From an uncultured SAR116 cluster alpha proteobacterium (GTDB lineage Bacteria > Pseudomonadota > Alphaproteobacteria > Puniceispirillales > Puniceispirillaceae), in assembly GCA_902573725.1 (NCBI GenBank), contig CACGLE010000009.1, positions 1-46,798 on the forward strand: a stretch of 46,798 nt of DNA. The letters are read 5' to 3'. Shown here piece after piece: positions 1 through 46,798 of this stretch; position 1 is the stretch's first letter; every line of letters starts with the position of its first letter. The notes beneath the pieces were generated by a model. It was given only the letters and a program-made list of their open reading frames with translations. It made no database searches and was not told the origin of the DNA. The position numbers and the translations under genes are program-made.

Positions 1-1
1 C

Positions 2-220
2 CAAGAGGAACCAAAAAATATGGGTGGTTGGACATTTGTTCGTGATTATATTGAAGAAGCTATGCATCAATCTGGTTTAAATACAGATAGACCAATTTAT
101 TGTGGTAGAGATGCAGCTGCTTCACCCGCCACGGGTTCAGCGGGTCGTCATGCAAAGGAACAAAGAAGTCTTGTACAACAGTCATTGCTATTGTCTGAAA
201 CAAAAGCAGCAGCAGAATAA
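2..220 (+). CDS. sucA: 2-oxoglutarate dehydrogenase E1 component, C-terminal fragment (5' end outside window)
   Basis: Only the last 72 codons are present; the frame is open from base 2 to a TAA at 218-220. The fragment ends with a GRDAAASPATGS segment followed by a HAKEQRSLVQQSL segment, which corresponds to the conserved C-terminus of SucA (GR.xSASPAxG....H..EQ..LV..AL). SucA is the thiamine-diphosphate-dependent E1 that decarboxylates 2-oxoglutarate and succinylates the lipoyl group of SucB. sucB and lpd follow on the same strand, so the identification also rests on a standard operon order. An internal ATG at base 20 is not the real start. Confidence 0.9.
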   Translation, partial: QEEPKNMGGWTFVRDYIEEAMHQSGLNTDRPIYCGRDAAASPATGSAGRHAKEQRSLVQQSLLLSETKAAAE

Positions 221-259
221 ACTTAAACTTTAGTGCTTATCAAAGGAGATATCACGCGA

Positions 260-1468
260 ATGTCTATTGAAATTAAAGTCCCTGTTTTAGGTGAATCGGT
301 TGTTGAAGCTACAGTTGCTAAATGGATAAAAAACGTCGGCGAGAAAGTTAATGCTGATGAGCCCATAGTAGAGCTCGAGACTGACAAAGTGTCTCTTGAA
401 GTTCCTTCACCGAAGGCGGGGGTACTAACTGATATCGTTGCACAAGAAGGAGATACAGTTGAGGTGGACGCCATTTTAGCATTTTTACAAGAAGGCGCTG
501 TTGGAGCTGCTGAGACTAAGAAACCTATCGAAAATAAAAATGAAGAAGAAATACAACCACAGGCTGCAACCCTCTCTCCTGCGGTACGTAGGCTGGTAGA
601 AGAAAATAATTTAGATGCGAGCTCGATTTCAGCTTCAGGAAAAGACGGAAGATTAACAAAAGGGGATGTTTTATCTTTCCTAGAAAAAGAAGTATCCAAT
701 GTTCGTTCATCTTCAAGTGCTGGCTCAATATCTCACATATCTGAAACTCTTGAAAATAAAACAGATAATCTACGAGAAGAGCGAGTGCCTATGTCCCGAT
801 TAAGGCGTGTTATTGCGCAGAGGTTAAAAGAGGCACAAAATACAGCGGCAATGCTTACTACTTTCAATGAAGTAGATATGACTGCAGTAATGGAATTGCG
901 TTCTCAATATAAAGATAGTTTTGAGAAAAACCATGATGCTAGACTTGGTTTTATGGGATTTTTTGTGAAAGCCTGTATAGCAGGTTTGCGTGAGTTTCCA
1001 GCGGTTAACGCGGAAATAAACGGTAACGATATTATCTATAAAGATTATTATAATATTGGAGTTGCTGTAGGCACTCCTCAAGGACTGGTTGTTCCAGTTA
1101 TAAAAGACGCACATGATTTATCCATTGCAGAAATAGAGACCGCGGTTGCAGGATATGGATTAAAAGCTCGAGATGGCGGGCTTGCACCATCGGATATGTC
1201 TGGGGGAACCTTTACTATATCTAATGGCGGAGTTTATGGATCATTAATGTCTACCCCTATTCTAAATACTCCTCAGAGCGCTATCCTAGGAATGCATAAA
1301 ATACAGAAGCGACCCATTGCTGTTGCTGATGAAATAGTTATTCGCCCAATGATGTACATAGCGTTGTCTTACGATCACCGAATTATTGACGGAAGGGAAG
1401 CGGTATCATTTTTAGTTAGAGTAAAAGAATCAATAGAAGACCCAAGAAGATTGCTTTTAGACATATAA
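260..1468 (+). CDS. sucB: Dihydrolipoyllysine-residue succinyltransferase (E2 of 2-oxoglutarate dehydrogenase)
   Basis: E2 core of the 2-oxoglutarate dehydrogenase complex; it transfers succinyl from lipoyl-lysine to CoA. The 402 aa match the family's usual length. An N-terminal lipoyl domain has the lipoylated lysine in ETDKVSLEV (K43). A peripheral subunit-binding domain follows at about residues 108-145 ([11 protein letters not shown]...[12 protein letters not shown]). The C-terminal acyltransferase domain carries the DHRIIDG motif (H373, D377). I chose the ATG at 260 because AAGGAG lies at 243-248 and translation then begins at the lipoyl domain ([13 protein letters not shown]). A GTG at 233 would add nine residues and read through that ribosome-binding site. 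It lies between sucA and lpd, so the complex is probably made from one transcript. Confidence 0.96.
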
Positions 1469-1531
1469 ATCTGTTTACATTATTGGGCGAAAACTAAATT
1501 AAACAACCTATTTGGTAAAGGTATAAATAAA

Positions 1532-2941
1532 ATGATGGTGCAAAAATATGACCTAATTGTTATTGGTGCTGGACCTGGAGGCTATGTTGCTGCAATAAGA
1601 GCAGCTCAGTTGGGGATGAAAGTAGCATGCGTTGAAAAAAGAAGCACCCTCGGGGGGACATGTCTTAATGTTGGTTGTATCCCGTCTAAAGCTTTACTGA
1701 ATGCATCCGAAAAATTTGCAGAAGCAAAACAAAAACACCTGTCAACTCTCGGCATTGATGTAAGTCAGGTGAAATTAGACCTTAAAAAAATGCTAAAACA
1801 TAAATCAGATATTGTATCTGGTCTTACCACTGGTATTAGTCAGCTTTTTGCAAAAAATAAAGTTTCCCATTTAATCGGTTCCGCTCAAATAACTTCCTCT
1901 GGTGTGATTAATATTATAGAGGGTCGCGATGAAGGGGAATTCAAAGCTGACAAAATTATAATAGCAACTGGTTCTGAGCCAACTAGCCTACCTTCAATGT
2001 CAATTGATGAGAAACAAATTATTTCTTCAACAGGTGCTTTAGATCTCACAGAATTACCAAAAAAGCTCGTAGTTGTGGGGGGCGGGTATATTGGTCTCGA
2101 AATGGGTGCTGTTTGGTCACGCCTTGGATCAGAAGTTGAGGTTGTTGATTTTTTACCACGCATTTTGCCAGGGATGGATGCCGAGATTGCCACTAAGTTC
2201 AAAGCTATTTTGGAGAAGCAGGGTATAAAATTTAATTTAGGGAAAGGTGTTAAGGAGGCAAAGAAAGCGAAATCATCTATAAGCCTAATCTTGCAAGATA
2301 GTAAAACAAAAGAGGAAAGTAAACTGAGTTGCAACGTTGTATTAGTTGCTATTGGTCGTAAACCATACATTGAGGGTCTCGGCCTAGAGAAGTTAGGGAT
2401 TGAGCTCACTGAGAAAGGGCAGATTAAGGTAGATCATAATTTTCAAACAAATAGGGAGGGCATTTACGCTATTGGAGATGTTATTGAGGGTCCTATGCTT
2501 GCACATAAAGCGGAAGAGGATGGAGTGGCGGCTGTAGAAATTATGGCAGGACATTCTGGGCATGTGGATTACTCTCTTGTACCAGGGATTGTTTACACAG
2601 CACCAGAGGTTGCAACTATTGGCCTTACTGAAGAACAAATTAAAGATAAAGGTATTTCTTACAATAAAGGTGTTTTTCCATTTCTTGCAAACAGTCGAGC
2701 AAGAGCAACCGGGCATACCGATGGCCTGGTAAAATTACTTGCTGATAAGAAAACAGACAAACTTCTAGGTGCTCATATCATAGGTTATGAGGCGGGAACT
2801 ATGATACATGAAATAGCAGTTGGTATGTCATTTGGCTCATCTGCAGAGGATATTGCTCGCACTTGTCATGGGCATCCAACAATGAATGAGGCTGTAAAAG
2901 AAGCTGCGCTTGCAATTGGCACCGGCGCTATTCATATTTAA
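1532..2941 (+). CDS. lpd: Dihydrolipoyl dehydrogenase (E3)
   Basis: Flavoprotein disulfide reductase that reoxidises dihydrolipoamide with NAD+ as the shared E3 subunit of 2-oxo acid dehydrogenase complexes. The 469 aa are typical. The FAD-binding GxGxxG is at residues 12-17 (GAGPGG). The redox-active cysteines are in GGTCLNVGC (C44, C49). A second Rossmann motif (VVGGGYIGLE) binds NAD. The C-terminal dimerisation domain holds the HGHPTMNE motif, with the catalytic His about 448 and Glu about 453. Position directly after sucB suggests this copy serves 2-oxoglutarate dehydrogenase. The gene opens with two consecutive ATG codons, so the exact start could be three bases later. Confidence 0.97.
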   Translation: MMVQKYDLIVIGAGPGGYVAAIRAAQLGMKVACVEKRSTLGGTCLNVGCIPSKALLNASEKFAEAKQKHLSTLGIDVSQVKLDLKKMLKHKSDIVSGLTTGISQLFAKNKVSHLIGSAQITSSGVINIIEGRDEGEFKADKIIIATGSEPTSLPSMSIDEKQIISSTGALDLTELPKKLVVVGGGYIGLEMGAVWSRLGSEVEVVDFLPRILPGMDAEIATKFKAILEKQGIKFNLGKGVKEAKKAKSSISLILQDSKTKEESKLSCNVVLVAIGRKPYIEGLGLEKLGIELTEKGQIKVDHNFQTNREGIYAIGDVIEGPMLAHKAEEDGVAAVEIMAGHSGHVDYSLVPGIVYTAPEVATIGLTEEQIKDKGISYNKGVFPFLANSRARATGHTDGLVKLLADKKTDKLLGAHIIGYEAGTMIHEIAVGMSFGSSAEDIARTCHGHPTMNEAVKEAALAIGTGAIHI

Positions 2942-2974
2942 GAAATCAGACTATTTTGAACTGACTTACTATTT

Positions 2975-3901
2975 TCAAGCTTCTTTGGCACGTGGATGTG
3001 TTTGTTGGTGAATTTCTGAAAGCTGCTCCGTATCAATATGAGTATAACGTTGTGTGGTTGATAGGCTTGAATGACCAAGTAATTCTTGAATAGCTCTTAA
3101 ATCACCTCCAGCAGACAAAAGATGAGTTGCGAAAGCATGTCGCAATGTGTGAGGTGTCGTTTCTGAAGGAAGATTAGCAGTGATCCTTAGTTTCTCAACC
3201 ATTCTTTGTACTGCTCTCGGCCCAAGCGGTAGTCCCCTTTTTGATAAAAAAATGGGTTTATTATGCTCAAGCCTAAAAGGGCAGCTTTGAATTGCAGTTT
3301 GCAGTGACTCTGCCACGACTGGTAAGACAGGGACATCTCTAGTTTTCCCCCCTTTCCCAATAATTCTGAGCCAATTCGGGTCAGAAAGATGTGCAGGTGT
3401 AATGCTAAGTGTCTCTGCTAATCGAAGCCCGCATCCATACATAAGGTATAAAATTGCTATATCTCTATTATTTTCCCAAGTTTGATTAGACCTTTTTTTA
3501 ACTAATTCAAGTAATAAGGATGCATCACTTACACTGATAGCCTTTGGGAGTGAAATTGGCAATTTGGGAGATTTCATCCAGCTTATATCTAAATTTTTAA
3601 AAATCTTATGGCGATTACAATAACGGCTAAAACTTCGTAAAGCAGAAACCCGCCTTGCAATTGTTGTTTTTGCGCACTCAGACTCATACATTTCGGAAAG
3701 CCAAACTCTAAAAGTGGTCCTACTTGGCTTGAAATCGACCTCATTATATCTTGTTAGACAACCAATATAGTTTGCGAGATCCCCTTTATACGCCTCTATT
3801 GTGTGAGATTGATAATGTTTTACAGATGAAAGCCAACCTAACCAACTGTTGATATATTTAGCAAATATTTTTGCATCAATATTAGAGGAGTTCATTGTCA
3901 T
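2975..3901 (-). CDS. xerC: Tyrosine recombinase XerC
   Basis: Site-specific tyrosine recombinase of the XerC/XerD system that resolves chromosome dimers at dif. The 308 aa fit the family. An N-terminal SAM-like core-binding domain covers about residues 10-105. The catalytic domain has all expected residues: R160 (GCGLRLAE), K183 (GKGGK), H251 and R254 (HTLRH), H277 (LLGHSSL) and nucleophile Y286 (RYTH). XerC rather than XerD is inferred from the overlap with a DUF484 gene, a pairing also known around enterobacterial xerC. It is the last gene of a leftward tal-DUF484-xerC unit and converges on lpd. The ATG overlaps the end of the DUF484 gene by 20 bases. Confidence 0.93.
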   Translation of the reverse strand: MTMNSSNIDAKIFAKYINSWLGWLSSVKHYQSHTIEAYKGDLANYIGCLTRYNEVDFKPSRTTFRVWLSEMYESECAKTTIARRVSALRSFSRYCNRHKIFKNLDISWMKSPKLPISLPKAISVSDASLLLELVKKRSNQTWENNRDIAILYLMYGCGLRLAETLSITPAHLSDPNWLRIIGKGGKTRDVPVLPVVAESLQTAIQSCPFRLEHNKPIFLSKRGLPLGPRAVQRMVEKLRITANLPSETTPHTLRHAFATHLLSAGGDLRAIQELLGHSSLSTTQRYTHIDTEQLSEIHQQTHPRAKEA

Positions 3902-4616
3902 ATTTCTCTATTTTTAGATTTAATATAGTTGCTAAACATGTTCCTATAATGTTGGATAAATTGGAAAATATTTCGTTTGTATTGCCAAGTTGAAAACTAT
4001 TCTTGTCTCGTCCAGCTAATAAAAGAACCGACCCTGATATTTGGGCGGGAAAATTTTTTGGTAAGGAAATGACAGCTATAGACGCCTTAGGGTTGGAGAA
4101 TAAGGTTAAACCCAATTCTGGTGGTGGGCCAAGATAAACAGACTTAGCTTCATTTATTTTTTGAATTTGCTTGGCAGGTAGCACAAGAAAACCATATTCT
4201 TCAGCATCTTTGATGGCAAATTCTTTTGGCATTAGAAGCCTTGCACCTGCAAGCTCAAGAATCAAAGGTAATTTTTCATCTACCATATTTGAAAACTGTT
4301 CCAAATTCCTAATACGTATAAAAGCAATTGCGACTTTAAGTAATCTTTGCCATTTTTTCGTATTATCTTCTACACTGTCAATTAATGACAAATTTTTTTC
4401 TGAAAGTATGCGCGTCTCTTCCCTCGCTCGTTTTGCAATTTCTCCAGTAACGTCAATTATATTGCTAGCTATTTTTTGGTTGTTGAACTTTGCAGTTTGA
4501 TTTGATTTTTCTTTTGAAAGAATTTTGACTTGTGCATTAAGATATGTCTTCAAATAATCTGGATTATTTTCAAGAAATACAGATACTAATTTTTCATCGA
4601 TGATGTCATTGCTCAT
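3882..4616 (-). CDS. DUF484 family protein (GAF-like)
   Basis: A 244-aa protein of the DUF484 family. The N-terminus carries the family hallmark in which a helical segment ends in FLENNPDYLKTY. A coiled helix follows, and the C-terminal half looks GAF-like. No biochemical role is established. Its translational overlap with xerC is the only functional hint and suggests co-expression with chromosome-dimer resolution. I start it at the ATG at 4616 (MSNDIIDEK), preceded by an AAGGG, rather than at an upstream in-frame start at 4679 that would put a polar extension inside the tal end region. The nearest gene upstream is tal, 32 bases away. Confidence 0.82.
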   Translation of the reverse strand: MSNDIIDEKLVSVFLENNPDYLKTYLNAQVKILSKEKSNQTAKFNNQKIASNIIDVTGEIAKRAREETRILSEKNLSLIDSVEDNTKKWQRLLKVAIAFIRIRNLEQFSNMVDEKLPLILELAGARLLMPKEFAIKDAEEYGFLVLPAKQIQKINEAKSVYLGPPPELGLTLFSNPKASIAVISLPKNFPAQISGSVLLLAGRDKNSFQLGNTNEIFSNLSNIIGTCLATILNLKIEKYDNELL

Positions 4617-4648
4617 ACCAGAGCCCTTTTGGTTGCTATTCTTAGACT

Positions 4649-5302
4649 TTACAAAATTGACTGACCTGTTGACTTCCAATCAGCTAAGAAATCAGCTAAT
4701 CCCTTATCTGTTAAAGGATGCTTGTACATTTGAAGCATAATTTTCGGAGGAATTGTGGCAACATCAGCCCCCACTAAAGCAGCATCAACCACATGTTGAA
4801 CACTTCTAACTGAAGCTACCAAAATTTCAGTTGAATAATTATAATTAGAATAAACCTCTGCAATTTCACTTATCAGGTTCATTCCAACAGACCCTATATC
4901 ATCTAACCTTCCAACAAAAGGAGAAATAAAGCTTGCTCCGGCTTTTGCTGCTAGTAAGGCTTGCGCTGTCGAAAAGCATAATGTTACATTTACTAAAATA
5001 TTTTGACTACGTAAGCTAGCACATGCTTTTAAGCCATCTGATGTTAACGGAAGTTTTACTGTTACGTTACTTGCAATTTCAGCCAGCCGTTTTCCTTCAT
5101 CCATCATTCCATGATAGTCTGTCGCAGTAACCTCAGCACTGATAGGACCAGAGATAATACCACAAATTTCTTCAATGGCTTCAATAATATTGCGTCCAGA
5201 TTTAGCAATCAAAGAGGGGTTAGTCGTAATCCCATCAACTAGACCTGTTTGATTGAGTTCCGAAATTTCGTTAATATCAGCAGTATCCAAGAATAATTTC
5301 AT
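4649..5302 (-). CDS. tal: Transaldolase, small TalC/FSA-like type
   Basis: Class I aldolase fold of 217 aa, the compact transaldolase/fructose-6-phosphate aldolase subfamily (MKLFLDTAD start, GITTNPSL motif). Visible active-site residues are D6, Glu57 (SAEVTA) and Schiff-base lysine K83 (NVTVKLPLT). The phenylalanine in SPFVGR replaces the tyrosine found in E. coli FSA. FSA has Gln where this protein has Glu, so the residues favour true transaldolase (sedoheptulose-7-P + glyceraldehyde-3-P exchange, pentose-phosphate pathway) over aldolase activity. An AGGG lies 7 bases before the ATG. It is divergent from priA across a 110-base gap. Confidence 0.93.
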
Positions 5303-5340
5303 GACGAGTCCCTGATTGGTTAATTTTTGTGAGGTAGATT

Positions 5341-5369
5341 TTGCAGTCTTTTTATGTTTAGTCTACAGT
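5341..5369 (+). promoter_or_regulatory. Predicted sigma70-type promoter of priA
   Basis: TTGCAG (5341-5346), a 17-base spacer and TACAGT (5364-5369) form a good -35/-10 pair, 43 bases before the priA ATG. It lies in the tal/priA divergent gap. The prediction is from pattern only. Transcription would start near 5375, inside the inverted repeat listed next. Confidence 0.55.
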
Positions 5370-5370
5370 T

Positions 5371-5392
5371 TTGTTGCGTGTGCTTGCAACAA
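5371..5392. repeat. 7-bp inverted repeat at the predicted priA transcription start
   Basis: TTGTTGC (5371-5377) and GCAACAA (5386-5392) are perfect reverse complements separated by 8 bases. The repeat begins two bases after the predicted -10 box and ends 20 bases before the priA ATG. It could be an operator covering the start site or a hairpin at the mRNA 5' end. I recognise no known regulator site in it. Confidence 0.5.
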
Positions 5393-5412
5393 TAAATCTA
5401 TGACGGTTTGAA

Positions 5413-7674
5413 ATGGCTTTTTTACGAGACAATCTAGTTAAAAAAAATGAACTACTTTTTTTGATAGCCAAAGTAAGAGTCTCTGTCCCGATATCTTCAC
5501 AAAATTCTCAAAATGAAAAAAGTGAATTTGATTATCTTGTAAGCAAAGGCACACAGATTCAAATTGGCAACATTGTAAAAGTGTCTTTCAGAAATCGGAC
5601 TTTATGGGGAGTGGTTTACAGTCTTGAATATGAGACTAAAATTAAGCATTCAAAATTAAAACAAATTTTGTCCATCAGTGGCTTGTCTCCAATTAAACTA
5701 TGCAATCTTAAATTTTTAGAGAAAGTAAGTGAATGGACAATGGCACCATTCGGACAAGTACTTCGTGCGCTGCTATCTGCGCCAAATGCATATAAGAATG
5801 AAACCCCAATATTTCTCTATAGTCTATCCTCAGCAGCTCTATTTGAAATGGAGAATTTATCTAAAGCAAGAAAAAAGGTTATTAATTGGTGCATGCAAAA
5901 AACACCTGTTTCAATTAATACCCTTTGTAAAGAGATAGGAGTAAGTAGGAATACCATAAATTCGATGTTTCAGGAGGGTCAGCTCGAGAGGGTACAAAAT
6001 TCTTTAAAACCAAAAGAAGATACGCAAACCATTCTTAAACGTTTAAAAACAGCTATTCGTGCAGCAAGCAAATTAAATCTCAGCAACGAACAACAGCAAG
6101 CGGCCGACCAAATCATTGTGCATGAAAATAAATTTAATATTGTGCTACTTGATGGTGTTACAGGTTCGGGTAAAACGGAAGTTTATTTTGAATTAGTAAA
6201 AAGGCAAATATTATCTGGCAACCAATGCTTAATTTTATTACCTGAAATTGTTCTCACTGCAGGTTGGGTTGATAGATTTAATAAATGGTTCGGGTTTACT
6301 CCATATATTTGGCATTCTGGTATTACAGCGAGCAAAAAAAAGATTATATGGCGCCATATAAACGAGGGATATCCAGGGGTGGTGGTTGGTGCACGTTCAG
6401 CCTTATTTCTTCCTTTTAGCAGTTTGAGTGTAATTGTGGTCGATGAAGAACATGATGTGGGTTATAAGCAAGAAGAACAAGTAATTTACAATGCTAGGGA
6501 TATGGCTATTCTTCGTGCTAAACTTTCTGAATGCAACATTATTCTTGCAAGCGCAACTCCTTCTCTAGAAAGCTGGACAAACATGTTATCTGGGCGCTAT
6601 CAGCACATAACGCTCACAAACAGATATGGTCTCGCTACTATGCCAGACATTCAAACGATTGATATAACTAAAAATAAAACTTTGTTCGGCAAATGGATAA
6701 GTGAGCCTTTAATTTCAAATATAAAGGAAAAGTTAAATTCGAAACAACAGGTATTGTTATATTTAAATCGTAGGGGGTATGCACCAATTAGCGTTTGCAA
6801 TGGGTGCGGCATGAAGCAAAGTTGCCATCAATGTGATAGCTTACTTGTTACACACAGACTAAGCAATTTGCTGCGTTGTCATCAGTGTGGTGTTTCTCGC
6901 CCATTTGAAAATAAGTGTCAGTCTTGCGGGCAAACAGACACTATTCAGCTAGTAGGTCCAGGTGTTGAGCGTCTAGCTGAGGAGGTGTATGAGCTTTTTC
7001 CATATGCAAGAGTAACAATTCTCTCAAGTGATACGCTTTCCAACCCTAAGCAAATAGAGCCCACGATTAAATCTATTGAGAAGGGAGAAGTTGACATTAT
7101 TATTGGGACGCAAATGGTTTCAAAAGGGCATCATTTTCCAAAATTAACTTGTGTTGCTGTAATTGACGGTGACTTTGGATTATCTGGGGGTGATTTGCGT
7201 GCTGGAGAAAGAACATTTCAGATGTTAACACAAGTCGCTGGAAGGTCCGGACGAGCGAACCAAAGAGGGACGGTTTTTATTCAAACGTCAGAGCCATTTC
7301 ACCCAGTTTTGCAAGCTTTGAAAACACAAAAAAGAGATAACTATTTTAAATTAGAATTAGAGATGCGGGATTCTGCAAATATGCCCCCTTACAGAAGGCT
7401 TGCTGCAATAATCTACTCGAGTATAGATGAAACTGCTATCACAACCTATGTTAAAAAATTGGCTAATCTTAAACCACAATTTGAAGATGTATATATTCAT
7501 GGGCCTGCACCTGCGCCAATTTATAAAATAAAGGGACGACATAGATTTAGATTTTTAGTAAATGCTCCAAAAAAAGTAAATATGCAGAAAATCATTCATA
7601 GTTGGCATTCAAGTCTAGTAATGCCAGCTATAATTAGAAGGCAAATTGATATAGATCCCTATAATTTTATGTAG
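5413..7674 (+). CDS. priA: Primosomal protein N' (replication restart helicase PriA)
   Basis: DNA helicase that recognises stalled forks and loads the replisome. The 753 aa are full length. The N-terminal 3'-DNA-binding domain covers about residues 15-110. Walker A is GVTGSGKT (248-255) and the DEEH box is at 344-347. Eight cysteines forming the two zinc sites lie at 462, 465, 471, 474, 489, 492, 502 and 505. The helicase motif VAGRSGR lies in the second RecA lobe. It is divergent from tal and sits upstream of the F1 operon, a common alphaproteobacterial arrangement. No convincing Shine-Dalgarno precedes the ATG. Confidence 0.96.
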   Translation: MAFLRDNLVKKNELLFLIAKVRVSVPISSQNSQNEKSEFDYLVSKGTQIQIGNIVKVSFRNRTLWGVVYSLEYETKIKHSKLKQILSISGLSPIKLCNLKFLEKVSEWTMAPFGQVLRALLSAPNAYKNETPIFLYSLSSAALFEMENLSKARKKVINWCMQKTPVSINTLCKEIGVSRNTINSMFQEGQLERVQNSLKPKEDTQTILKRLKTAIRAASKLNLSNEQQQAADQIIVHENKFNIVLLDGVTGSGKTEVYFELVKRQILSGNQCLILLPEIVLTAGWVDRFNKWFGFTPYIWHSGITASKKKIIWRHINEGYPGVVVGARSALFLPFSSLSVIVVDEEHDVGYKQEEQVIYNARDMAILRAKLSECNIILASATPSLESWTNMLSGRYQHITLTNRYGLATMPDIQTIDITKNKTLFGKWISEPLISNIKEKLNSKQQVLLYLNRRGYAPISVCNGCGMKQSCHQCDSLLVTHRLSNLLRCHQCGVSRPFENKCQSCGQTDTIQLVGPGVERLAEEVYELFPYARVTILSSDTLSNPKQIEPTIKSIEKGEVDIIIGTQMVSKGHHFPKLTCVAVIDGDFGLSGGDLRAGERTFQMLTQVAGRSGRANQRGTVFIQTSEPFHPVLQALKTQKRDNYFKLELEMRDSANMPPYRRLAAIIYSSIDETAITTYVKKLANLKPQFEDVYIHGPAPAPIYKIKGRHRFRFLVNAPKKVNMQKIIHSWHSSLVMPAIIRRQIDIDPYNFM

Positions 7675-7833
7675 TTATGCCGGGAATAAAAAAATAGCAA
7701 ATTTTTTAGTGTTAATATAGATACAAATACTTGCCTTTACAGTGGTCGTATGATAGCTCACTATGATGAGATTGTTGAACATGTTCGTGACATCTGATGG
7801 ATGTTTCGTTCAGGGTTAAAAAAGGGTTTAAAT

Positions 7834-8388
7834 GTGAGTACGATAACAGCCGGTTTGGCTGGCAGATATGCAACAGCTTTGTACCAGTTAGCTATTGAGT
7901 CCAAGCAAGTTGACAGTATTTTACAAGACCTCAATTCCTTTAAAGGATTAATTGACGGTAATCCAGATCTACAAAAATTAATTTATTCCCCAGTGTTTGG
8001 AGCAGACGAAAAATCAGCATCAGTAACTAAAATATTGCAGCAAGCTGACACAAATCGGTTAGTTGTGCAATTTGTTGGAACAATTGCTAAAAACGGTCGT
8101 TTGTTTGCAATCTCAAATATCATTTCTGCGTTTAATAAAGAAGTTGATAAAAGGCGCGGAAAAATATTAGCTGAAGTTGTGTCAGCTGTTCCGCTCAACG
8201 ATGGGCGTCAGGCGCAAATTCAGAAATCGATTATATCTATTGCGGGAGCCAAAGATGTGTCGCTCGTTATGCGGGTTGATCCATCTTTGATTGGTGGTCT
8301 TGTAATTCGTATCGGATCTCGTATGATCGATACATCACTTAAAACTAAACTGAACAGGCTAGAAACGGCCATGAAGGGTGTTACATAA
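7834..8388 (+). CDS. atpH: ATP synthase F1 subunit delta
   Basis: Delta subunit (OSCP equivalent) of the peripheral stalk linking F1 to Fo. The sequence has the family start [15 protein letters not shown] and the C-terminal [21 protein letters not shown] signature. I prefer the GTG at 7834 because it gives [16 protein letters not shown], the usual length before the GRYA motif, and follows an AAAAAAGGG with suitable spacing. An in-frame ATG at 7801 would add 11 basic residues without a ribosome-binding site. From 7834 the protein is 184 aa. The stop overlaps the atpA start by one base (TAATG), indicating coupled translation. The 159-base gap after priA probably holds the operon promoter, but I see no clear -35/-10 pair. 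Confidence 0.92.
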
Positions 8389-9920
8389 TGGATATCCGAG
8401 CAGCTGAAATTTCAGCAATTTTAAAAGAGCAAATTACTAATTTCGGTAAGGAAGCAGAGGTAGCCGAAGTCGGCAGAGTATTGTCTGTTGGAGATGGTAT
8501 TGCCCGTGTGTATGGGCTTGACCAGGTACAAGCTGGTGAATTAGTTGAATTCGACAATAATGTTAAGGGAATGGCACTTAATCTTGAAACGGATAATGTC
8601 GGAGTTGTGATTTTCGGAGATGACCGAGGTATTCAAGAAGGCGATGTTGTTAGGCGTACAGAAACAATTGTTGATACGCCCATTGGAAAGGGCCTGTTGG
8701 GACGTGTTGTTGATGCTCTTGGAAACCCAATAGATGGTAAAGGTCAAATTAAAGATGTTAAGAGAGGTAGGGTTGAAGTTAAAGCTCCTGGTATCATGCC
8801 TCGGCAATCGGTGTTTGAGCCTATGCAAACAGGATTAAAGGCTATTGATAGTTTGATTCCAGTCGGTCGTGGTCAGCGCGAACTTATAATTGGAGATCGG
8901 CAGACCGGAAAAACATCCATCGCGTTGGATACTTTTATCAATCAAAAATTTATTAATGGTTCAGCAAATAAAGATAGTGATAAATTATTTTGTATTTATG
9001 TTGCAGTTGGTCAGAAGCGCTCTACGGTAGCGCAATTTGTGCGTGCATTAGAGGAAAATGGTGCGTTAGAATATTCAATAGTGGTGGCCGCAACTGCATC
9101 AGAGCCAGCTCCTATGCAATTTTTAGCCCCATATACAGCAGCTGCAATGGGGGAATATTTTAGAGATAATGGTATGCACTCTCTTGTTGTTTATGATGAT
9201 TTATCTAAGCAGGCTGTTGCTTATCGCCAGATGAGTTTATTGCTTCGTCGCCCACCTGGACGTGAAGCTTATCCAGGAGATGTTTTTTATCTCCACTCTC
9301 GTTTGTTAGAGCGGGCAGCTAAGCTAAATGAAGCAAATGGATCTGGTTCAATGACAGCATTACCAATCATAGAAACGCAGGCAGGAGACGTTTCTGCTTA
9401 TATTCCAACAAACGTAATATCAATTACTGATGGGCAGATATTCCTAGAGACTGATTTATTTTACAAAGGTATTCGACCGGCTGTGAATGTTGGTTTGTCT
9501 GTATCACGGGTTGGTTCTTCGGCTCAGATAAAAGCCATGAAACAAGTCGCGGGCTCCATCAAATTAGAACTAGCCCAATATCGTGAAATGGCAGCCTTTG
9601 CCCAGTTTGCTTCTGATATGGACGCATCAACTCGCCAATTGCTTGAGCGAGGAGCTAGATTAACAGAGTTGTTAAAACAACCACAATATTCTCCAATGCC
9701 AGTGGAAGAGCAAGTTGTTGTGTTATTTGCGGGTGTAAATGGATATTTGGATAAAATTGCGCTCGCTGATATAGGAAGATTCGAAAGTGGATTGTTAGAT
9801 GCTTTACGGGGTTCTGGAAAAGAAATTTTAGACAATATTCGCGCTGAGAATAAAATATCTGATGATACTGAAAGTAAGTTGAAGGAAGCCGTTGAAGCAT
9901 TCACAAAGAGCTTTGCATAA
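8388..9920 (+). CDS. atpA: ATP synthase F1 subunit alpha
   Basis: Non-catalytic nucleotide-binding subunit of the F1 hexamer. The 510 aa are typical. Features are the N-terminal beta-barrel, the P-loop GDRQTGKT (169-176) and the [10 protein letters not shown] segment, whose arginine corresponds to the finger that reaches the catalytic site. It is coupled to atpH by a TAATG overlap and followed 40 bases later by atpG. Confidence 0.98.
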
Positions 9921-9960
9921 TTTAACTTTAAATAGTTTTAAGTAAAAGGATAATTGGCAT

Positions 9961-10833
9961 ATGGCCAATCTAAAAGATCTAAAAACGCGAATTAATAGCG
10001 TAAAATCTACTCAGAAGATCACTTCTGCTATGAAAATGGTCGCGGCTGCTAAACTACGGCGTGCGCAAGAAGTTGCTGAGGCAGGGCGGCCATATAGTTC
10101 CCGAATGCAGCAAGTGATTTCAGGGCTCGCTGCTAATGCAAATAAGTCAAATTCGCCTGAACTGCTTGTTGGTAGAGAAGATGTAAAAACACATTTATTG
10201 ATAATTGTATCAGCAGATAAAGGCCTATGTGGTGGCTTTAATGGCTCAATAGCAAGGCAAACAAGACAAGAGATCAATAGACTTGAAAATGAAGGTAAAT
10301 CTGTTCTTGTTTATATGGTTGGTAAAAAAGCGTCAGATAACTTAGGGCGCGAAATTTCAAATAAAACATTTGAACGTATTGAAAATCTTCAAGGTAGTAA
10401 TGTTGATTACAATAAAGTTAGAGGCGTTGCGGAAAAGATATTATTAGGTTTCGCTGATAATCAGTTTGACCAAGTGTCAATAATATATAATCAGTTTGTG
10501 AATGCTATTACTCAAAACGTTGTTGTGGCCCCTTTAATTCCAGCAAATGTGGTCGGTGAGCAGGATAATGAAAGCTTGGTAGTTTATGACTATGAACCAG
10601 AACAAAATGAATTGTTAGAGTTGTTGCTACCTCGTAATATTACCACTCAAATTTTTAGTGCTTTGTTGGAGTCCTCAGCAGCCGAACTCGCTGCGAGGAT
10701 GACAGCGATGGATAATGCAACTAGAAACGCAGGGGATATGATAGATAGCCTGACTTTGGTGTATAACAGGACGCGTCAGGCAAATATTACTAAAGAATTG
10801 ATAGAAATCATTTCGGGTGCAGAAGCACTATAA
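9961..10833 (+). CDS. atpG: ATP synthase F1 subunit gamma
   Basis: Central rotor shaft of F1, 290 aa. The N-terminal helix carries the family signature (LKTRINSVKSTQKITSAMKMV) and the C-terminal helix the matching rotor half (ATRNAGDMIDSLTLVYNRTRQ). An AAAGGA lies upstream of the ATG. The middle segment contains the usual KGLCGGFN loop. It sits between atpA and atpD as in alphaproteobacterial F1 operons. Confidence 0.97.
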   Translation: MANLKDLKTRINSVKSTQKITSAMKMVAAAKLRRAQEVAEAGRPYSSRMQQVISGLAANANKSNSPELLVGREDVKTHLLIIVSADKGLCGGFNGSIARQTRQEINRLENEGKSVLVYMVGKKASDNLGREISNKTFERIENLQGSNVDYNKVRGVAEKILLGFADNQFDQVSIIYNQFVNAITQNVVVAPLIPANVVGEQDNESLVVYDYEPEQNELLELLLPRNITTQIFSALLESSAAELAARMTAMDNATRNAGDMIDSLTLVYNRTRQANITKELIEIISGAEAL

Positions 10834-10839
10834 TTTTAA

Positions 10840-12291
<1,452 letters not shown>

Positions 12292-12316
12292 AGATCGTTT
12301 AGAGAAGATATAGATA

Positions 12317-12670
12317 ATGGCCGAATCAATAAATATTGAGCTTGTAACCCCATCTGAGATGTTGTTTACCGACACTGCTGATATGGTTGTTGTTCCAGGG
12401 AGTGAGGGTGTTTTTGGAGTTTTGCCAAGACATGCAGCCACACTCGCTAATCTTCAACGGGGTAAGATAAATGTTTATCATAACGGTTCGATAACACGAA
12501 GATTTTTTATAGATGGTGGCGTGGCTGATGTTTTGCCTGAACGAGTAATTATACTAGCTGAACGAGCTGTTGACCTTGATTCAGTTTCAATAGAGCAGCT
12601 GGAAGAACGTGCTGTTAATGCAACAGAATCAGAGGTATCATTTATTACAGCAGTAAAAAAAGCTATTTAA
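12317..12670 (+). CDS. atpC: ATP synthase F1 subunit epsilon (short form)
   Basis: Epsilon subunit of the rotor, 117 aa. The N-terminal beta-sandwich is intact (VTPSEMLF, VVPGSEGVFGVLPRHA, FIDGGVADV). Only about 30 residues follow it, enough for one helix (SVSIEQLEERAVNA...), where canonical bacterial epsilon of about 130-140 aa has a two-helix hairpin. The inhibitory C-terminal arm is therefore probably reduced or missing. The stop is clean and no continuation is seen in other frames, so this looks like genuine shortening. It is the last gene of the F1 operon and converges on rppH. Confidence 0.94.
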   Translation: MAESINIELVTPSEMLFTDTADMVVVPGSEGVFGVLPRHAATLANLQRGKINVYHNGSITRRFFIDGGVADVLPERVIILAERAVDLDSVSIEQLEERAVNATESEVSFITAVKKAI

Positions 12671-12738
12671 TATTTCCATAACTAACTTAGTTTGCATGTT
12701 CATTTTTTTGCTAAATATCAAACGAAATTTATTTGAAG

Positions 12739-13212
12739 TTAAAAATACTGTTTAAACACATTTAAAACATTTTCATAAACTCCCCGTTTAAAAGGAGCAG
12801 CTAGAGAAGTAAGCTGATGTGGGCAGATCCATTTCCATTTTGAAAATTCTGGTATGTGAGTTTTAATATTTATGTCACTGTCTATGCCAGTAAATTTGAG
12901 CGCAACCCACTTTTGGGTTTGCCCCCTATATTTTTGGTCCCATAATTTATTAGCCAAAATTTCAGGAATATCATAATTTAACCATTCAGGATGGATAGCT
13001 ATTATAGACGCCTTATCGGTTCCAATCTCTTCTTTCATTTCACGAAAACAAGCAGTTTCGACATCCTCTCCCTTATCAATACCTCCTTGTGGCATCTGCC
13101 ATGCCTCAAGATGGTTATCAATTCGTTGTCCTGCAAATATTTGATTATTTGAATTAATAAGCATAATTCCAACGCATGGACGGTAGGGTCTTCTTTGATA
13201 TTCCAACTCCAT
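12739..13212 (-). CDS. rppH: RNA pyrophosphohydrolase (Nudix)
   Basis: Nudix hydrolase of 157 aa that removes pyrophosphate from mRNA 5' ends, or hydrolyses dinucleoside polyphosphates (IalA/NudH family). The Nudix box is complete from G43 to G64 (GGIDKGED...REMKEEIG). The N-terminal YRPCVGIMLIN and the WQMPQGGID segment are typical of RppH. It lies 11 bases downstream of ctpA, the last gene of a long leftward chain, a pairing common in alphaproteobacteria. Function is inferred from family. Confidence 0.93.
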   Translation of the reverse strand: MELEYQRRPYRPCVGIMLINSNNQIFAGQRIDNHLEAWQMPQGGIDKGEDVETACFREMKEEIGTDKASIIAIHPEWLNYDIPEILANKLWDQKYRGQTQKWVALKFTGIDSDINIKTHIPEFSKWKWICPHQLTSLAAPFKRGVYENVLNVFKQYF

Positions 13213-13223
13213 AATTTTTCTTC

Positions 13224-14531
13224 CTATTGAAACTTTTCAGCAGACACATTATTGAAAATGCTGATCCCATGAATTAAATCAATGGCTCTAGCTAGTTGAA
13301 AATCAATTTCTGATTGTTTGGGCTGATCATTTGATTGTTCCTCCTCCGCACCCTCTTTTCCAGAATCTATAGCACCTTTCAAATCTTCCTCGCGCACGTC
13401 TACATCATTTATTTCCTCAATTCTGGCTAGTTCAACTTCAATATCAGGCAAAATTCCCTTACTTTGTATAGAAACACCTGAAGGAGTATAATATAACGCT
13501 GTTGTAAGTCGAATAGCCCCATGTCCAGGCATCGCAATAACACTTTGAACTGAACCTTTTCCAAAAGATCTGTTGCCCATAATAATAGCGCGCTTATGGT
13601 CCTTTAAAGCGCCTGCAACTATTTCTGACGCTGATGCAGAACCAGAGTTTATGAGTACTACCAATGGTTTTCCTTCTATAATGTCTCCTTCACTTGCATA
13701 CGCATGCGACACATCAGAACCGCTACGCCCACGAGTAGAAACAATTTCTCCTTCCTCTAAAAATGCATCAGCAACTTTTATAGACTGTGTAAGAAGTCCG
13801 CCTGGATTATTTCTTAAATCTAACACGTACCCTTTTAATTGATTTACAGATTCTTTGTTCAAATCATTAATCGCTTGAATGAGTCCAGGATTTGTTTGTT
13901 CAGTAAATTTTGAAATTCTAATATATCCAACATCATTAAATATTTCAGAACGCACACTTCTGATTTTTATTTCGTCTCTGATTATGGCTACATCAAATGG
14001 TTCATCTTGGCCACGTTGAATTGTGACTACAATTTTGCTTCCAATTGGCCCTCTGAGTAATTCAACTGCTTCATCTAAGGGTAATCCGATAAGGCTTTCC
14101 TTATTTGCTTCAATAATAAAGTCACCAGTTTGCAATCCAGCTTCAAATGCTGGCGTATCATCTATCGGAGATACAACTTTTACCATCCCATTCTCTGAGG
14201 TAATTTCAACGCCCAGACCACCAAACTTTCCCGAGGTTTCAACCCGCATTTTTTTGTAGTTTTCTTCTGGAAGAAAAGAGGAATGTGGATCGAGAGAATT
14301 GAGCATTCCATTAATAGCAGAAGTTATCAATTGCTGGTCTGTCTTTTCTTCAACATAACTTGTTTTCACGCGCTGGAATACATCACCAAATAAAGCAAGC
14401 TGCTTATATGCATCGGCCTGATCTCTAGAAAAAGCGTCTTTAAATGACGGATTTGCTAGCCAAATAACGAATAATGCAAGGAGAATAACGCCTCCACGTG
14501 ATATTACTTTGTTGACTAAAGTGACTTTCAT
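13224..14531 (-). CDS. ctpA: S41 family carboxy-terminal processing protease
   Basis: Periplasmic serine protease of the CtpA/Prc family, 435 aa from the chosen start. An N-terminal signal or anchor segment covers about residues 10-28 (ISRGGVILLALFVIWLA). A PDZ domain with GLGVEI follows at about 100-180. The S41 catalytic domain contains the Ser-Lys dyad, Ser300 in NSGSASASE and Lys325 in SFGKGS. The C-terminal tail is acidic and Glu-rich. An ATG at 14540 is also in frame, but AGAGG abuts it; the same AGAGG lies 9 bases before the ATG at 14531, which I prefer. Expected roles are processing of envelope proteins and control of cell-wall hydrolases. Confidence 0.93.
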   Translation of the reverse strand: MKVTLVNKVISRGGVILLALFVIWLANPSFKDAFSRDQADAYKQLALFGDVFQRVKTSYVEEKTDQQLITSAINGMLNSLDPHSSFLPEENYKKMRVETSGKFGGLGVEITSENGMVKVVSPIDDTPAFEAGLQTGDFIIEANKESLIGLPLDEAVELLRGPIGSKIVVTIQRGQDEPFDVAIIRDEIKIRSVRSEIFNDVGYIRISKFTEQTNPGLIQAINDLNKESVNQLKGYVLDLRNNPGGLLTQSIKVADAFLEEGEIVSTRGRSGSDVSHAYASEGDIIEGKPLVVLINSGSASASEIVAGALKDHKRAIIMGNRSFGKGSVQSVIAMPGHGAIRLTTALYYTPSGVSIQSKGILPDIEVELARIEEINDVDVREEDLKGAIDSGKEGAEEEQSNDQPKQSEIDFQLARAIDLIHGISIFNNVSAEKFQ

Positions 14532-14578
14532 AATCGACATCCTCTTTATGGATAAAAATATTTTTCAATCTACAAACA

Positions 14579-16114
14579 TTAAATTGGTTTATTTATAAGA
14601 GAAATACCAGACATTTCATTTGGTTTTTTGACATTTAAGAGATCTAACATTGTTGGTGCTATATCAGCAAGTGTTCCATCGGATAAATTATCTATAGAGG
14701 CCCCAACAATACTGAAAGAAACTAAATTTGTTGTGTGAGCTGTATGTGGTATTTTTTTTATCTCATCCCACATAATGTCGCAGTTACCGTGGTCCGCTGT
14801 TACTATTAATATTCCATTGTTTTCCTCAATATTCTCAATAAGAGATTTTACGCATTTATCTACAGTTTCTACCGCAGTTATAGCTGCTTTTAAGTCCCCC
14901 GTATGGCCAACCATATCCGGATTAGCAAAATTGACAATGATAACGTCTACTGTATGGTTTTTTATAGTCTTTATCGCACTATTTAACAAAAACTTGGCAC
15001 TCATTTCAGGTTGTAAATCATAAGTAGCAACTTTTGGTGAGGCGATTAATTCGCGCAATTCACCTTCAAAAGCCTTCTCTACTCCACCATTAAAAAAGAA
15101 CGTGACGTGAGGATATTTTTCTGTTTCTGCTAAACGTAGTTGTGTCATTCCCGAATTTGAGATTGTTTCTCCTAAACCATTACTTAGGTTCGTTGGTGCG
15201 AAAAGGTAGGGAATTTTATTATTCAAAGTGTCTGATAGCGGTGTCATGGCCAAGCCAATGGATGGTTGTAATTCATCATACGTCTGAATATCTGTTTCTT
15301 CTGGTGTATAAAAGGAAGACATTATTTGTCTCACTCTATCAACACGAAAATTGGCCATAAATATACCATCACAAGGGGCTAATCCCCGATAATTTGCTAT
15401 TGAAATTGACTTGATGAATTCATCTGTCTCACCCCTTTCGTAAGCGTCTTTAATTGCTTGTTCTGGTGTATTGCAATAATGTTTTGCTTTTCCATATTTA
15501 ATTAGGTCATATGCTATCTGAGTACGTTCCCAGCGGTGGTCCCGATCCATACTAAAATATCTTCCAATGACGGTAGCTATTGTTGCCTTAGTTGGGCAGT
15601 TTTTTTTCAGAATAGATAGATAACTTGCACCGCTATTTTGTGCTGTGTCCCTTCCATCAGTAGTTATATGGATATAGACAGGAATATCATGCTGTATTAG
15701 GTGTTTTGTGAATATGCAAATATGGTCAATGTGGGAATGAACGCCACCATCTGATAAAAGTCCCAATATATGAGCGGCACCACCCGTTTTTTTTAGTGAG
15801 GCTATGAATTCAGCTAGCTCATTACTTTTATTTAGAAAATTATCCGTTAAGGCTTTAGTTATCCGGGGTAGGTCCTGTTCAATCACCCTACCAGAGCCAA
15901 TAGTTAGATGTCCTACCTCAGAATTTCCAGGCTGATTATCTGGAAGTCCCACTGCCGGACCAGAGGCCTGTAGCTTACAGGTAGGATAATCTGAGACTAA
16001 TTTATCTAGGTTTGGAGTATCGGCTTGGAAGACAGCGTTTGTCTCTGTTTGACTACCAATACCAAGTCCGTCTAGAATACATAAAACTAATTGTTTTTGT
16101 TTATTTGAAGCCAT
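14579..16114 (-). CDS. gpmI: 2,3-bisphosphoglycerate-independent phosphoglycerate mutase
   Basis: Mn-dependent alkaline-phosphatase-superfamily enzyme that interconverts 3- and 2-phosphoglycerate in glycolysis and gluconeogenesis. The 511 aa match the family. The metal site begins with LCILDGLGIG (D15). The phosphorylated serine is S65 in QPGNSEVGH. C-terminal metal motifs include ANPDMVGHTG and VTADHGNCD. The gene is 38 bases upstream of ctpA. The gap towards rlmH (16115-16202) is AT-rich and may hold its promoter, but no clear boxes are visible. Confidence 0.97.
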   Translation of the reverse strand: MASNKQKQLVLCILDGLGIGSQTETNAVFQADTPNLDKLVSDYPTCKLQASGPAVGLPDNQPGNSEVGHLTIGSGRVIEQDLPRITKALTDNFLNKSNELAEFIASLKKTGGAAHILGLLSDGGVHSHIDHICIFTKHLIQHDIPVYIHITTDGRDTAQNSGASYLSILKKNCPTKATIATVIGRYFSMDRDHRWERTQIAYDLIKYGKAKHYCNTPEQAIKDAYERGETDEFIKSISIANYRGLAPCDGIFMANFRVDRVRQIMSSFYTPEETDIQTYDELQPSIGLAMTPLSDTLNNKIPYLFAPTNLSNGLGETISNSGMTQLRLAETEKYPHVTFFFNGGVEKAFEGELRELIASPKVATYDLQPEMSAKFLLNSAIKTIKNHTVDVIIVNFANPDMVGHTGDLKAAITAVETVDKCVKSLIENIEENNGILIVTADHGNCDIMWDEIKKIPHTAHTTNLVSFSIVGASIDNLSDGTLADIAPTMLDLLNVKKPNEMSGISLINKPI

Positions 16115-16202
16115 TTTTTTGAAATATAATTTTGGATTAAGCTATTCGCAATTAATCGATTTTAATAGTTTTTAACAAAAATAATTTATAACTCATACCG
16201 CA

Positions 16203-16673
16203 TTAGTGACTATTATGATAGGGATGATTTTTTAGAATCATTTCGGCGCGATAGAGTTGTTCTGCAAGCATAGCCCGAAATAATAAGTGTGGCCAGGTGG
16301 CGCTACCAAACCTAATACAACAATGCGCTGAGCTAATAAGTTTTTCAGAATGTCCATTCGCACCTCCTACAGCAAAATAACAAGCGGGTATAGCTTTGTT
16401 ACGCCATGTTTTAATAATTTCTGCTAATTGTTCGGAGCTGGTGTCAATACCAGATTTGTCCATAACGATAAGGCGATAACCCTTAACTGCCTGTAGGGAA
16501 AGAAATTTAATTACTTTTTCACCTTCCTTTGAGTTCCCTCCAGAGTTTGATGAGCGTGAACCCTCAAGCTCAACAATAGTTCCAGAAAAAGGTAATCTAT
16601 TGAAATAAGTTTGTGTTAATTCGTAAGAAGGGTGATTTTTTTGCTTTCCGAAAGCAATTATATGTAAACGCAT
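16203..16673 (-). CDS. rlmH: 23S rRNA (pseudouridine1915-N3)-methyltransferase
   Basis: SPOUT-family methyltransferase of 156 aa that methylates pseudouridine 1915 in helix 69 of 23S rRNA. The N-terminal MRLHIIAFGK, the central FAVGGANGHS (SAM-binding knot region) and the C-terminal LLFRAMLAEQLYRAEMILKNHPYH are diagnostic. The family's usual GG.xG and AEQLYRA..I....YH patterns are intact. It lies just downstream of rsfS; both act on the 50S subunit. Confidence 0.96.
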   Translation of the reverse strand: MRLHIIAFGKQKNHPSYELTQTYFNRLPFSGTIVELEGSRSSNSGGNSKEGEKVIKFLSLQAVKGYRLIVMDKSGIDTSSEQLAEIIKTWRNKAIPACYFAVGGANGHSEKLISSAHCCIRFGSATWPHLLFRAMLAEQLYRAEMILKNHPYHNSH

Positions 16674-16723
16674 AAATTGTAACTAGGCCTCGATTAAATT
16701 CAGCTTCATTAATATTATAAATT

Positions 16724-17101
16724 TTAATCTACCGATACTTGAATGCTCTCGTCATTCGCGGAAGCTAACCACATTCTCTCGAGACCGTAAAATTCCCTAA
16801 CCTCAGGCTTGAATAAATGAACAATAACATCGCACGCGTCTAATAAAACCCAATCTGCTTGTTTAACACCTTCTCGACCAAGAATAGTGACACCAGCTTT
16901 TTTTAATTTTACTTCAAGGTTCTGTGCCATCGAAAGTACTTTTCTTGAAGAAGTACCAGATGCTATAACAATATAATCAGCGATAGAAGAAGTATTTCCA
17001 AGAGGAATAGATAAAATATCCTCACCCTTCTCATCATCTAACGCTTGTAAAACAAGCGTATTTAGCTCTTCAGGTGAAAGATGTTCTTTTTTTCTGAAAA
17101 T
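16724..17101 (-). CDS. rsfS: Ribosomal silencing factor RsfS, apparently starting at ATT
   Basis: RsfS binds L14 and blocks 30S-50S joining. The full product is 125 aa (LSPEELNTLVLQALDDEKGEDI, ADYIVIASGTSSRKV, ADWVLLDACDVIVHLF, REFYGLERMW). The only ATG in this frame (16930) would start at residue 58 and delete the first half of the domain. Upstream, homology runs to an in-frame TAG at 17105-17107. No ATG, GTG, TTG or CTG exists between them. An ATT at 17099-17101 lies exactly 7 bases after AAGGAG, so I call it the initiator, as in infC. The alternative is an indel in the A7 run just inside the gene, which would join an ATG in another frame. Confidence 0.88.
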   Translation of the reverse strand: MFRKKEHLSPEELNTLVLQALDDEKGEDILSIPLGNTSSIADYIVIASGTSSRKVLSMAQNLEVKLKKAGVTILGREGVKQADWVLLDACDVIVHLFKPEVREFYGLERMWLASANDESIQVSVD

Positions 17102-17108
17102 TTTCTAT

Positions 17109-17114
17109 CTCCTT
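17109..17114 (-). promoter_or_regulatory. Shine-Dalgarno that fixes the rsfS ATT start
   Basis: On the minus strand AAGGAG occupies 17109-17114, followed by a 7-base spacer and then ATT at 17099-17101. It is one of the strongest ribosome-binding sites in the window. It cannot serve the ATG at 16930, about 180 bases downstream. Confidence 0.75.
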
Positions 17115-17180
17115 TTTAAACTTTACATACGACATATAGCGTTTTTTCACTTTTTCTACAACAGAGATGAAAGTAAGTTA

Positions 17181-17819
17181 TTAATTAGGCATATTTTTCC
17201 TAATTTTTGTTGCTGAAATTGTATTTCGAGTTGCAAAAGAAAAAGCCCATTTGCGTTTGCGACCAGTTCCTAAACGACTCGGCGGACACCTACTACCAAG
17301 GATTGAAACACTTTTGCTGGAAAGTGCCTTAAAGGTAAAATTAGGTCTGTTCATTACAAATATGTCCACGAGTTTTGCAATTCGATGTGCGTCCTTCCAT
17401 TGAAAAAACTGTATTAGATTATCCGCACCCATTATCCAGATGAATGAAGTAACCGGAAATTGCAGACGTAATCGAGATAAGGTAATAATTGTTGACGCTC
17501 TTTTGTGAGGGAAGCAATTTGCAATTTGAAGCTGATGTTCATAATCAAGTACCTTAAGCCAAGGCACATTATTAGCAACCATTATTGCGCTTAATAGTCT
17601 GTGTTCAAACGGCATCATGTTAATATCGGACTTCAAAGGATTTTTTGGACTAACTAGCCACCATACTTCACTTAATTTGGCTTGTTTTTTTGCAACTTCT
17701 GCGATTTCTTTATGTGCCTGATGAGCTGGATTAAATGACCCCCCCATTAATCCGATACGTTGTTTTCTTAAATGATGAGAAAGGCGTGTTATAAAAACAT
17801 TTTTACTTTCGCGTTTCAC
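17181..17819 (-). CDS. nadD: Nicotinate-nucleotide adenylyltransferase
   Basis: NaMN adenylyltransferase of NAD biosynthesis, 212 aa. The nucleotidyltransferase motif GGSFNPAHQAH lies near residues 26-36. The C-terminal ISATKIR corresponds to the ISxTxIR motif. Usual members have GGSFNPPHxGH, so the second Pro and the Gly are substituted here (A and A), but the catalytic histidines are present. The start is a GTG at 17819, inside the last codons of proA (17-base overlap), preceded by AGGGGG. The neighbours proA and rsfS fit the usual proBA-nadD-rsfS-rlmH order. Confidence 0.93.
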   Translation of the reverse strand: MKRESKNVFITRLSHHLRKQRIGLMGGSFNPAHQAHKEIAEVAKKQAKLSEVWWLVSPKNPLKSDINMMPFEHRLLSAIMVANNVPWLKVLDYEHQLQIANCFPHKRASTIITLSRLRLQFPVTSFIWIMGADNLIQFFQWKDAHRIAKLVDIFVMNRPNFTFKALSSKSVSILGSRCPPSRLGTGRKRKWAFSFATRNTISATKIRKNMPN

Positions 17820-19089
17820 CGTGCCCCCTTACAATATATTTAAAACTTGTAAGTTGTTCAGCGCCGACAGGACCTCTGGCATGCAGTTTTCCTGTTGCAA
17901 TTCCAATTTCTGCTCCCATTCCAAATTCACCTCCGTCTGCAAATTGGGTAGATGCATTTGTCATAACAATCGCACTATCAACTTCTGCTAAAAACCGTTC
18001 GGCTAGATTTTTATTTTGCGTGATAATAGACTCCGTATGGCCAGAGCTATATTTATTGATATGGTCTATAGCAGTTTCAAAATTCTCTACAATTTTTATA
18101 GATAAAATTGCATCTAAATACTCTGTGTGCCAATCTTCCTCATCTGCCTTCTTAATTGAGGGTAAAATTTTCCTTACTTCTTCATCTCCTCGAAGTTCGC
18201 ATCCAGCTTTTAAGAGGCTATCCGAAATATCTGGCAGTAATTCACGAGAAACAGACTTATCAATAAGTAAAGTTTCACAAGCGCCGCAAATTCCTGTTCT
18301 TCGCATTTTTGCATTTAAGGTGATTTCGCGCGCCATATCGGGGTCTGCTTCTTCTGCTATATAAATGTGGCAAATACCTTCAAGGTGGGAAAAAACAGGG
18401 ACACGAGCTACTTCTTGCACTAAACTTACTAAAGATTTACCACCCCTCGGAACAATTACATCTATTTTTCCAGCAGCTTGTAATAATAGATTTACAGCTT
18501 CTCTATCTGATGTTGGTATCATTTGAATAGCTGACTTTGGTAATTCAACGTCACTCAGACATTCTTGCATTAATTCTGTAAGAAAAGAGCTCGTGTGAAA
18601 AGAATCCGAACCACCACGCAATATTGCTGAATTGCCTGATTTAAGACATAATGCACCAGCATCAATAGTTACATTGGGTCTAGACTCGTAAATAATACCG
18701 ATTGTACCAAGTGAAGTAGATATACGTTCAATTTCAAGTCCAGATTTAACATTCCATTTTGATAATGTTTTACCTAAAGGATCTGGCATTTGCGCAATAT
18801 TTTCTACCCCAGCCGCCATATCATTTATTCTTTCTGGGGTAAGCTTTAGTCTATCAACGAAAGATGAAGGAAGCTGTTTATCATTTGCATTAGACAAGTC
18901 TAATTGGTTAGCGGTGACAATTTGTTTGCTGAGAGCTCTTATTCTTTCAGCAATTTTGGTTAACGCTGAACACCTTATCAAATGCGAAGATTGTCCCAAT
19001 AACAGTTGTGCTTGTCTTGCTTCGTGAGTTAGATAATCTATCATATCAACAACAGATAAGTCTTTTATGTATTTATTAGGTTGACTCAT
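17803..19089 (-). CDS. proA: Glutamate-5-semialdehyde dehydrogenase (gamma-glutamyl phosphate reductase)
   Basis: Second step of proline synthesis: NADPH-dependent reduction of glutamyl-5-phosphate. The 428 aa are typical of the aldehyde-dehydrogenase fold. The catalytic cysteine is C268 in TGICGACETLL. Conserved segments include GTIGIIYESRPNV and LKSGNSAILRGG. The ATG overlaps the end of proB by 14 bases, so the two pathway enzymes are translationally coupled. Confidence 0.97.
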   Translation of the reverse strand: MSQPNKYIKDLSVVDMIDYLTHEARQAQLLLGQSSHLIRCSALTKIAERIRALSKQIVTANQLDLSNANDKQLPSSFVDRLKLTPERINDMAAGVENIAQMPDPLGKTLSKWNVKSGLEIERISTSLGTIGIIYESRPNVTIDAGALCLKSGNSAILRGGSDSFHTSSFLTELMQECLSDVELPKSAIQMIPTSDREAVNLLLQAAGKIDVIVPRGGKSLVSLVQEVARVPVFSHLEGICHIYIAEEADPDMAREITLNAKMRRTGICGACETLLIDKSVSRELLPDISDSLLKAGCELRGDEEVRKILPSIKKADEEDWHTEYLDAILSIKIVENFETAIDHINKYSSGHTESIITQNKNLAERFLAEVDSAIVMTNASTQFADGGEFGMGAEIGIATGKLHARGPVGAEQLTSFKYIVRGHGETRK

Positions 19090-20230
19090 TATCTTCTCTT
19101 TTTATTTTCATCATTACTAAATCATCAGCGTGAATTAATTCAGCGCGTCCTTGAAACCCCACTATTGAGACGAAAGAAGCACTTTTTTTACCTTTTAGCT
19201 GATTTGCCTGCTTATTAGAATAGTTTGAGAGACCTCTAGCTATTTCAAAATTGTCATCTGTCTTCACCGAAATAACATCACCTCTTTCAAAATTTCCAGA
19301 AATAGATTTTATACCCACTGGTAATAAAGATTTTCCTTCACTTATTGCTTTTAAGGCACCTTCATCAACCGTTACACTGCCCGACACTTTAAGGCTTCCA
19401 GCAATCCATTTTTCACGAGCTGTATGTGGTTCTATCCTTGAATAAAATAAACTTGCACGGTCGCCATTTAGCAAGCGATTTAGGGGGTTTTTAGGTCGAC
19501 CATCGCAAATAATCATGTCAGCGCCGGCTTTTGTTGCAATCTGGCCTGCTGATAATTTTGTTATCATTCCACCAGAGGCAAAATTCGATTTTGCACTACC
19601 TCCCATAGCTAAAATATCTTCCGTAATTTCATTGATTTCTGGGACGTGTTTGGCATTTACATTACGTGAAGGGTCAGCGGTATATAATCCATCAATATCA
19701 GATAATAAAATTAGTAGATCAGCAGAAAGCATTCCTGCTACCCGAGCTGCTAGCCTATCATTATCCCCAAATCTTATTTCATATGTTGTTACAGTATCAT
19801 TTTCATTTACAACAGGAATAACATCGAGGTTTAAGAGTGTCTTCATTGTTGCTCTGGCATTTAAGTGACGTCTTCTTGTTTCTGTATCTTCTGGTGCGAG
19901 TAAAATTTGTGCGGCGGTAATTTGATGTTGTTCTAGATAATGAGCCCAAAGTTGCATGAGCTGTCCTTGTCCAACAGCAGCAGCAGCTTGTTTTTCTTCA
20001 AGTTTTATGGATTTAAATTTAAGATTAAGGATCTCCCGTCCAATTGCAATGGACCCAGAAGAAACAAGCACAATTTTCTTTCCACTTGATTTTAATAAAG
20101 CAATATCTTTGCAAAGAGATTTGACCCAATGTGATTTTATTTTGCCAGTCGATTCATTTATAAGTAAAGCAGACCCAATTTTGATTACAATGCAGGATGC
20201 CTCTCTTACTTTTTTTGATAAATTTTTCAC
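19076..20230 (-). CDS. proB: Glutamate 5-kinase
   Basis: First enzyme of proline synthesis; ATP-dependent phosphorylation of glutamate. The 384 aa contain an N-terminal amino-acid-kinase domain (VIKIGSALL, LVSSGSIAIG, VVNENDTV, FGDNDRLAARVA, ASGGMITKL) and a C-terminal PUA domain (about residues 285-375), the long bacterial form. The start is a GTG at 20228-20230 preceded by AAGG. It sits between obgE and proA, an order common in alphaproteobacteria. Feedback inhibition by proline is expected from the family, not visible in sequence. Confidence 0.96.
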   Translation of the reverse strand: MKNLSKKVREASCIVIKIGSALLINESTGKIKSHWVKSLCKDIALLKSSGKKIVLVSSGSIAIGREILNLKFKSIKLEEKQAAAAVGQGQLMQLWAHYLEQHQITAAQILLAPEDTETRRRHLNARATMKTLLNLDVIPVVNENDTVTTYEIRFGDNDRLAARVAGMLSADLLILLSDIDGLYTADPSRNVNAKHVPEINEITEDILAMGGSAKSNFASGGMITKLSAGQIATKAGADMIICDGRPKNPLNRLLNGDRASLFYSRIEPHTAREKWIAGSLKVSGSVTVDEGALKAISEGKSLLPVGIKSISGNFERGDVISVKTDDNFEIARGLSNYSNKQANQLKGKKSASFVSIVGFQGRAELIHADDLVMMKIKREDNEST

Positions 20231-20276
20231 GTAAGTTAAAACCTTGCTTTAGTTACTTCTCAAATAGTAATTCATT

Positions 20277-21314
20277 TTAAGGGTGCCATGTTTTATATAC
20301 CTTCCCCTCATTTTTCTGCTTTACGCTTTCACGTTTTATCACATCATATATTGCACGCAATATCTTATTCAAACCAGAACCTGTAACAGAGGATAGACGG
20401 TAAATTTCAGTACCACCAGCTTTTCGCAGTTCACTAATTAAGTCCGTAACATAATCTTTAGGCGCCGCGTCACATTTAGACAAAGCTATAATTTCTGGCT
20501 TTTTTGATAAATCGTCATTATAGGCAGATAGTTCAGAACGAATGGTTCGCCAACTTTCAACTGGGTCTGCGTGTGTCGCATCTATCAAATGCAGCAACAC
20601 AAGGCATCTTTCTACATGTCCTAAAAAGCGGTGTCCTATTCCAGCTCCATCATGAGCGCCCTCTATAAGTCCAGGTATATCTGCCATTACAAATTCTTTT
20701 TCGTCAATGGCGACAACCCCTAAATTAGGATGTAATGTTGTAAAAGGATAGTCTGCGATTTTTGGTTTTGCAGCAGAAACAACACTTAGGAATGTTGATT
20801 TACCTGCATTTGGCAATCCAACTAATCCGGCATCCGCAATTAGCTTTAACCGAAGCCAAATCCACATTTCTATTCCCATAATGCCTGGCTGAGATTTTTT
20901 AGGCGCTTGATTGGTAGACGATTTGAAAAATGCATTTCCGTGCCCGCCTTCACCGCCTTTTGCTAAGATAATTTCCTGTCCAACAGTGGTAAGATCCGCT
21001 AATATCATTGATTGGTCATCAGATAATATTTGAGTCCCAACAGGAAGTTTTAAAATAATAGATTTTCCAGATAATCCTGATTTATCTCTACCCGCCCCAG
21101 GGCGGCCTGACTCAGCTTTAAAATGTTGATGGTAGCGAAAATCAATAAGTGTATTTAAACCATCAACACATCTTGCGATTATGTCTCCCCCACGTCCACC
21201 ATCCCCACCATCTGGGCCTCCATATGGCACATTCGCTTCGCGTCTGAAACTTACAGAACCTGGTCCCCCATTTCCAGAACGAATAAAAATTTTTGCTTGG
21301 TCGAGGAATTTCAT
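20277..21314 (-). CDS. obgE: GTPase ObgE/CgtA
   Basis: Essential ribosome-associated GTPase acting in late 50S assembly and stress control. The 345 aa comprise a glycine-rich Obg domain (about 1-158, with [13 protein letters not shown]) and a GTPase domain with G1 GLPNAGKS (166-173), G3 DIPGLIEGA and G4 SKCD. No long C-terminal OCT extension is present; it ends shortly after the G domain. It is downstream of rpmA across a strong terminator, so its expression depends on read-through or its own promoter. Confidence 0.97.
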
Positions 21315-21377
21315 GTTTTATAACTTTGCATCAATGATTGTTCTGCAAATTTAAGCTTATTTAAATACCGTTTAAAC

Positions 21378-21405
21378 AAAAAAGGGAAAACCTTTGGCTT
21401 TCCCC
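21378..21405 (-). terminator. Intrinsic terminator after rpmA, between rpmA and obgE
   Basis: Read on the minus strand, a 9-base stem (GGGAAAGCC paired with GGTTTTCCC, one G-T wobble) closes a three-base AAA loop at 21384-21404. A run of six T follows (21378-21383 on the opposite strand). This is the best Rho-independent terminator in the window. It would end or attenuate the rplU-rpmA transcript before obgE. Confidence 0.85.
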
Positions 21406-21430
21406 AAGAAATAATTTATTTCTCTCTGAT

Positions 21431-21697
21431 TTATTCTGCAGCAACAGCTTGTGAAACATTTACGAAAGTTCGACCACCTGTTTTCTTTCTAAAGTTTACT
21501 GAACCTGCTGTCAGAGCGAATAATGTGTGGTCTTTACCCATTCCTACGTTTTCACCTGGATGAAACTTTGTTCCTCTCTGTCGGACGATGATGTTTCCTG
21601 CCAACACAGATTCGCCACCGAATTTTTTAACTCCTAAACGACGGCCAGCCGAGTCACGTCCATTACGAGAACTTCCACCTGCTTTTTTATGAGCCAT
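21431..21697 (-). CDS. rpmA: 50S ribosomal protein L27
   Basis: L27, 88 aa, whose N-terminus reaches the peptidyl-transferase centre. The sequence starts [16 protein letters not shown], the standard L27 N-terminus without the cleavable Firmicute extension. It contains [17 protein letters not shown] and [23 protein letters not shown] lies 8 bases before the ATG. It is co-directional with rplU, 14 bases downstream of it. Confidence 0.98.
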
Positions 21698-21711
21698 CTT
21701 TAAAACTCCTC

Positions 21712-22218
21712 TTATTTTTTTACACTAGGCGTTTTTTTTGTAGTTGCTTTCTTAGCAGCTAATTTTTTGGTAGTAGCTTTTGTACCACTTGCCTTTTTAG
21801 TGGTTTGTTTTTTGATACTCTTTTTTGCACCTGCTTCTTTTATATTGCTTTTATCTTCTTTTTCCTTTTCTGGTTGGGTTTTTTTAGTTGTTGCTTTTAT
21901 CTTCCCATCTGGACTTATATCTAAAATTTTGAGAAGTGTTAAATCTTGTCTATGTCCCTGGGTTCTTCGATGGTTTTTACGTCGCTTTCGACGAAAAATA
22001 ATTAACTTAGGACCGCGAGCTTGTTTTACAACTTTGGCGGAAACTAAGGCGCCATCCACTTTTGGTGTTCCAATTGTTAAATCACCATTATTATTTAGCA
22101 TCATCACATTGTCTAAATAAATAGTTGAACCAGTCTCTCCCTTAATAAATTCAACCATTATTGTGTCATTTTTTGAAACGCGGTATTGTTTTCCACCTGT
22201 TTTCACCACAGCATACAT
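21712..22218 (-). CDS. rplU: 50S ribosomal protein L21 with a long basic repeat tail
   Basis: L21 binds 23S rRNA together with L20. The core (about residues 1-107) has [30 protein letters not shown] and a beta-strand end at LLKILDI. Canonical L21 is about 103 aa; this one is 168. Residues 108-168 are Lys/Thr/Ala-rich with a decapeptide period: [10 protein letters not shown] (137-146), [10 protein letters not shown] (147-156) and [10 protein letters not shown] (157-166), plus a related copy at 107-116. The tail has the look of intrinsically disordered, histone H1-like KAAT repeats. The gene leads the rplU-rpmA unit and has a predicted promoter at 22339-22366. Confidence 0.96.
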
Positions 22219-22338
22219 GGAGACACCTTTAATAAAAAGTTAATAAAATTTCTTAATCAGTTTAAATTTTGCAACAAATATAGTTAGTTAAAATTCATAA
22301 GAGTTAAATTAAGCAATAACATCTCAAGAAGATGCGAA

Positions 22339-22366
22339 ACTATACATCTTGGACTATTTCTGTCAA
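22339..22366 (-). promoter_or_regulatory. Predicted sigma70-type promoter of rplU-rpmA
   Basis: On the minus strand a consensus TTGACA (22361-22366) is separated by 16 bases from TATAGT (22339-22344). It lies about 120 bases before the rplU ATG, leaving a long 5' leader. The early leader contains a CATCT...AGATG hairpin (22320-22334, five-base loop). The rest of the 226-base gap (22219-22444) is AT-rich with no other gene evident. Confidence 0.7.
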
Positions 22367-22444
22367 GTGTTGCATCTGTTTTTACCTCTTATGTGTTATA
22401 CTAATTAGAAATTAAATATTATTTCGAGCGGTAAATTGATATTA

Positions 22445-23470
22445 TTATTTTGTTAATAATGAAATAGCGGCTTTTCTTCCTGAAATCCACGCTGATTCAA
22501 TGCGTGGTCCAGAAAGCCAGTCACCTGCTAGAGCAATGGAATGTTGCATATCAGTGCGCATATGTGAGTCATCGGCAATTTTGGATACCCTCGCAAAACG
22601 CCATTTATGGCCTTCTAAGTAAGAAATTTGTTCTGGTAGCGCAGATATATTGAGTTTGTTATCCTCACTAATTATTGATTTCCATTCCCCCCATAATTCA
22701 TGAGACAGGTGATTTAGATTCCTTTCAATATTTTTTAAGGAAAACTTGGGACTCGCATGAATGATTATAGAGAAATAAGACGTGTTATTCTTTCCTCCAT
22801 GTGACCATTTTCCAATGGACCAGCTTATGTTTCTTTTTTCCAGTAATATAGGTTCAAATATTGACCGTTTCTTATTCAAAATTAACGCAGAATCGTATGA
22901 TAATTGAATACCCGCTAAAATTGCAATACAAGGCTGATATTCAGCGTTCAAGCTCGTTTGTCTTAGCTCTGTTAGGAATTCTGGAAGTATTGCATGTGTT
23001 TGGGGTGCGGGCATTGTCAGAATAACATTATTTGCATAAATAGGCTTTGAGTTTTCAATTGATATACACCAACCTCTAGTACCTTTTTCCACTTCCTTTT
23101 TAATTTTTGTTACAAGTGCATTTTGAACAATATTAAAAGGGCTTATTAATGTTGAAATAAATGACTTAAATACAGGATTTCCAACGTATACTGGGCCTTT
23201 TTGGGGATGATCAAAAATAGCTATTTCTTTATTTTTAGCACCTTTTTGAACTAATTCATTAAATTCACTATCTTTTGTTGTGAAAAATTGAGCACCATGA
23301 TCAAACGAAAATAAACGGTGGTTTCTTGTAGATAATCTACCGCCAGGATTATTACCCTTATCAATTATGAGCACATCTCTTTTATTTTTGGTAAGAGTGT
23401 TTGCAGCGGATAATCCAGCCACTCCAGAACCAATAATGACAAATTCATATGATTGTTTTAATGTGTTAAT
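22445..23470 (-). CDS. Renalase-like FAD-dependent oxidoreductase, apparently starting at ATT
   Basis: NAD(P)/FAD-dependent amine-oxidase-fold protein resembling the bacterial renalase-like family. Features are the FAD motif VIIGSGVAGLSAAN at the N-terminus, GGRLSTRN, FDHGAQFFTTKD, and a C-terminal FAD contact LAGDWLSGPRIESAWISG. The substrate is unknown. A GTG at 23422 would begin inside the dinucleotide-binding loop (the V of GSGVAG) and is implausible. Upstream, the frame is open only to a TAG at 23483-23485 and holds no ATG, GTG or TTG. An ATT at 23468-23470 lies exactly 7 bases after GGAG (23478-23481) and would give 341 aa starting M-N-T-L-K-Q-S. It is divergent from the HAD gene. Confidence 0.82.
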   Translation of the reverse strand: MNTLKQSYEFVIIGSGVAGLSAANTLTKNKRDVLIIDKGNNPGGRLSTRNHRLFSFDHGAQFFTTKDSEFNELVQKGAKNKEIAIFDHPQKGPVYVGNPVFKSFISTLISPFNIVQNALVTKIKKEVEKGTRGWCISIENSKPIYANNVILTMPAPQTHAILPEFLTELRQTSLNAEYQPCIAILAGIQLSYDSALILNKKRSIFEPILLEKRNISWSIGKWSHGGKNNTSYFSIIIHASPKFSLKNIERNLNHLSHELWGEWKSIISEDNKLNISALPEQISYLEGHKWRFARVSKIADDSHMRTDMQHSIALAGDWLSGPRIESAWISGRKAAISLLTK

Positions 23471-23576
23471 TTGAATTCTCCGCTACTGAGGTTTATCACT
23501 TAAGGAAATTCAATCTAAAATTGTTCAACAATGGGAATCACAAGATGTCAATTTTTTCAGAAAAACGTGTATAAAT

Positions 23577-24563
23577 ATGACTGATAAAGAAAATAGTCCT
23601 GATTATAGTAATTACAATAAGATGAACTTATACAGTGCTGAAATTCCACCTGCAAATAAATTAAATGCAGAAAGCGCATTTAAGATTTACGAGTTATTAA
23701 GGCCAATTTTACCCAAAACTAAATCAATCGATCCAAAAATTTTAGGTTCTGTTAGTGAACTTCTTGATGAGGTGGATGGACTAATTTTAGATGGGTATGG
23801 AATCGTTAACATTGGAAATAATTTAACTCCGGGTTTCCACAAATTTTTTTCTGAAATTTCCCAGCGCAATCTTCCGTTTGTTATTCTAACGAATGGTGCT
23901 AGTCAGCCTTCCAAGAAAACAGCACAGATTTATAAAAGTTGGGGATTGGAAATTAAAAGGCATGACATTATATCGAGTAGAGATGTCCTTGAGGAAAAGC
24001 TAATAAATAAATCTGAAAAAAATATAATGCGCCTAGATGAAGCCACCGCACCACTTAAACATTGTTTGGATTTCAATCATAAAGTGGGGATTTATTATGA
24101 TACTTTGCGGCAAGCTGATGCTTTTGCGTTTATGGGAAGTATTGGGTGGACAGATACCAAGCAATCAAAACTTGAGGCAGCATTGAGAGAAAATCCTAGG
24201 ACTGTTTTCGTTGCAAATCCAGATATTACAGCCCCACAAGAAAATAGGTTTTCTGCCGAACCAGGATATTGGGTGGCTCGAGCTATGAAGCAGGCAGAAT
24301 TTCCAGTTGAATGGTATGGAAAACCTTATCCCGCTTCATTTCAAATGGCTATTAAAATTCTTCAGAGAAAAACAACGAAGGCCCTGAAAAAATCGCGAAT
24401 AGCTATGATTGGAGATTCGTTACATACAGACATTTTAGGAGCTAATGCAGCGGGCTTAATATCTGTTTTGGTTACAAATTACGGATTACTGCGTGGATTA
24501 AACGCTTTGGAAATCTGTAAACAGACTTCAATTTATCCTCATTTTATAGCTCCGGCACTTTAA
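23577..24563 (+). CDS. HAD-superfamily class IIA hydrolase (TIGR01459-like)
   Basis: A 328-aa NagD-like HAD phosphatase. Motif I is LILDGYGIV with D72 as probable nucleophile; the +2 acid/base Asp of most HADs is Tyr (Y74). That resembles the alphaproteobacterial TIGR01459 group, which has an aromatic residue there. Motif II is FVILTNGAS and the C-terminal motif is MIGDSLHTDILGA. The class IIA cap lies between motifs II and III. The substrate is not known. The first 50 residues are a polar leader. It starts a rightward run leading to folM/folB. Confidence 0.85.
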   Translation: MTDKENSPDYSNYNKMNLYSAEIPPANKLNAESAFKIYELLRPILPKTKSIDPKILGSVSELLDEVDGLILDGYGIVNIGNNLTPGFHKFFSEISQRNLPFVILTNGASQPSKKTAQIYKSWGLEIKRHDIISSRDVLEEKLINKSEKNIMRLDEATAPLKHCLDFNHKVGIYYDTLRQADAFAFMGSIGWTDTKQSKLEAALRENPRTVFVANPDITAPQENRFSAEPGYWVARAMKQAEFPVEWYGKPYPASFQMAIKILQRKTTKALKKSRIAMIGDSLHTDILGANAAGLISVLVTNYGLLRGLNALEICKQTSIYPHFIAPAL

Positions 24564-24633
24564 ATTCTGCGCGTTTTACTATTGGTTTATATATTTCCTG
24601 TGTTATGTTTTTTATTGAAATTTAGGACAAAAA

Positions 24634-25398
24634 ATGGGTTTAAGCTTAAAAAAAATTTTAATTACAGGTGGGTCTAAGCGTATTGGAGCTGCGCTTGTAA
24701 CACATCTCGCAGCAGATGGTTGGCACGTGATAATACATTGTAATAAGAACAGAAAATCAGCAGAGGCACTTTGTAAACGCCTTATAGAAAAGGGTAGGGA
24801 AGTCGAAGTTCTTCAAGCTGATTTGTCAAATCCCGACGCCTGTAAACAATTAATTAAAGACGCTTCTCGGGGGCTACCTCTTTCTGCTTTGATAAACAAT
24901 GCCTCTTTATTCGTTTATGATGAAATTAATGATTTCTCTGTCCAGACTTTACAAAGACATATAGCGGTTAATGTTGCTGCTCCCGCAATTTTAACTTCGG
25001 AATTTGCGAAACAATTTAGAGCAAAAAATAGTGGATGTGTAATAAATATTCTTGATTCAAAGTTATTTGGCCTTAATCCAGATTACTTCACCTATACTTT
25101 ATCAAAAGCGGCTCTCCAGAATTTTGGTATTTTGGCAGCACAGGCATATGCACCTTCACTCAGGGTAAATGCAATTGCCCCCGGAATTACCCTTCCCTCA
25201 GGCGGCCAAACAGATGAAGAATTCAAACGGTCTCATAAACGAAATTTGCTAAGAAAAGGCGCAGATAAAGAAGATATAGTCGCTGCTGCGCGTTTAATAT
25301 TATCTACATCTTCTATGACGGGAGAGACAATTATTCTTGATGGAGGAGCGCATTTGCAGCCATTACCTCGGGATGTTGCTTTTATGGAAGATAATTAA
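24634..25398 (+). CDS. folM: SDR-family reductase, probable dihydropteridine/dihydromonapterin reductase (FolM/PTR1-like)
   Basis: Short-chain dehydrogenase of 254 aa. The cofactor motif TGGSKRIG has the TGxxxRxG form seen in pteridine reductases rather than the classical TGxxxGxG. The active site reads Asp141, Tyr154 and Lys158 (YTLSK). Asp sits 13 residues before Tyr where most SDRs have Ser, the same spacing as the Asp181-Tyr194-Lys198 triad of trypanosomatid PTR1. INNASLF is also typical. The gene ends exactly where folB begins (TAA then ATG), supporting a pterin role. FolM-like reduction of a pterin or dihydrofolate is inferred. Confidence 0.82.
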   Translation: MGLSLKKILITGGSKRIGAALVTHLAADGWHVIIHCNKNRKSAEALCKRLIEKGREVEVLQADLSNPDACKQLIKDASRGLPLSALINNASLFVYDEINDFSVQTLQRHIAVNVAAPAILTSEFAKQFRAKNSGCVINILDSKLFGLNPDYFTYTLSKAALQNFGILAAQAYAPSLRVNAIAPGITLPSGGQTDEEFKRSHKRNLLRKGADKEDIVAAARLILSTSSMTGETIILDGGAHLQPLPRDVAFMEDN

Positions 25399-25767
25399 AT
25401 GTATGAACCTAATTTAAAACGATGTTTTCAGCTTTATGGTATTGAAGTTATTTGCTCAATTGGAATTCATCAGTTTGAGCGTGAAAAGCCACAACGCATT
25501 TTAATTGATTTGGATGTTAACCTTGATCCAAAAAATGAACCCAGTTCTGACAAAATTTCTGAGGCACTTGACTATGATACGGTGAGAAGCGCTGTCTTGA
25601 AATTATGTAGAAGCAAACATTTTGATTTGCAGGAAACATTGGCACGTGAGATATATGATTTAGTGAGTCAGATGCCTTCGGTTATAGGTGTGTCCATTCG
25701 CACTTGTAAGCCAGATGTCTATTCTGATATCCGCGAGGCCGCTTATATCTTGTCTAATTGCAAGTAA
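25399..25767 (+). CDS. folB: Dihydroneopterin aldolase
   Basis: FolB, 122 aa, cleaves dihydroneopterin to 6-hydroxymethyl-dihydropterin in folate synthesis. The family pattern GIHQFEREKPQRI (catalytic Glu region), LDYDTV and the C-terminal RTCKPDV with the catalytic lysine are present. The ATG is immediately adjacent to the stop of the reductase gene, indicating co-translation. No other folate synthesis gene is nearby except folD at 36907. Confidence 0.93.
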   Translation: MYEPNLKRCFQLYGIEVICSIGIHQFEREKPQRILIDLDVNLDPKNEPSSDKISEALDYDTVRSAVLKLCRSKHFDLQETLAREIYDLVSQMPSVIGVSIRTCKPDVYSDIREAAYILSNCK

Positions 25768-25869
25768 GTTTGTGAATAATACATTTAAATGGATTTCATT
25801 TAATAAATCTTGCTATTTTTAAAAAGAATTTTGAGGTATGTTTATTCGATATCATATAAAGGATAAGCA

Positions 25870-26595
25870 ATGTTATATGATGTAGGAAAAATAGATGCCT
25901 TTTATAATAGCACACGTGGACAAATGGTTGCGAGACTATTGAATAAAGAGCTATTAAAAATCTGGACGCCATCAAATAAAACTTCAAACCTTGTGGTTGG
26001 TTTTCCCTCTATTTTTCCTGAGAGGAGCGCAATGTTTCCAGTGTTAATGCCATCTGAAATTGGTGGTATGCCATGGGAATACGAAAATGTTGTATATAGC
26101 GCATTGATTGACTCAACAAGTTGGCCGTTGGAGAGTGACTCAGTTGACTATGTTTTAATAACGCATGCGCTTGAATTTATTCTAGATAAAAATGGATTTT
26201 TGTTGGAAGCGAGTCGGGTTTTAAGAAGTGCGGGTAAACTTATAATGATTGTGCCTCATCGTGGTGGCTTGTGGTCAAGAGCTGAAACAACACCCTTTGG
26301 ACACGGCACCCCTTTCAGCAAACGTCAAATTTTCTCCCTATTAAAAAATACAGGGTTAAATCCAGAAAAATGCACAAGAGGTTTGTTTTTGCCACCATTC
26401 GTAGATAAATTACCTAGGATATTTTCTAACCAGGTAGAAGTTTTTGGGGAGTGCTTGTTACCACTTCTTGGAGGAGTGCTAATTGTTGAAGCAAATAAAT
26501 TGGTTTATGCAGAACCAAATAAAAACAGGGTTGCAGCAAAGAAACGGTTGTTTGCGTCTGTAAAAAGCCAGTCAGCTTATTCTGTAGAAGAATAA
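25870..26595 (+). CDS. Class I SAM-dependent methyltransferase (type 11), divergent motif I
   Basis: A 241-aa protein with methyltransferase type 11 features: WPLESDSVDYVLITHALEF (motif region II/III), SRVLRSAGKLIMIVPHRGGLWSR, and the PFGHGTPFSKRQ segment characteristic of an alphaproteobacterial family often found beside gloB. The glycine-rich SAM-binding motif I, normally of GxGxA type, reads VVGFPSIFP here, so binding may be altered. The substrate is unknown. AAGGA lies 7 bases before the ATG. The neighbours folB and chorismate mutase do not reveal its role. Confidence 0.78.
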   Translation: MLYDVGKIDAFYNSTRGQMVARLLNKELLKIWTPSNKTSNLVVGFPSIFPERSAMFPVLMPSEIGGMPWEYENVVYSALIDSTSWPLESDSVDYVLITHALEFILDKNGFLLEASRVLRSAGKLIMIVPHRGGLWSRAETTPFGHGTPFSKRQIFSLLKNTGLNPEKCTRGLFLPPFVDKLPRIFSNQVEVFGECLLPLLGGVLIVEANKLVYAEPNKNRVAAKKRLFASVKSQSAYSVEE

Positions 26596-26656
26596 TAAAG
26601 TTCTGAAAAATAGCGAGAAATTTTTTACTGTGATGGCAACTTTTGGGGGAATTTTT

Positions 26657-27304
26657 ATGTCAGACACACTTTTCGAAATAAGACAAAAAATAGATAAAAT
26701 AGACCAAGCGTTACTTGATTTAATTAGGCAGCGTTTGTCTCTCTCTAATGAAATAGCTTCAGTAAAGTTAGATGGTACCCCAGTTTACCGCCCAGCTAGA
26801 GAAGCTCTACTTATGCATAAGCTTCTTTTGCAAATAGATAATGATTTTGAAAAAGATGTTGTCATTAGGATGTGGAGATTATTATTAGCTTCAAGTGTTC
26901 ATAGACAGAAACCAAAATTCAAGATTATAAGTCTTCGAGGTTTAGAAAAATTTACTCAGGAATTTAGTTCTAATTTCTTGGAACATGAACAATGTAAAAC
27001 AGAAAAAGATATAATAAAAAAATTGTTGGAAAATGATGCAGAAATTGCATTTTTTCCTTATTCAGAACTCTCTAAAATTGGAATGCATCTTGGAAAAAAG
27101 ACGGGTATTTACCTTAATCATAAGATAGATAATGTTGCTATAATCTGCAAAAACATGCCAGAAGAAACAGGCTTTGATGTTTCAGTTTTTAAGAGTTTCA
27201 ATGTTTCAGAAACAGCAATAATTGAAAAACCTGGTTTCTTTTCAGAAAATAATTCAAAGGAACTTGTTTATATTGGAGCTTGGGTTAATCTAACATCTAG
27301 TTAA
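26657..27304 (+). CDS. Chorismate mutase (AroQ type) with an extra C-terminal domain
   Basis: Residues 1-88 form an AroQ chorismate mutase domain (EIRQKIDKIDQALLDLIRQRL, IASVK, YRPAREALLMHKL), which converts chorismate to prephenate. Residues about 90-215 are not a domain I can name; they lack prephenate dehydratase motifs. The ATG at 26657 follows GGGGGA at good spacing, so I prefer it to the upstream in-frame start at 26630. hisC and a prephenate dehydrogenase follow, making a tyrosine-branch cluster. The second domain might be regulatory, by analogy with other fused chorismate mutases. Confidence 0.85.
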   Translation: MSDTLFEIRQKIDKIDQALLDLIRQRLSLSNEIASVKLDGTPVYRPAREALLMHKLLLQIDNDFEKDVVIRMWRLLLASSVHRQKPKFKIISLRGLEKFTQEFSSNFLEHEQCKTEKDIIKKLLENDAEIAFFPYSELSKIGMHLGKKTGIYLNHKIDNVAIICKNMPEETGFDVSVFKSFNVSETAIIEKPGFFSENNSKELVYIGAWVNLTSS

Positions 27305-27356
27305 AACTAGGATAATTTTAGCGTTTTTCATTTTTACAGTTGGAGATATCTTTATA

Positions 27357-28454
27357 ATGACAATTAAGCCAAAGCCAGCTGATGCTATACAAACTCTGGT
27401 GAGTTATAGACCTAATTTTGGTAAAAAAATATCCAAATCATTAATTCGGTTGTCTGTAAATGAGAATGGAATTGGGTGTTCCCCTCTAGTTGAAGAGGCA
27501 ATTAAAAAAAATGATATAAAGTTTTATCGATATCCTGCGCAACAAGATGAGGCTTTAATAGAATCAATAGCATTGAGGTTTAGGCTAAAGCCAGAGAAAA
27601 TTTTAACAGGAAATGGTTCTGATGAGCTTATTTATTTATTATGCACCGCTTTTTTAAACCCTGGTGATGAAGCGATTCATACAGAGTATGGTTTTTTGGT
27701 ATTTCCGCAGGCAATAAAAATAGCTGGAGGCGTCCCTATCATTGCGCCAGATGTTAACTTTACAGTAAGCGTAGACTCTATTATCTCTAAGCTTACACCA
27801 AAGACAAAAATGGTGTTTCTTGCAAATCCCAATAATCCAACAGGTTCAATGATTTCTGACCAGGAATTAACAAGATTGATCGATTCAATTCCAAAATCTG
27901 TCCTTCTTATTCTTGACTTGGCTTATTGCGAATATGTGACCTCTGGACTATCTAATGCAGCTAAGCTGGTTGAATCTAATAATAACGTCGTTATGCTTAG
28001 GACGTTTTCTAAGTTATTTGGAATAGCAGCGTTGCGATTGGGTTGGGGTTATTGCCCCCCGGATATTCTTGCGACCCTGCAATCCATACGGGGACCATTC
28101 TCAGTTAATCAAATTGCCGCTTTAGCTGGGAGAGTTGCTGTACAAGACATAGCCTTTCAAGAAAAGTCAGTTGCCCATAATAAATTTTGGATGAATGAGA
28201 TAGTAGATAGATTTAATGATATGGGTGTTAAAACATTAGAAGGCCAAGCAAATTTTATGCTACTCGATTTTAGAAATAAAAATGGGCCTTCTGCGGCCTA
28301 TATTTCTAATCATCTTATGGAAAAAGGTATTCAGCTTAGAGATATGACCCCCTATGGTTTACCAGAAATGCTAAGAATGTCGATTGGAAGAACTGACGAA
28401 ATGGAAAAATTTACACTATGTTTAAGAAAAATTCTTCTTCAGGAGGCTAGTTAA
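27357..28454 (+). CDS. hisC: Histidinol-phosphate / aromatic aminotransferase
   Basis: PLP aminotransferase of fold type I, 365 aa, HisC family. The PLP lysine is K219 in TFSKLFGIAALRLGW. Other motifs are LTGNGSDELI, FLANPNNPTGS and LDLAYCEY. Because it lies between chorismate mutase and prephenate dehydrogenase, it may act mainly on aromatic 2-oxo acids or prephenate instead of, or as well as, histidinol phosphate. GGAG lies about 12 bases before the ATG. Its stop is 5 bases before the next gene. Confidence 0.9.
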   Translation: MTIKPKPADAIQTLVSYRPNFGKKISKSLIRLSVNENGIGCSPLVEEAIKKNDIKFYRYPAQQDEALIESIALRFRLKPEKILTGNGSDELIYLLCTAFLNPGDEAIHTEYGFLVFPQAIKIAGGVPIIAPDVNFTVSVDSIISKLTPKTKMVFLANPNNPTGSMISDQELTRLIDSIPKSVLLILDLAYCEYVTSGLSNAAKLVESNNNVVMLRTFSKLFGIAALRLGWGYCPPDILATLQSIRGPFSVNQIAALAGRVAVQDIAFQEKSVAHNKFWMNEIVDRFNDMGVKTLEGQANFMLLDFRNKNGPSAAYISNHLMEKGIQLRDMTPYGLPEMLRMSIGRTDEMEKFTLCLRKILLQEAS

Positions 28455-28459
28455 GGCAA

Positions 28460-29344
28460 ATGGCTGATAAGCTTCCAAATGTTGCTGTAATAGGCCTTGG
28501 ATTAATTGGTAGTTCTATTATATGTGCAACTCAATATTTTGGTGCTGCAGCGACCGTTACTGGTTTTGATGCATCTAAGGAAGTTCTATTAGAGGCAGAA
28601 AAAATAGGGCTTCCTGTAAATTTGGTCGATGATATAAGGGCAGCTGTTAGAGATGCAGATATCATATTTTTAGCAGTGCCGGTTGGAGCTATGGCTGGGG
28701 TTGTTAAAAAAATTATTTCAAATCTTAAGCCAGGCGCTATTCTTACGGATACTGGTTCAACCAAACGTTCTGTTATTGACGATATTAATCCCCTTGTCTT
28801 GCCTCATATTTCCTTTGTTCCTGGTCATCCATTAGCAGGAACTGAGTTTTCGGGACCATCTGCAGGTTTCCCTACTTTGTTTAAGAATCACTATTGGCTT
28901 CTAATTGGTGACGAAAAAGCAAACTCTGCAATTTCAGTGATTAAGAGATTTTGTGAGAAATTAGGTTCTATGGTAGAGGTCATGGACGCAAATTATCATG
29001 ATAAGGTTCTGGCAATAACCTCTCATTTGCCTCATTTAATTGCCTTCACTATAGTCGGTACAGCCTCAGATTTGGAACATGACTTAAAAAATGATGTTAT
29101 TAGATTTTCAGCGTCTGGATTTAGGGATTTTACCCGAATTGCAGCTTCAGATCCTACCATGTGGCGGGACGTATTTTTAAATAATGATGAGGCTGTGCTT
29201 GAAATGCTGGAACGATTTACAGAGGACCTCGCATTCCTTCAGAAAGCTATCAATCAGCGGGAGGGAGATAAACTTTTAAATTTATTTAAGCGCACAGGGG
29301 AAATAAGACGATCAATTATTGATATAGGTTTTGCAAAAGAGTGA
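28460..29344 (+). CDS. tyrA: Prephenate/arogenate dehydrogenase family protein
   Basis: NAD(P)-dependent dehydrogenase of 294 aa that forms 4-hydroxyphenylpyruvate or tyrosine. The N-terminal Rossmann motif is VIGLGLIGSS. The family motifs DTGSTK, PGHPLAGTEFSGP and TSHLPHLIAF follow, with the conserved histidines of the catalytic region. No fused chorismate mutase or ACT domain is present, which fits the separate chorismate mutase two genes upstream. It ends the rightward cluster and converges on the ydcF-like gene. Confidence 0.93.
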   Translation: MADKLPNVAVIGLGLIGSSIICATQYFGAAATVTGFDASKEVLLEAEKIGLPVNLVDDIRAAVRDADIIFLAVPVGAMAGVVKKIISNLKPGAILTDTGSTKRSVIDDINPLVLPHISFVPGHPLAGTEFSGPSAGFPTLFKNHYWLLIGDEKANSAISVIKRFCEKLGSMVEVMDANYHDKVLAITSHLPHLIAFTIVGTASDLEHDLKNDVIRFSASGFRDFTRIAASDPTMWRDVFLNNDEAVLEMLERFTEDLAFLQKAINQREGDKLLNLFKRTGEIRRSIIDIGFAKE

Positions 29345-29354
29345 TCTTAATTAC

Positions 29355-29372
29355 TAGTTTTATTTAAAACTA
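29355..29372. terminator. Possible weak bidirectional terminator between tyrA and the ydcF-like gene
   Basis: TAGTTTT (29355-29361), a four-base ATTT loop and AAAACTA (29366-29372) form a perfect 7-base stem 11 bases after the tyrA stop, overlapping the stop of the opposite gene. The stem has a single G-C pair and only a short T-rich flank, so its strength is doubtful. Confidence 0.35.
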
Positions 29373-29953
29373 AATTTTACAAACAAAAATTTAAGATATT
29401 CTTTTAGTAGAAGTCTACTTGTCTGCCAGCTTAAATACCAATGTGATAATTTTAAATCGGGCGGATTCACAGCCTGAAAATATATTTCCTTTTCTGGTAG
29501 ATATCGTCTAAAAATAATTTCTGCCCTTGGCAAATGGTAATTTGCGCTAACAAGTAAAACATCCTTCAGATTATGTTTTTGCATCCATCGAACAGTTGCT
29601 CTTGCATTCCCATTAGTATCAATCGCGGTAAACTCAATTTCAACGCAGCAATCAAAAAACAAAGCCTGTTCATCTGAAAGAGATAAACTTTCTTTCAATA
29701 ATTGTTTTGAAATACCTTGTCCCACGCCTGAAATAAGCATTTTGTTTGCTTTACCCCCGGACAGCATTTCCAATCCTTTTTGGATACGTGCTTGTCCACC
29801 TGTTACTACAACTATGCCATTCAAGGGTTCAACTAAAGAAATATTAGCTTTTGGAAGTGTGAGAATGAATTGTTGAAAACTTGCCAATACCAATCCCGCT
29901 ATAAGTAGAAAGCATAAGAAAACTCTTTGAATGGAATTAGGAATAAAGGACAT
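29360..29953 (-). CDS. YdcF/ElyC-family (DUF218) membrane protein
   Basis: A 197-aa DUF218-type protein. One N-terminal membrane segment (VFLCFLLIAGLVLASFQQF) is followed by the DUF218 domain: IVVVTGGQARIQKGLEML, MLISGVGQG, TNGNARATVRWM and VLLVSANYHLPRAEIIF. Family members (SanA, ElyC) are linked to envelope integrity and lipid-carrier recycling; the reaction here is unknown. It is a single-gene unit between two convergent or divergent neighbours. A 10-base palindrome AAGAGCTCTT lies just before its ATG (29957-29966). Confidence 0.85.
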   Translation of the reverse strand: MSFIPNSIQRVFLCFLLIAGLVLASFQQFILTLPKANISLVEPLNGIVVVTGGQARIQKGLEMLSGGKANKMLISGVGQGISKQLLKESLSLSDEQALFFDCCVEIEFTAIDTNGNARATVRWMQKHNLKDVLLVSANYHLPRAEIIFRRYLPEKEIYFQAVNPPDLKLSHWYLSWQTSRLLLKEYLKFLFVKFSFK

Positions 29954-30095
29954 GACAAGAGCTCTTCTTAGTTATAAAATTTTAGAATGAATTTATTACT
30001 CTTTAACTTCACTTCGTATCAGATAAATAATCAAGTTAAATCAGCTATTACTATCTTTAGTGTTGTTTAACTAATTTTTTTAGGATTTAGATTGA

Positions 30096-30779
30096 ATGCT
30101 AATAACTTGTCATAATTGTAAAACAATTTTTCAGATTGACAAAAGCAAAATTGCTCAAAAGGGACAGCAGGTAAAGTGTTCTGTATGCGCGCATGTTTGG
30201 ACTATTTTTCCAGATAATGGAGAGGAAACTAACACACCAAAGTTAAATTTAAATAGAAATGAAGACCTTTCTGCTGAAGCTACAACCCAAAAATTACAAG
30301 GGCCAAAAAACAGACAAGATATTCTCAAGAAAAATAAAAAATCAATTTTTTTAGCTTTTTCAATTTGGTTATTTATAATTTGTATGGTGCTTGTTTTAGC
30401 CATCTTTGCATTAATAACTTACCGAGCAACCGTCACAGCATACTACCCAAAACTATCAACGTTTTTTGAGCTAGCAGGGATTAATATTAATTATTCATCT
30501 GAAAGCCTTACTATTCAAAACCTACAGACAGATTGGAAAGATGATATCTTGCGGGTTAGAGGTGATATTTTTAATAATGGTTCAATGCGAGTTCATACTC
30601 TTCCAATAAAAATAACTGTGATCGATCCCACCGGCCTTTTATTGTCAACTCATGAAATATGGCCAGATAGCATCACAATTGATGCCTCTGAACATGTTCC
30701 ATTTTTTGCACAAATTACGATTGATGCAGATGAAAAAGCAGAAATACAAGTCGATTTTTTATCATATAAATCAAAATAA
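30096..30779 (+). CDS. MJ0042-type zinc-ribbon membrane protein (DUF3426-like)
   Basis: A 227-aa protein with an N-terminal zinc ribbon (CHNC...CSVC, C5, C8, C28 and C31 by count) of the MJ0042 type. A polar linker and one membrane segment follow (about residues 87-112). The extracytoplasmic DUF3426-like domain has a FxAM/FN pattern (VRGDIFNNGSMRVHTLPIKITVID). Such proteins are widespread in alphaproteobacteria, often by ftsEX, which is absent here. The function is unknown. AGGA precedes the ATG. The gap before it (29954-30095) holds no other gene. Confidence 0.85.
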   Translation: MLITCHNCKTIFQIDKSKIAQKGQQVKCSVCAHVWTIFPDNGEETNTPKLNLNRNEDLSAEATTQKLQGPKNRQDILKKNKKSIFLAFSIWLFIICMVLVLAIFALITYRATVTAYYPKLSTFFELAGININYSSESLTIQNLQTDWKDDILRVRGDIFNNGSMRVHTLPIKITVIDPTGLLLSTHEIWPDSITIDASEHVPFFAQITIDADEKAEIQVDFLSYKSK

Positions 30780-30787
30780 TAAAAATT

Positions 30788-32059
30788 TTATACAAAAGGA
30801 TTAGTATCCATTTTTATAAGCTCATCAACTGTTCTTCGTTTACGAATTAAATGTGCTTCTCCATTATAGTATAAAACCTCCGATGCCTCAGGCCTTGTAT
30901 TATAATTTGACATCATAACTGCACCATAGGCACCAGCACTTCGCACCGCTAGATAGTCGCCAGCCTCAACAAGGGGCATTAACCTTTCTTTTGCTAGATA
31001 ATCACCTGTTTCACAAATAGGGCCAACAATATCTGCAATCTCTTTAAAATCGCCTCGCGTGCGCAGGCTATCAATTCTATGATATGCGTCATATAAGGTG
31101 GGTCTTAGTAAATCATTCATGGCAGCATCAACGATAATAAACCGTTTATCAAAACCCTGTTTAACATAAATCACTTTGGTAATAAGATTTCCACAATTAG
31201 CAACGATAGCTCTCCCTGGCTCAAATCCTAATCTATATCCCTGATTAGCAAACAAGCGGTTAACTAACGTTCCATAATCAAAAAAATCTGGACTCATATT
31301 TGTTTCATAATCAACGCCTACTCCCCCTCCTAAATCAAGGCAAGGTACATCAAACCCTTTACTACGAAGATGATTTGAAAAGTTAAGCAATGCTTTATAA
31401 GCTTTTTCAAATGGCGCTAGTTTTCGAATTTGTGAACCAATATGTACAGCAAGTCCGGCTGGAACTAAATTTGGATGCAAAGTAATTTTTTGATAATAGT
31501 TTTCAGCTTGACCATCATTAATAGAAATTCCAAATTTCGTACTATTTTGGCCTGTTGAAATTTTAACATGACTTCCTGGGTCAACATCTACATTTACTCT
31601 CAGTGCTACTGAGCATTTAAGATTATTTGAAGACGCAAGGTCCGAAAGTCTCTCTAATTCTGCACCTGACTCTACGTTGATTTGTCCAATTGAGTGTTTC
31701 ATGGCCAATAGTAACTCTTCATCAGTTTTTCCAACTCCAGAAAAAATTATGTCGCTTGTCTTTATATTTGCGGCCAGCGCTCGTTTTAGCTCACCCCCTG
31801 AAACAATATCCGCTCCAGAGCCAGCTTTGCCTAGTAAGTATAAAATAGCAATTGATGAATTTGCTTTAACAGCGAAATGAACCTTGCAATCAAGCATCGA
31901 TACAGCTTTTTGGAATGCATAAAAATTTTCAAGAATTTTATTACCATCATATACATATAACGGGGTCGCATAAATGTCAGCAAGTTCTGTTAATAAGTCA
32001 TTTTGCAGACCGTTTTGATTATTTCTTATCTTATTTATATTAGTATTTGATGAAATCAT
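30788..32059 (-). CDS. lysA: Diaminopimelate decarboxylase
   Basis: PLP-dependent fold-type III decarboxylase making lysine from meso-diaminopimelate. The PLP lysine is K65 in HFAVKANSS. Other motifs are SGGELKRAL, LGGGVGVDY, EPGRAIVANCG, GPICETGDYL and the SAGAYG segment. The ATG at 32059 follows GAGG with a 9-base spacer; an upstream in-frame TTG at 32074 would translate that ribosome-binding site and is rejected. From 32059 the protein is 423 aa. It is the last gene of argH-lptM-lysA and converges on the zinc-ribbon gene. Confidence 0.96.
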   Translation of the reverse strand: MISSNTNINKIRNNQNGLQNDLLTELADIYATPLYVYDGNKILENFYAFQKAVSMLDCKVHFAVKANSSIAILYLLGKAGSGADIVSGGELKRALAANIKTSDIIFSGVGKTDEELLLAMKHSIGQINVESGAELERLSDLASSNNLKCSVALRVNVDVDPGSHVKISTGQNSTKFGISINDGQAENYYQKITLHPNLVPAGLAVHIGSQIRKLAPFEKAYKALLNFSNHLRSKGFDVPCLDLGGGVGVDYETNMSPDFFDYGTLVNRLFANQGYRLGFEPGRAIVANCGNLITKVIYVKQGFDKRFIIVDAAMNDLLRPTLYDAYHRIDSLRTRGDFKEIADIVGPICETGDYLAKERLMPLVEAGDYLAVRSAGAYGAVMMSNYNTRPEASEVLYYNGEAHLIRKRRTVDELIKMDTNPFV

Positions 32060-32086
32060 AAAACTTATCCTCAAGTTAGTATTAAT

Positions 32087-32206
32087 TTAACCTGTAGATT
32101 TAACTTGTGAAATCTCCGATGGGCGTTGAGGTATACCTCTTTTACCGCAGGATGTTTGGACTATGAAAATACTACATATTAAAAATAAGAATATAATATT
32201 TCTCAT
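32087..32206 (-). CDS. lptM: LptM (YifL-like) small lipoprotein
   Basis: A 39-codon gene. The product has an N-terminal MRNIIFLFLICSIFIV hydrophobic segment, then a lipidation cysteine C20 in QTSCGKRGIPQRP. The CG-[KL]-[KR]-G-x-x-x-x-P arrangement after the lipobox is the hallmark of LptM/YifL, a small lipoprotein that assists oxidative maturation of the LPS transporter LptD. The lipobox -3 residue is Gln, which is unusual. AGGA lies 8 bases before the ATG. It lies between argH and lysA, a place where similar tiny lipoproteins often occur. Confidence 0.85.
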   Translation of the reverse strand: MRNIIFLFLICSIFIVQTSCGKRGIPQRPSEISQVKSTG

Positions 32207-32215
32207 TAAGTTATC

Positions 32216-33631
32216 CTAATTTTCTTTATCGTTAAGATCAAATCGCACAGCTGCTTCCTTCAATCGTTCTTTTACCTGAGCTGCAGCGGTTCCGCCAAAG
32301 CTAGCACGAGCATTGCAGGCATTATCAATTTTAAGTATGTTATAGACAGATTGATCAAGTTTTGGTTCAATTTTTTGCATATCTGCGAGAATTAAATCCT
32401 CAAGCGCACTTTTATTTTCATCAGCTAACGCAACGATTTTGCCACTTATATGATGCGCATCACGAAAAGTTTTTCCTAATTTAACAACAAGAAAGTCTGC
32501 CAGATCTGTAGCAGTTGGATGGCCCTTCTGAAGCGCATTACGCATAGCAGTAGCATTAATATGCATGTCTTCAATCATGCCAGTCATTGCAGAAATACTC
32601 ATAAACAAAGTTTTTTGTGTATCAAACAGAGGCTCCTTATCTTCTTGTAAGTCTTTTCCGTAAGCAAGCGGCAGACCCTTTAAGATAGTTGCCAGTGATG
32701 TAAAATGTCCTATTATCCTGCCTGGTTTTGCTCTCACTAACTCTGCTGCATCAGGATTTTTCTTTTGTGGCATTATTGAAGATCCAGTGGTGAAATTATC
32801 CGACAATTGAATAAAATTAAATCCATCAGTGGACCAAATTACAATCTCTTCAGCTAGTCTTGATAGGTGAATAGAACAAATGGTAGCTACACTTGCGAAC
32901 TCTAAAGCAAAATCACGAGACGAAACAGCATCAAGTGCGTTTGGCATAGGCCTATCAAAACCTAGTAAGCTCGCTGTTAGGTGTCTATCAATTGGAAAAG
33001 AGGTGCCAGCAAGTGCAGCAGCTCCAAGGGGAGATTCATTAATTCGTTTTCTACAGTCTTGGAATCTTTCCCGATCTCTTCCTATCATTTCAATATATGC
33101 AGCAAGATGAAATCCGAAACTTATAGGTTGAGCAGTTTGAAGGTGAGTATATCCTGGCATAAGAGTTAGAGTATTTTTCTCAGCTTTTTTCCATAATGTT
33201 TTCTGAAGTTTTTTTAATATAAAATCTAATTGGTCAATTTGATTTCTTAAATATAGTCTAATGTCAGTAGCTATCTGATCATTTCTGGAACGCGCAGTAT
33301 GTAGGCGTTTTGCTGGTTTACCAATTAACTTACTAAGTCTCGTTTCAATATTCATGTGGATGTCCTCGAGCTCAACGCTAAAGGAAAAATGCCCTGTTGC
33401 AATTTCCTCATGAATTTTGTCTAGGCCCTGTTTTATGGCTTTGAAATCTTCAGGGGAAATAATTTTTTGCGTGGCTAGCATTTTTGCATGTGCCTTTGAT
33501 CCCTCTATATCTTCTGAATACAGAATTTTATCAAAAGAAATCGATGAATTTATTTCTTGCATCAAATTAGATGGGCCAGTTTTAAATCTACCACCCCATA
33601 TGGATGATTTTTGTTTATTTTTTTTCGACAT
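32216..33631 (-). CDS. argH: Argininosuccinate lyase
   Basis: Last step of arginine synthesis: argininosuccinate to arginine and fumarate. The 471 aa match the family. The fumarase/aspartase superfamily signature GSSIMPQKKNPD (283-294) holds the catalytic serine. The general-acid region YTHLQTAQPISFG includes H163, and HTARSRNDQ is present. It is divergent from tlpA with only 40 bases between the starts. argD and argF are 10 kb away on the other strand. Confidence 0.97.
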   Translation of the reverse strand: MSKKNKQKSSIWGGRFKTGPSNLMQEINSSISFDKILYSEDIEGSKAHAKMLATQKIISPEDFKAIKQGLDKIHEEIATGHFSFSVELEDIHMNIETRLSKLIGKPAKRLHTARSRNDQIATDIRLYLRNQIDQLDFILKKLQKTLWKKAEKNTLTLMPGYTHLQTAQPISFGFHLAAYIEMIGRDRERFQDCRKRINESPLGAAALAGTSFPIDRHLTASLLGFDRPMPNALDAVSSRDFALEFASVATICSIHLSRLAEEIVIWSTDGFNFIQLSDNFTTGSSIMPQKKNPDAAELVRAKPGRIIGHFTSLATILKGLPLAYGKDLQEDKEPLFDTQKTLFMSISAMTGMIEDMHINATAMRNALQKGHPTATDLADFLVVKLGKTFRDAHHISGKIVALADENKSALEDLILADMQKIEPKLDQSVYNILKIDNACNARASFGGTAAAQVKERLKEAAVRFDLNDKEN

Positions 33632-33671
33632 GCACTATTATCTCTCTTTTTGCGCGTGTTATAAAATAGAA

Positions 33672-34238
33672 ATGAAAAATTATCAGCCTAAAATTTATAA
33701 AAGTAGAAGAAGGTTTTTAAACCAAACAGCATACATTGCATCTTTGTTTGCATCTCCATTTATAATTTCATCTGCGCATTCTGAATTGAACTGGAAGAAA
33801 GTTGTTGAACCTTTCCCGGATGCACCTATACATTATGAGGATGACACAGAATTACATTTGAAACAATTCCTTGGAAAACCCCTTTTGATAAATTTTTGGG
33901 CCACTTGGTGTGCTCCTTGTATCATCGAACTTCCGCATCTTGACAAGGCAGCAAAACATTTAAAGAAAAATCAAATTGAAATATTGCTCGTATCAACAGA
34001 CAGAACTCCAAAAAGTCATGTGAGCGTATTTTTAGATAATCAAAAAATCTATAATTTATTGAGAGGTTTTGATCCTCAAGCTATCTGGGCAAAAAAATTA
34101 AAAGTATCCGCATTACCAGTCACATTTTTAATCAATTCAGAACAGACAAGGGGTTTGTTCCATATTGGAGCGGTGGACTGGTCAAAGCCTCAGATCATTA
34201 ATGATGTTTACGCTAAAGTAGCGTTTTTAGACTTATGA
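33672..34238 (+). CDS. TlpA-family thiol-disulfide oxidoreductase with twin-arginine signal
   Basis: A 188-aa periplasmic thioredoxin-like protein. The N-terminal SRRRFLNQTA (residues 11-20) followed by a hydrophobic stretch is a twin-arginine (Tat) signal. The thioredoxin domain holds the WATWCAPC motif (C80, C83) and the cis-proline in VSALPVTF. TlpA-type proteins keep periplasmic or cytochrome-maturation thiols reduced; the partner here is unknown. I start at ATG 33672, since the longer reading frame upstream runs antisense into argH. The last codons overlap a predicted terminator (34210-34228). Confidence 0.9.
   Translation: MKNYQPKIYKSRRRFLNQTAYIASLFASPFIISSAHSELNWKKVVEPFPDAPIHYEDDTELHLKQFLGKPLLINFWATWCAPCIIELPHLDKAAKHLKKNQIEILLVSTDRTPKSHVSVFLDNQKIYNLLRGFDPQAIWAKKLKVSALPVTFLINSEQTRGLFHIGAVDWSKPQIINDVYAKVAFLDL
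34210..34228 (+). terminator. Intrinsic terminator embedded in the 3' end of tlpA
   Basis: ACGCTA (34210-34215), AAG loop and TAGCGT (34219-34224) form a perfect 6-base stem, with four more T directly after it (34225-34228). It lies wholly within the last ten codons of the TlpA-like gene, so one stretch both codes and terminates. A weaker TGATA/TATCA pair with a T6 tract follows at 34236-34261. Confidence 0.65.
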
Positions 34239-34311
34239 TATTGCAACTGTCAAAGGTATCAGAAATTTTTTATTATTCAGCGTTAACTAATGAAAAGTAA
34301 TTCTCTATGTC

Positions 34312-35244
34312 TTATGATAATTTACTATCTAATTCAGGTATTGCTTCGAACAGGTCAGCGACTAGACCATAATCAGCAACTTGGAAAATAGGGGCTTCTT
34401 CATCTTTATTAATGGCCACAATTACTTTACTGTCTTTCATACCTGCTAAATGTTGAATAGCACCTGAAATACCCACCGCCATATAAAGTTCTGGCGCCAC
34501 AACTTTTCCTGTTTGACCTACCTGATAGTCATTTGGGGCAAACCCGGCATCTACAGCCGCTCTTGACGCACCAACAGCAGCGCCTAGCTTATCAGCTACG
34601 TTTTCTAACATAGTAAAATTGGACTTATCTTGCATTCCTCTCCCACCAGAAATAACAATTCCGGCTGAAGTTAGTTCTGGTCTTTCAGAGCCAGACTGTT
34701 CAGATGACACAAATTCAGACAAACCTATGCTTCCTGTTCCCTCAACGTTAATTATTTCAGCAGTCCCACCAGATTTTTCTGCTGCCTCAAAAGCAGTTGA
34801 TCGAACAGTAATTAATTTGATTGGATCAGATGATCTTACGGTTGCAAGAGCATTTCCAGCGTAGATGGGACGTTTAAAGGTATCAGAAGAAATTACTTCT
34901 ATGATATCAGATATTTGCATAACGTCTAAAAGAGCAGCAGTGCGCGGCATAATATTTTTACCAAAGGTTGTTGCGGGTGCAAAAATATGCGAATAATTCT
35001 GAGCGATTTGTTTTATCAATGGAGCTATGTTTTCAGCCAAATTATGAGCATATTCGGCGCTATCAGCCACGATAACTTTAGAAATGAATTCTATTTTTGA
35101 AGCTGCTTCAGAAATTTGTTTTACATCTTTTCCAACTACCAGTGCTTCGATTGGCGTTTCTAACTTCAAAGCTGCTGTTATAGCATTAAACGTAGCTGGT
35201 AAAATGTTTTCATTGTCATGTTCTATGATAACTAAAATTGTCAT
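34312..35244 (-). CDS. etfA: Electron transfer flavoprotein subunit alpha
   Basis: FAD-carrying subunit of ETF, which moves electrons from acyl-CoA and related dehydrogenases to ETF-ubiquinone oxidoreductase. The 310 aa contain the C-terminal FAD domain: SGGRGMQDK, GAAVGASRAAVDAGF, VGQTGKVVAPELYMAVGISGAIQHLAGM and VAINKDEEAPIF. The ATG overlaps the etfB stop by one base, so the subunits are coupled for 1:1 synthesis. ETF:quinone oxidoreductase is not in the window. Confidence 0.97.
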   Translation of the reverse strand: MTILVIIEHDNENILPATFNAITAALKLETPIEALVVGKDVKQISEAASKIEFISKVIVADSAEYAHNLAENIAPLIKQIAQNYSHIFAPATTFGKNIMPRTAALLDVMQISDIIEVISSDTFKRPIYAGNALATVRSSDPIKLITVRSTAFEAAEKSGGTAEIINVEGTGSIGLSEFVSSEQSGSERPELTSAGIVISGGRGMQDKSNFTMLENVADKLGAAVGASRAAVDAGFAPNDYQVGQTGKVVAPELYMAVGISGAIQHLAGMKDSKVIVAINKDEEAPIFQVADYGLVADLFEAIPELDSKLS

Positions 35245-35993
35245 TATATCACCTTTGCTTCTGCTTGGAGTTTTTCAACGAGTTCTTCCACTGAGTTAAC
35301 CTTAATTCCAGCCTCTCTTGTAGATGGTTCTTCTACTTTTATTACGGATAAGCGAGGTTTTACGTCAACATTAAGCTCTTCCGTAGTCAAAGTATCAATT
35401 GGTTTCTTTTTTGCCTTCATTATATTCGGAAGGGATGCATATCTTGGCTCATTTAAACGCAAATCTACAGTGATAACCGCAGGCAATTTTATATTAATCG
35501 TTTCAAGTCCTCCATCAATTTCACGAACAACTTTTGCATTATCTTTAGTCAAGGAAACAGACGATGCAAAAGTGGCTTGCGACCATCCAAGAATGGCGGC
35601 AGTCATTTGACCAGTTTGGTTGTTGTCATCGTCGATTGCCTGTTTTCCACACATAATTAATCCAGGCTTTTCTTTCTCGGTTACACTTGCAAGTAATTTG
35701 GCTACACTTAGAGGTTCTGTCTCATGAGGAGCATCAATATAAATGCCCCTGTCTGCGCCCATTGCAAGACCTGTTCTTATGGTTTCCTGTGATTGAATTG
35801 GGCCTATTGAGACAATTATGATTTCATCTGCGTCGCCTGCTTCTTTTACACGCAGAGCTTGTTCTACAGCAATTTCATCAAAGGGATTCATTGCCATTTT
35901 GACATTATCTAGCTCAACACCAGTTTGATCCTGTTTTACTCTTACTTTGACGTTGTAATCAATTACCCGTTTGACAGGCACCAAAATTTTCAT
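35244..35993 (-). CDS. etfB: Electron transfer flavoprotein subunit beta
   Basis: AMP-binding ETF beta subunit, 249 aa. Conserved segments are [48 protein letters not shown] and the recognition-loop region [27 protein letters not shown] precedes the ATG. It is the upstream member of the etfBA pair and follows the adenosyltransferase gene by about 80 bases. Confidence 0.97.
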
Positions 35994-36074
35994 TTTTTTA
36001 TCCTTTTTATTTTTTGGAATTCTATTTTAGTTAAATGAGATTTACTAATTTTCCTTAGAGTTTCAACAAGGTTT

Positions 36075-36650
36075 TTATTTTTGTTTACCGGTTTGCGCGC
36101 CAGGCACCCACAAAACATCATTTTTGCCATTTTGATTAGCAACTCTAGCTAATACAAATAAATGGTCTGATAGCCGATTAATAAAATGCATTGCAAATTT
36201 ATTGATTGGCTCTTCAGCAGAAAGTGCAGCAATCTCCCTTTCTGCCCTTCTTGCAACTGTGCGTGCGAAGTGCAACCAGCTGGAGAGAGAACTGCCCCCC
36301 GGCAAAATAAATGAAGATAGGTCCGACAAATCTTCATTTAACACATCTATCTCACGTTCTATTCTTTTCACTTGTTTCTCTGTTATTCTTAAGCATGGAA
36401 TATTATCATCCATCTCGGGTGTCGCCAAATCTGCGCCTAAATCAAACAAGTCATTTTGTATCCTAGCAAGCATATCATCAATATCAGTATTATCTGCAAA
36501 ATTACGTGCCATGCCGATAACAGAATTTAGTTCATCTACCTCACCAAAAGCCGCTGGACGCTTGGCATGTTTTGCAACACGTTGGCCGTTTACAAGCACC
36601 GTTTGTCCATCATCACCAGTTCGAGTATATATTTTGTTCAGTTTTACCAA
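36075..36650 (-). CDS. ATP:cob(I)alamin adenosyltransferase, PduO type
   Basis: Makes adenosylcobalamin by adenosylating cob(I)alamin. The PduO-type signature KIYTRTGDDGQT opens the protein and EVDELNS follows. Later motifs are the FILPGGSSLSSWLHFARTVARRAERE helix and LNRLSDHLFVLAR-like INRLSDHLFVLAR. The best start is a TTG at 36650 (MVKLNKIYTRTGDDG), 8 bases after AGAGG; a GTG at 36659 is too close to that site. From TTG the protein is 191 aa. Presence implies use of cobalamin cofactors. Its neighbour is the HIG1-like gene. Confidence 0.93.
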   Translation of the reverse strand: MVKLNKIYTRTGDDGQTVLVNGQRVAKHAKRPAAFGEVDELNSVIGMARNFADNTDIDDMLARIQNDLFDLGADLATPEMDDNIPCLRITEKQVKRIEREIDVLNEDLSDLSSFILPGGSSLSSWLHFARTVARRAEREIAALSAEEPINKFAMHFINRLSDHLFVLARVANQNGKNDVLWVPGAQTGKQK

Positions 36651-36670
36651 CTTAAGCACCTCTTAAATAA

Positions 36671-36862
36671 TTAGTCACGAATTAATAATAAGCCCAAAAA
36701 GATAAATAAGGCGACAGCCTGAAAAACAATTCTATACCGCATTATTTTGTTGGAATTTTTCTTATTATATTCTCCGCCCCTTGCCATTGTAATTACGCCC
36801 CATAATAAAATACCGGCTACAGAAAGCATAGCCAGAGCAATTAAAACCATTTTCCAGCCCAT
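36671..36862 (-). CDS. HIG1-like twin-transmembrane protein
   Basis: A 63-aa membrane protein with two hydrophobic segments (about residues 5-24 and 46-61) separated by a short basic loop (GGEYNKKNSNKIMRYRI). The RxxR-type loop between two helices fits the HIG1/twin-TM family found beside PduO-type adenosyltransferases in alphaproteobacteria. In mitochondria, HIG1 proteins associate with respiratory complexes; a bacterial role is not established. GAGGAAAA precedes the ATG. Confidence 0.82.
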   Translation of the reverse strand: MGWKMVLIALAMLSVAGILLWGVITMARGGEYNKKNSNKIMRYRIVFQAVALFIFLGLLLIRD

Positions 36863-36906
36863 AATTTTCCTCTACATTAAAATAATTTTCCATATACAAA
36901 GATGGA

Positions 36907-37809
36907 TTATTTGAGTCTGATCTCAACCCCTTTACGCTTTGCTGTGGCTATGACTGTATTTCTGAGTAGGCAGCTAATGGTCATTGGACCCACTCCACCT
37001 GGAACAGGTGTAATAAAACTAGCTTTTTCTTTAACTTGTGAAAAATCTACATCCCCCACAATTCGATATTTCCCAGTTTCTTTTTCTTGGGTTTCTATTC
37101 TATTGATACCTACATCAATGACGCAGGCACCTGGTTTTATCCAGTTTGATTTTATAATTTCAGCACGCCCAACAGCCGCAATCAATATATCAGCCTTTGA
37201 TGTAATTTCAGTGATATTTTTTGTTTTAGAGTGGACAATTGTAACTGAAGTATTTTCGGCTAGTAATAATTGAGCTAAAGGTTTTCCGACAATATTTGAC
37301 CGACCAACAATTACAGCATGCAAGCCAGATAAATCTCCAATTGTGTTTTGCAATAGCAATAAGCATCCAAGGGGAGTGCATGGAACTAATCCTTTTTGAC
37401 CAGTTGCAAGCTTTCCTGCATTAACAACATGAAACCCATCTACATCTTTTTCAGGATTGATAGTCTGAATTACTGAGTTCCCATTTATGTGCTTTGGTAA
37501 TGGAAGTTGTACTAATATTCCATCAATTTGATCATCTTTGTTTAATGTATCAATTAGAGACAACAGAGTTTTCTCACTTGTTTCTGCTGAAAGTTGATGT
37601 TCAATTGAAACCATGCCTGCATCTTTTGTCTGTTTGATTTTATTTCTAACATATACATGGCTTGCAGCATCTTCTCCAACAAGTATAACAGCTAATGCTG
37701 GTGGCCTTCCTATTTTTTCAACGATTAATTTCACATCAGGAAGGAGAGATTGGTTTGTTCGACTGGAAAATTCCTTTCCATCAATAATAGTAGCTTTTTT
37801 TAAACCCAT
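36907..37809 (-). CDS. folD: Bifunctional methylenetetrahydrofolate dehydrogenase/cyclohydrolase
   Basis: FolD interconverts 5,10-methylene-, 5,10-methenyl- and 10-formyl-tetrahydrofolate. The 300 aa have [14 protein letters not shown] with the conserved Tyr/Lys of the active site, [11 protein letters not shown], the cofactor-binding [16 protein letters not shown], and the C-terminal [18 protein letters not shown]. It provides C1 units for purine and formyl-Met synthesis. It sits between yggT and the HIG1-like gene. Confidence 0.97.
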
Positions 37810-37894
37810 AATTTACCCATTTATTTTCAGCATATGAATACCAATGATAACGGGTCAATGATTAATCTCGTTAAACTAAAAAAACAAGTTCGGG

Positions 37895-37915
37895 AAAAAA
37901 CTTTTGCTATAAAAG
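37895..37915 (-). terminator. Possible intrinsic terminator overlapping the yggT stop codon
   Basis: On the minus strand CTTTT (37911-37915) pairs with AAAAG (37901-37905) around a five-base loop that includes the TAG stop of yggT, followed by six T. The stem is short and AT-rich, so the call is tentative. Confidence 0.4.
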
Positions 37916-38185
37916 CAATTCAAATAATAAATTTCGGGCAAACTGAATAGCAAGCAGCAAAATCACGGGGCTTATATCCAGTCCCCCAAAATTTGGAACA
38001 ACAGAACGTATCCAATCTAGCAGAGGATCATGTAATCTTGATAGCCCAGTATATAAGGAGCGCACAATTGGTTGCCATGGATTAATTATATTGAAGGCTA
38101 CCAGCCAGCTTAACACAACATATACAATAAGTGTGAAGCAGTATAAATCTACAATGCTATTAATTAAATTAAGAATTGAATTCAT
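37907..38185 (-). CDS. YggT family membrane protein
   Basis: A 92-aa protein with two YggT-type hydrophobic segments (about residues 15-38 and 72-90) joined by the conserved NPWQPIVRSLYTGLSRLHDPLLDWIRSVVP-type loop. YggT proteins are linked to osmotic tolerance and, in plastids, to thylakoid organisation (CCB3/YlmG), but the biochemical role is unclear. It lies 97 bases upstream of folD. The 150-base gap before it carries a pair of AATCA-W-TGATT sites. Confidence 0.9.
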   Translation of the reverse strand: MNSILNLINSIVDLYCFTLIVYVVLSWLVAFNIINPWQPIVRSLYTGLSRLHDPLLDWIRSVVPNFGGLDISPVILLLAIQFARNLLFELLL

Positions 38186-38262
38186 AAGGCTCTATAATTC
38201 TTTCACGATGTTGTGTTTACAGGTATTATTGAAAATATGTTTTGTAAGATACTGTCATATGC

Positions 38263-38323
38263 AATCATTGATTAATGACTGAGAAGATATGGGAATTAAA
38301 ATGAATCATGTCAATCAATGATT
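38263..38323. repeat. Inverted pair of AATCA-W-TGATT palindromes
   Basis: AATCATTGATT (38263-38273) and AATCAATGATT (38313-38323) are exact reverse complements separated by 39 bases. Each is itself a near-perfect palindrome (AATCA, one A/T, TGATT). They fall 78-138 bases before the yggT ATG and also downstream of acs. No T tract follows, so a terminator is unlikely; paired operator sites are more plausible. A third copy precedes acs. The gap of 150 bases holds no recognisable gene. Confidence 0.45.
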
Positions 38324-38335
38324 TTAGATAATTAG

Positions 38336-40276
38336 TCACTTATTTTCTCTATTGTTGATTAAGTCTTCAACAACAGATGGGTCAGCAAGTGTTGATGTAT
38401 CTCCTAGCTCCTCAAAATCATTGGCAGCAATTTTTCTTAAAATGCGTCGCATGATTTTTCCAGACCTTGTTTTTGGAAGTGAAGGTGAAAATTGGATTAA
38501 ATCAGGTGTTGCGATAGCACCAATTTCCTTTCTTACCCAGAGCTTAAGAGCTTTTTCGAGTGCATCATTAGTTTTTATTCCTGCTACTAAAGTCACATAA
38601 GCATAAATCCCTTGACCTTTTAATTCATGAGGATAGCCAACAACAGCAGCCTCTGCCACATTTTCATGGGATACCAGCGCAGATTCCACTTCAGCTGTAC
38701 CCATGCGATGTCCTGATACATTTAATACATCATCGACTCTTCCGGTTATCCAAAAATATCCGTCTTTATCACGCCTTGCGCCATCTCCGCTAAAATAGCG
38801 CCCTTTGAATGTTGAAAAATATGTTTCCTCGAAACGTTTGTGGTCTCCATAAACGGTTCTCATTTGTCCCGGCCAGCTTTTATTGATACATAAATTTCCT
38901 TCAGCTTCCCCAATGAGTTCGTTATTTTCTTCATCAACTATCACAGGTTGTATACCAAAAAAGGGTTTAGTTGCGGCGCCTGGTTTAGTTGGAATTGCGC
39001 CAGGCAACGGAGCAATCAATATCCCACCAGTTTCAGTTTGCCACCATGTATCTACAATGGGGCATCTCGAGTCACCAACAACTTTATGATACCACATCCA
39101 CGCTTCTGGATTAATTGGCTCGCCTACACTTCCTAGTAATCGCAAAGACGAACGATCGTGTTTTTTAACGGGTTCATCTCCATCACGCATGAGTGCCCTT
39201 ATGGCAGTGGGTGCAGTATAGAAAATTGACACTTTGTGTTTTTCAACCACATACCAAAATCTGCTGCTATCAGGATATGTAGGGACACCTTCAAACATTA
39301 GCGTAATTGCTCCATTTGCAAGGGGCCCATATAATATATAGCTATGACCTGTTACCCAGCCCACATCTGCTGTACACCAATAAACATCGCCCTCTTGATA
39401 ATCAAATACATATTGGTGTGTCATAGAGGCATAAACCATATATCCCCCAGTTGTGTGCAAGACCCCTTTTGGTTTTCCAGTAGAACCAGATGTATATAAA
39501 ATAAACAGAGGGTCCTCTGCTGACATCTCCTCTGGTGGACATAAGATAGATGCATTTTCCATTGCCTCATGATACCAAATATCTCTATCAGAATCCCAAG
39601 AAATTGATCCTCCCGTTCTTTTTATAACAATGCAAGTGGTGCAATTTGGACAGTTTTTAAGAGCATCATCTACATTTTGTTTAAGAGGTATAGATTTACC
39701 GCCTCTTACACCTTCATCTGAAGTAATAATACAGGTTGAATCACAATCTGTAATTCTACCTGCCAACGCATCGGGTGAAAATCCTCCAAAGACAACAGAA
39801 TGAACAGCGCCAATTCTCGCGCAAGCTAGCATTGCAACTGCTGCTTCTGGAATCATAGGCAGATATATGGTAACTCTATCACCTTTCTTAATACCATTAA
39901 GTTTTAATACATTTGAAAATTTACACACTTCTTCATAGAGTGTTTCGTATGATACATGCTTGGATTGGGTGGGATCATCTCCTTCCCAGATAATTGCTGT
40001 TTGTTTTCCTTTTGTCTCTAAATGTCTATCCAGACAATTGGCACATGCATTTAATACGCCGTCTTCAAACCATTTGATTGACACACCAGGCTTATTGTAT
40101 GAGACGTTTGAAACAGTTTGATATGGTTTTATCCAATCAATTCGTTTTCCATGTTCTTTCCAAAATTGTTCAGGTTGTAGAATAGATTCTTGATATAGTC
40201 TATCATAATCATTCTTGGAAATATGGCTTGATTTTTTTAGTTCATCAGAGGGTTCAAACACTAAATCTTCGCTCAT
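38336..40276 (-). CDS. acs: Acetyl-CoA synthetase (AMP-forming)
   Basis: Activates acetate to acetyl-CoA via acetyl-AMP. The 646 aa are typical. The AMP-binding P-loop is [13 protein letters not shown]. Other motifs are [25 protein letters not shown] (hinge region) and the C-terminal [14 protein letters not shown] with K607, the lysine that is acetylated in homologues to switch the enzyme off. An AATCAATGATT site lies 54 bases before the ATG. The gene follows recX on the same strand. Confidence 0.97.
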
Positions 40277-40330
40277 GGTAGTTGCATACTCCTTAGTGGA
40301 TAAATGTCAAAAATAATCTTTTATCTTTAA

Positions 40331-40341
40331 AATCAATGATT
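40331..40341. promoter_or_regulatory. Third AATCAATGATT site, upstream of acs
   Basis: An exact copy of the 11-base palindrome found at 38313-38323. It overlaps the last codon and stop of recX and lies 54 bases before the acs start, where a regulator could act. It may be a chance AT-rich match; three copies within 2.1 kb makes it worth noting. Confidence 0.35.
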
Positions 40342-40915
40342 ACAAGTTTGCTTTTGATTCAATAGAATAGTCAAATACATTTTTACATATTTCGTAATTG
40401 AATCCTGCCCTAGCTAAGCGTGCTATCTGACGTCTTCTTTCAGACTTGTCATCGATTGGCTTTAATGAGAACGGTCCTATCCGCTTTTTTTTAGCCATAA
40501 TTAGCGCAGCTTTAAATTCATTTTCAAAATGATTTTCATCTTCCTTAAATGCTTTTAAAACGATATTTTTTGATAGCCCAGCTTGTAAAAGCTTTTGTTT
40601 AATTAGTGTGGCTGACTGTCCTTTTAATCTTCCAGAATTTATTTTCATAATCATATAATCATAATCATTTACATATCCATTCTTAGAGCACCATTGTACA
40701 GTTGCTTTGATATTTTCTGCAGAATCTTGAATTGTAGCCTGGGGCCATTTTCTTTTACAGTATTTTGCGAGTATTTGCCTTAGTTTTTCTTCTGTACTTG
40801 CATATTTGCTGAGATAATTCAGGGCTTTATTCATGAGATTTTTTTGGCAAACTCCACTTGTCTGATTTTTGCTATTTTTTTTCGTTGGCACTCTATTGAT
40901 ATTTGCATTTTTCAT
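40340..40915 (-). CDS. recX: RecX family regulatory protein
   Basis: A 191-aa RecX-like protein that modulates RecA filaments. The N-terminal motif ALNYLSKYASTEEKLRQILAKY matches the RecX pattern AL..L..R..S..EL...L, and the repeated three-helix units continue (NDYDYMIMKINSGRLKGQSATLIKQKLLQAGLS; GPFSLKPIDDKSERRRQIARLARAGFNYEICKNVF). recA is not adjacent here, as in many alphaproteobacteria. It is divergent from the ABC permease gene with a 74-base gap. Confidence 0.88.
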   Translation of the reverse strand: MKNANINRVPTKKNSKNQTSGVCQKNLMNKALNYLSKYASTEEKLRQILAKYCKRKWPQATIQDSAENIKATVQWCSKNGYVNDYDYMIMKINSGRLKGQSATLIKQKLLQAGLSKNIVLKAFKEDENHFENEFKAALIMAKKKRIGPFSLKPIDDKSERRRQIARLARAGFNYEICKNVFDYSIESKANL

Positions 40916-40989
40916 AAGTTCAATCTAAAACCGTTCTGTTAAGTTTGTAAAGTTAGGTTACATTTTTTTGCAAGTTCACGGTAAGCGAT

Positions 40990-41796
40990 ATGAAAGCTGA
41001 ACATTTTACAAGACCGGTAAAAATAGGTATTATAAATTGGCGTGGCATGTATACCTTGTACTGCAAAGAGGTTCATCGTTTCATGAAGGTTTCATTGCAG
41101 ACGCTAGCAGCCCCAGTTGTAACATCTGCACTCTTTATGCTCGTTTTTACGCTTGCATTAGAGGGAAGAACAAGCGCTTTTGAAGATGCAACTTATATGC
41201 AATTTCTCGCTCCTGGGTTAGCTATGATGGCAGTTCTTCAAAATGCGTTCGCAAATACGTCCTCCTCAATTATTATTGGCAAGGTGCAAGGAAACATAGT
41301 TGATATCTTAATGCCGCCTCTAGGTTCATTTGAATTATTAGTTGCCTTTTTGTTTGGAGGTATAACACGAGGGGTCTTCGTTGGCATAATAAGTATAACA
41401 ATACTCTCTTTTATTGCTAAAACAGGTTTTCCTCATCATATAGCAATAGCAATAGCATTCCTATTGCTTGGCTCTTGTGCTATGTCACTTGTGGGAATTT
41501 TAGCAGGTATTTGGGCTAACAAGTTTGACTCACTAGCTGCTATTACCAACTTCGTAATTCAACCACTATCTTTTTTATCTGGCACATTTTATTCGATTGA
41601 TAGATTACCAGATACGGTTGAACGATTTGCCATTTTTAATCCGTTTTTTTTAGTTATAGACGGATTTAGGTATGGCATTTTGGGCATTAGTGATAGCTCA
41701 GTCTTATTTGGTTTGTTTGTTTTGTTTATTTTAAATGTGGCTTTATTTATTACAAGCTACTATGTCCTTGAGTCAGGGTATAAGCTTAAATCGTAA
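40990..41796 (+). CDS. ABC-2 type transporter permease
   Basis: A 268-aa integral membrane protein with six predicted helices and the ABC-2 permease pattern (YADH/NodJ-like). Segments include YCKEVHRFMKVSLQTLAAPVVTSALFMLVFTLALEGR, FLAPGLAMMAVLQNAFANTSSSIIIGKVQGN, DILMPPLGSFELL and FVIQPLSFLSGTFYSIDRLPDTV. It resembles YadH-type permeases. No ATP-binding partner is adjacent on either side, so the ATPase must be encoded elsewhere. The substrate is unknown. Confidence 0.9.
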   Translation: MKAEHFTRPVKIGIINWRGMYTLYCKEVHRFMKVSLQTLAAPVVTSALFMLVFTLALEGRTSAFEDATYMQFLAPGLAMMAVLQNAFANTSSSIIIGKVQGNIVDILMPPLGSFELLVAFLFGGITRGVFVGIISITILSFIAKTGFPHHIAIAIAFLLLGSCAMSLVGILAGIWANKFDSLAAITNFVIQPLSFLSGTFYSIDRLPDTVERFAIFNPFFLVIDGFRYGILGISDSSVLFGLFVLFILNVALFITSYYVLESGYKLKS

Positions 41797-41826
41797 CCGT
41801 AATAGAAATTAAAGGATAAATGTTTG

Positions 41827-42939
41827 ATGACTGTATCTACTGGTGTTTTGCCCGGTCAAACTTTGTCTGCACTTATTCAGCAGGAAGTAATAAAGGCGTC
41901 AATGCCTTTTGATCCTGGGCAGATTCAACCTGCTAGTCTTGACCTGCGTTTGGGTGGTAAAGCTTGGAGAATCCAGGCTTCATTTCTACCAGGCGCAGAG
42001 TCAACGGTAACAGATAAAATTGATAAATTTGCGTTACACGAGTTGGATTTAACAAAGGGGGCTGTTTTAGAAAAAGGATGTGTTTATCTGGTTGAGCTGC
42101 AAGAAAGCTTGAATTTACCAGATACACTGGGTGGCATGGCTAATCCAAAAAGTTCTACAGGTCGTCTAGATGTATTTACTAGGCTAATTACAGATTATGC
42201 GTGTGAATTCGAAATAATTAATAAGGGTTATTCAGGGCCTCTTTACGCAGAAATATCGCCTCGAACTTTTTCTGTGCTCGTAAGAACAGGCTCACGATTG
42301 TCTCAAGTGCGTCTTCGTTCTGGTTCAAAGATCATTGATGATGACGAGCTGATAGTGCTTCAGCAGGAATTTGGTTTAGTAAGGTCTGAAGGCAATATTT
42401 CTGTTTCAGCTTTGATTAATGATGGTATCGGGCTGTCAGTTAATTTACAAAGTGAATCACAAAATGACATTATAGGATGGAGAGCTCGAAAACATGCGGG
42501 TTTAATTGACGTAGATAAAGTAGGCAGATTAGATAAACTTCGATTTTGGGAGGCTGTTACAACAACTGACTTGGTGGGTGGTGGTCTAGTCCTTAATCCA
42601 GATGAATTCTATATTCTAGCAAGTAGGGAATTTGTGTGTGTGCCTGAAAATTTTGCAGCTGAAATGAGACCCTATGATACTAGAGTAGGTGAATTTAGAG
42701 CCCACTATGCGGGTTTTTTTGATCCTGGTTTTGGTTTTGGTTCTGTTGACGTTGGGAAAACTAGGGCCGTTCTTGAAGTGCGCTCACATGACGTTCCATT
42801 TTTAGTTGAGCAAGATCAAATCGTTTGTCGTTTAGTATACGAACCTATGTCAGAAACGCCTAAAAGTTTATATGGAGCAATGCAATCGGTATCAAATTAC
42901 CAATCTCAAGGATTAAAATTGGCAAAGCATTTTAAGTAA
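41827..42939 (+). CDS. dcd: Long-form 2'-deoxycytidine 5'-triphosphate deaminase (two dUTPase-like domains)
   Basis: A 370-aa protein, about twice the usual dCTP deaminase length (about 190 aa). Both halves carry dCTP deaminase/dUTPase motifs: N-terminal QIQPASLDLRLGGKAW, GMANPKSSTGRLDVFTRL and GYSGPLYAEISPR; C-terminal EMRPYDTRVGEFRAHYAGFFDPGFGFG. It is the alphaproteobacterial double-domain Dcd. The ATG at 41827 follows AAAGGA at 10 bases; the TTG directly before it is in frame but a poorer candidate. It supplies dUMP precursors for dTTP synthesis. Confidence 0.9.
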   Translation: MTVSTGVLPGQTLSALIQQEVIKASMPFDPGQIQPASLDLRLGGKAWRIQASFLPGAESTVTDKIDKFALHELDLTKGAVLEKGCVYLVELQESLNLPDTLGGMANPKSSTGRLDVFTRLITDYACEFEIINKGYSGPLYAEISPRTFSVLVRTGSRLSQVRLRSGSKIIDDDELIVLQQEFGLVRSEGNISVSALINDGIGLSVNLQSESQNDIIGWRARKHAGLIDVDKVGRLDKLRFWEAVTTTDLVGGGLVLNPDEFYILASREFVCVPENFAAEMRPYDTRVGEFRAHYAGFFDPGFGFGSVDVGKTRAVLEVRSHDVPFLVEQDQIVCRLVYEPMSETPKSLYGAMQSVSNYQSQGLKLAKHFK

Positions 42940-42956
42940 AGTTTTTGTAAACATTC

Positions 42957-42985
42957 CTTGACAAATTATCGTATAATGCGTCAAG
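42957..42985. repeat. 29-bp imperfect palindrome before argD containing TATAAT
   Basis: Outer arms CTTGAC (42957-42962) and GTCAAG (42980-42985) and inner arms ATTAT (42965-42969) and ATAAT (42973-42977) are perfectly paired around a three-base centre; 11 of 14 possible pairs match. The right inner arm forms part of a TATAAT (42972-42977), so a bound repressor would cover a likely -10 box. No T tract follows, which argues against a dcd terminator. It does not match the ARG-box consensus. Confidence 0.5.
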
Positions 42986-43068
42986 AGATTCTCATACCAG
43001 TCAAAAAGGCATATCTACATCCATTAGAATCAAGTTAATGTTGATTTTCGACTTAGGATAACAATTTC

Positions 43069-44265
43069 ATGGAAAAACAAACCCCTAGTTACCAAGATGC
43101 AAGTATGCCTACCTATAGCAGAATCGATCTAAGTTTTGTTAAAGGTGAAGGGTGCTATCTCGTAACGGATGACGATAAAAGGTTTCTTGATTGTGCATCT
43201 GGAATTGCCGTTAATACTCTTGGACACTGTCACCCAAAATTGATTGAAACACTTAACAAACAATCGAAAATGCTTTGGCATACTTCTAATCTCTACAGAA
43301 TCCCAGAACAAGAACGTCTTGCTTATCGTCTTGCTAAGGCTTGTAAGCTTGACCAGGTTTTTTTCTGTAATTCTGGGGCAGAAGCTAATGAGGCTTCTGT
43401 AAAAATGGCTCGGAGGTTTCAATATCGAAGAAACAAAGTAGTAAAAACGAATATCCTTTGCGCTGAAGGAGCATTTCATGGTCGCACTTTAGGAATGTTA
43501 TCAGCCACATCAAACCCAGTTTATCGTGAGGGTTTTGGGGAGGGTGTATCTGGTTTTGAGCATGTTTCATTTGGTAATCTGGACAAGCTAAGGAACGCTA
43601 TTAACGAGAAAACTGCTGCAATTATGATTGAGCCCATTCAAGGGGAAGGTGGTGTGAATGTAGCTACAGAGCGATATTTACAGGGTTTGAGAGAAGCAGC
43701 TGATGAATTTGGAGCACTTCTTATTGCAGATGAAGTTCAGACAGGTATGGGAAGGACAGGAACTCTTTTTGCATTTCAGCAATCAGGGATTCAGCCTGAT
43801 ATCGTAGCTCTTGCCAAGGGTCTTGGTGGTGGATTTCCAGTTGGAGCAGTTGTTGCTAGAGAAGAAGTTGGAAACGCAATGGGACCCGGCAGTCATGGTT
43901 CTACTTTTGGCGGAAATCCACTCGCTATGGCTGTTGCAAATTGTGTTCTTGACGTTCTGGAGGAAGATGATTTCTTACAAAATGTTCGAGATGTATCATC
44001 TTATTTAGAATATCGTTTGAATAAATTACTTGTAGTTTATCCAAAGTTTATATCTCAATTAAAGGGTCTTGGCCTTTTGCGTGGTATTGGGTTAACTGAA
44101 AATTTAACTGCTGCGGACCTCTCTGCCGCTTTGAGAATAAGAGGAATTTTGACTGTTCCTGCAGGCCTAAACACTCTCCGTATTTTGCCTCCGCTGATTA
44201 TAACTAAACAAGAGATTGATGTATTTAGCGATGCCTTAACAGAGTGCTTTGAAGAAGCAAGTTAG
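43069..44265 (+). CDS. argD: Acetylornithine/succinyldiaminopimelate aminotransferase
   Basis: Class III PLP aminotransferase of 398 aa in the arginine pathway; homologues also serve the diaminopimelate branch. The PLP lysine is K250 in ALAKGLGGGFPVGA. Other motifs are CNSGAEANEASVKMAR, GAFHGRTLG, EPIQGEGGV and ADEVQTGMGRTG. AGGA lies 10 bases before the ATG. It is followed by argF and hslO, an order typical of alphaproteobacteria. A palindrome lies in its upstream region. Confidence 0.95.
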   Translation: MEKQTPSYQDASMPTYSRIDLSFVKGEGCYLVTDDDKRFLDCASGIAVNTLGHCHPKLIETLNKQSKMLWHTSNLYRIPEQERLAYRLAKACKLDQVFFCNSGAEANEASVKMARRFQYRRNKVVKTNILCAEGAFHGRTLGMLSATSNPVYREGFGEGVSGFEHVSFGNLDKLRNAINEKTAAIMIEPIQGEGGVNVATERYLQGLREAADEFGALLIADEVQTGMGRTGTLFAFQQSGIQPDIVALAKGLGGGFPVGAVVAREEVGNAMGPGSHGSTFGGNPLAMAVANCVLDVLEEDDFLQNVRDVSSYLEYRLNKLLVVYPKFISQLKGLGLLRGIGLTENLTAADLSAALRIRGILTVPAGLNTLRILPPLIITKQEIDVFSDALTECFEEAS

Positions 44266-44301
44266 AAACATTAAATACTTAAAAAATTAAAGGAAAAATG
44301 C

Positions 44302-45204
44302 ATGTCAGCAAATTTTATTGATATTGCGGATTATAAAACTAAACAACTTAATGATATTCTACTTGTAGCGCATCAGATTAAATCTGGATTGATTTCACCA
44401 ACACCTTTGCTGAATAAAACGATAGCAATGATTTTTGAAAAAAGTTCTACAAGGACGAGAATATCATTTGAAGTTGGAATAAAACAACTTGGGGGTACAC
44501 CTTTGGTTTTAACTTCAAATGATATGCAACTATCGAGAGGGGAAACTATTGCTGACACGGCAAGGGTTATGTCAAGGTATGTTGATGCTGTGATGATTCG
44601 TGCTCAATCTCACAAAACCCTCCTTGAGTTTAAAGAATATTCTGAAATTCCTATCATAAATGGTCTTACTAATGTCTCTCATCCCTGTCAGATTATGGCA
44701 GATATTATGACTATTCAAGAAAACTTCAATTGTATTGAAGGATTAAATATTTCTTGGTTTGGAGATTCAAACAATGTCCTAAAAAGTTGGATTGACGCTG
44801 CTACAAAATTTAAATTCAATTTGCGTATAGCTAGTCCAAAGGGTTATCAACCGAATCAAAAGCTTATAAAAATGGCTATTGATTCAGGGGCACAAATTAA
44901 TCTTTATGAAGATAGTCATAAGGCAGCTCTTGATGCTGATGTTTTGATAACAGATGTTTGGATATCTATGGGGGATGAGGAAGGTACTAGATTGAAGGAC
45001 CTAAAACCCTATCAGGTCAACTCAAAACTGTTTGAAGTAGCTAATTCTGATGCCATTTTTCTCCATTGTTTACCTGCTATTAGAGGTAATGAAGTTACCG
45101 AAGACGTTATAGATGGTCCACAAAGCAAGGTTATTGAAGAGGCAGAAAATAGGCTCCACATACAAAAAGCTATTCTTTGTCATTTATTTAATTATAAAAT
45201 TTAA
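44302..45204 (+). CDS. argF: Ornithine carbamoyltransferase
   Basis: Transfers carbamoyl to ornithine, giving citrulline. The 300 aa contain the carbamoyl-phosphate motif STRTR (49-53), the HPCQ of NVSHPCQIMADIMT, and the HCLPA ornithine motif (H255, C256). AAAGGA precedes the ATG. It lies 36 bases after argD, so the two are likely co-transcribed. Confidence 0.96.
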   Translation: MSANFIDIADYKTKQLNDILLVAHQIKSGLISPTPLLNKTIAMIFEKSSTRTRISFEVGIKQLGGTPLVLTSNDMQLSRGETIADTARVMSRYVDAVMIRAQSHKTLLEFKEYSEIPIINGLTNVSHPCQIMADIMTIQENFNCIEGLNISWFGDSNNVLKSWIDAATKFKFNLRIASPKGYQPNQKLIKMAIDSGAQINLYEDSHKAALDADVLITDVWISMGDEEGTRLKDLKPYQVNSKLFEVANSDAIFLHCLPAIRGNEVTEDVIDGPQSKVIEEAENRLHIQKAILCHLFNYKI

Positions 45205-45248
45205 TAATGAAAGATTAATTTAAGGCAAGGCTATTCTGGCAGAAAAAA

Positions 45249-46211
45249 ATGGAATTTATTACAGGTGAAAATGACTTAAAGTCATCGAATAAACTTCCCC
45301 CACCAACGGTAAATAGTTTTGTCTTGCCTTTTTATTTAACTGGAAGCCCAACTCTAGAAACTCCGAAAATAAGAGGTCGGATTTGTCGGTTAGTCAAACC
45401 AGTTACGCAAATTCTAAATCGACATAATTATCCTGATCCTATTAACTCAATTTTAGCAGAAGCAATGGTTGTTACATCTTGTTTGTCAACAACTTTTAAA
45501 TTGGACGGGATTATTACACTACAAGCAAAGGGAGATGGACCCCTAACAACCTTATTTTGTGATGTCACTAATAAAGGTGATTTGCGATCATATGCGGCAT
45601 ATGACGAAAAGGCATTTGAGCAGAATCAATTTCTGCAAAATTATGAACTTAAAACACTTATGGCTGATGGATACATGGCATTCACAATCGAACAAAATGG
45701 CCCAAGTAAAAGATACCAAGGAATTGTTGAATTATCAGGCAAAACAGTTGCAGACTCAGTTACCGTTTGGTTTAAAAATTCTGAACAAATTTACACAGAA
45801 TTAATTACATCAGTAAAAAAAGTGGCTGATTCATGGGTGGCGGCAACATTGTTAATCCAAAAAATAGCAGATGAGGGTGGGGTGGAAAATAGAGTACCTG
45901 ATTATGATATAGAAGTTTGGAACAACGCGAAAATGTTCGCTCAAACAATAACTAAGGAAGAGTTAATAGATCCAAAATTAAAGCTTGAAGTAATCCTTTT
46001 TAGATTATTTAACGAGCTTGGGGTATACATTCAGTCACCGCGTTCTATTAATGATCAATGTCGCTGTAATAACGAAAAAGTTGAAACTATACTCCGTTCG
46101 ATTGATAAAGATGAGTTAGTCAACCTGACGGATGAGAATGATAATCTGGTTGTAGATTGTGAGTTTTGTAAAAAAAGACGTGTATTCTCTTCTAGTTTAA
46201 GGTCACATTAA
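45249..46211 (+). CDS. hslO: Redox-regulated holdase chaperone Hsp33
   Basis: Oxidation-activated chaperone that binds unfolding proteins during oxidative stress. The 320 aa have the N-terminal core (ILAEAMVVTSCLSTTFKLDGIITLQAKGDGP) and the C-terminal zinc switch with CxC at 271-273 (CRC) and CxxC at 304-307 (CEFC). All four cysteines are intact. The argD-argF-hslO arrangement is common in alphaproteobacteria. The gap after it (46212-46324) is AT-rich with no gene. Confidence 0.95.
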   Translation: MEFITGENDLKSSNKLPPPTVNSFVLPFYLTGSPTLETPKIRGRICRLVKPVTQILNRHNYPDPINSILAEAMVVTSCLSTTFKLDGIITLQAKGDGPLTTLFCDVTNKGDLRSYAAYDEKAFEQNQFLQNYELKTLMADGYMAFTIEQNGPSKRYQGIVELSGKTVADSVTVWFKNSEQIYTELITSVKKVADSWVAATLLIQKIADEGGVENRVPDYDIEVWNNAKMFAQTITKEELIDPKLKLEVILFRLFNELGVYIQSPRSINDQCRCNNEKVETILRSIDKDELVNLTDENDNLVVDCEFCKKRRVFSSSLRSH

Positions 46212-46324
46212 AAATTTTTCATATTTCAAGATTTAAGACTTTTAGATTGAAACTTAATTATTATGAGATACCATTATTCATGTCATTGTATTTAACTCAA
46301 TAATTGACAAGTGGGAGAGAATTG

Positions 46325-46798
46325 ATGCGTTTTTCTATTTTAACAATGTTATTATGTATATTTTTCTCAGCATGCAGCCAGAAAATATATGATGAACCAA
46401 AAATTCCAACATTTCAATCATCCGATTTTTTACCTCTATCAATTAATGCTAGAAAACTGGTAGTAATCCAAAATTGGAAAATGCCAGGTGAAGAGCCATT
46501 TAATGAGCATCTTATTATGCCTAATCCTTCATCTGTGATAACAGAATGGGCTAGCAATACCTTATTACCAGCTGGCTCATCTGGAGATTTAACTCTGGAT
46601 ATTAGAAGAGCATCAATTATTATTACAGACATTCAACAAGCTGACTCACTTACAGGGCAGTTTAAAGATAACCAAAAAAGTAAGATAGAAGTTGAAATGG
46701 CGGGGCAAATCATGTGGATACAACCAGTAACAGCTCAGACAGGTTTTCTTAATGCGCGTTCTAAAAGTTCAACTACTGTCTCAGAATCAAGCAGTCCT
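46325..46798 (+). CDS. Predicted outer-membrane lipoprotein, 3' end outside window
   Basis: Open from ATG 46325 to the window edge (158 codons, no stop). The product begins MRFSILTMLLCIFFSAC with lipobox FSAC and lipid-modified C17. A WASNTLLPAGSSGDLTLDIRRASII segment in the middle resembles uncharacterised alphaproteobacterial lipoproteins, which I cannot name further. GGGAGAG lies 5-11 bases before the ATG. It is downstream of hslO on the same strand but after a 113-base gap. The function is unknown. Confidence 0.8.
   Translation, partial: MRFSILTMLLCIFFSACSQKIYDEPKIPTFQSSDFLPLSINARKLVVIQNWKMPGEEPFNEHLIMPNPSSVITEWASNTLLPAGSSGDLTLDIRRASIIITDIQQADSLTGQFKDNQKSKIEVEMAGQIMWIQPVTAQTGFLNARSKSSTTVSESSSP

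Follow-up and report, generated by a model that had tools for sequence, protein, structure and literature searches.

A predicted AUU start behind a strong Shine-Dalgarno sequence in rsfS of SAR116 bacteria, resembling that of infC

The gene for the ribosomal silencing factor, rsfS, of a SAR116 alphaproteobacterium appears, with near certainty on the sequence evidence, to be translated from an AUU codon. Comparison among relatives supports the position of this start, the conservation of AUU, AUC or AUA (together AUH) at that position in the family and the pairing of the codon with a strong Shine-Dalgarno sequence (SD). We consider it highly probable that rsfS is truly AUU-started and that initiation factor IF3 destabilises its initiation complex and holds its output low, in the manner of infC. 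Repression of rsfS by IF3 in the cell is likely, in keeping with what has been published about this factor (PMC5472188).

The window (the whole stretch of DNA analysed, 46,798 nucleotides) carries rsfS on its minus strand in the gene order nadD, rsfS, rlmH (Table 1). The product belongs to the RsfS/YbeB/Iojap family, scoring 110.1 bits against TIGR00090 (cut-off 56.9) and 106.1 bits against PF02410 (cut-off 21.6); it is 98% identical to RsfS of SAR116 genomes, the closest named relatives, and is the single RsfS match in a genome that is incomplete (1.45 Mb in 75 contigs, 64% complete). A preliminary description of this DNA had claimed that RsfS homology extends 57 codons upstream of the first ATG, that an in-frame TAG caps the region, that no ATG, GTG, TTG or CTG lies between, and that an ATT stands exactly seven bases after AAGGAG, and each of these observations was borne out. 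The stop-to-stop frame spans 16724-17104 (126 aa), and the TAG that closes it lies within the seven-nucleotide spacer, ATAGAAA (17108-17102), between the SD and the ATT; the codons TTC AGA AAA AAA GAA CAT follow. None of the four codons named occurs in the 57-codon stretch that begins at the ATT and leads to the ATG at 16930-16928, so that no AUG, GUG or UUG precedes the conserved core. The TIGR00090 match covers residues 15-111 of RsfS, and a start at 16930 would therefore cost about 44% of the domain. Of 48 open reading frames in the window that reach at least 90 aa and largely do not overlap, the first canonical start lies more than 30 codons in for just rsfS and one frame without a Pfam match. 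The latter, a 111-aa open frame on the plus strand (37947-38282) that reaches its first canonical start at codon 48, is probably spurious.

Table 1. Features of the rsfS locus and of a second AUH-started gene in the window
Feature	Position	Strand	Basis or remark
rlmH, downstream neighbour of rsfS and internal control, ATG start	16203-16673	-	PF02590
rsfS (ribosomal silencing factor), coding sequence from the ATT, 125 aa	16724-17101	-	TIGR00090, PF02410
First in-frame canonical codon (ATG) of rsfS, within the RsfS domain	16928-16930	-	
A7 run questioned in the preliminary description, not a frameshift error	17087-17093	-	relatives L003, L004, L008
Predicted ATT start codon of rsfS	17099-17101	-	blind SD test and genus alignment
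In-frame TAG inside the SD-ATT spacer, closing the rsfS frame upstream	17105-17107	-	sequence
SD AAGGAG, 7 nt upstream of the rsfS ATT	17109-17114	-	sequence
Possible -10 element of an rsfS promoter, GCTATATG	17133-17140	-	conserved in genus; tentative
nadD, upstream neighbour of rsfS	17181-17819	-	TIGR00482, 114 bits, cut-off 112.45
FAD-dependent oxidoreductase, GGAG + 7 nt + ATT	22445-23482	-	first canonical codon inside Rossmann motif

Between nadD and rsfS, the sequence AAAAAA(C/A)GCTATAT (about 17133-17147, minus strand) is kept in all ten genus genomes (L001-L010) and is tentatively put forward as a possible rsfS promoter; a scan upstream of rsfS for the sigma-70 consensus gave no match. 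Predicted mRNA folding at the rsfS start was no better than that of shuffled sequences (z -0.01).

Starts in relatives were assigned in two ways. The blind SD test picks the in-frame codon behind the best SD match and ignores codon identity, and the seven-codon contest lets only seven start-like codons compete for a strong SD. In the 38 genomes of the family set, which holds every family member with an RsfS match, the blind test returned AUH for rsfS without exception (33 ATT, 3 ATC, 2 ATA) and never a canonical codon. Composition alone predicts 3.9 picks of AUH plus CUG, and when one in-frame codon per genome was drawn at random over 2000 rounds AUH reached at most 10 of 38, indicating that the AUH codon is not there by chance. 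A near-cognate codon behind a well-spaced SD is found family-wide (38/38), with an SD score that is strong in every genome (median 7.85, minimum 7.0). Half of the genomes (19/38) have no canonical start before the RsfS core, a state found for rlmH in 1/38, and in the other 19 some canonical codon occurs upstream in rsfS, never behind the best SD. Ser, Thr and Ala are common directly after initiator Met, and one of these is residue 2 of the RsfS predicted from AUH in 29/38 genomes (76%; background 18%).

Which of ATT, ATG or GTG close relatives carry had been left by the preliminary description to an alignment; the codon is ATT, invariant together with the preceding AGGAGAT in all 10 genus genomes, whereas the codons that follow this block and a large part of the leader preceding it vary. 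The blind test gave a similar result for the named SAR116 loci L031-L066, which overlap the family set and were kept out of the 38: AUH in 34 of 36, with one ACC and one locus without a scored SD. In the sister families f2 and f3 taken together, the blind test selected AUH in 13/14 loci (ACT in the remaining one) and the contest in 14/14, with SD scores of 8.1-10. An AUH start of rsfS has been kept across the family, and a start of the IF3-discriminated kind, as described below, probably across much of the class.

Relatives likewise rule out an assembly error, a frameshift and an internal ATG start as accounts of rsfS. The preliminary description had asked whether a length error in the A7 run might hide an ATG in another frame. 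L002 has the same A7 run as the window, L003 and L004 have a longer run with the frame kept, and L008 has no A-run (AGA AAC CAA GGT), yet all four keep both the ATT and the frame, so that neither an A6 or A8 error nor slippage explains the frame. A wrong run length concealing the ATG that does lie upstream out of frame (ATG TCG TAT GTA AAG) is accordingly hardly credible, given that other assemblies keep frame and ATT and that the upstream ATG is confined to the window and the three genomes nearest to it. Slippage on an A7 run can in principle occur, and the other-frame ATG is present upstream in these four closest genomes, yet a programmed frameshift or RNA polymerase slippage joining that frame to rsfS is extremely improbable because the SD and the ATT are conserved genus-wide and the run and upstream ATG are not. 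Translation from the first canonical codon, the ATG at 16930, with everything upstream untranslated, can be dismissed as well, since the upstream part is RsfS domain sequence (within residues 15-111) kept in family relatives and the SD sits at the ATT instead.

The neighbouring genes and infC served for comparison. In rlmH, ATG occupies profile position 1 in 37/38 family loci (the remaining match is partial) and the conserved first residue in 30/30 loci from other families of the order, with a median SD score of 0. Strong-SD codons in the family showed no excess of AUH/CUG for either neighbour (rlmH, 2 seen and 3.5 expected; nadD, 1 seen and 1.8 expected). Outside the family nadD did show an excess (7 vs 2.4 expected in the rest of the order, 10 vs 4.7 in the rest of the class), which warns against over-reading individual SD calls. 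Many starts of rlmH and nadD are preceded by little SD, which makes these genes poor positive controls for the blind test; the conserved first residue of rlmH and the infC gene, known for its non-AUG start, were therefore taken as controls. The blind test gave ATA for infC in 30/30 loci of the order (L315-L344, the best 30 of 38 matching relatives); in the wider class (28 of 113 matching genomes) AUH was obtained in 21/28 by the blind test and in 27/28 by the contest. The resemblance to infC suggested in the preliminary description is good as regards the starts themselves, infC having AUA in 30/30 loci of the order and rsfS having AUH with a strong SD in 38/38 of the family, with the codons differing (ATA for infC, mostly ATT for rsfS). 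In the IF3 encoded by the window's genome, the positions equivalent to E. coli 75 and 99 are occupied by Tyr and Arg, residues that matter for fidelity.

An IF3-discriminated rsfS start is not found in every family of the order. The exception is the sister family f4 (16 genomes; L142-L156 and L121), in which rsfS has ATG, and the best SD score for a canonical codon is 0 in 13/16 and 5.7-6.7 in three. Across the order, then, AUU is paired with a strong SD, whereas AUG mostly has a weak one, and both combinations would fit an RsfS output that is held down. The state of f4 implies that IF3 sensitivity can be lost and is dispensable there, and starts of this type are missed by methods that require a strong SD. 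In three f4 loci (L335, L339, L342) infC has ATA with a strong SD.

Across Alphaproteobacteria, 114 further loci were sampled (the best 30 of 180 matching genomes, 80 further down by E-value and 4 others); nine rows, mostly second members of a family, were passed over, about 70 matching genomes were not included, and well-scoring RsfS is favoured in the sample. Of these loci, 101 were scored by the blind test, the other 13 having a weak SD; AUH/CUG was selected 36 times against an expectation of 6.7, a canonical codon 8 times against 4.2 and some other codon 57 times. The contest called 71 starts, with 16 loci ambiguous and 27 without a strong SD. Called starts comprised 23 ATA, 17 CTG, 11 ATT, 9 ATC and 11 canonical codons, such that AUA, AUU, AUC or CUG accounted for 60/71, and canonical codons for 11 where composition predicts 27; uncalled loci may well have canonical starts, and canonical starts with a weak SD, as in f4, are under-counted because the contest needs a strong SD. 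The position of the predicted start also recurs, in that 27 of 43 AUH calls in the class lie 14-16 codons before the conserved core and the family start lies at 14-15. CTG was selected in 10/97 scored loci by the blind test (background, 2.2% of codons) and in 17 by the contest, where 12.9 were expected. Seven named Bartonella loci (L070, L077, L079, L082-L085) carry AAAGGA (AAAGGG in L082) followed 7 nt later by CTG, which makes CTG a likely rsfS start in Bartonella and a less sure one elsewhere. Sampling beyond the class covered 42 of 99 matching genomes (22 by score and 20 for family spread); the blind test found no AUH or CUG start among the 32 of these 42 loci that were scored, and the contest called 16 starts (8 ATG, 5 TTG, 2 GTG and 1 ATT).

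In a tree of RsfS and RlmH from 160 alphaproteobacterial loci, 108 of them with a called start, the identity of the start codon changed at least 28 times, with at least 20 changes among the four non-canonical codons (97 non-canonical rows) and 6 steps between non-canonical and canonical codons (just 11 canonical rows; shuffled labels gave a mean of 10.7 and a lowest value of 8). These counts are rough because the alignment is short and 60/156 inner branches are poorly supported. The first count left out 31/160 loci without a clear start and used labels set by hand for f1 and f4; a recount without hand labels (108 rows) again gave 28 and 6 changes.

The window also holds a second gene with an apparent AUH start, encoding an FAD-dependent oxidoreductase with no known tie to initiation. 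Nine genus loci (L373-L381; 9 of 10 genomes with a match) have ATA in seven cases, ATT in one (that of the window) and ATC in one; an ATG stands two codons downstream in two of the ATA loci, and two loci show a weaker SD. Other SAR116 genera with a readable start (L383, L384, L385, L392) have an ATG upstream of the Rossmann motif. The AUH start of this gene indicates that rsfS is not unique and need not be special to initiation control, and non-canonical starts may be commoner in the genus than thought.

IF3 acts against subunit association. It destabilises 30S complexes and in this way represses starts that are not AUG, GUG or UUG (PMC5472188), and the combination of a strong SD with an IF3-rejected codon (AUU, AUC, AUA or CUG) gives rsfS the design of infC. 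In the mechanism we propose, the strong and well-spaced SD of rsfS would recruit the 30S subunit, and AUU would leave the resulting complex open to destabilisation by IF3, so that output would be low and dependent on free IF3, as for infC. Selection would keep the codon such that RsfS is scarce while IF3 is plentiful, and gating by IF3 would allow RsfS to rise once IF3 runs short. RsfS has been reported in other species to block subunit joining through L14 of the 50S subunit (PMC3400551), and the preliminary description had imagined a feedback through an IF3-sensitive start of rsfS. This idea is weakened by the ATG with weak or no SD in rsfS of f4, by the UUG start of E. coli rsfS, which is not discriminated by IF3, and by the AUH start of the unrelated oxidoreductase. 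In a broader and more doubtful form, the two anti-association factors of many Alphaproteobacteria, IF3 for the 30S subunit and RsfS for the 50S, might be tied by one sensor, both mRNAs having IF3-rejected starts. In that case both factors would increase together whenever free IF3 dropped relative to 30S subunits, and RsfS would take over as IF3 became short; the exchange among AUA, AUU, AUC and CUG, with few canonical steps in the called starts, would then reflect this selection.

A weak codon might instead set a low, fixed level of RsfS in the nadD-rsfS-rlmH cluster, IF3 sensitivity being a side effect without regulatory use. We regard this as a serious contender, if somewhat short of an even chance. 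The features that weaken the feedback idea fit a fixed level: the ATG with weak or no SD in f4 may yield a similarly low output, E. coli manages with UUG and the oxidoreductase has its own AUH start. In S. aureus, moreover, three AUU or AUA starts were about 10% as productive as AUG when the medium was poor (PMC13009471). A weak SD would be a simpler means to a fixed level, yet the SD is strong in 38/38 family genomes, and the changes on the tree that stay among IF3-discriminated codons (at least 20) also speak against it.

IF3-gated initiation of rsfS, the reading we prefer, would represent an infC-like start maintained in a different gene, and one that is apparently unreported. Among the open-access full-text matches listed, no AUH or CUG start of rsfS was found, and only the UUG start of E. 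coli rsfS, also seen in our sequence comparison, is described (PMC10917681). Published work indicates that very few genes with IF3-rejected starts have been characterised (PMC5472188) and that, among 61,358 ancestral AUG starts in 36 groups of close genomes, two changed to CUG and one to AUU (PMC5622118). If the reading is true, rsfS would join infC as a second gene in which such a start is retained throughout a family and probably much of a class, with a product that blocks subunit joining, and the physiological use of IF3 discrimination would become directly testable. Gene callers limited to ATG, GTG and TTG would be expected to place the start of RsfS, and of some other proteins here, wrongly or too far downstream.

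Several known systems share parts of this arrangement. Binns and Masters reportedly described in 2002 an AUU start for E. coli pcnB, which resembles rsfS in an AUU start that limits expression and differs in having an unrelated function. E. coli rsfS is the same gene and likewise has a minor start codon, but UUG falls outside the IF3-discriminated class (PMC5472188). The GTC start of Streptomyces sigR is repressed by IF3, as was demonstrated with IF3 dosage and fidelity mutants (PMC5472188); like rsfS, sigR is a gene other than infC with a non-canonical start, whereas codon, gene and phylum differ, and its repression by IF3 rests on experiment where that of rsfS is proposed. S. aureus cvfC1 (AUU) and ccpN (AUA) share with rsfS a conserved non-canonical start and an extended SD, in other genes and a Gram-positive host (PMC13009471). 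The closest parallel is infC itself, which starts at AUU in E. coli, at AUC in Streptomyces (PMC5472188) and at AUA in S. aureus (PMC13009471). Both infC and rsfS have an IF3-discriminated start, which in S. aureus and SAR116 follows a strong SD, and a product that opposes subunit association; in the same genome, however, infC has AUA and rsfS AUU, and infC regulates itself directly, whereas IF3 would act on rsfS in trans.
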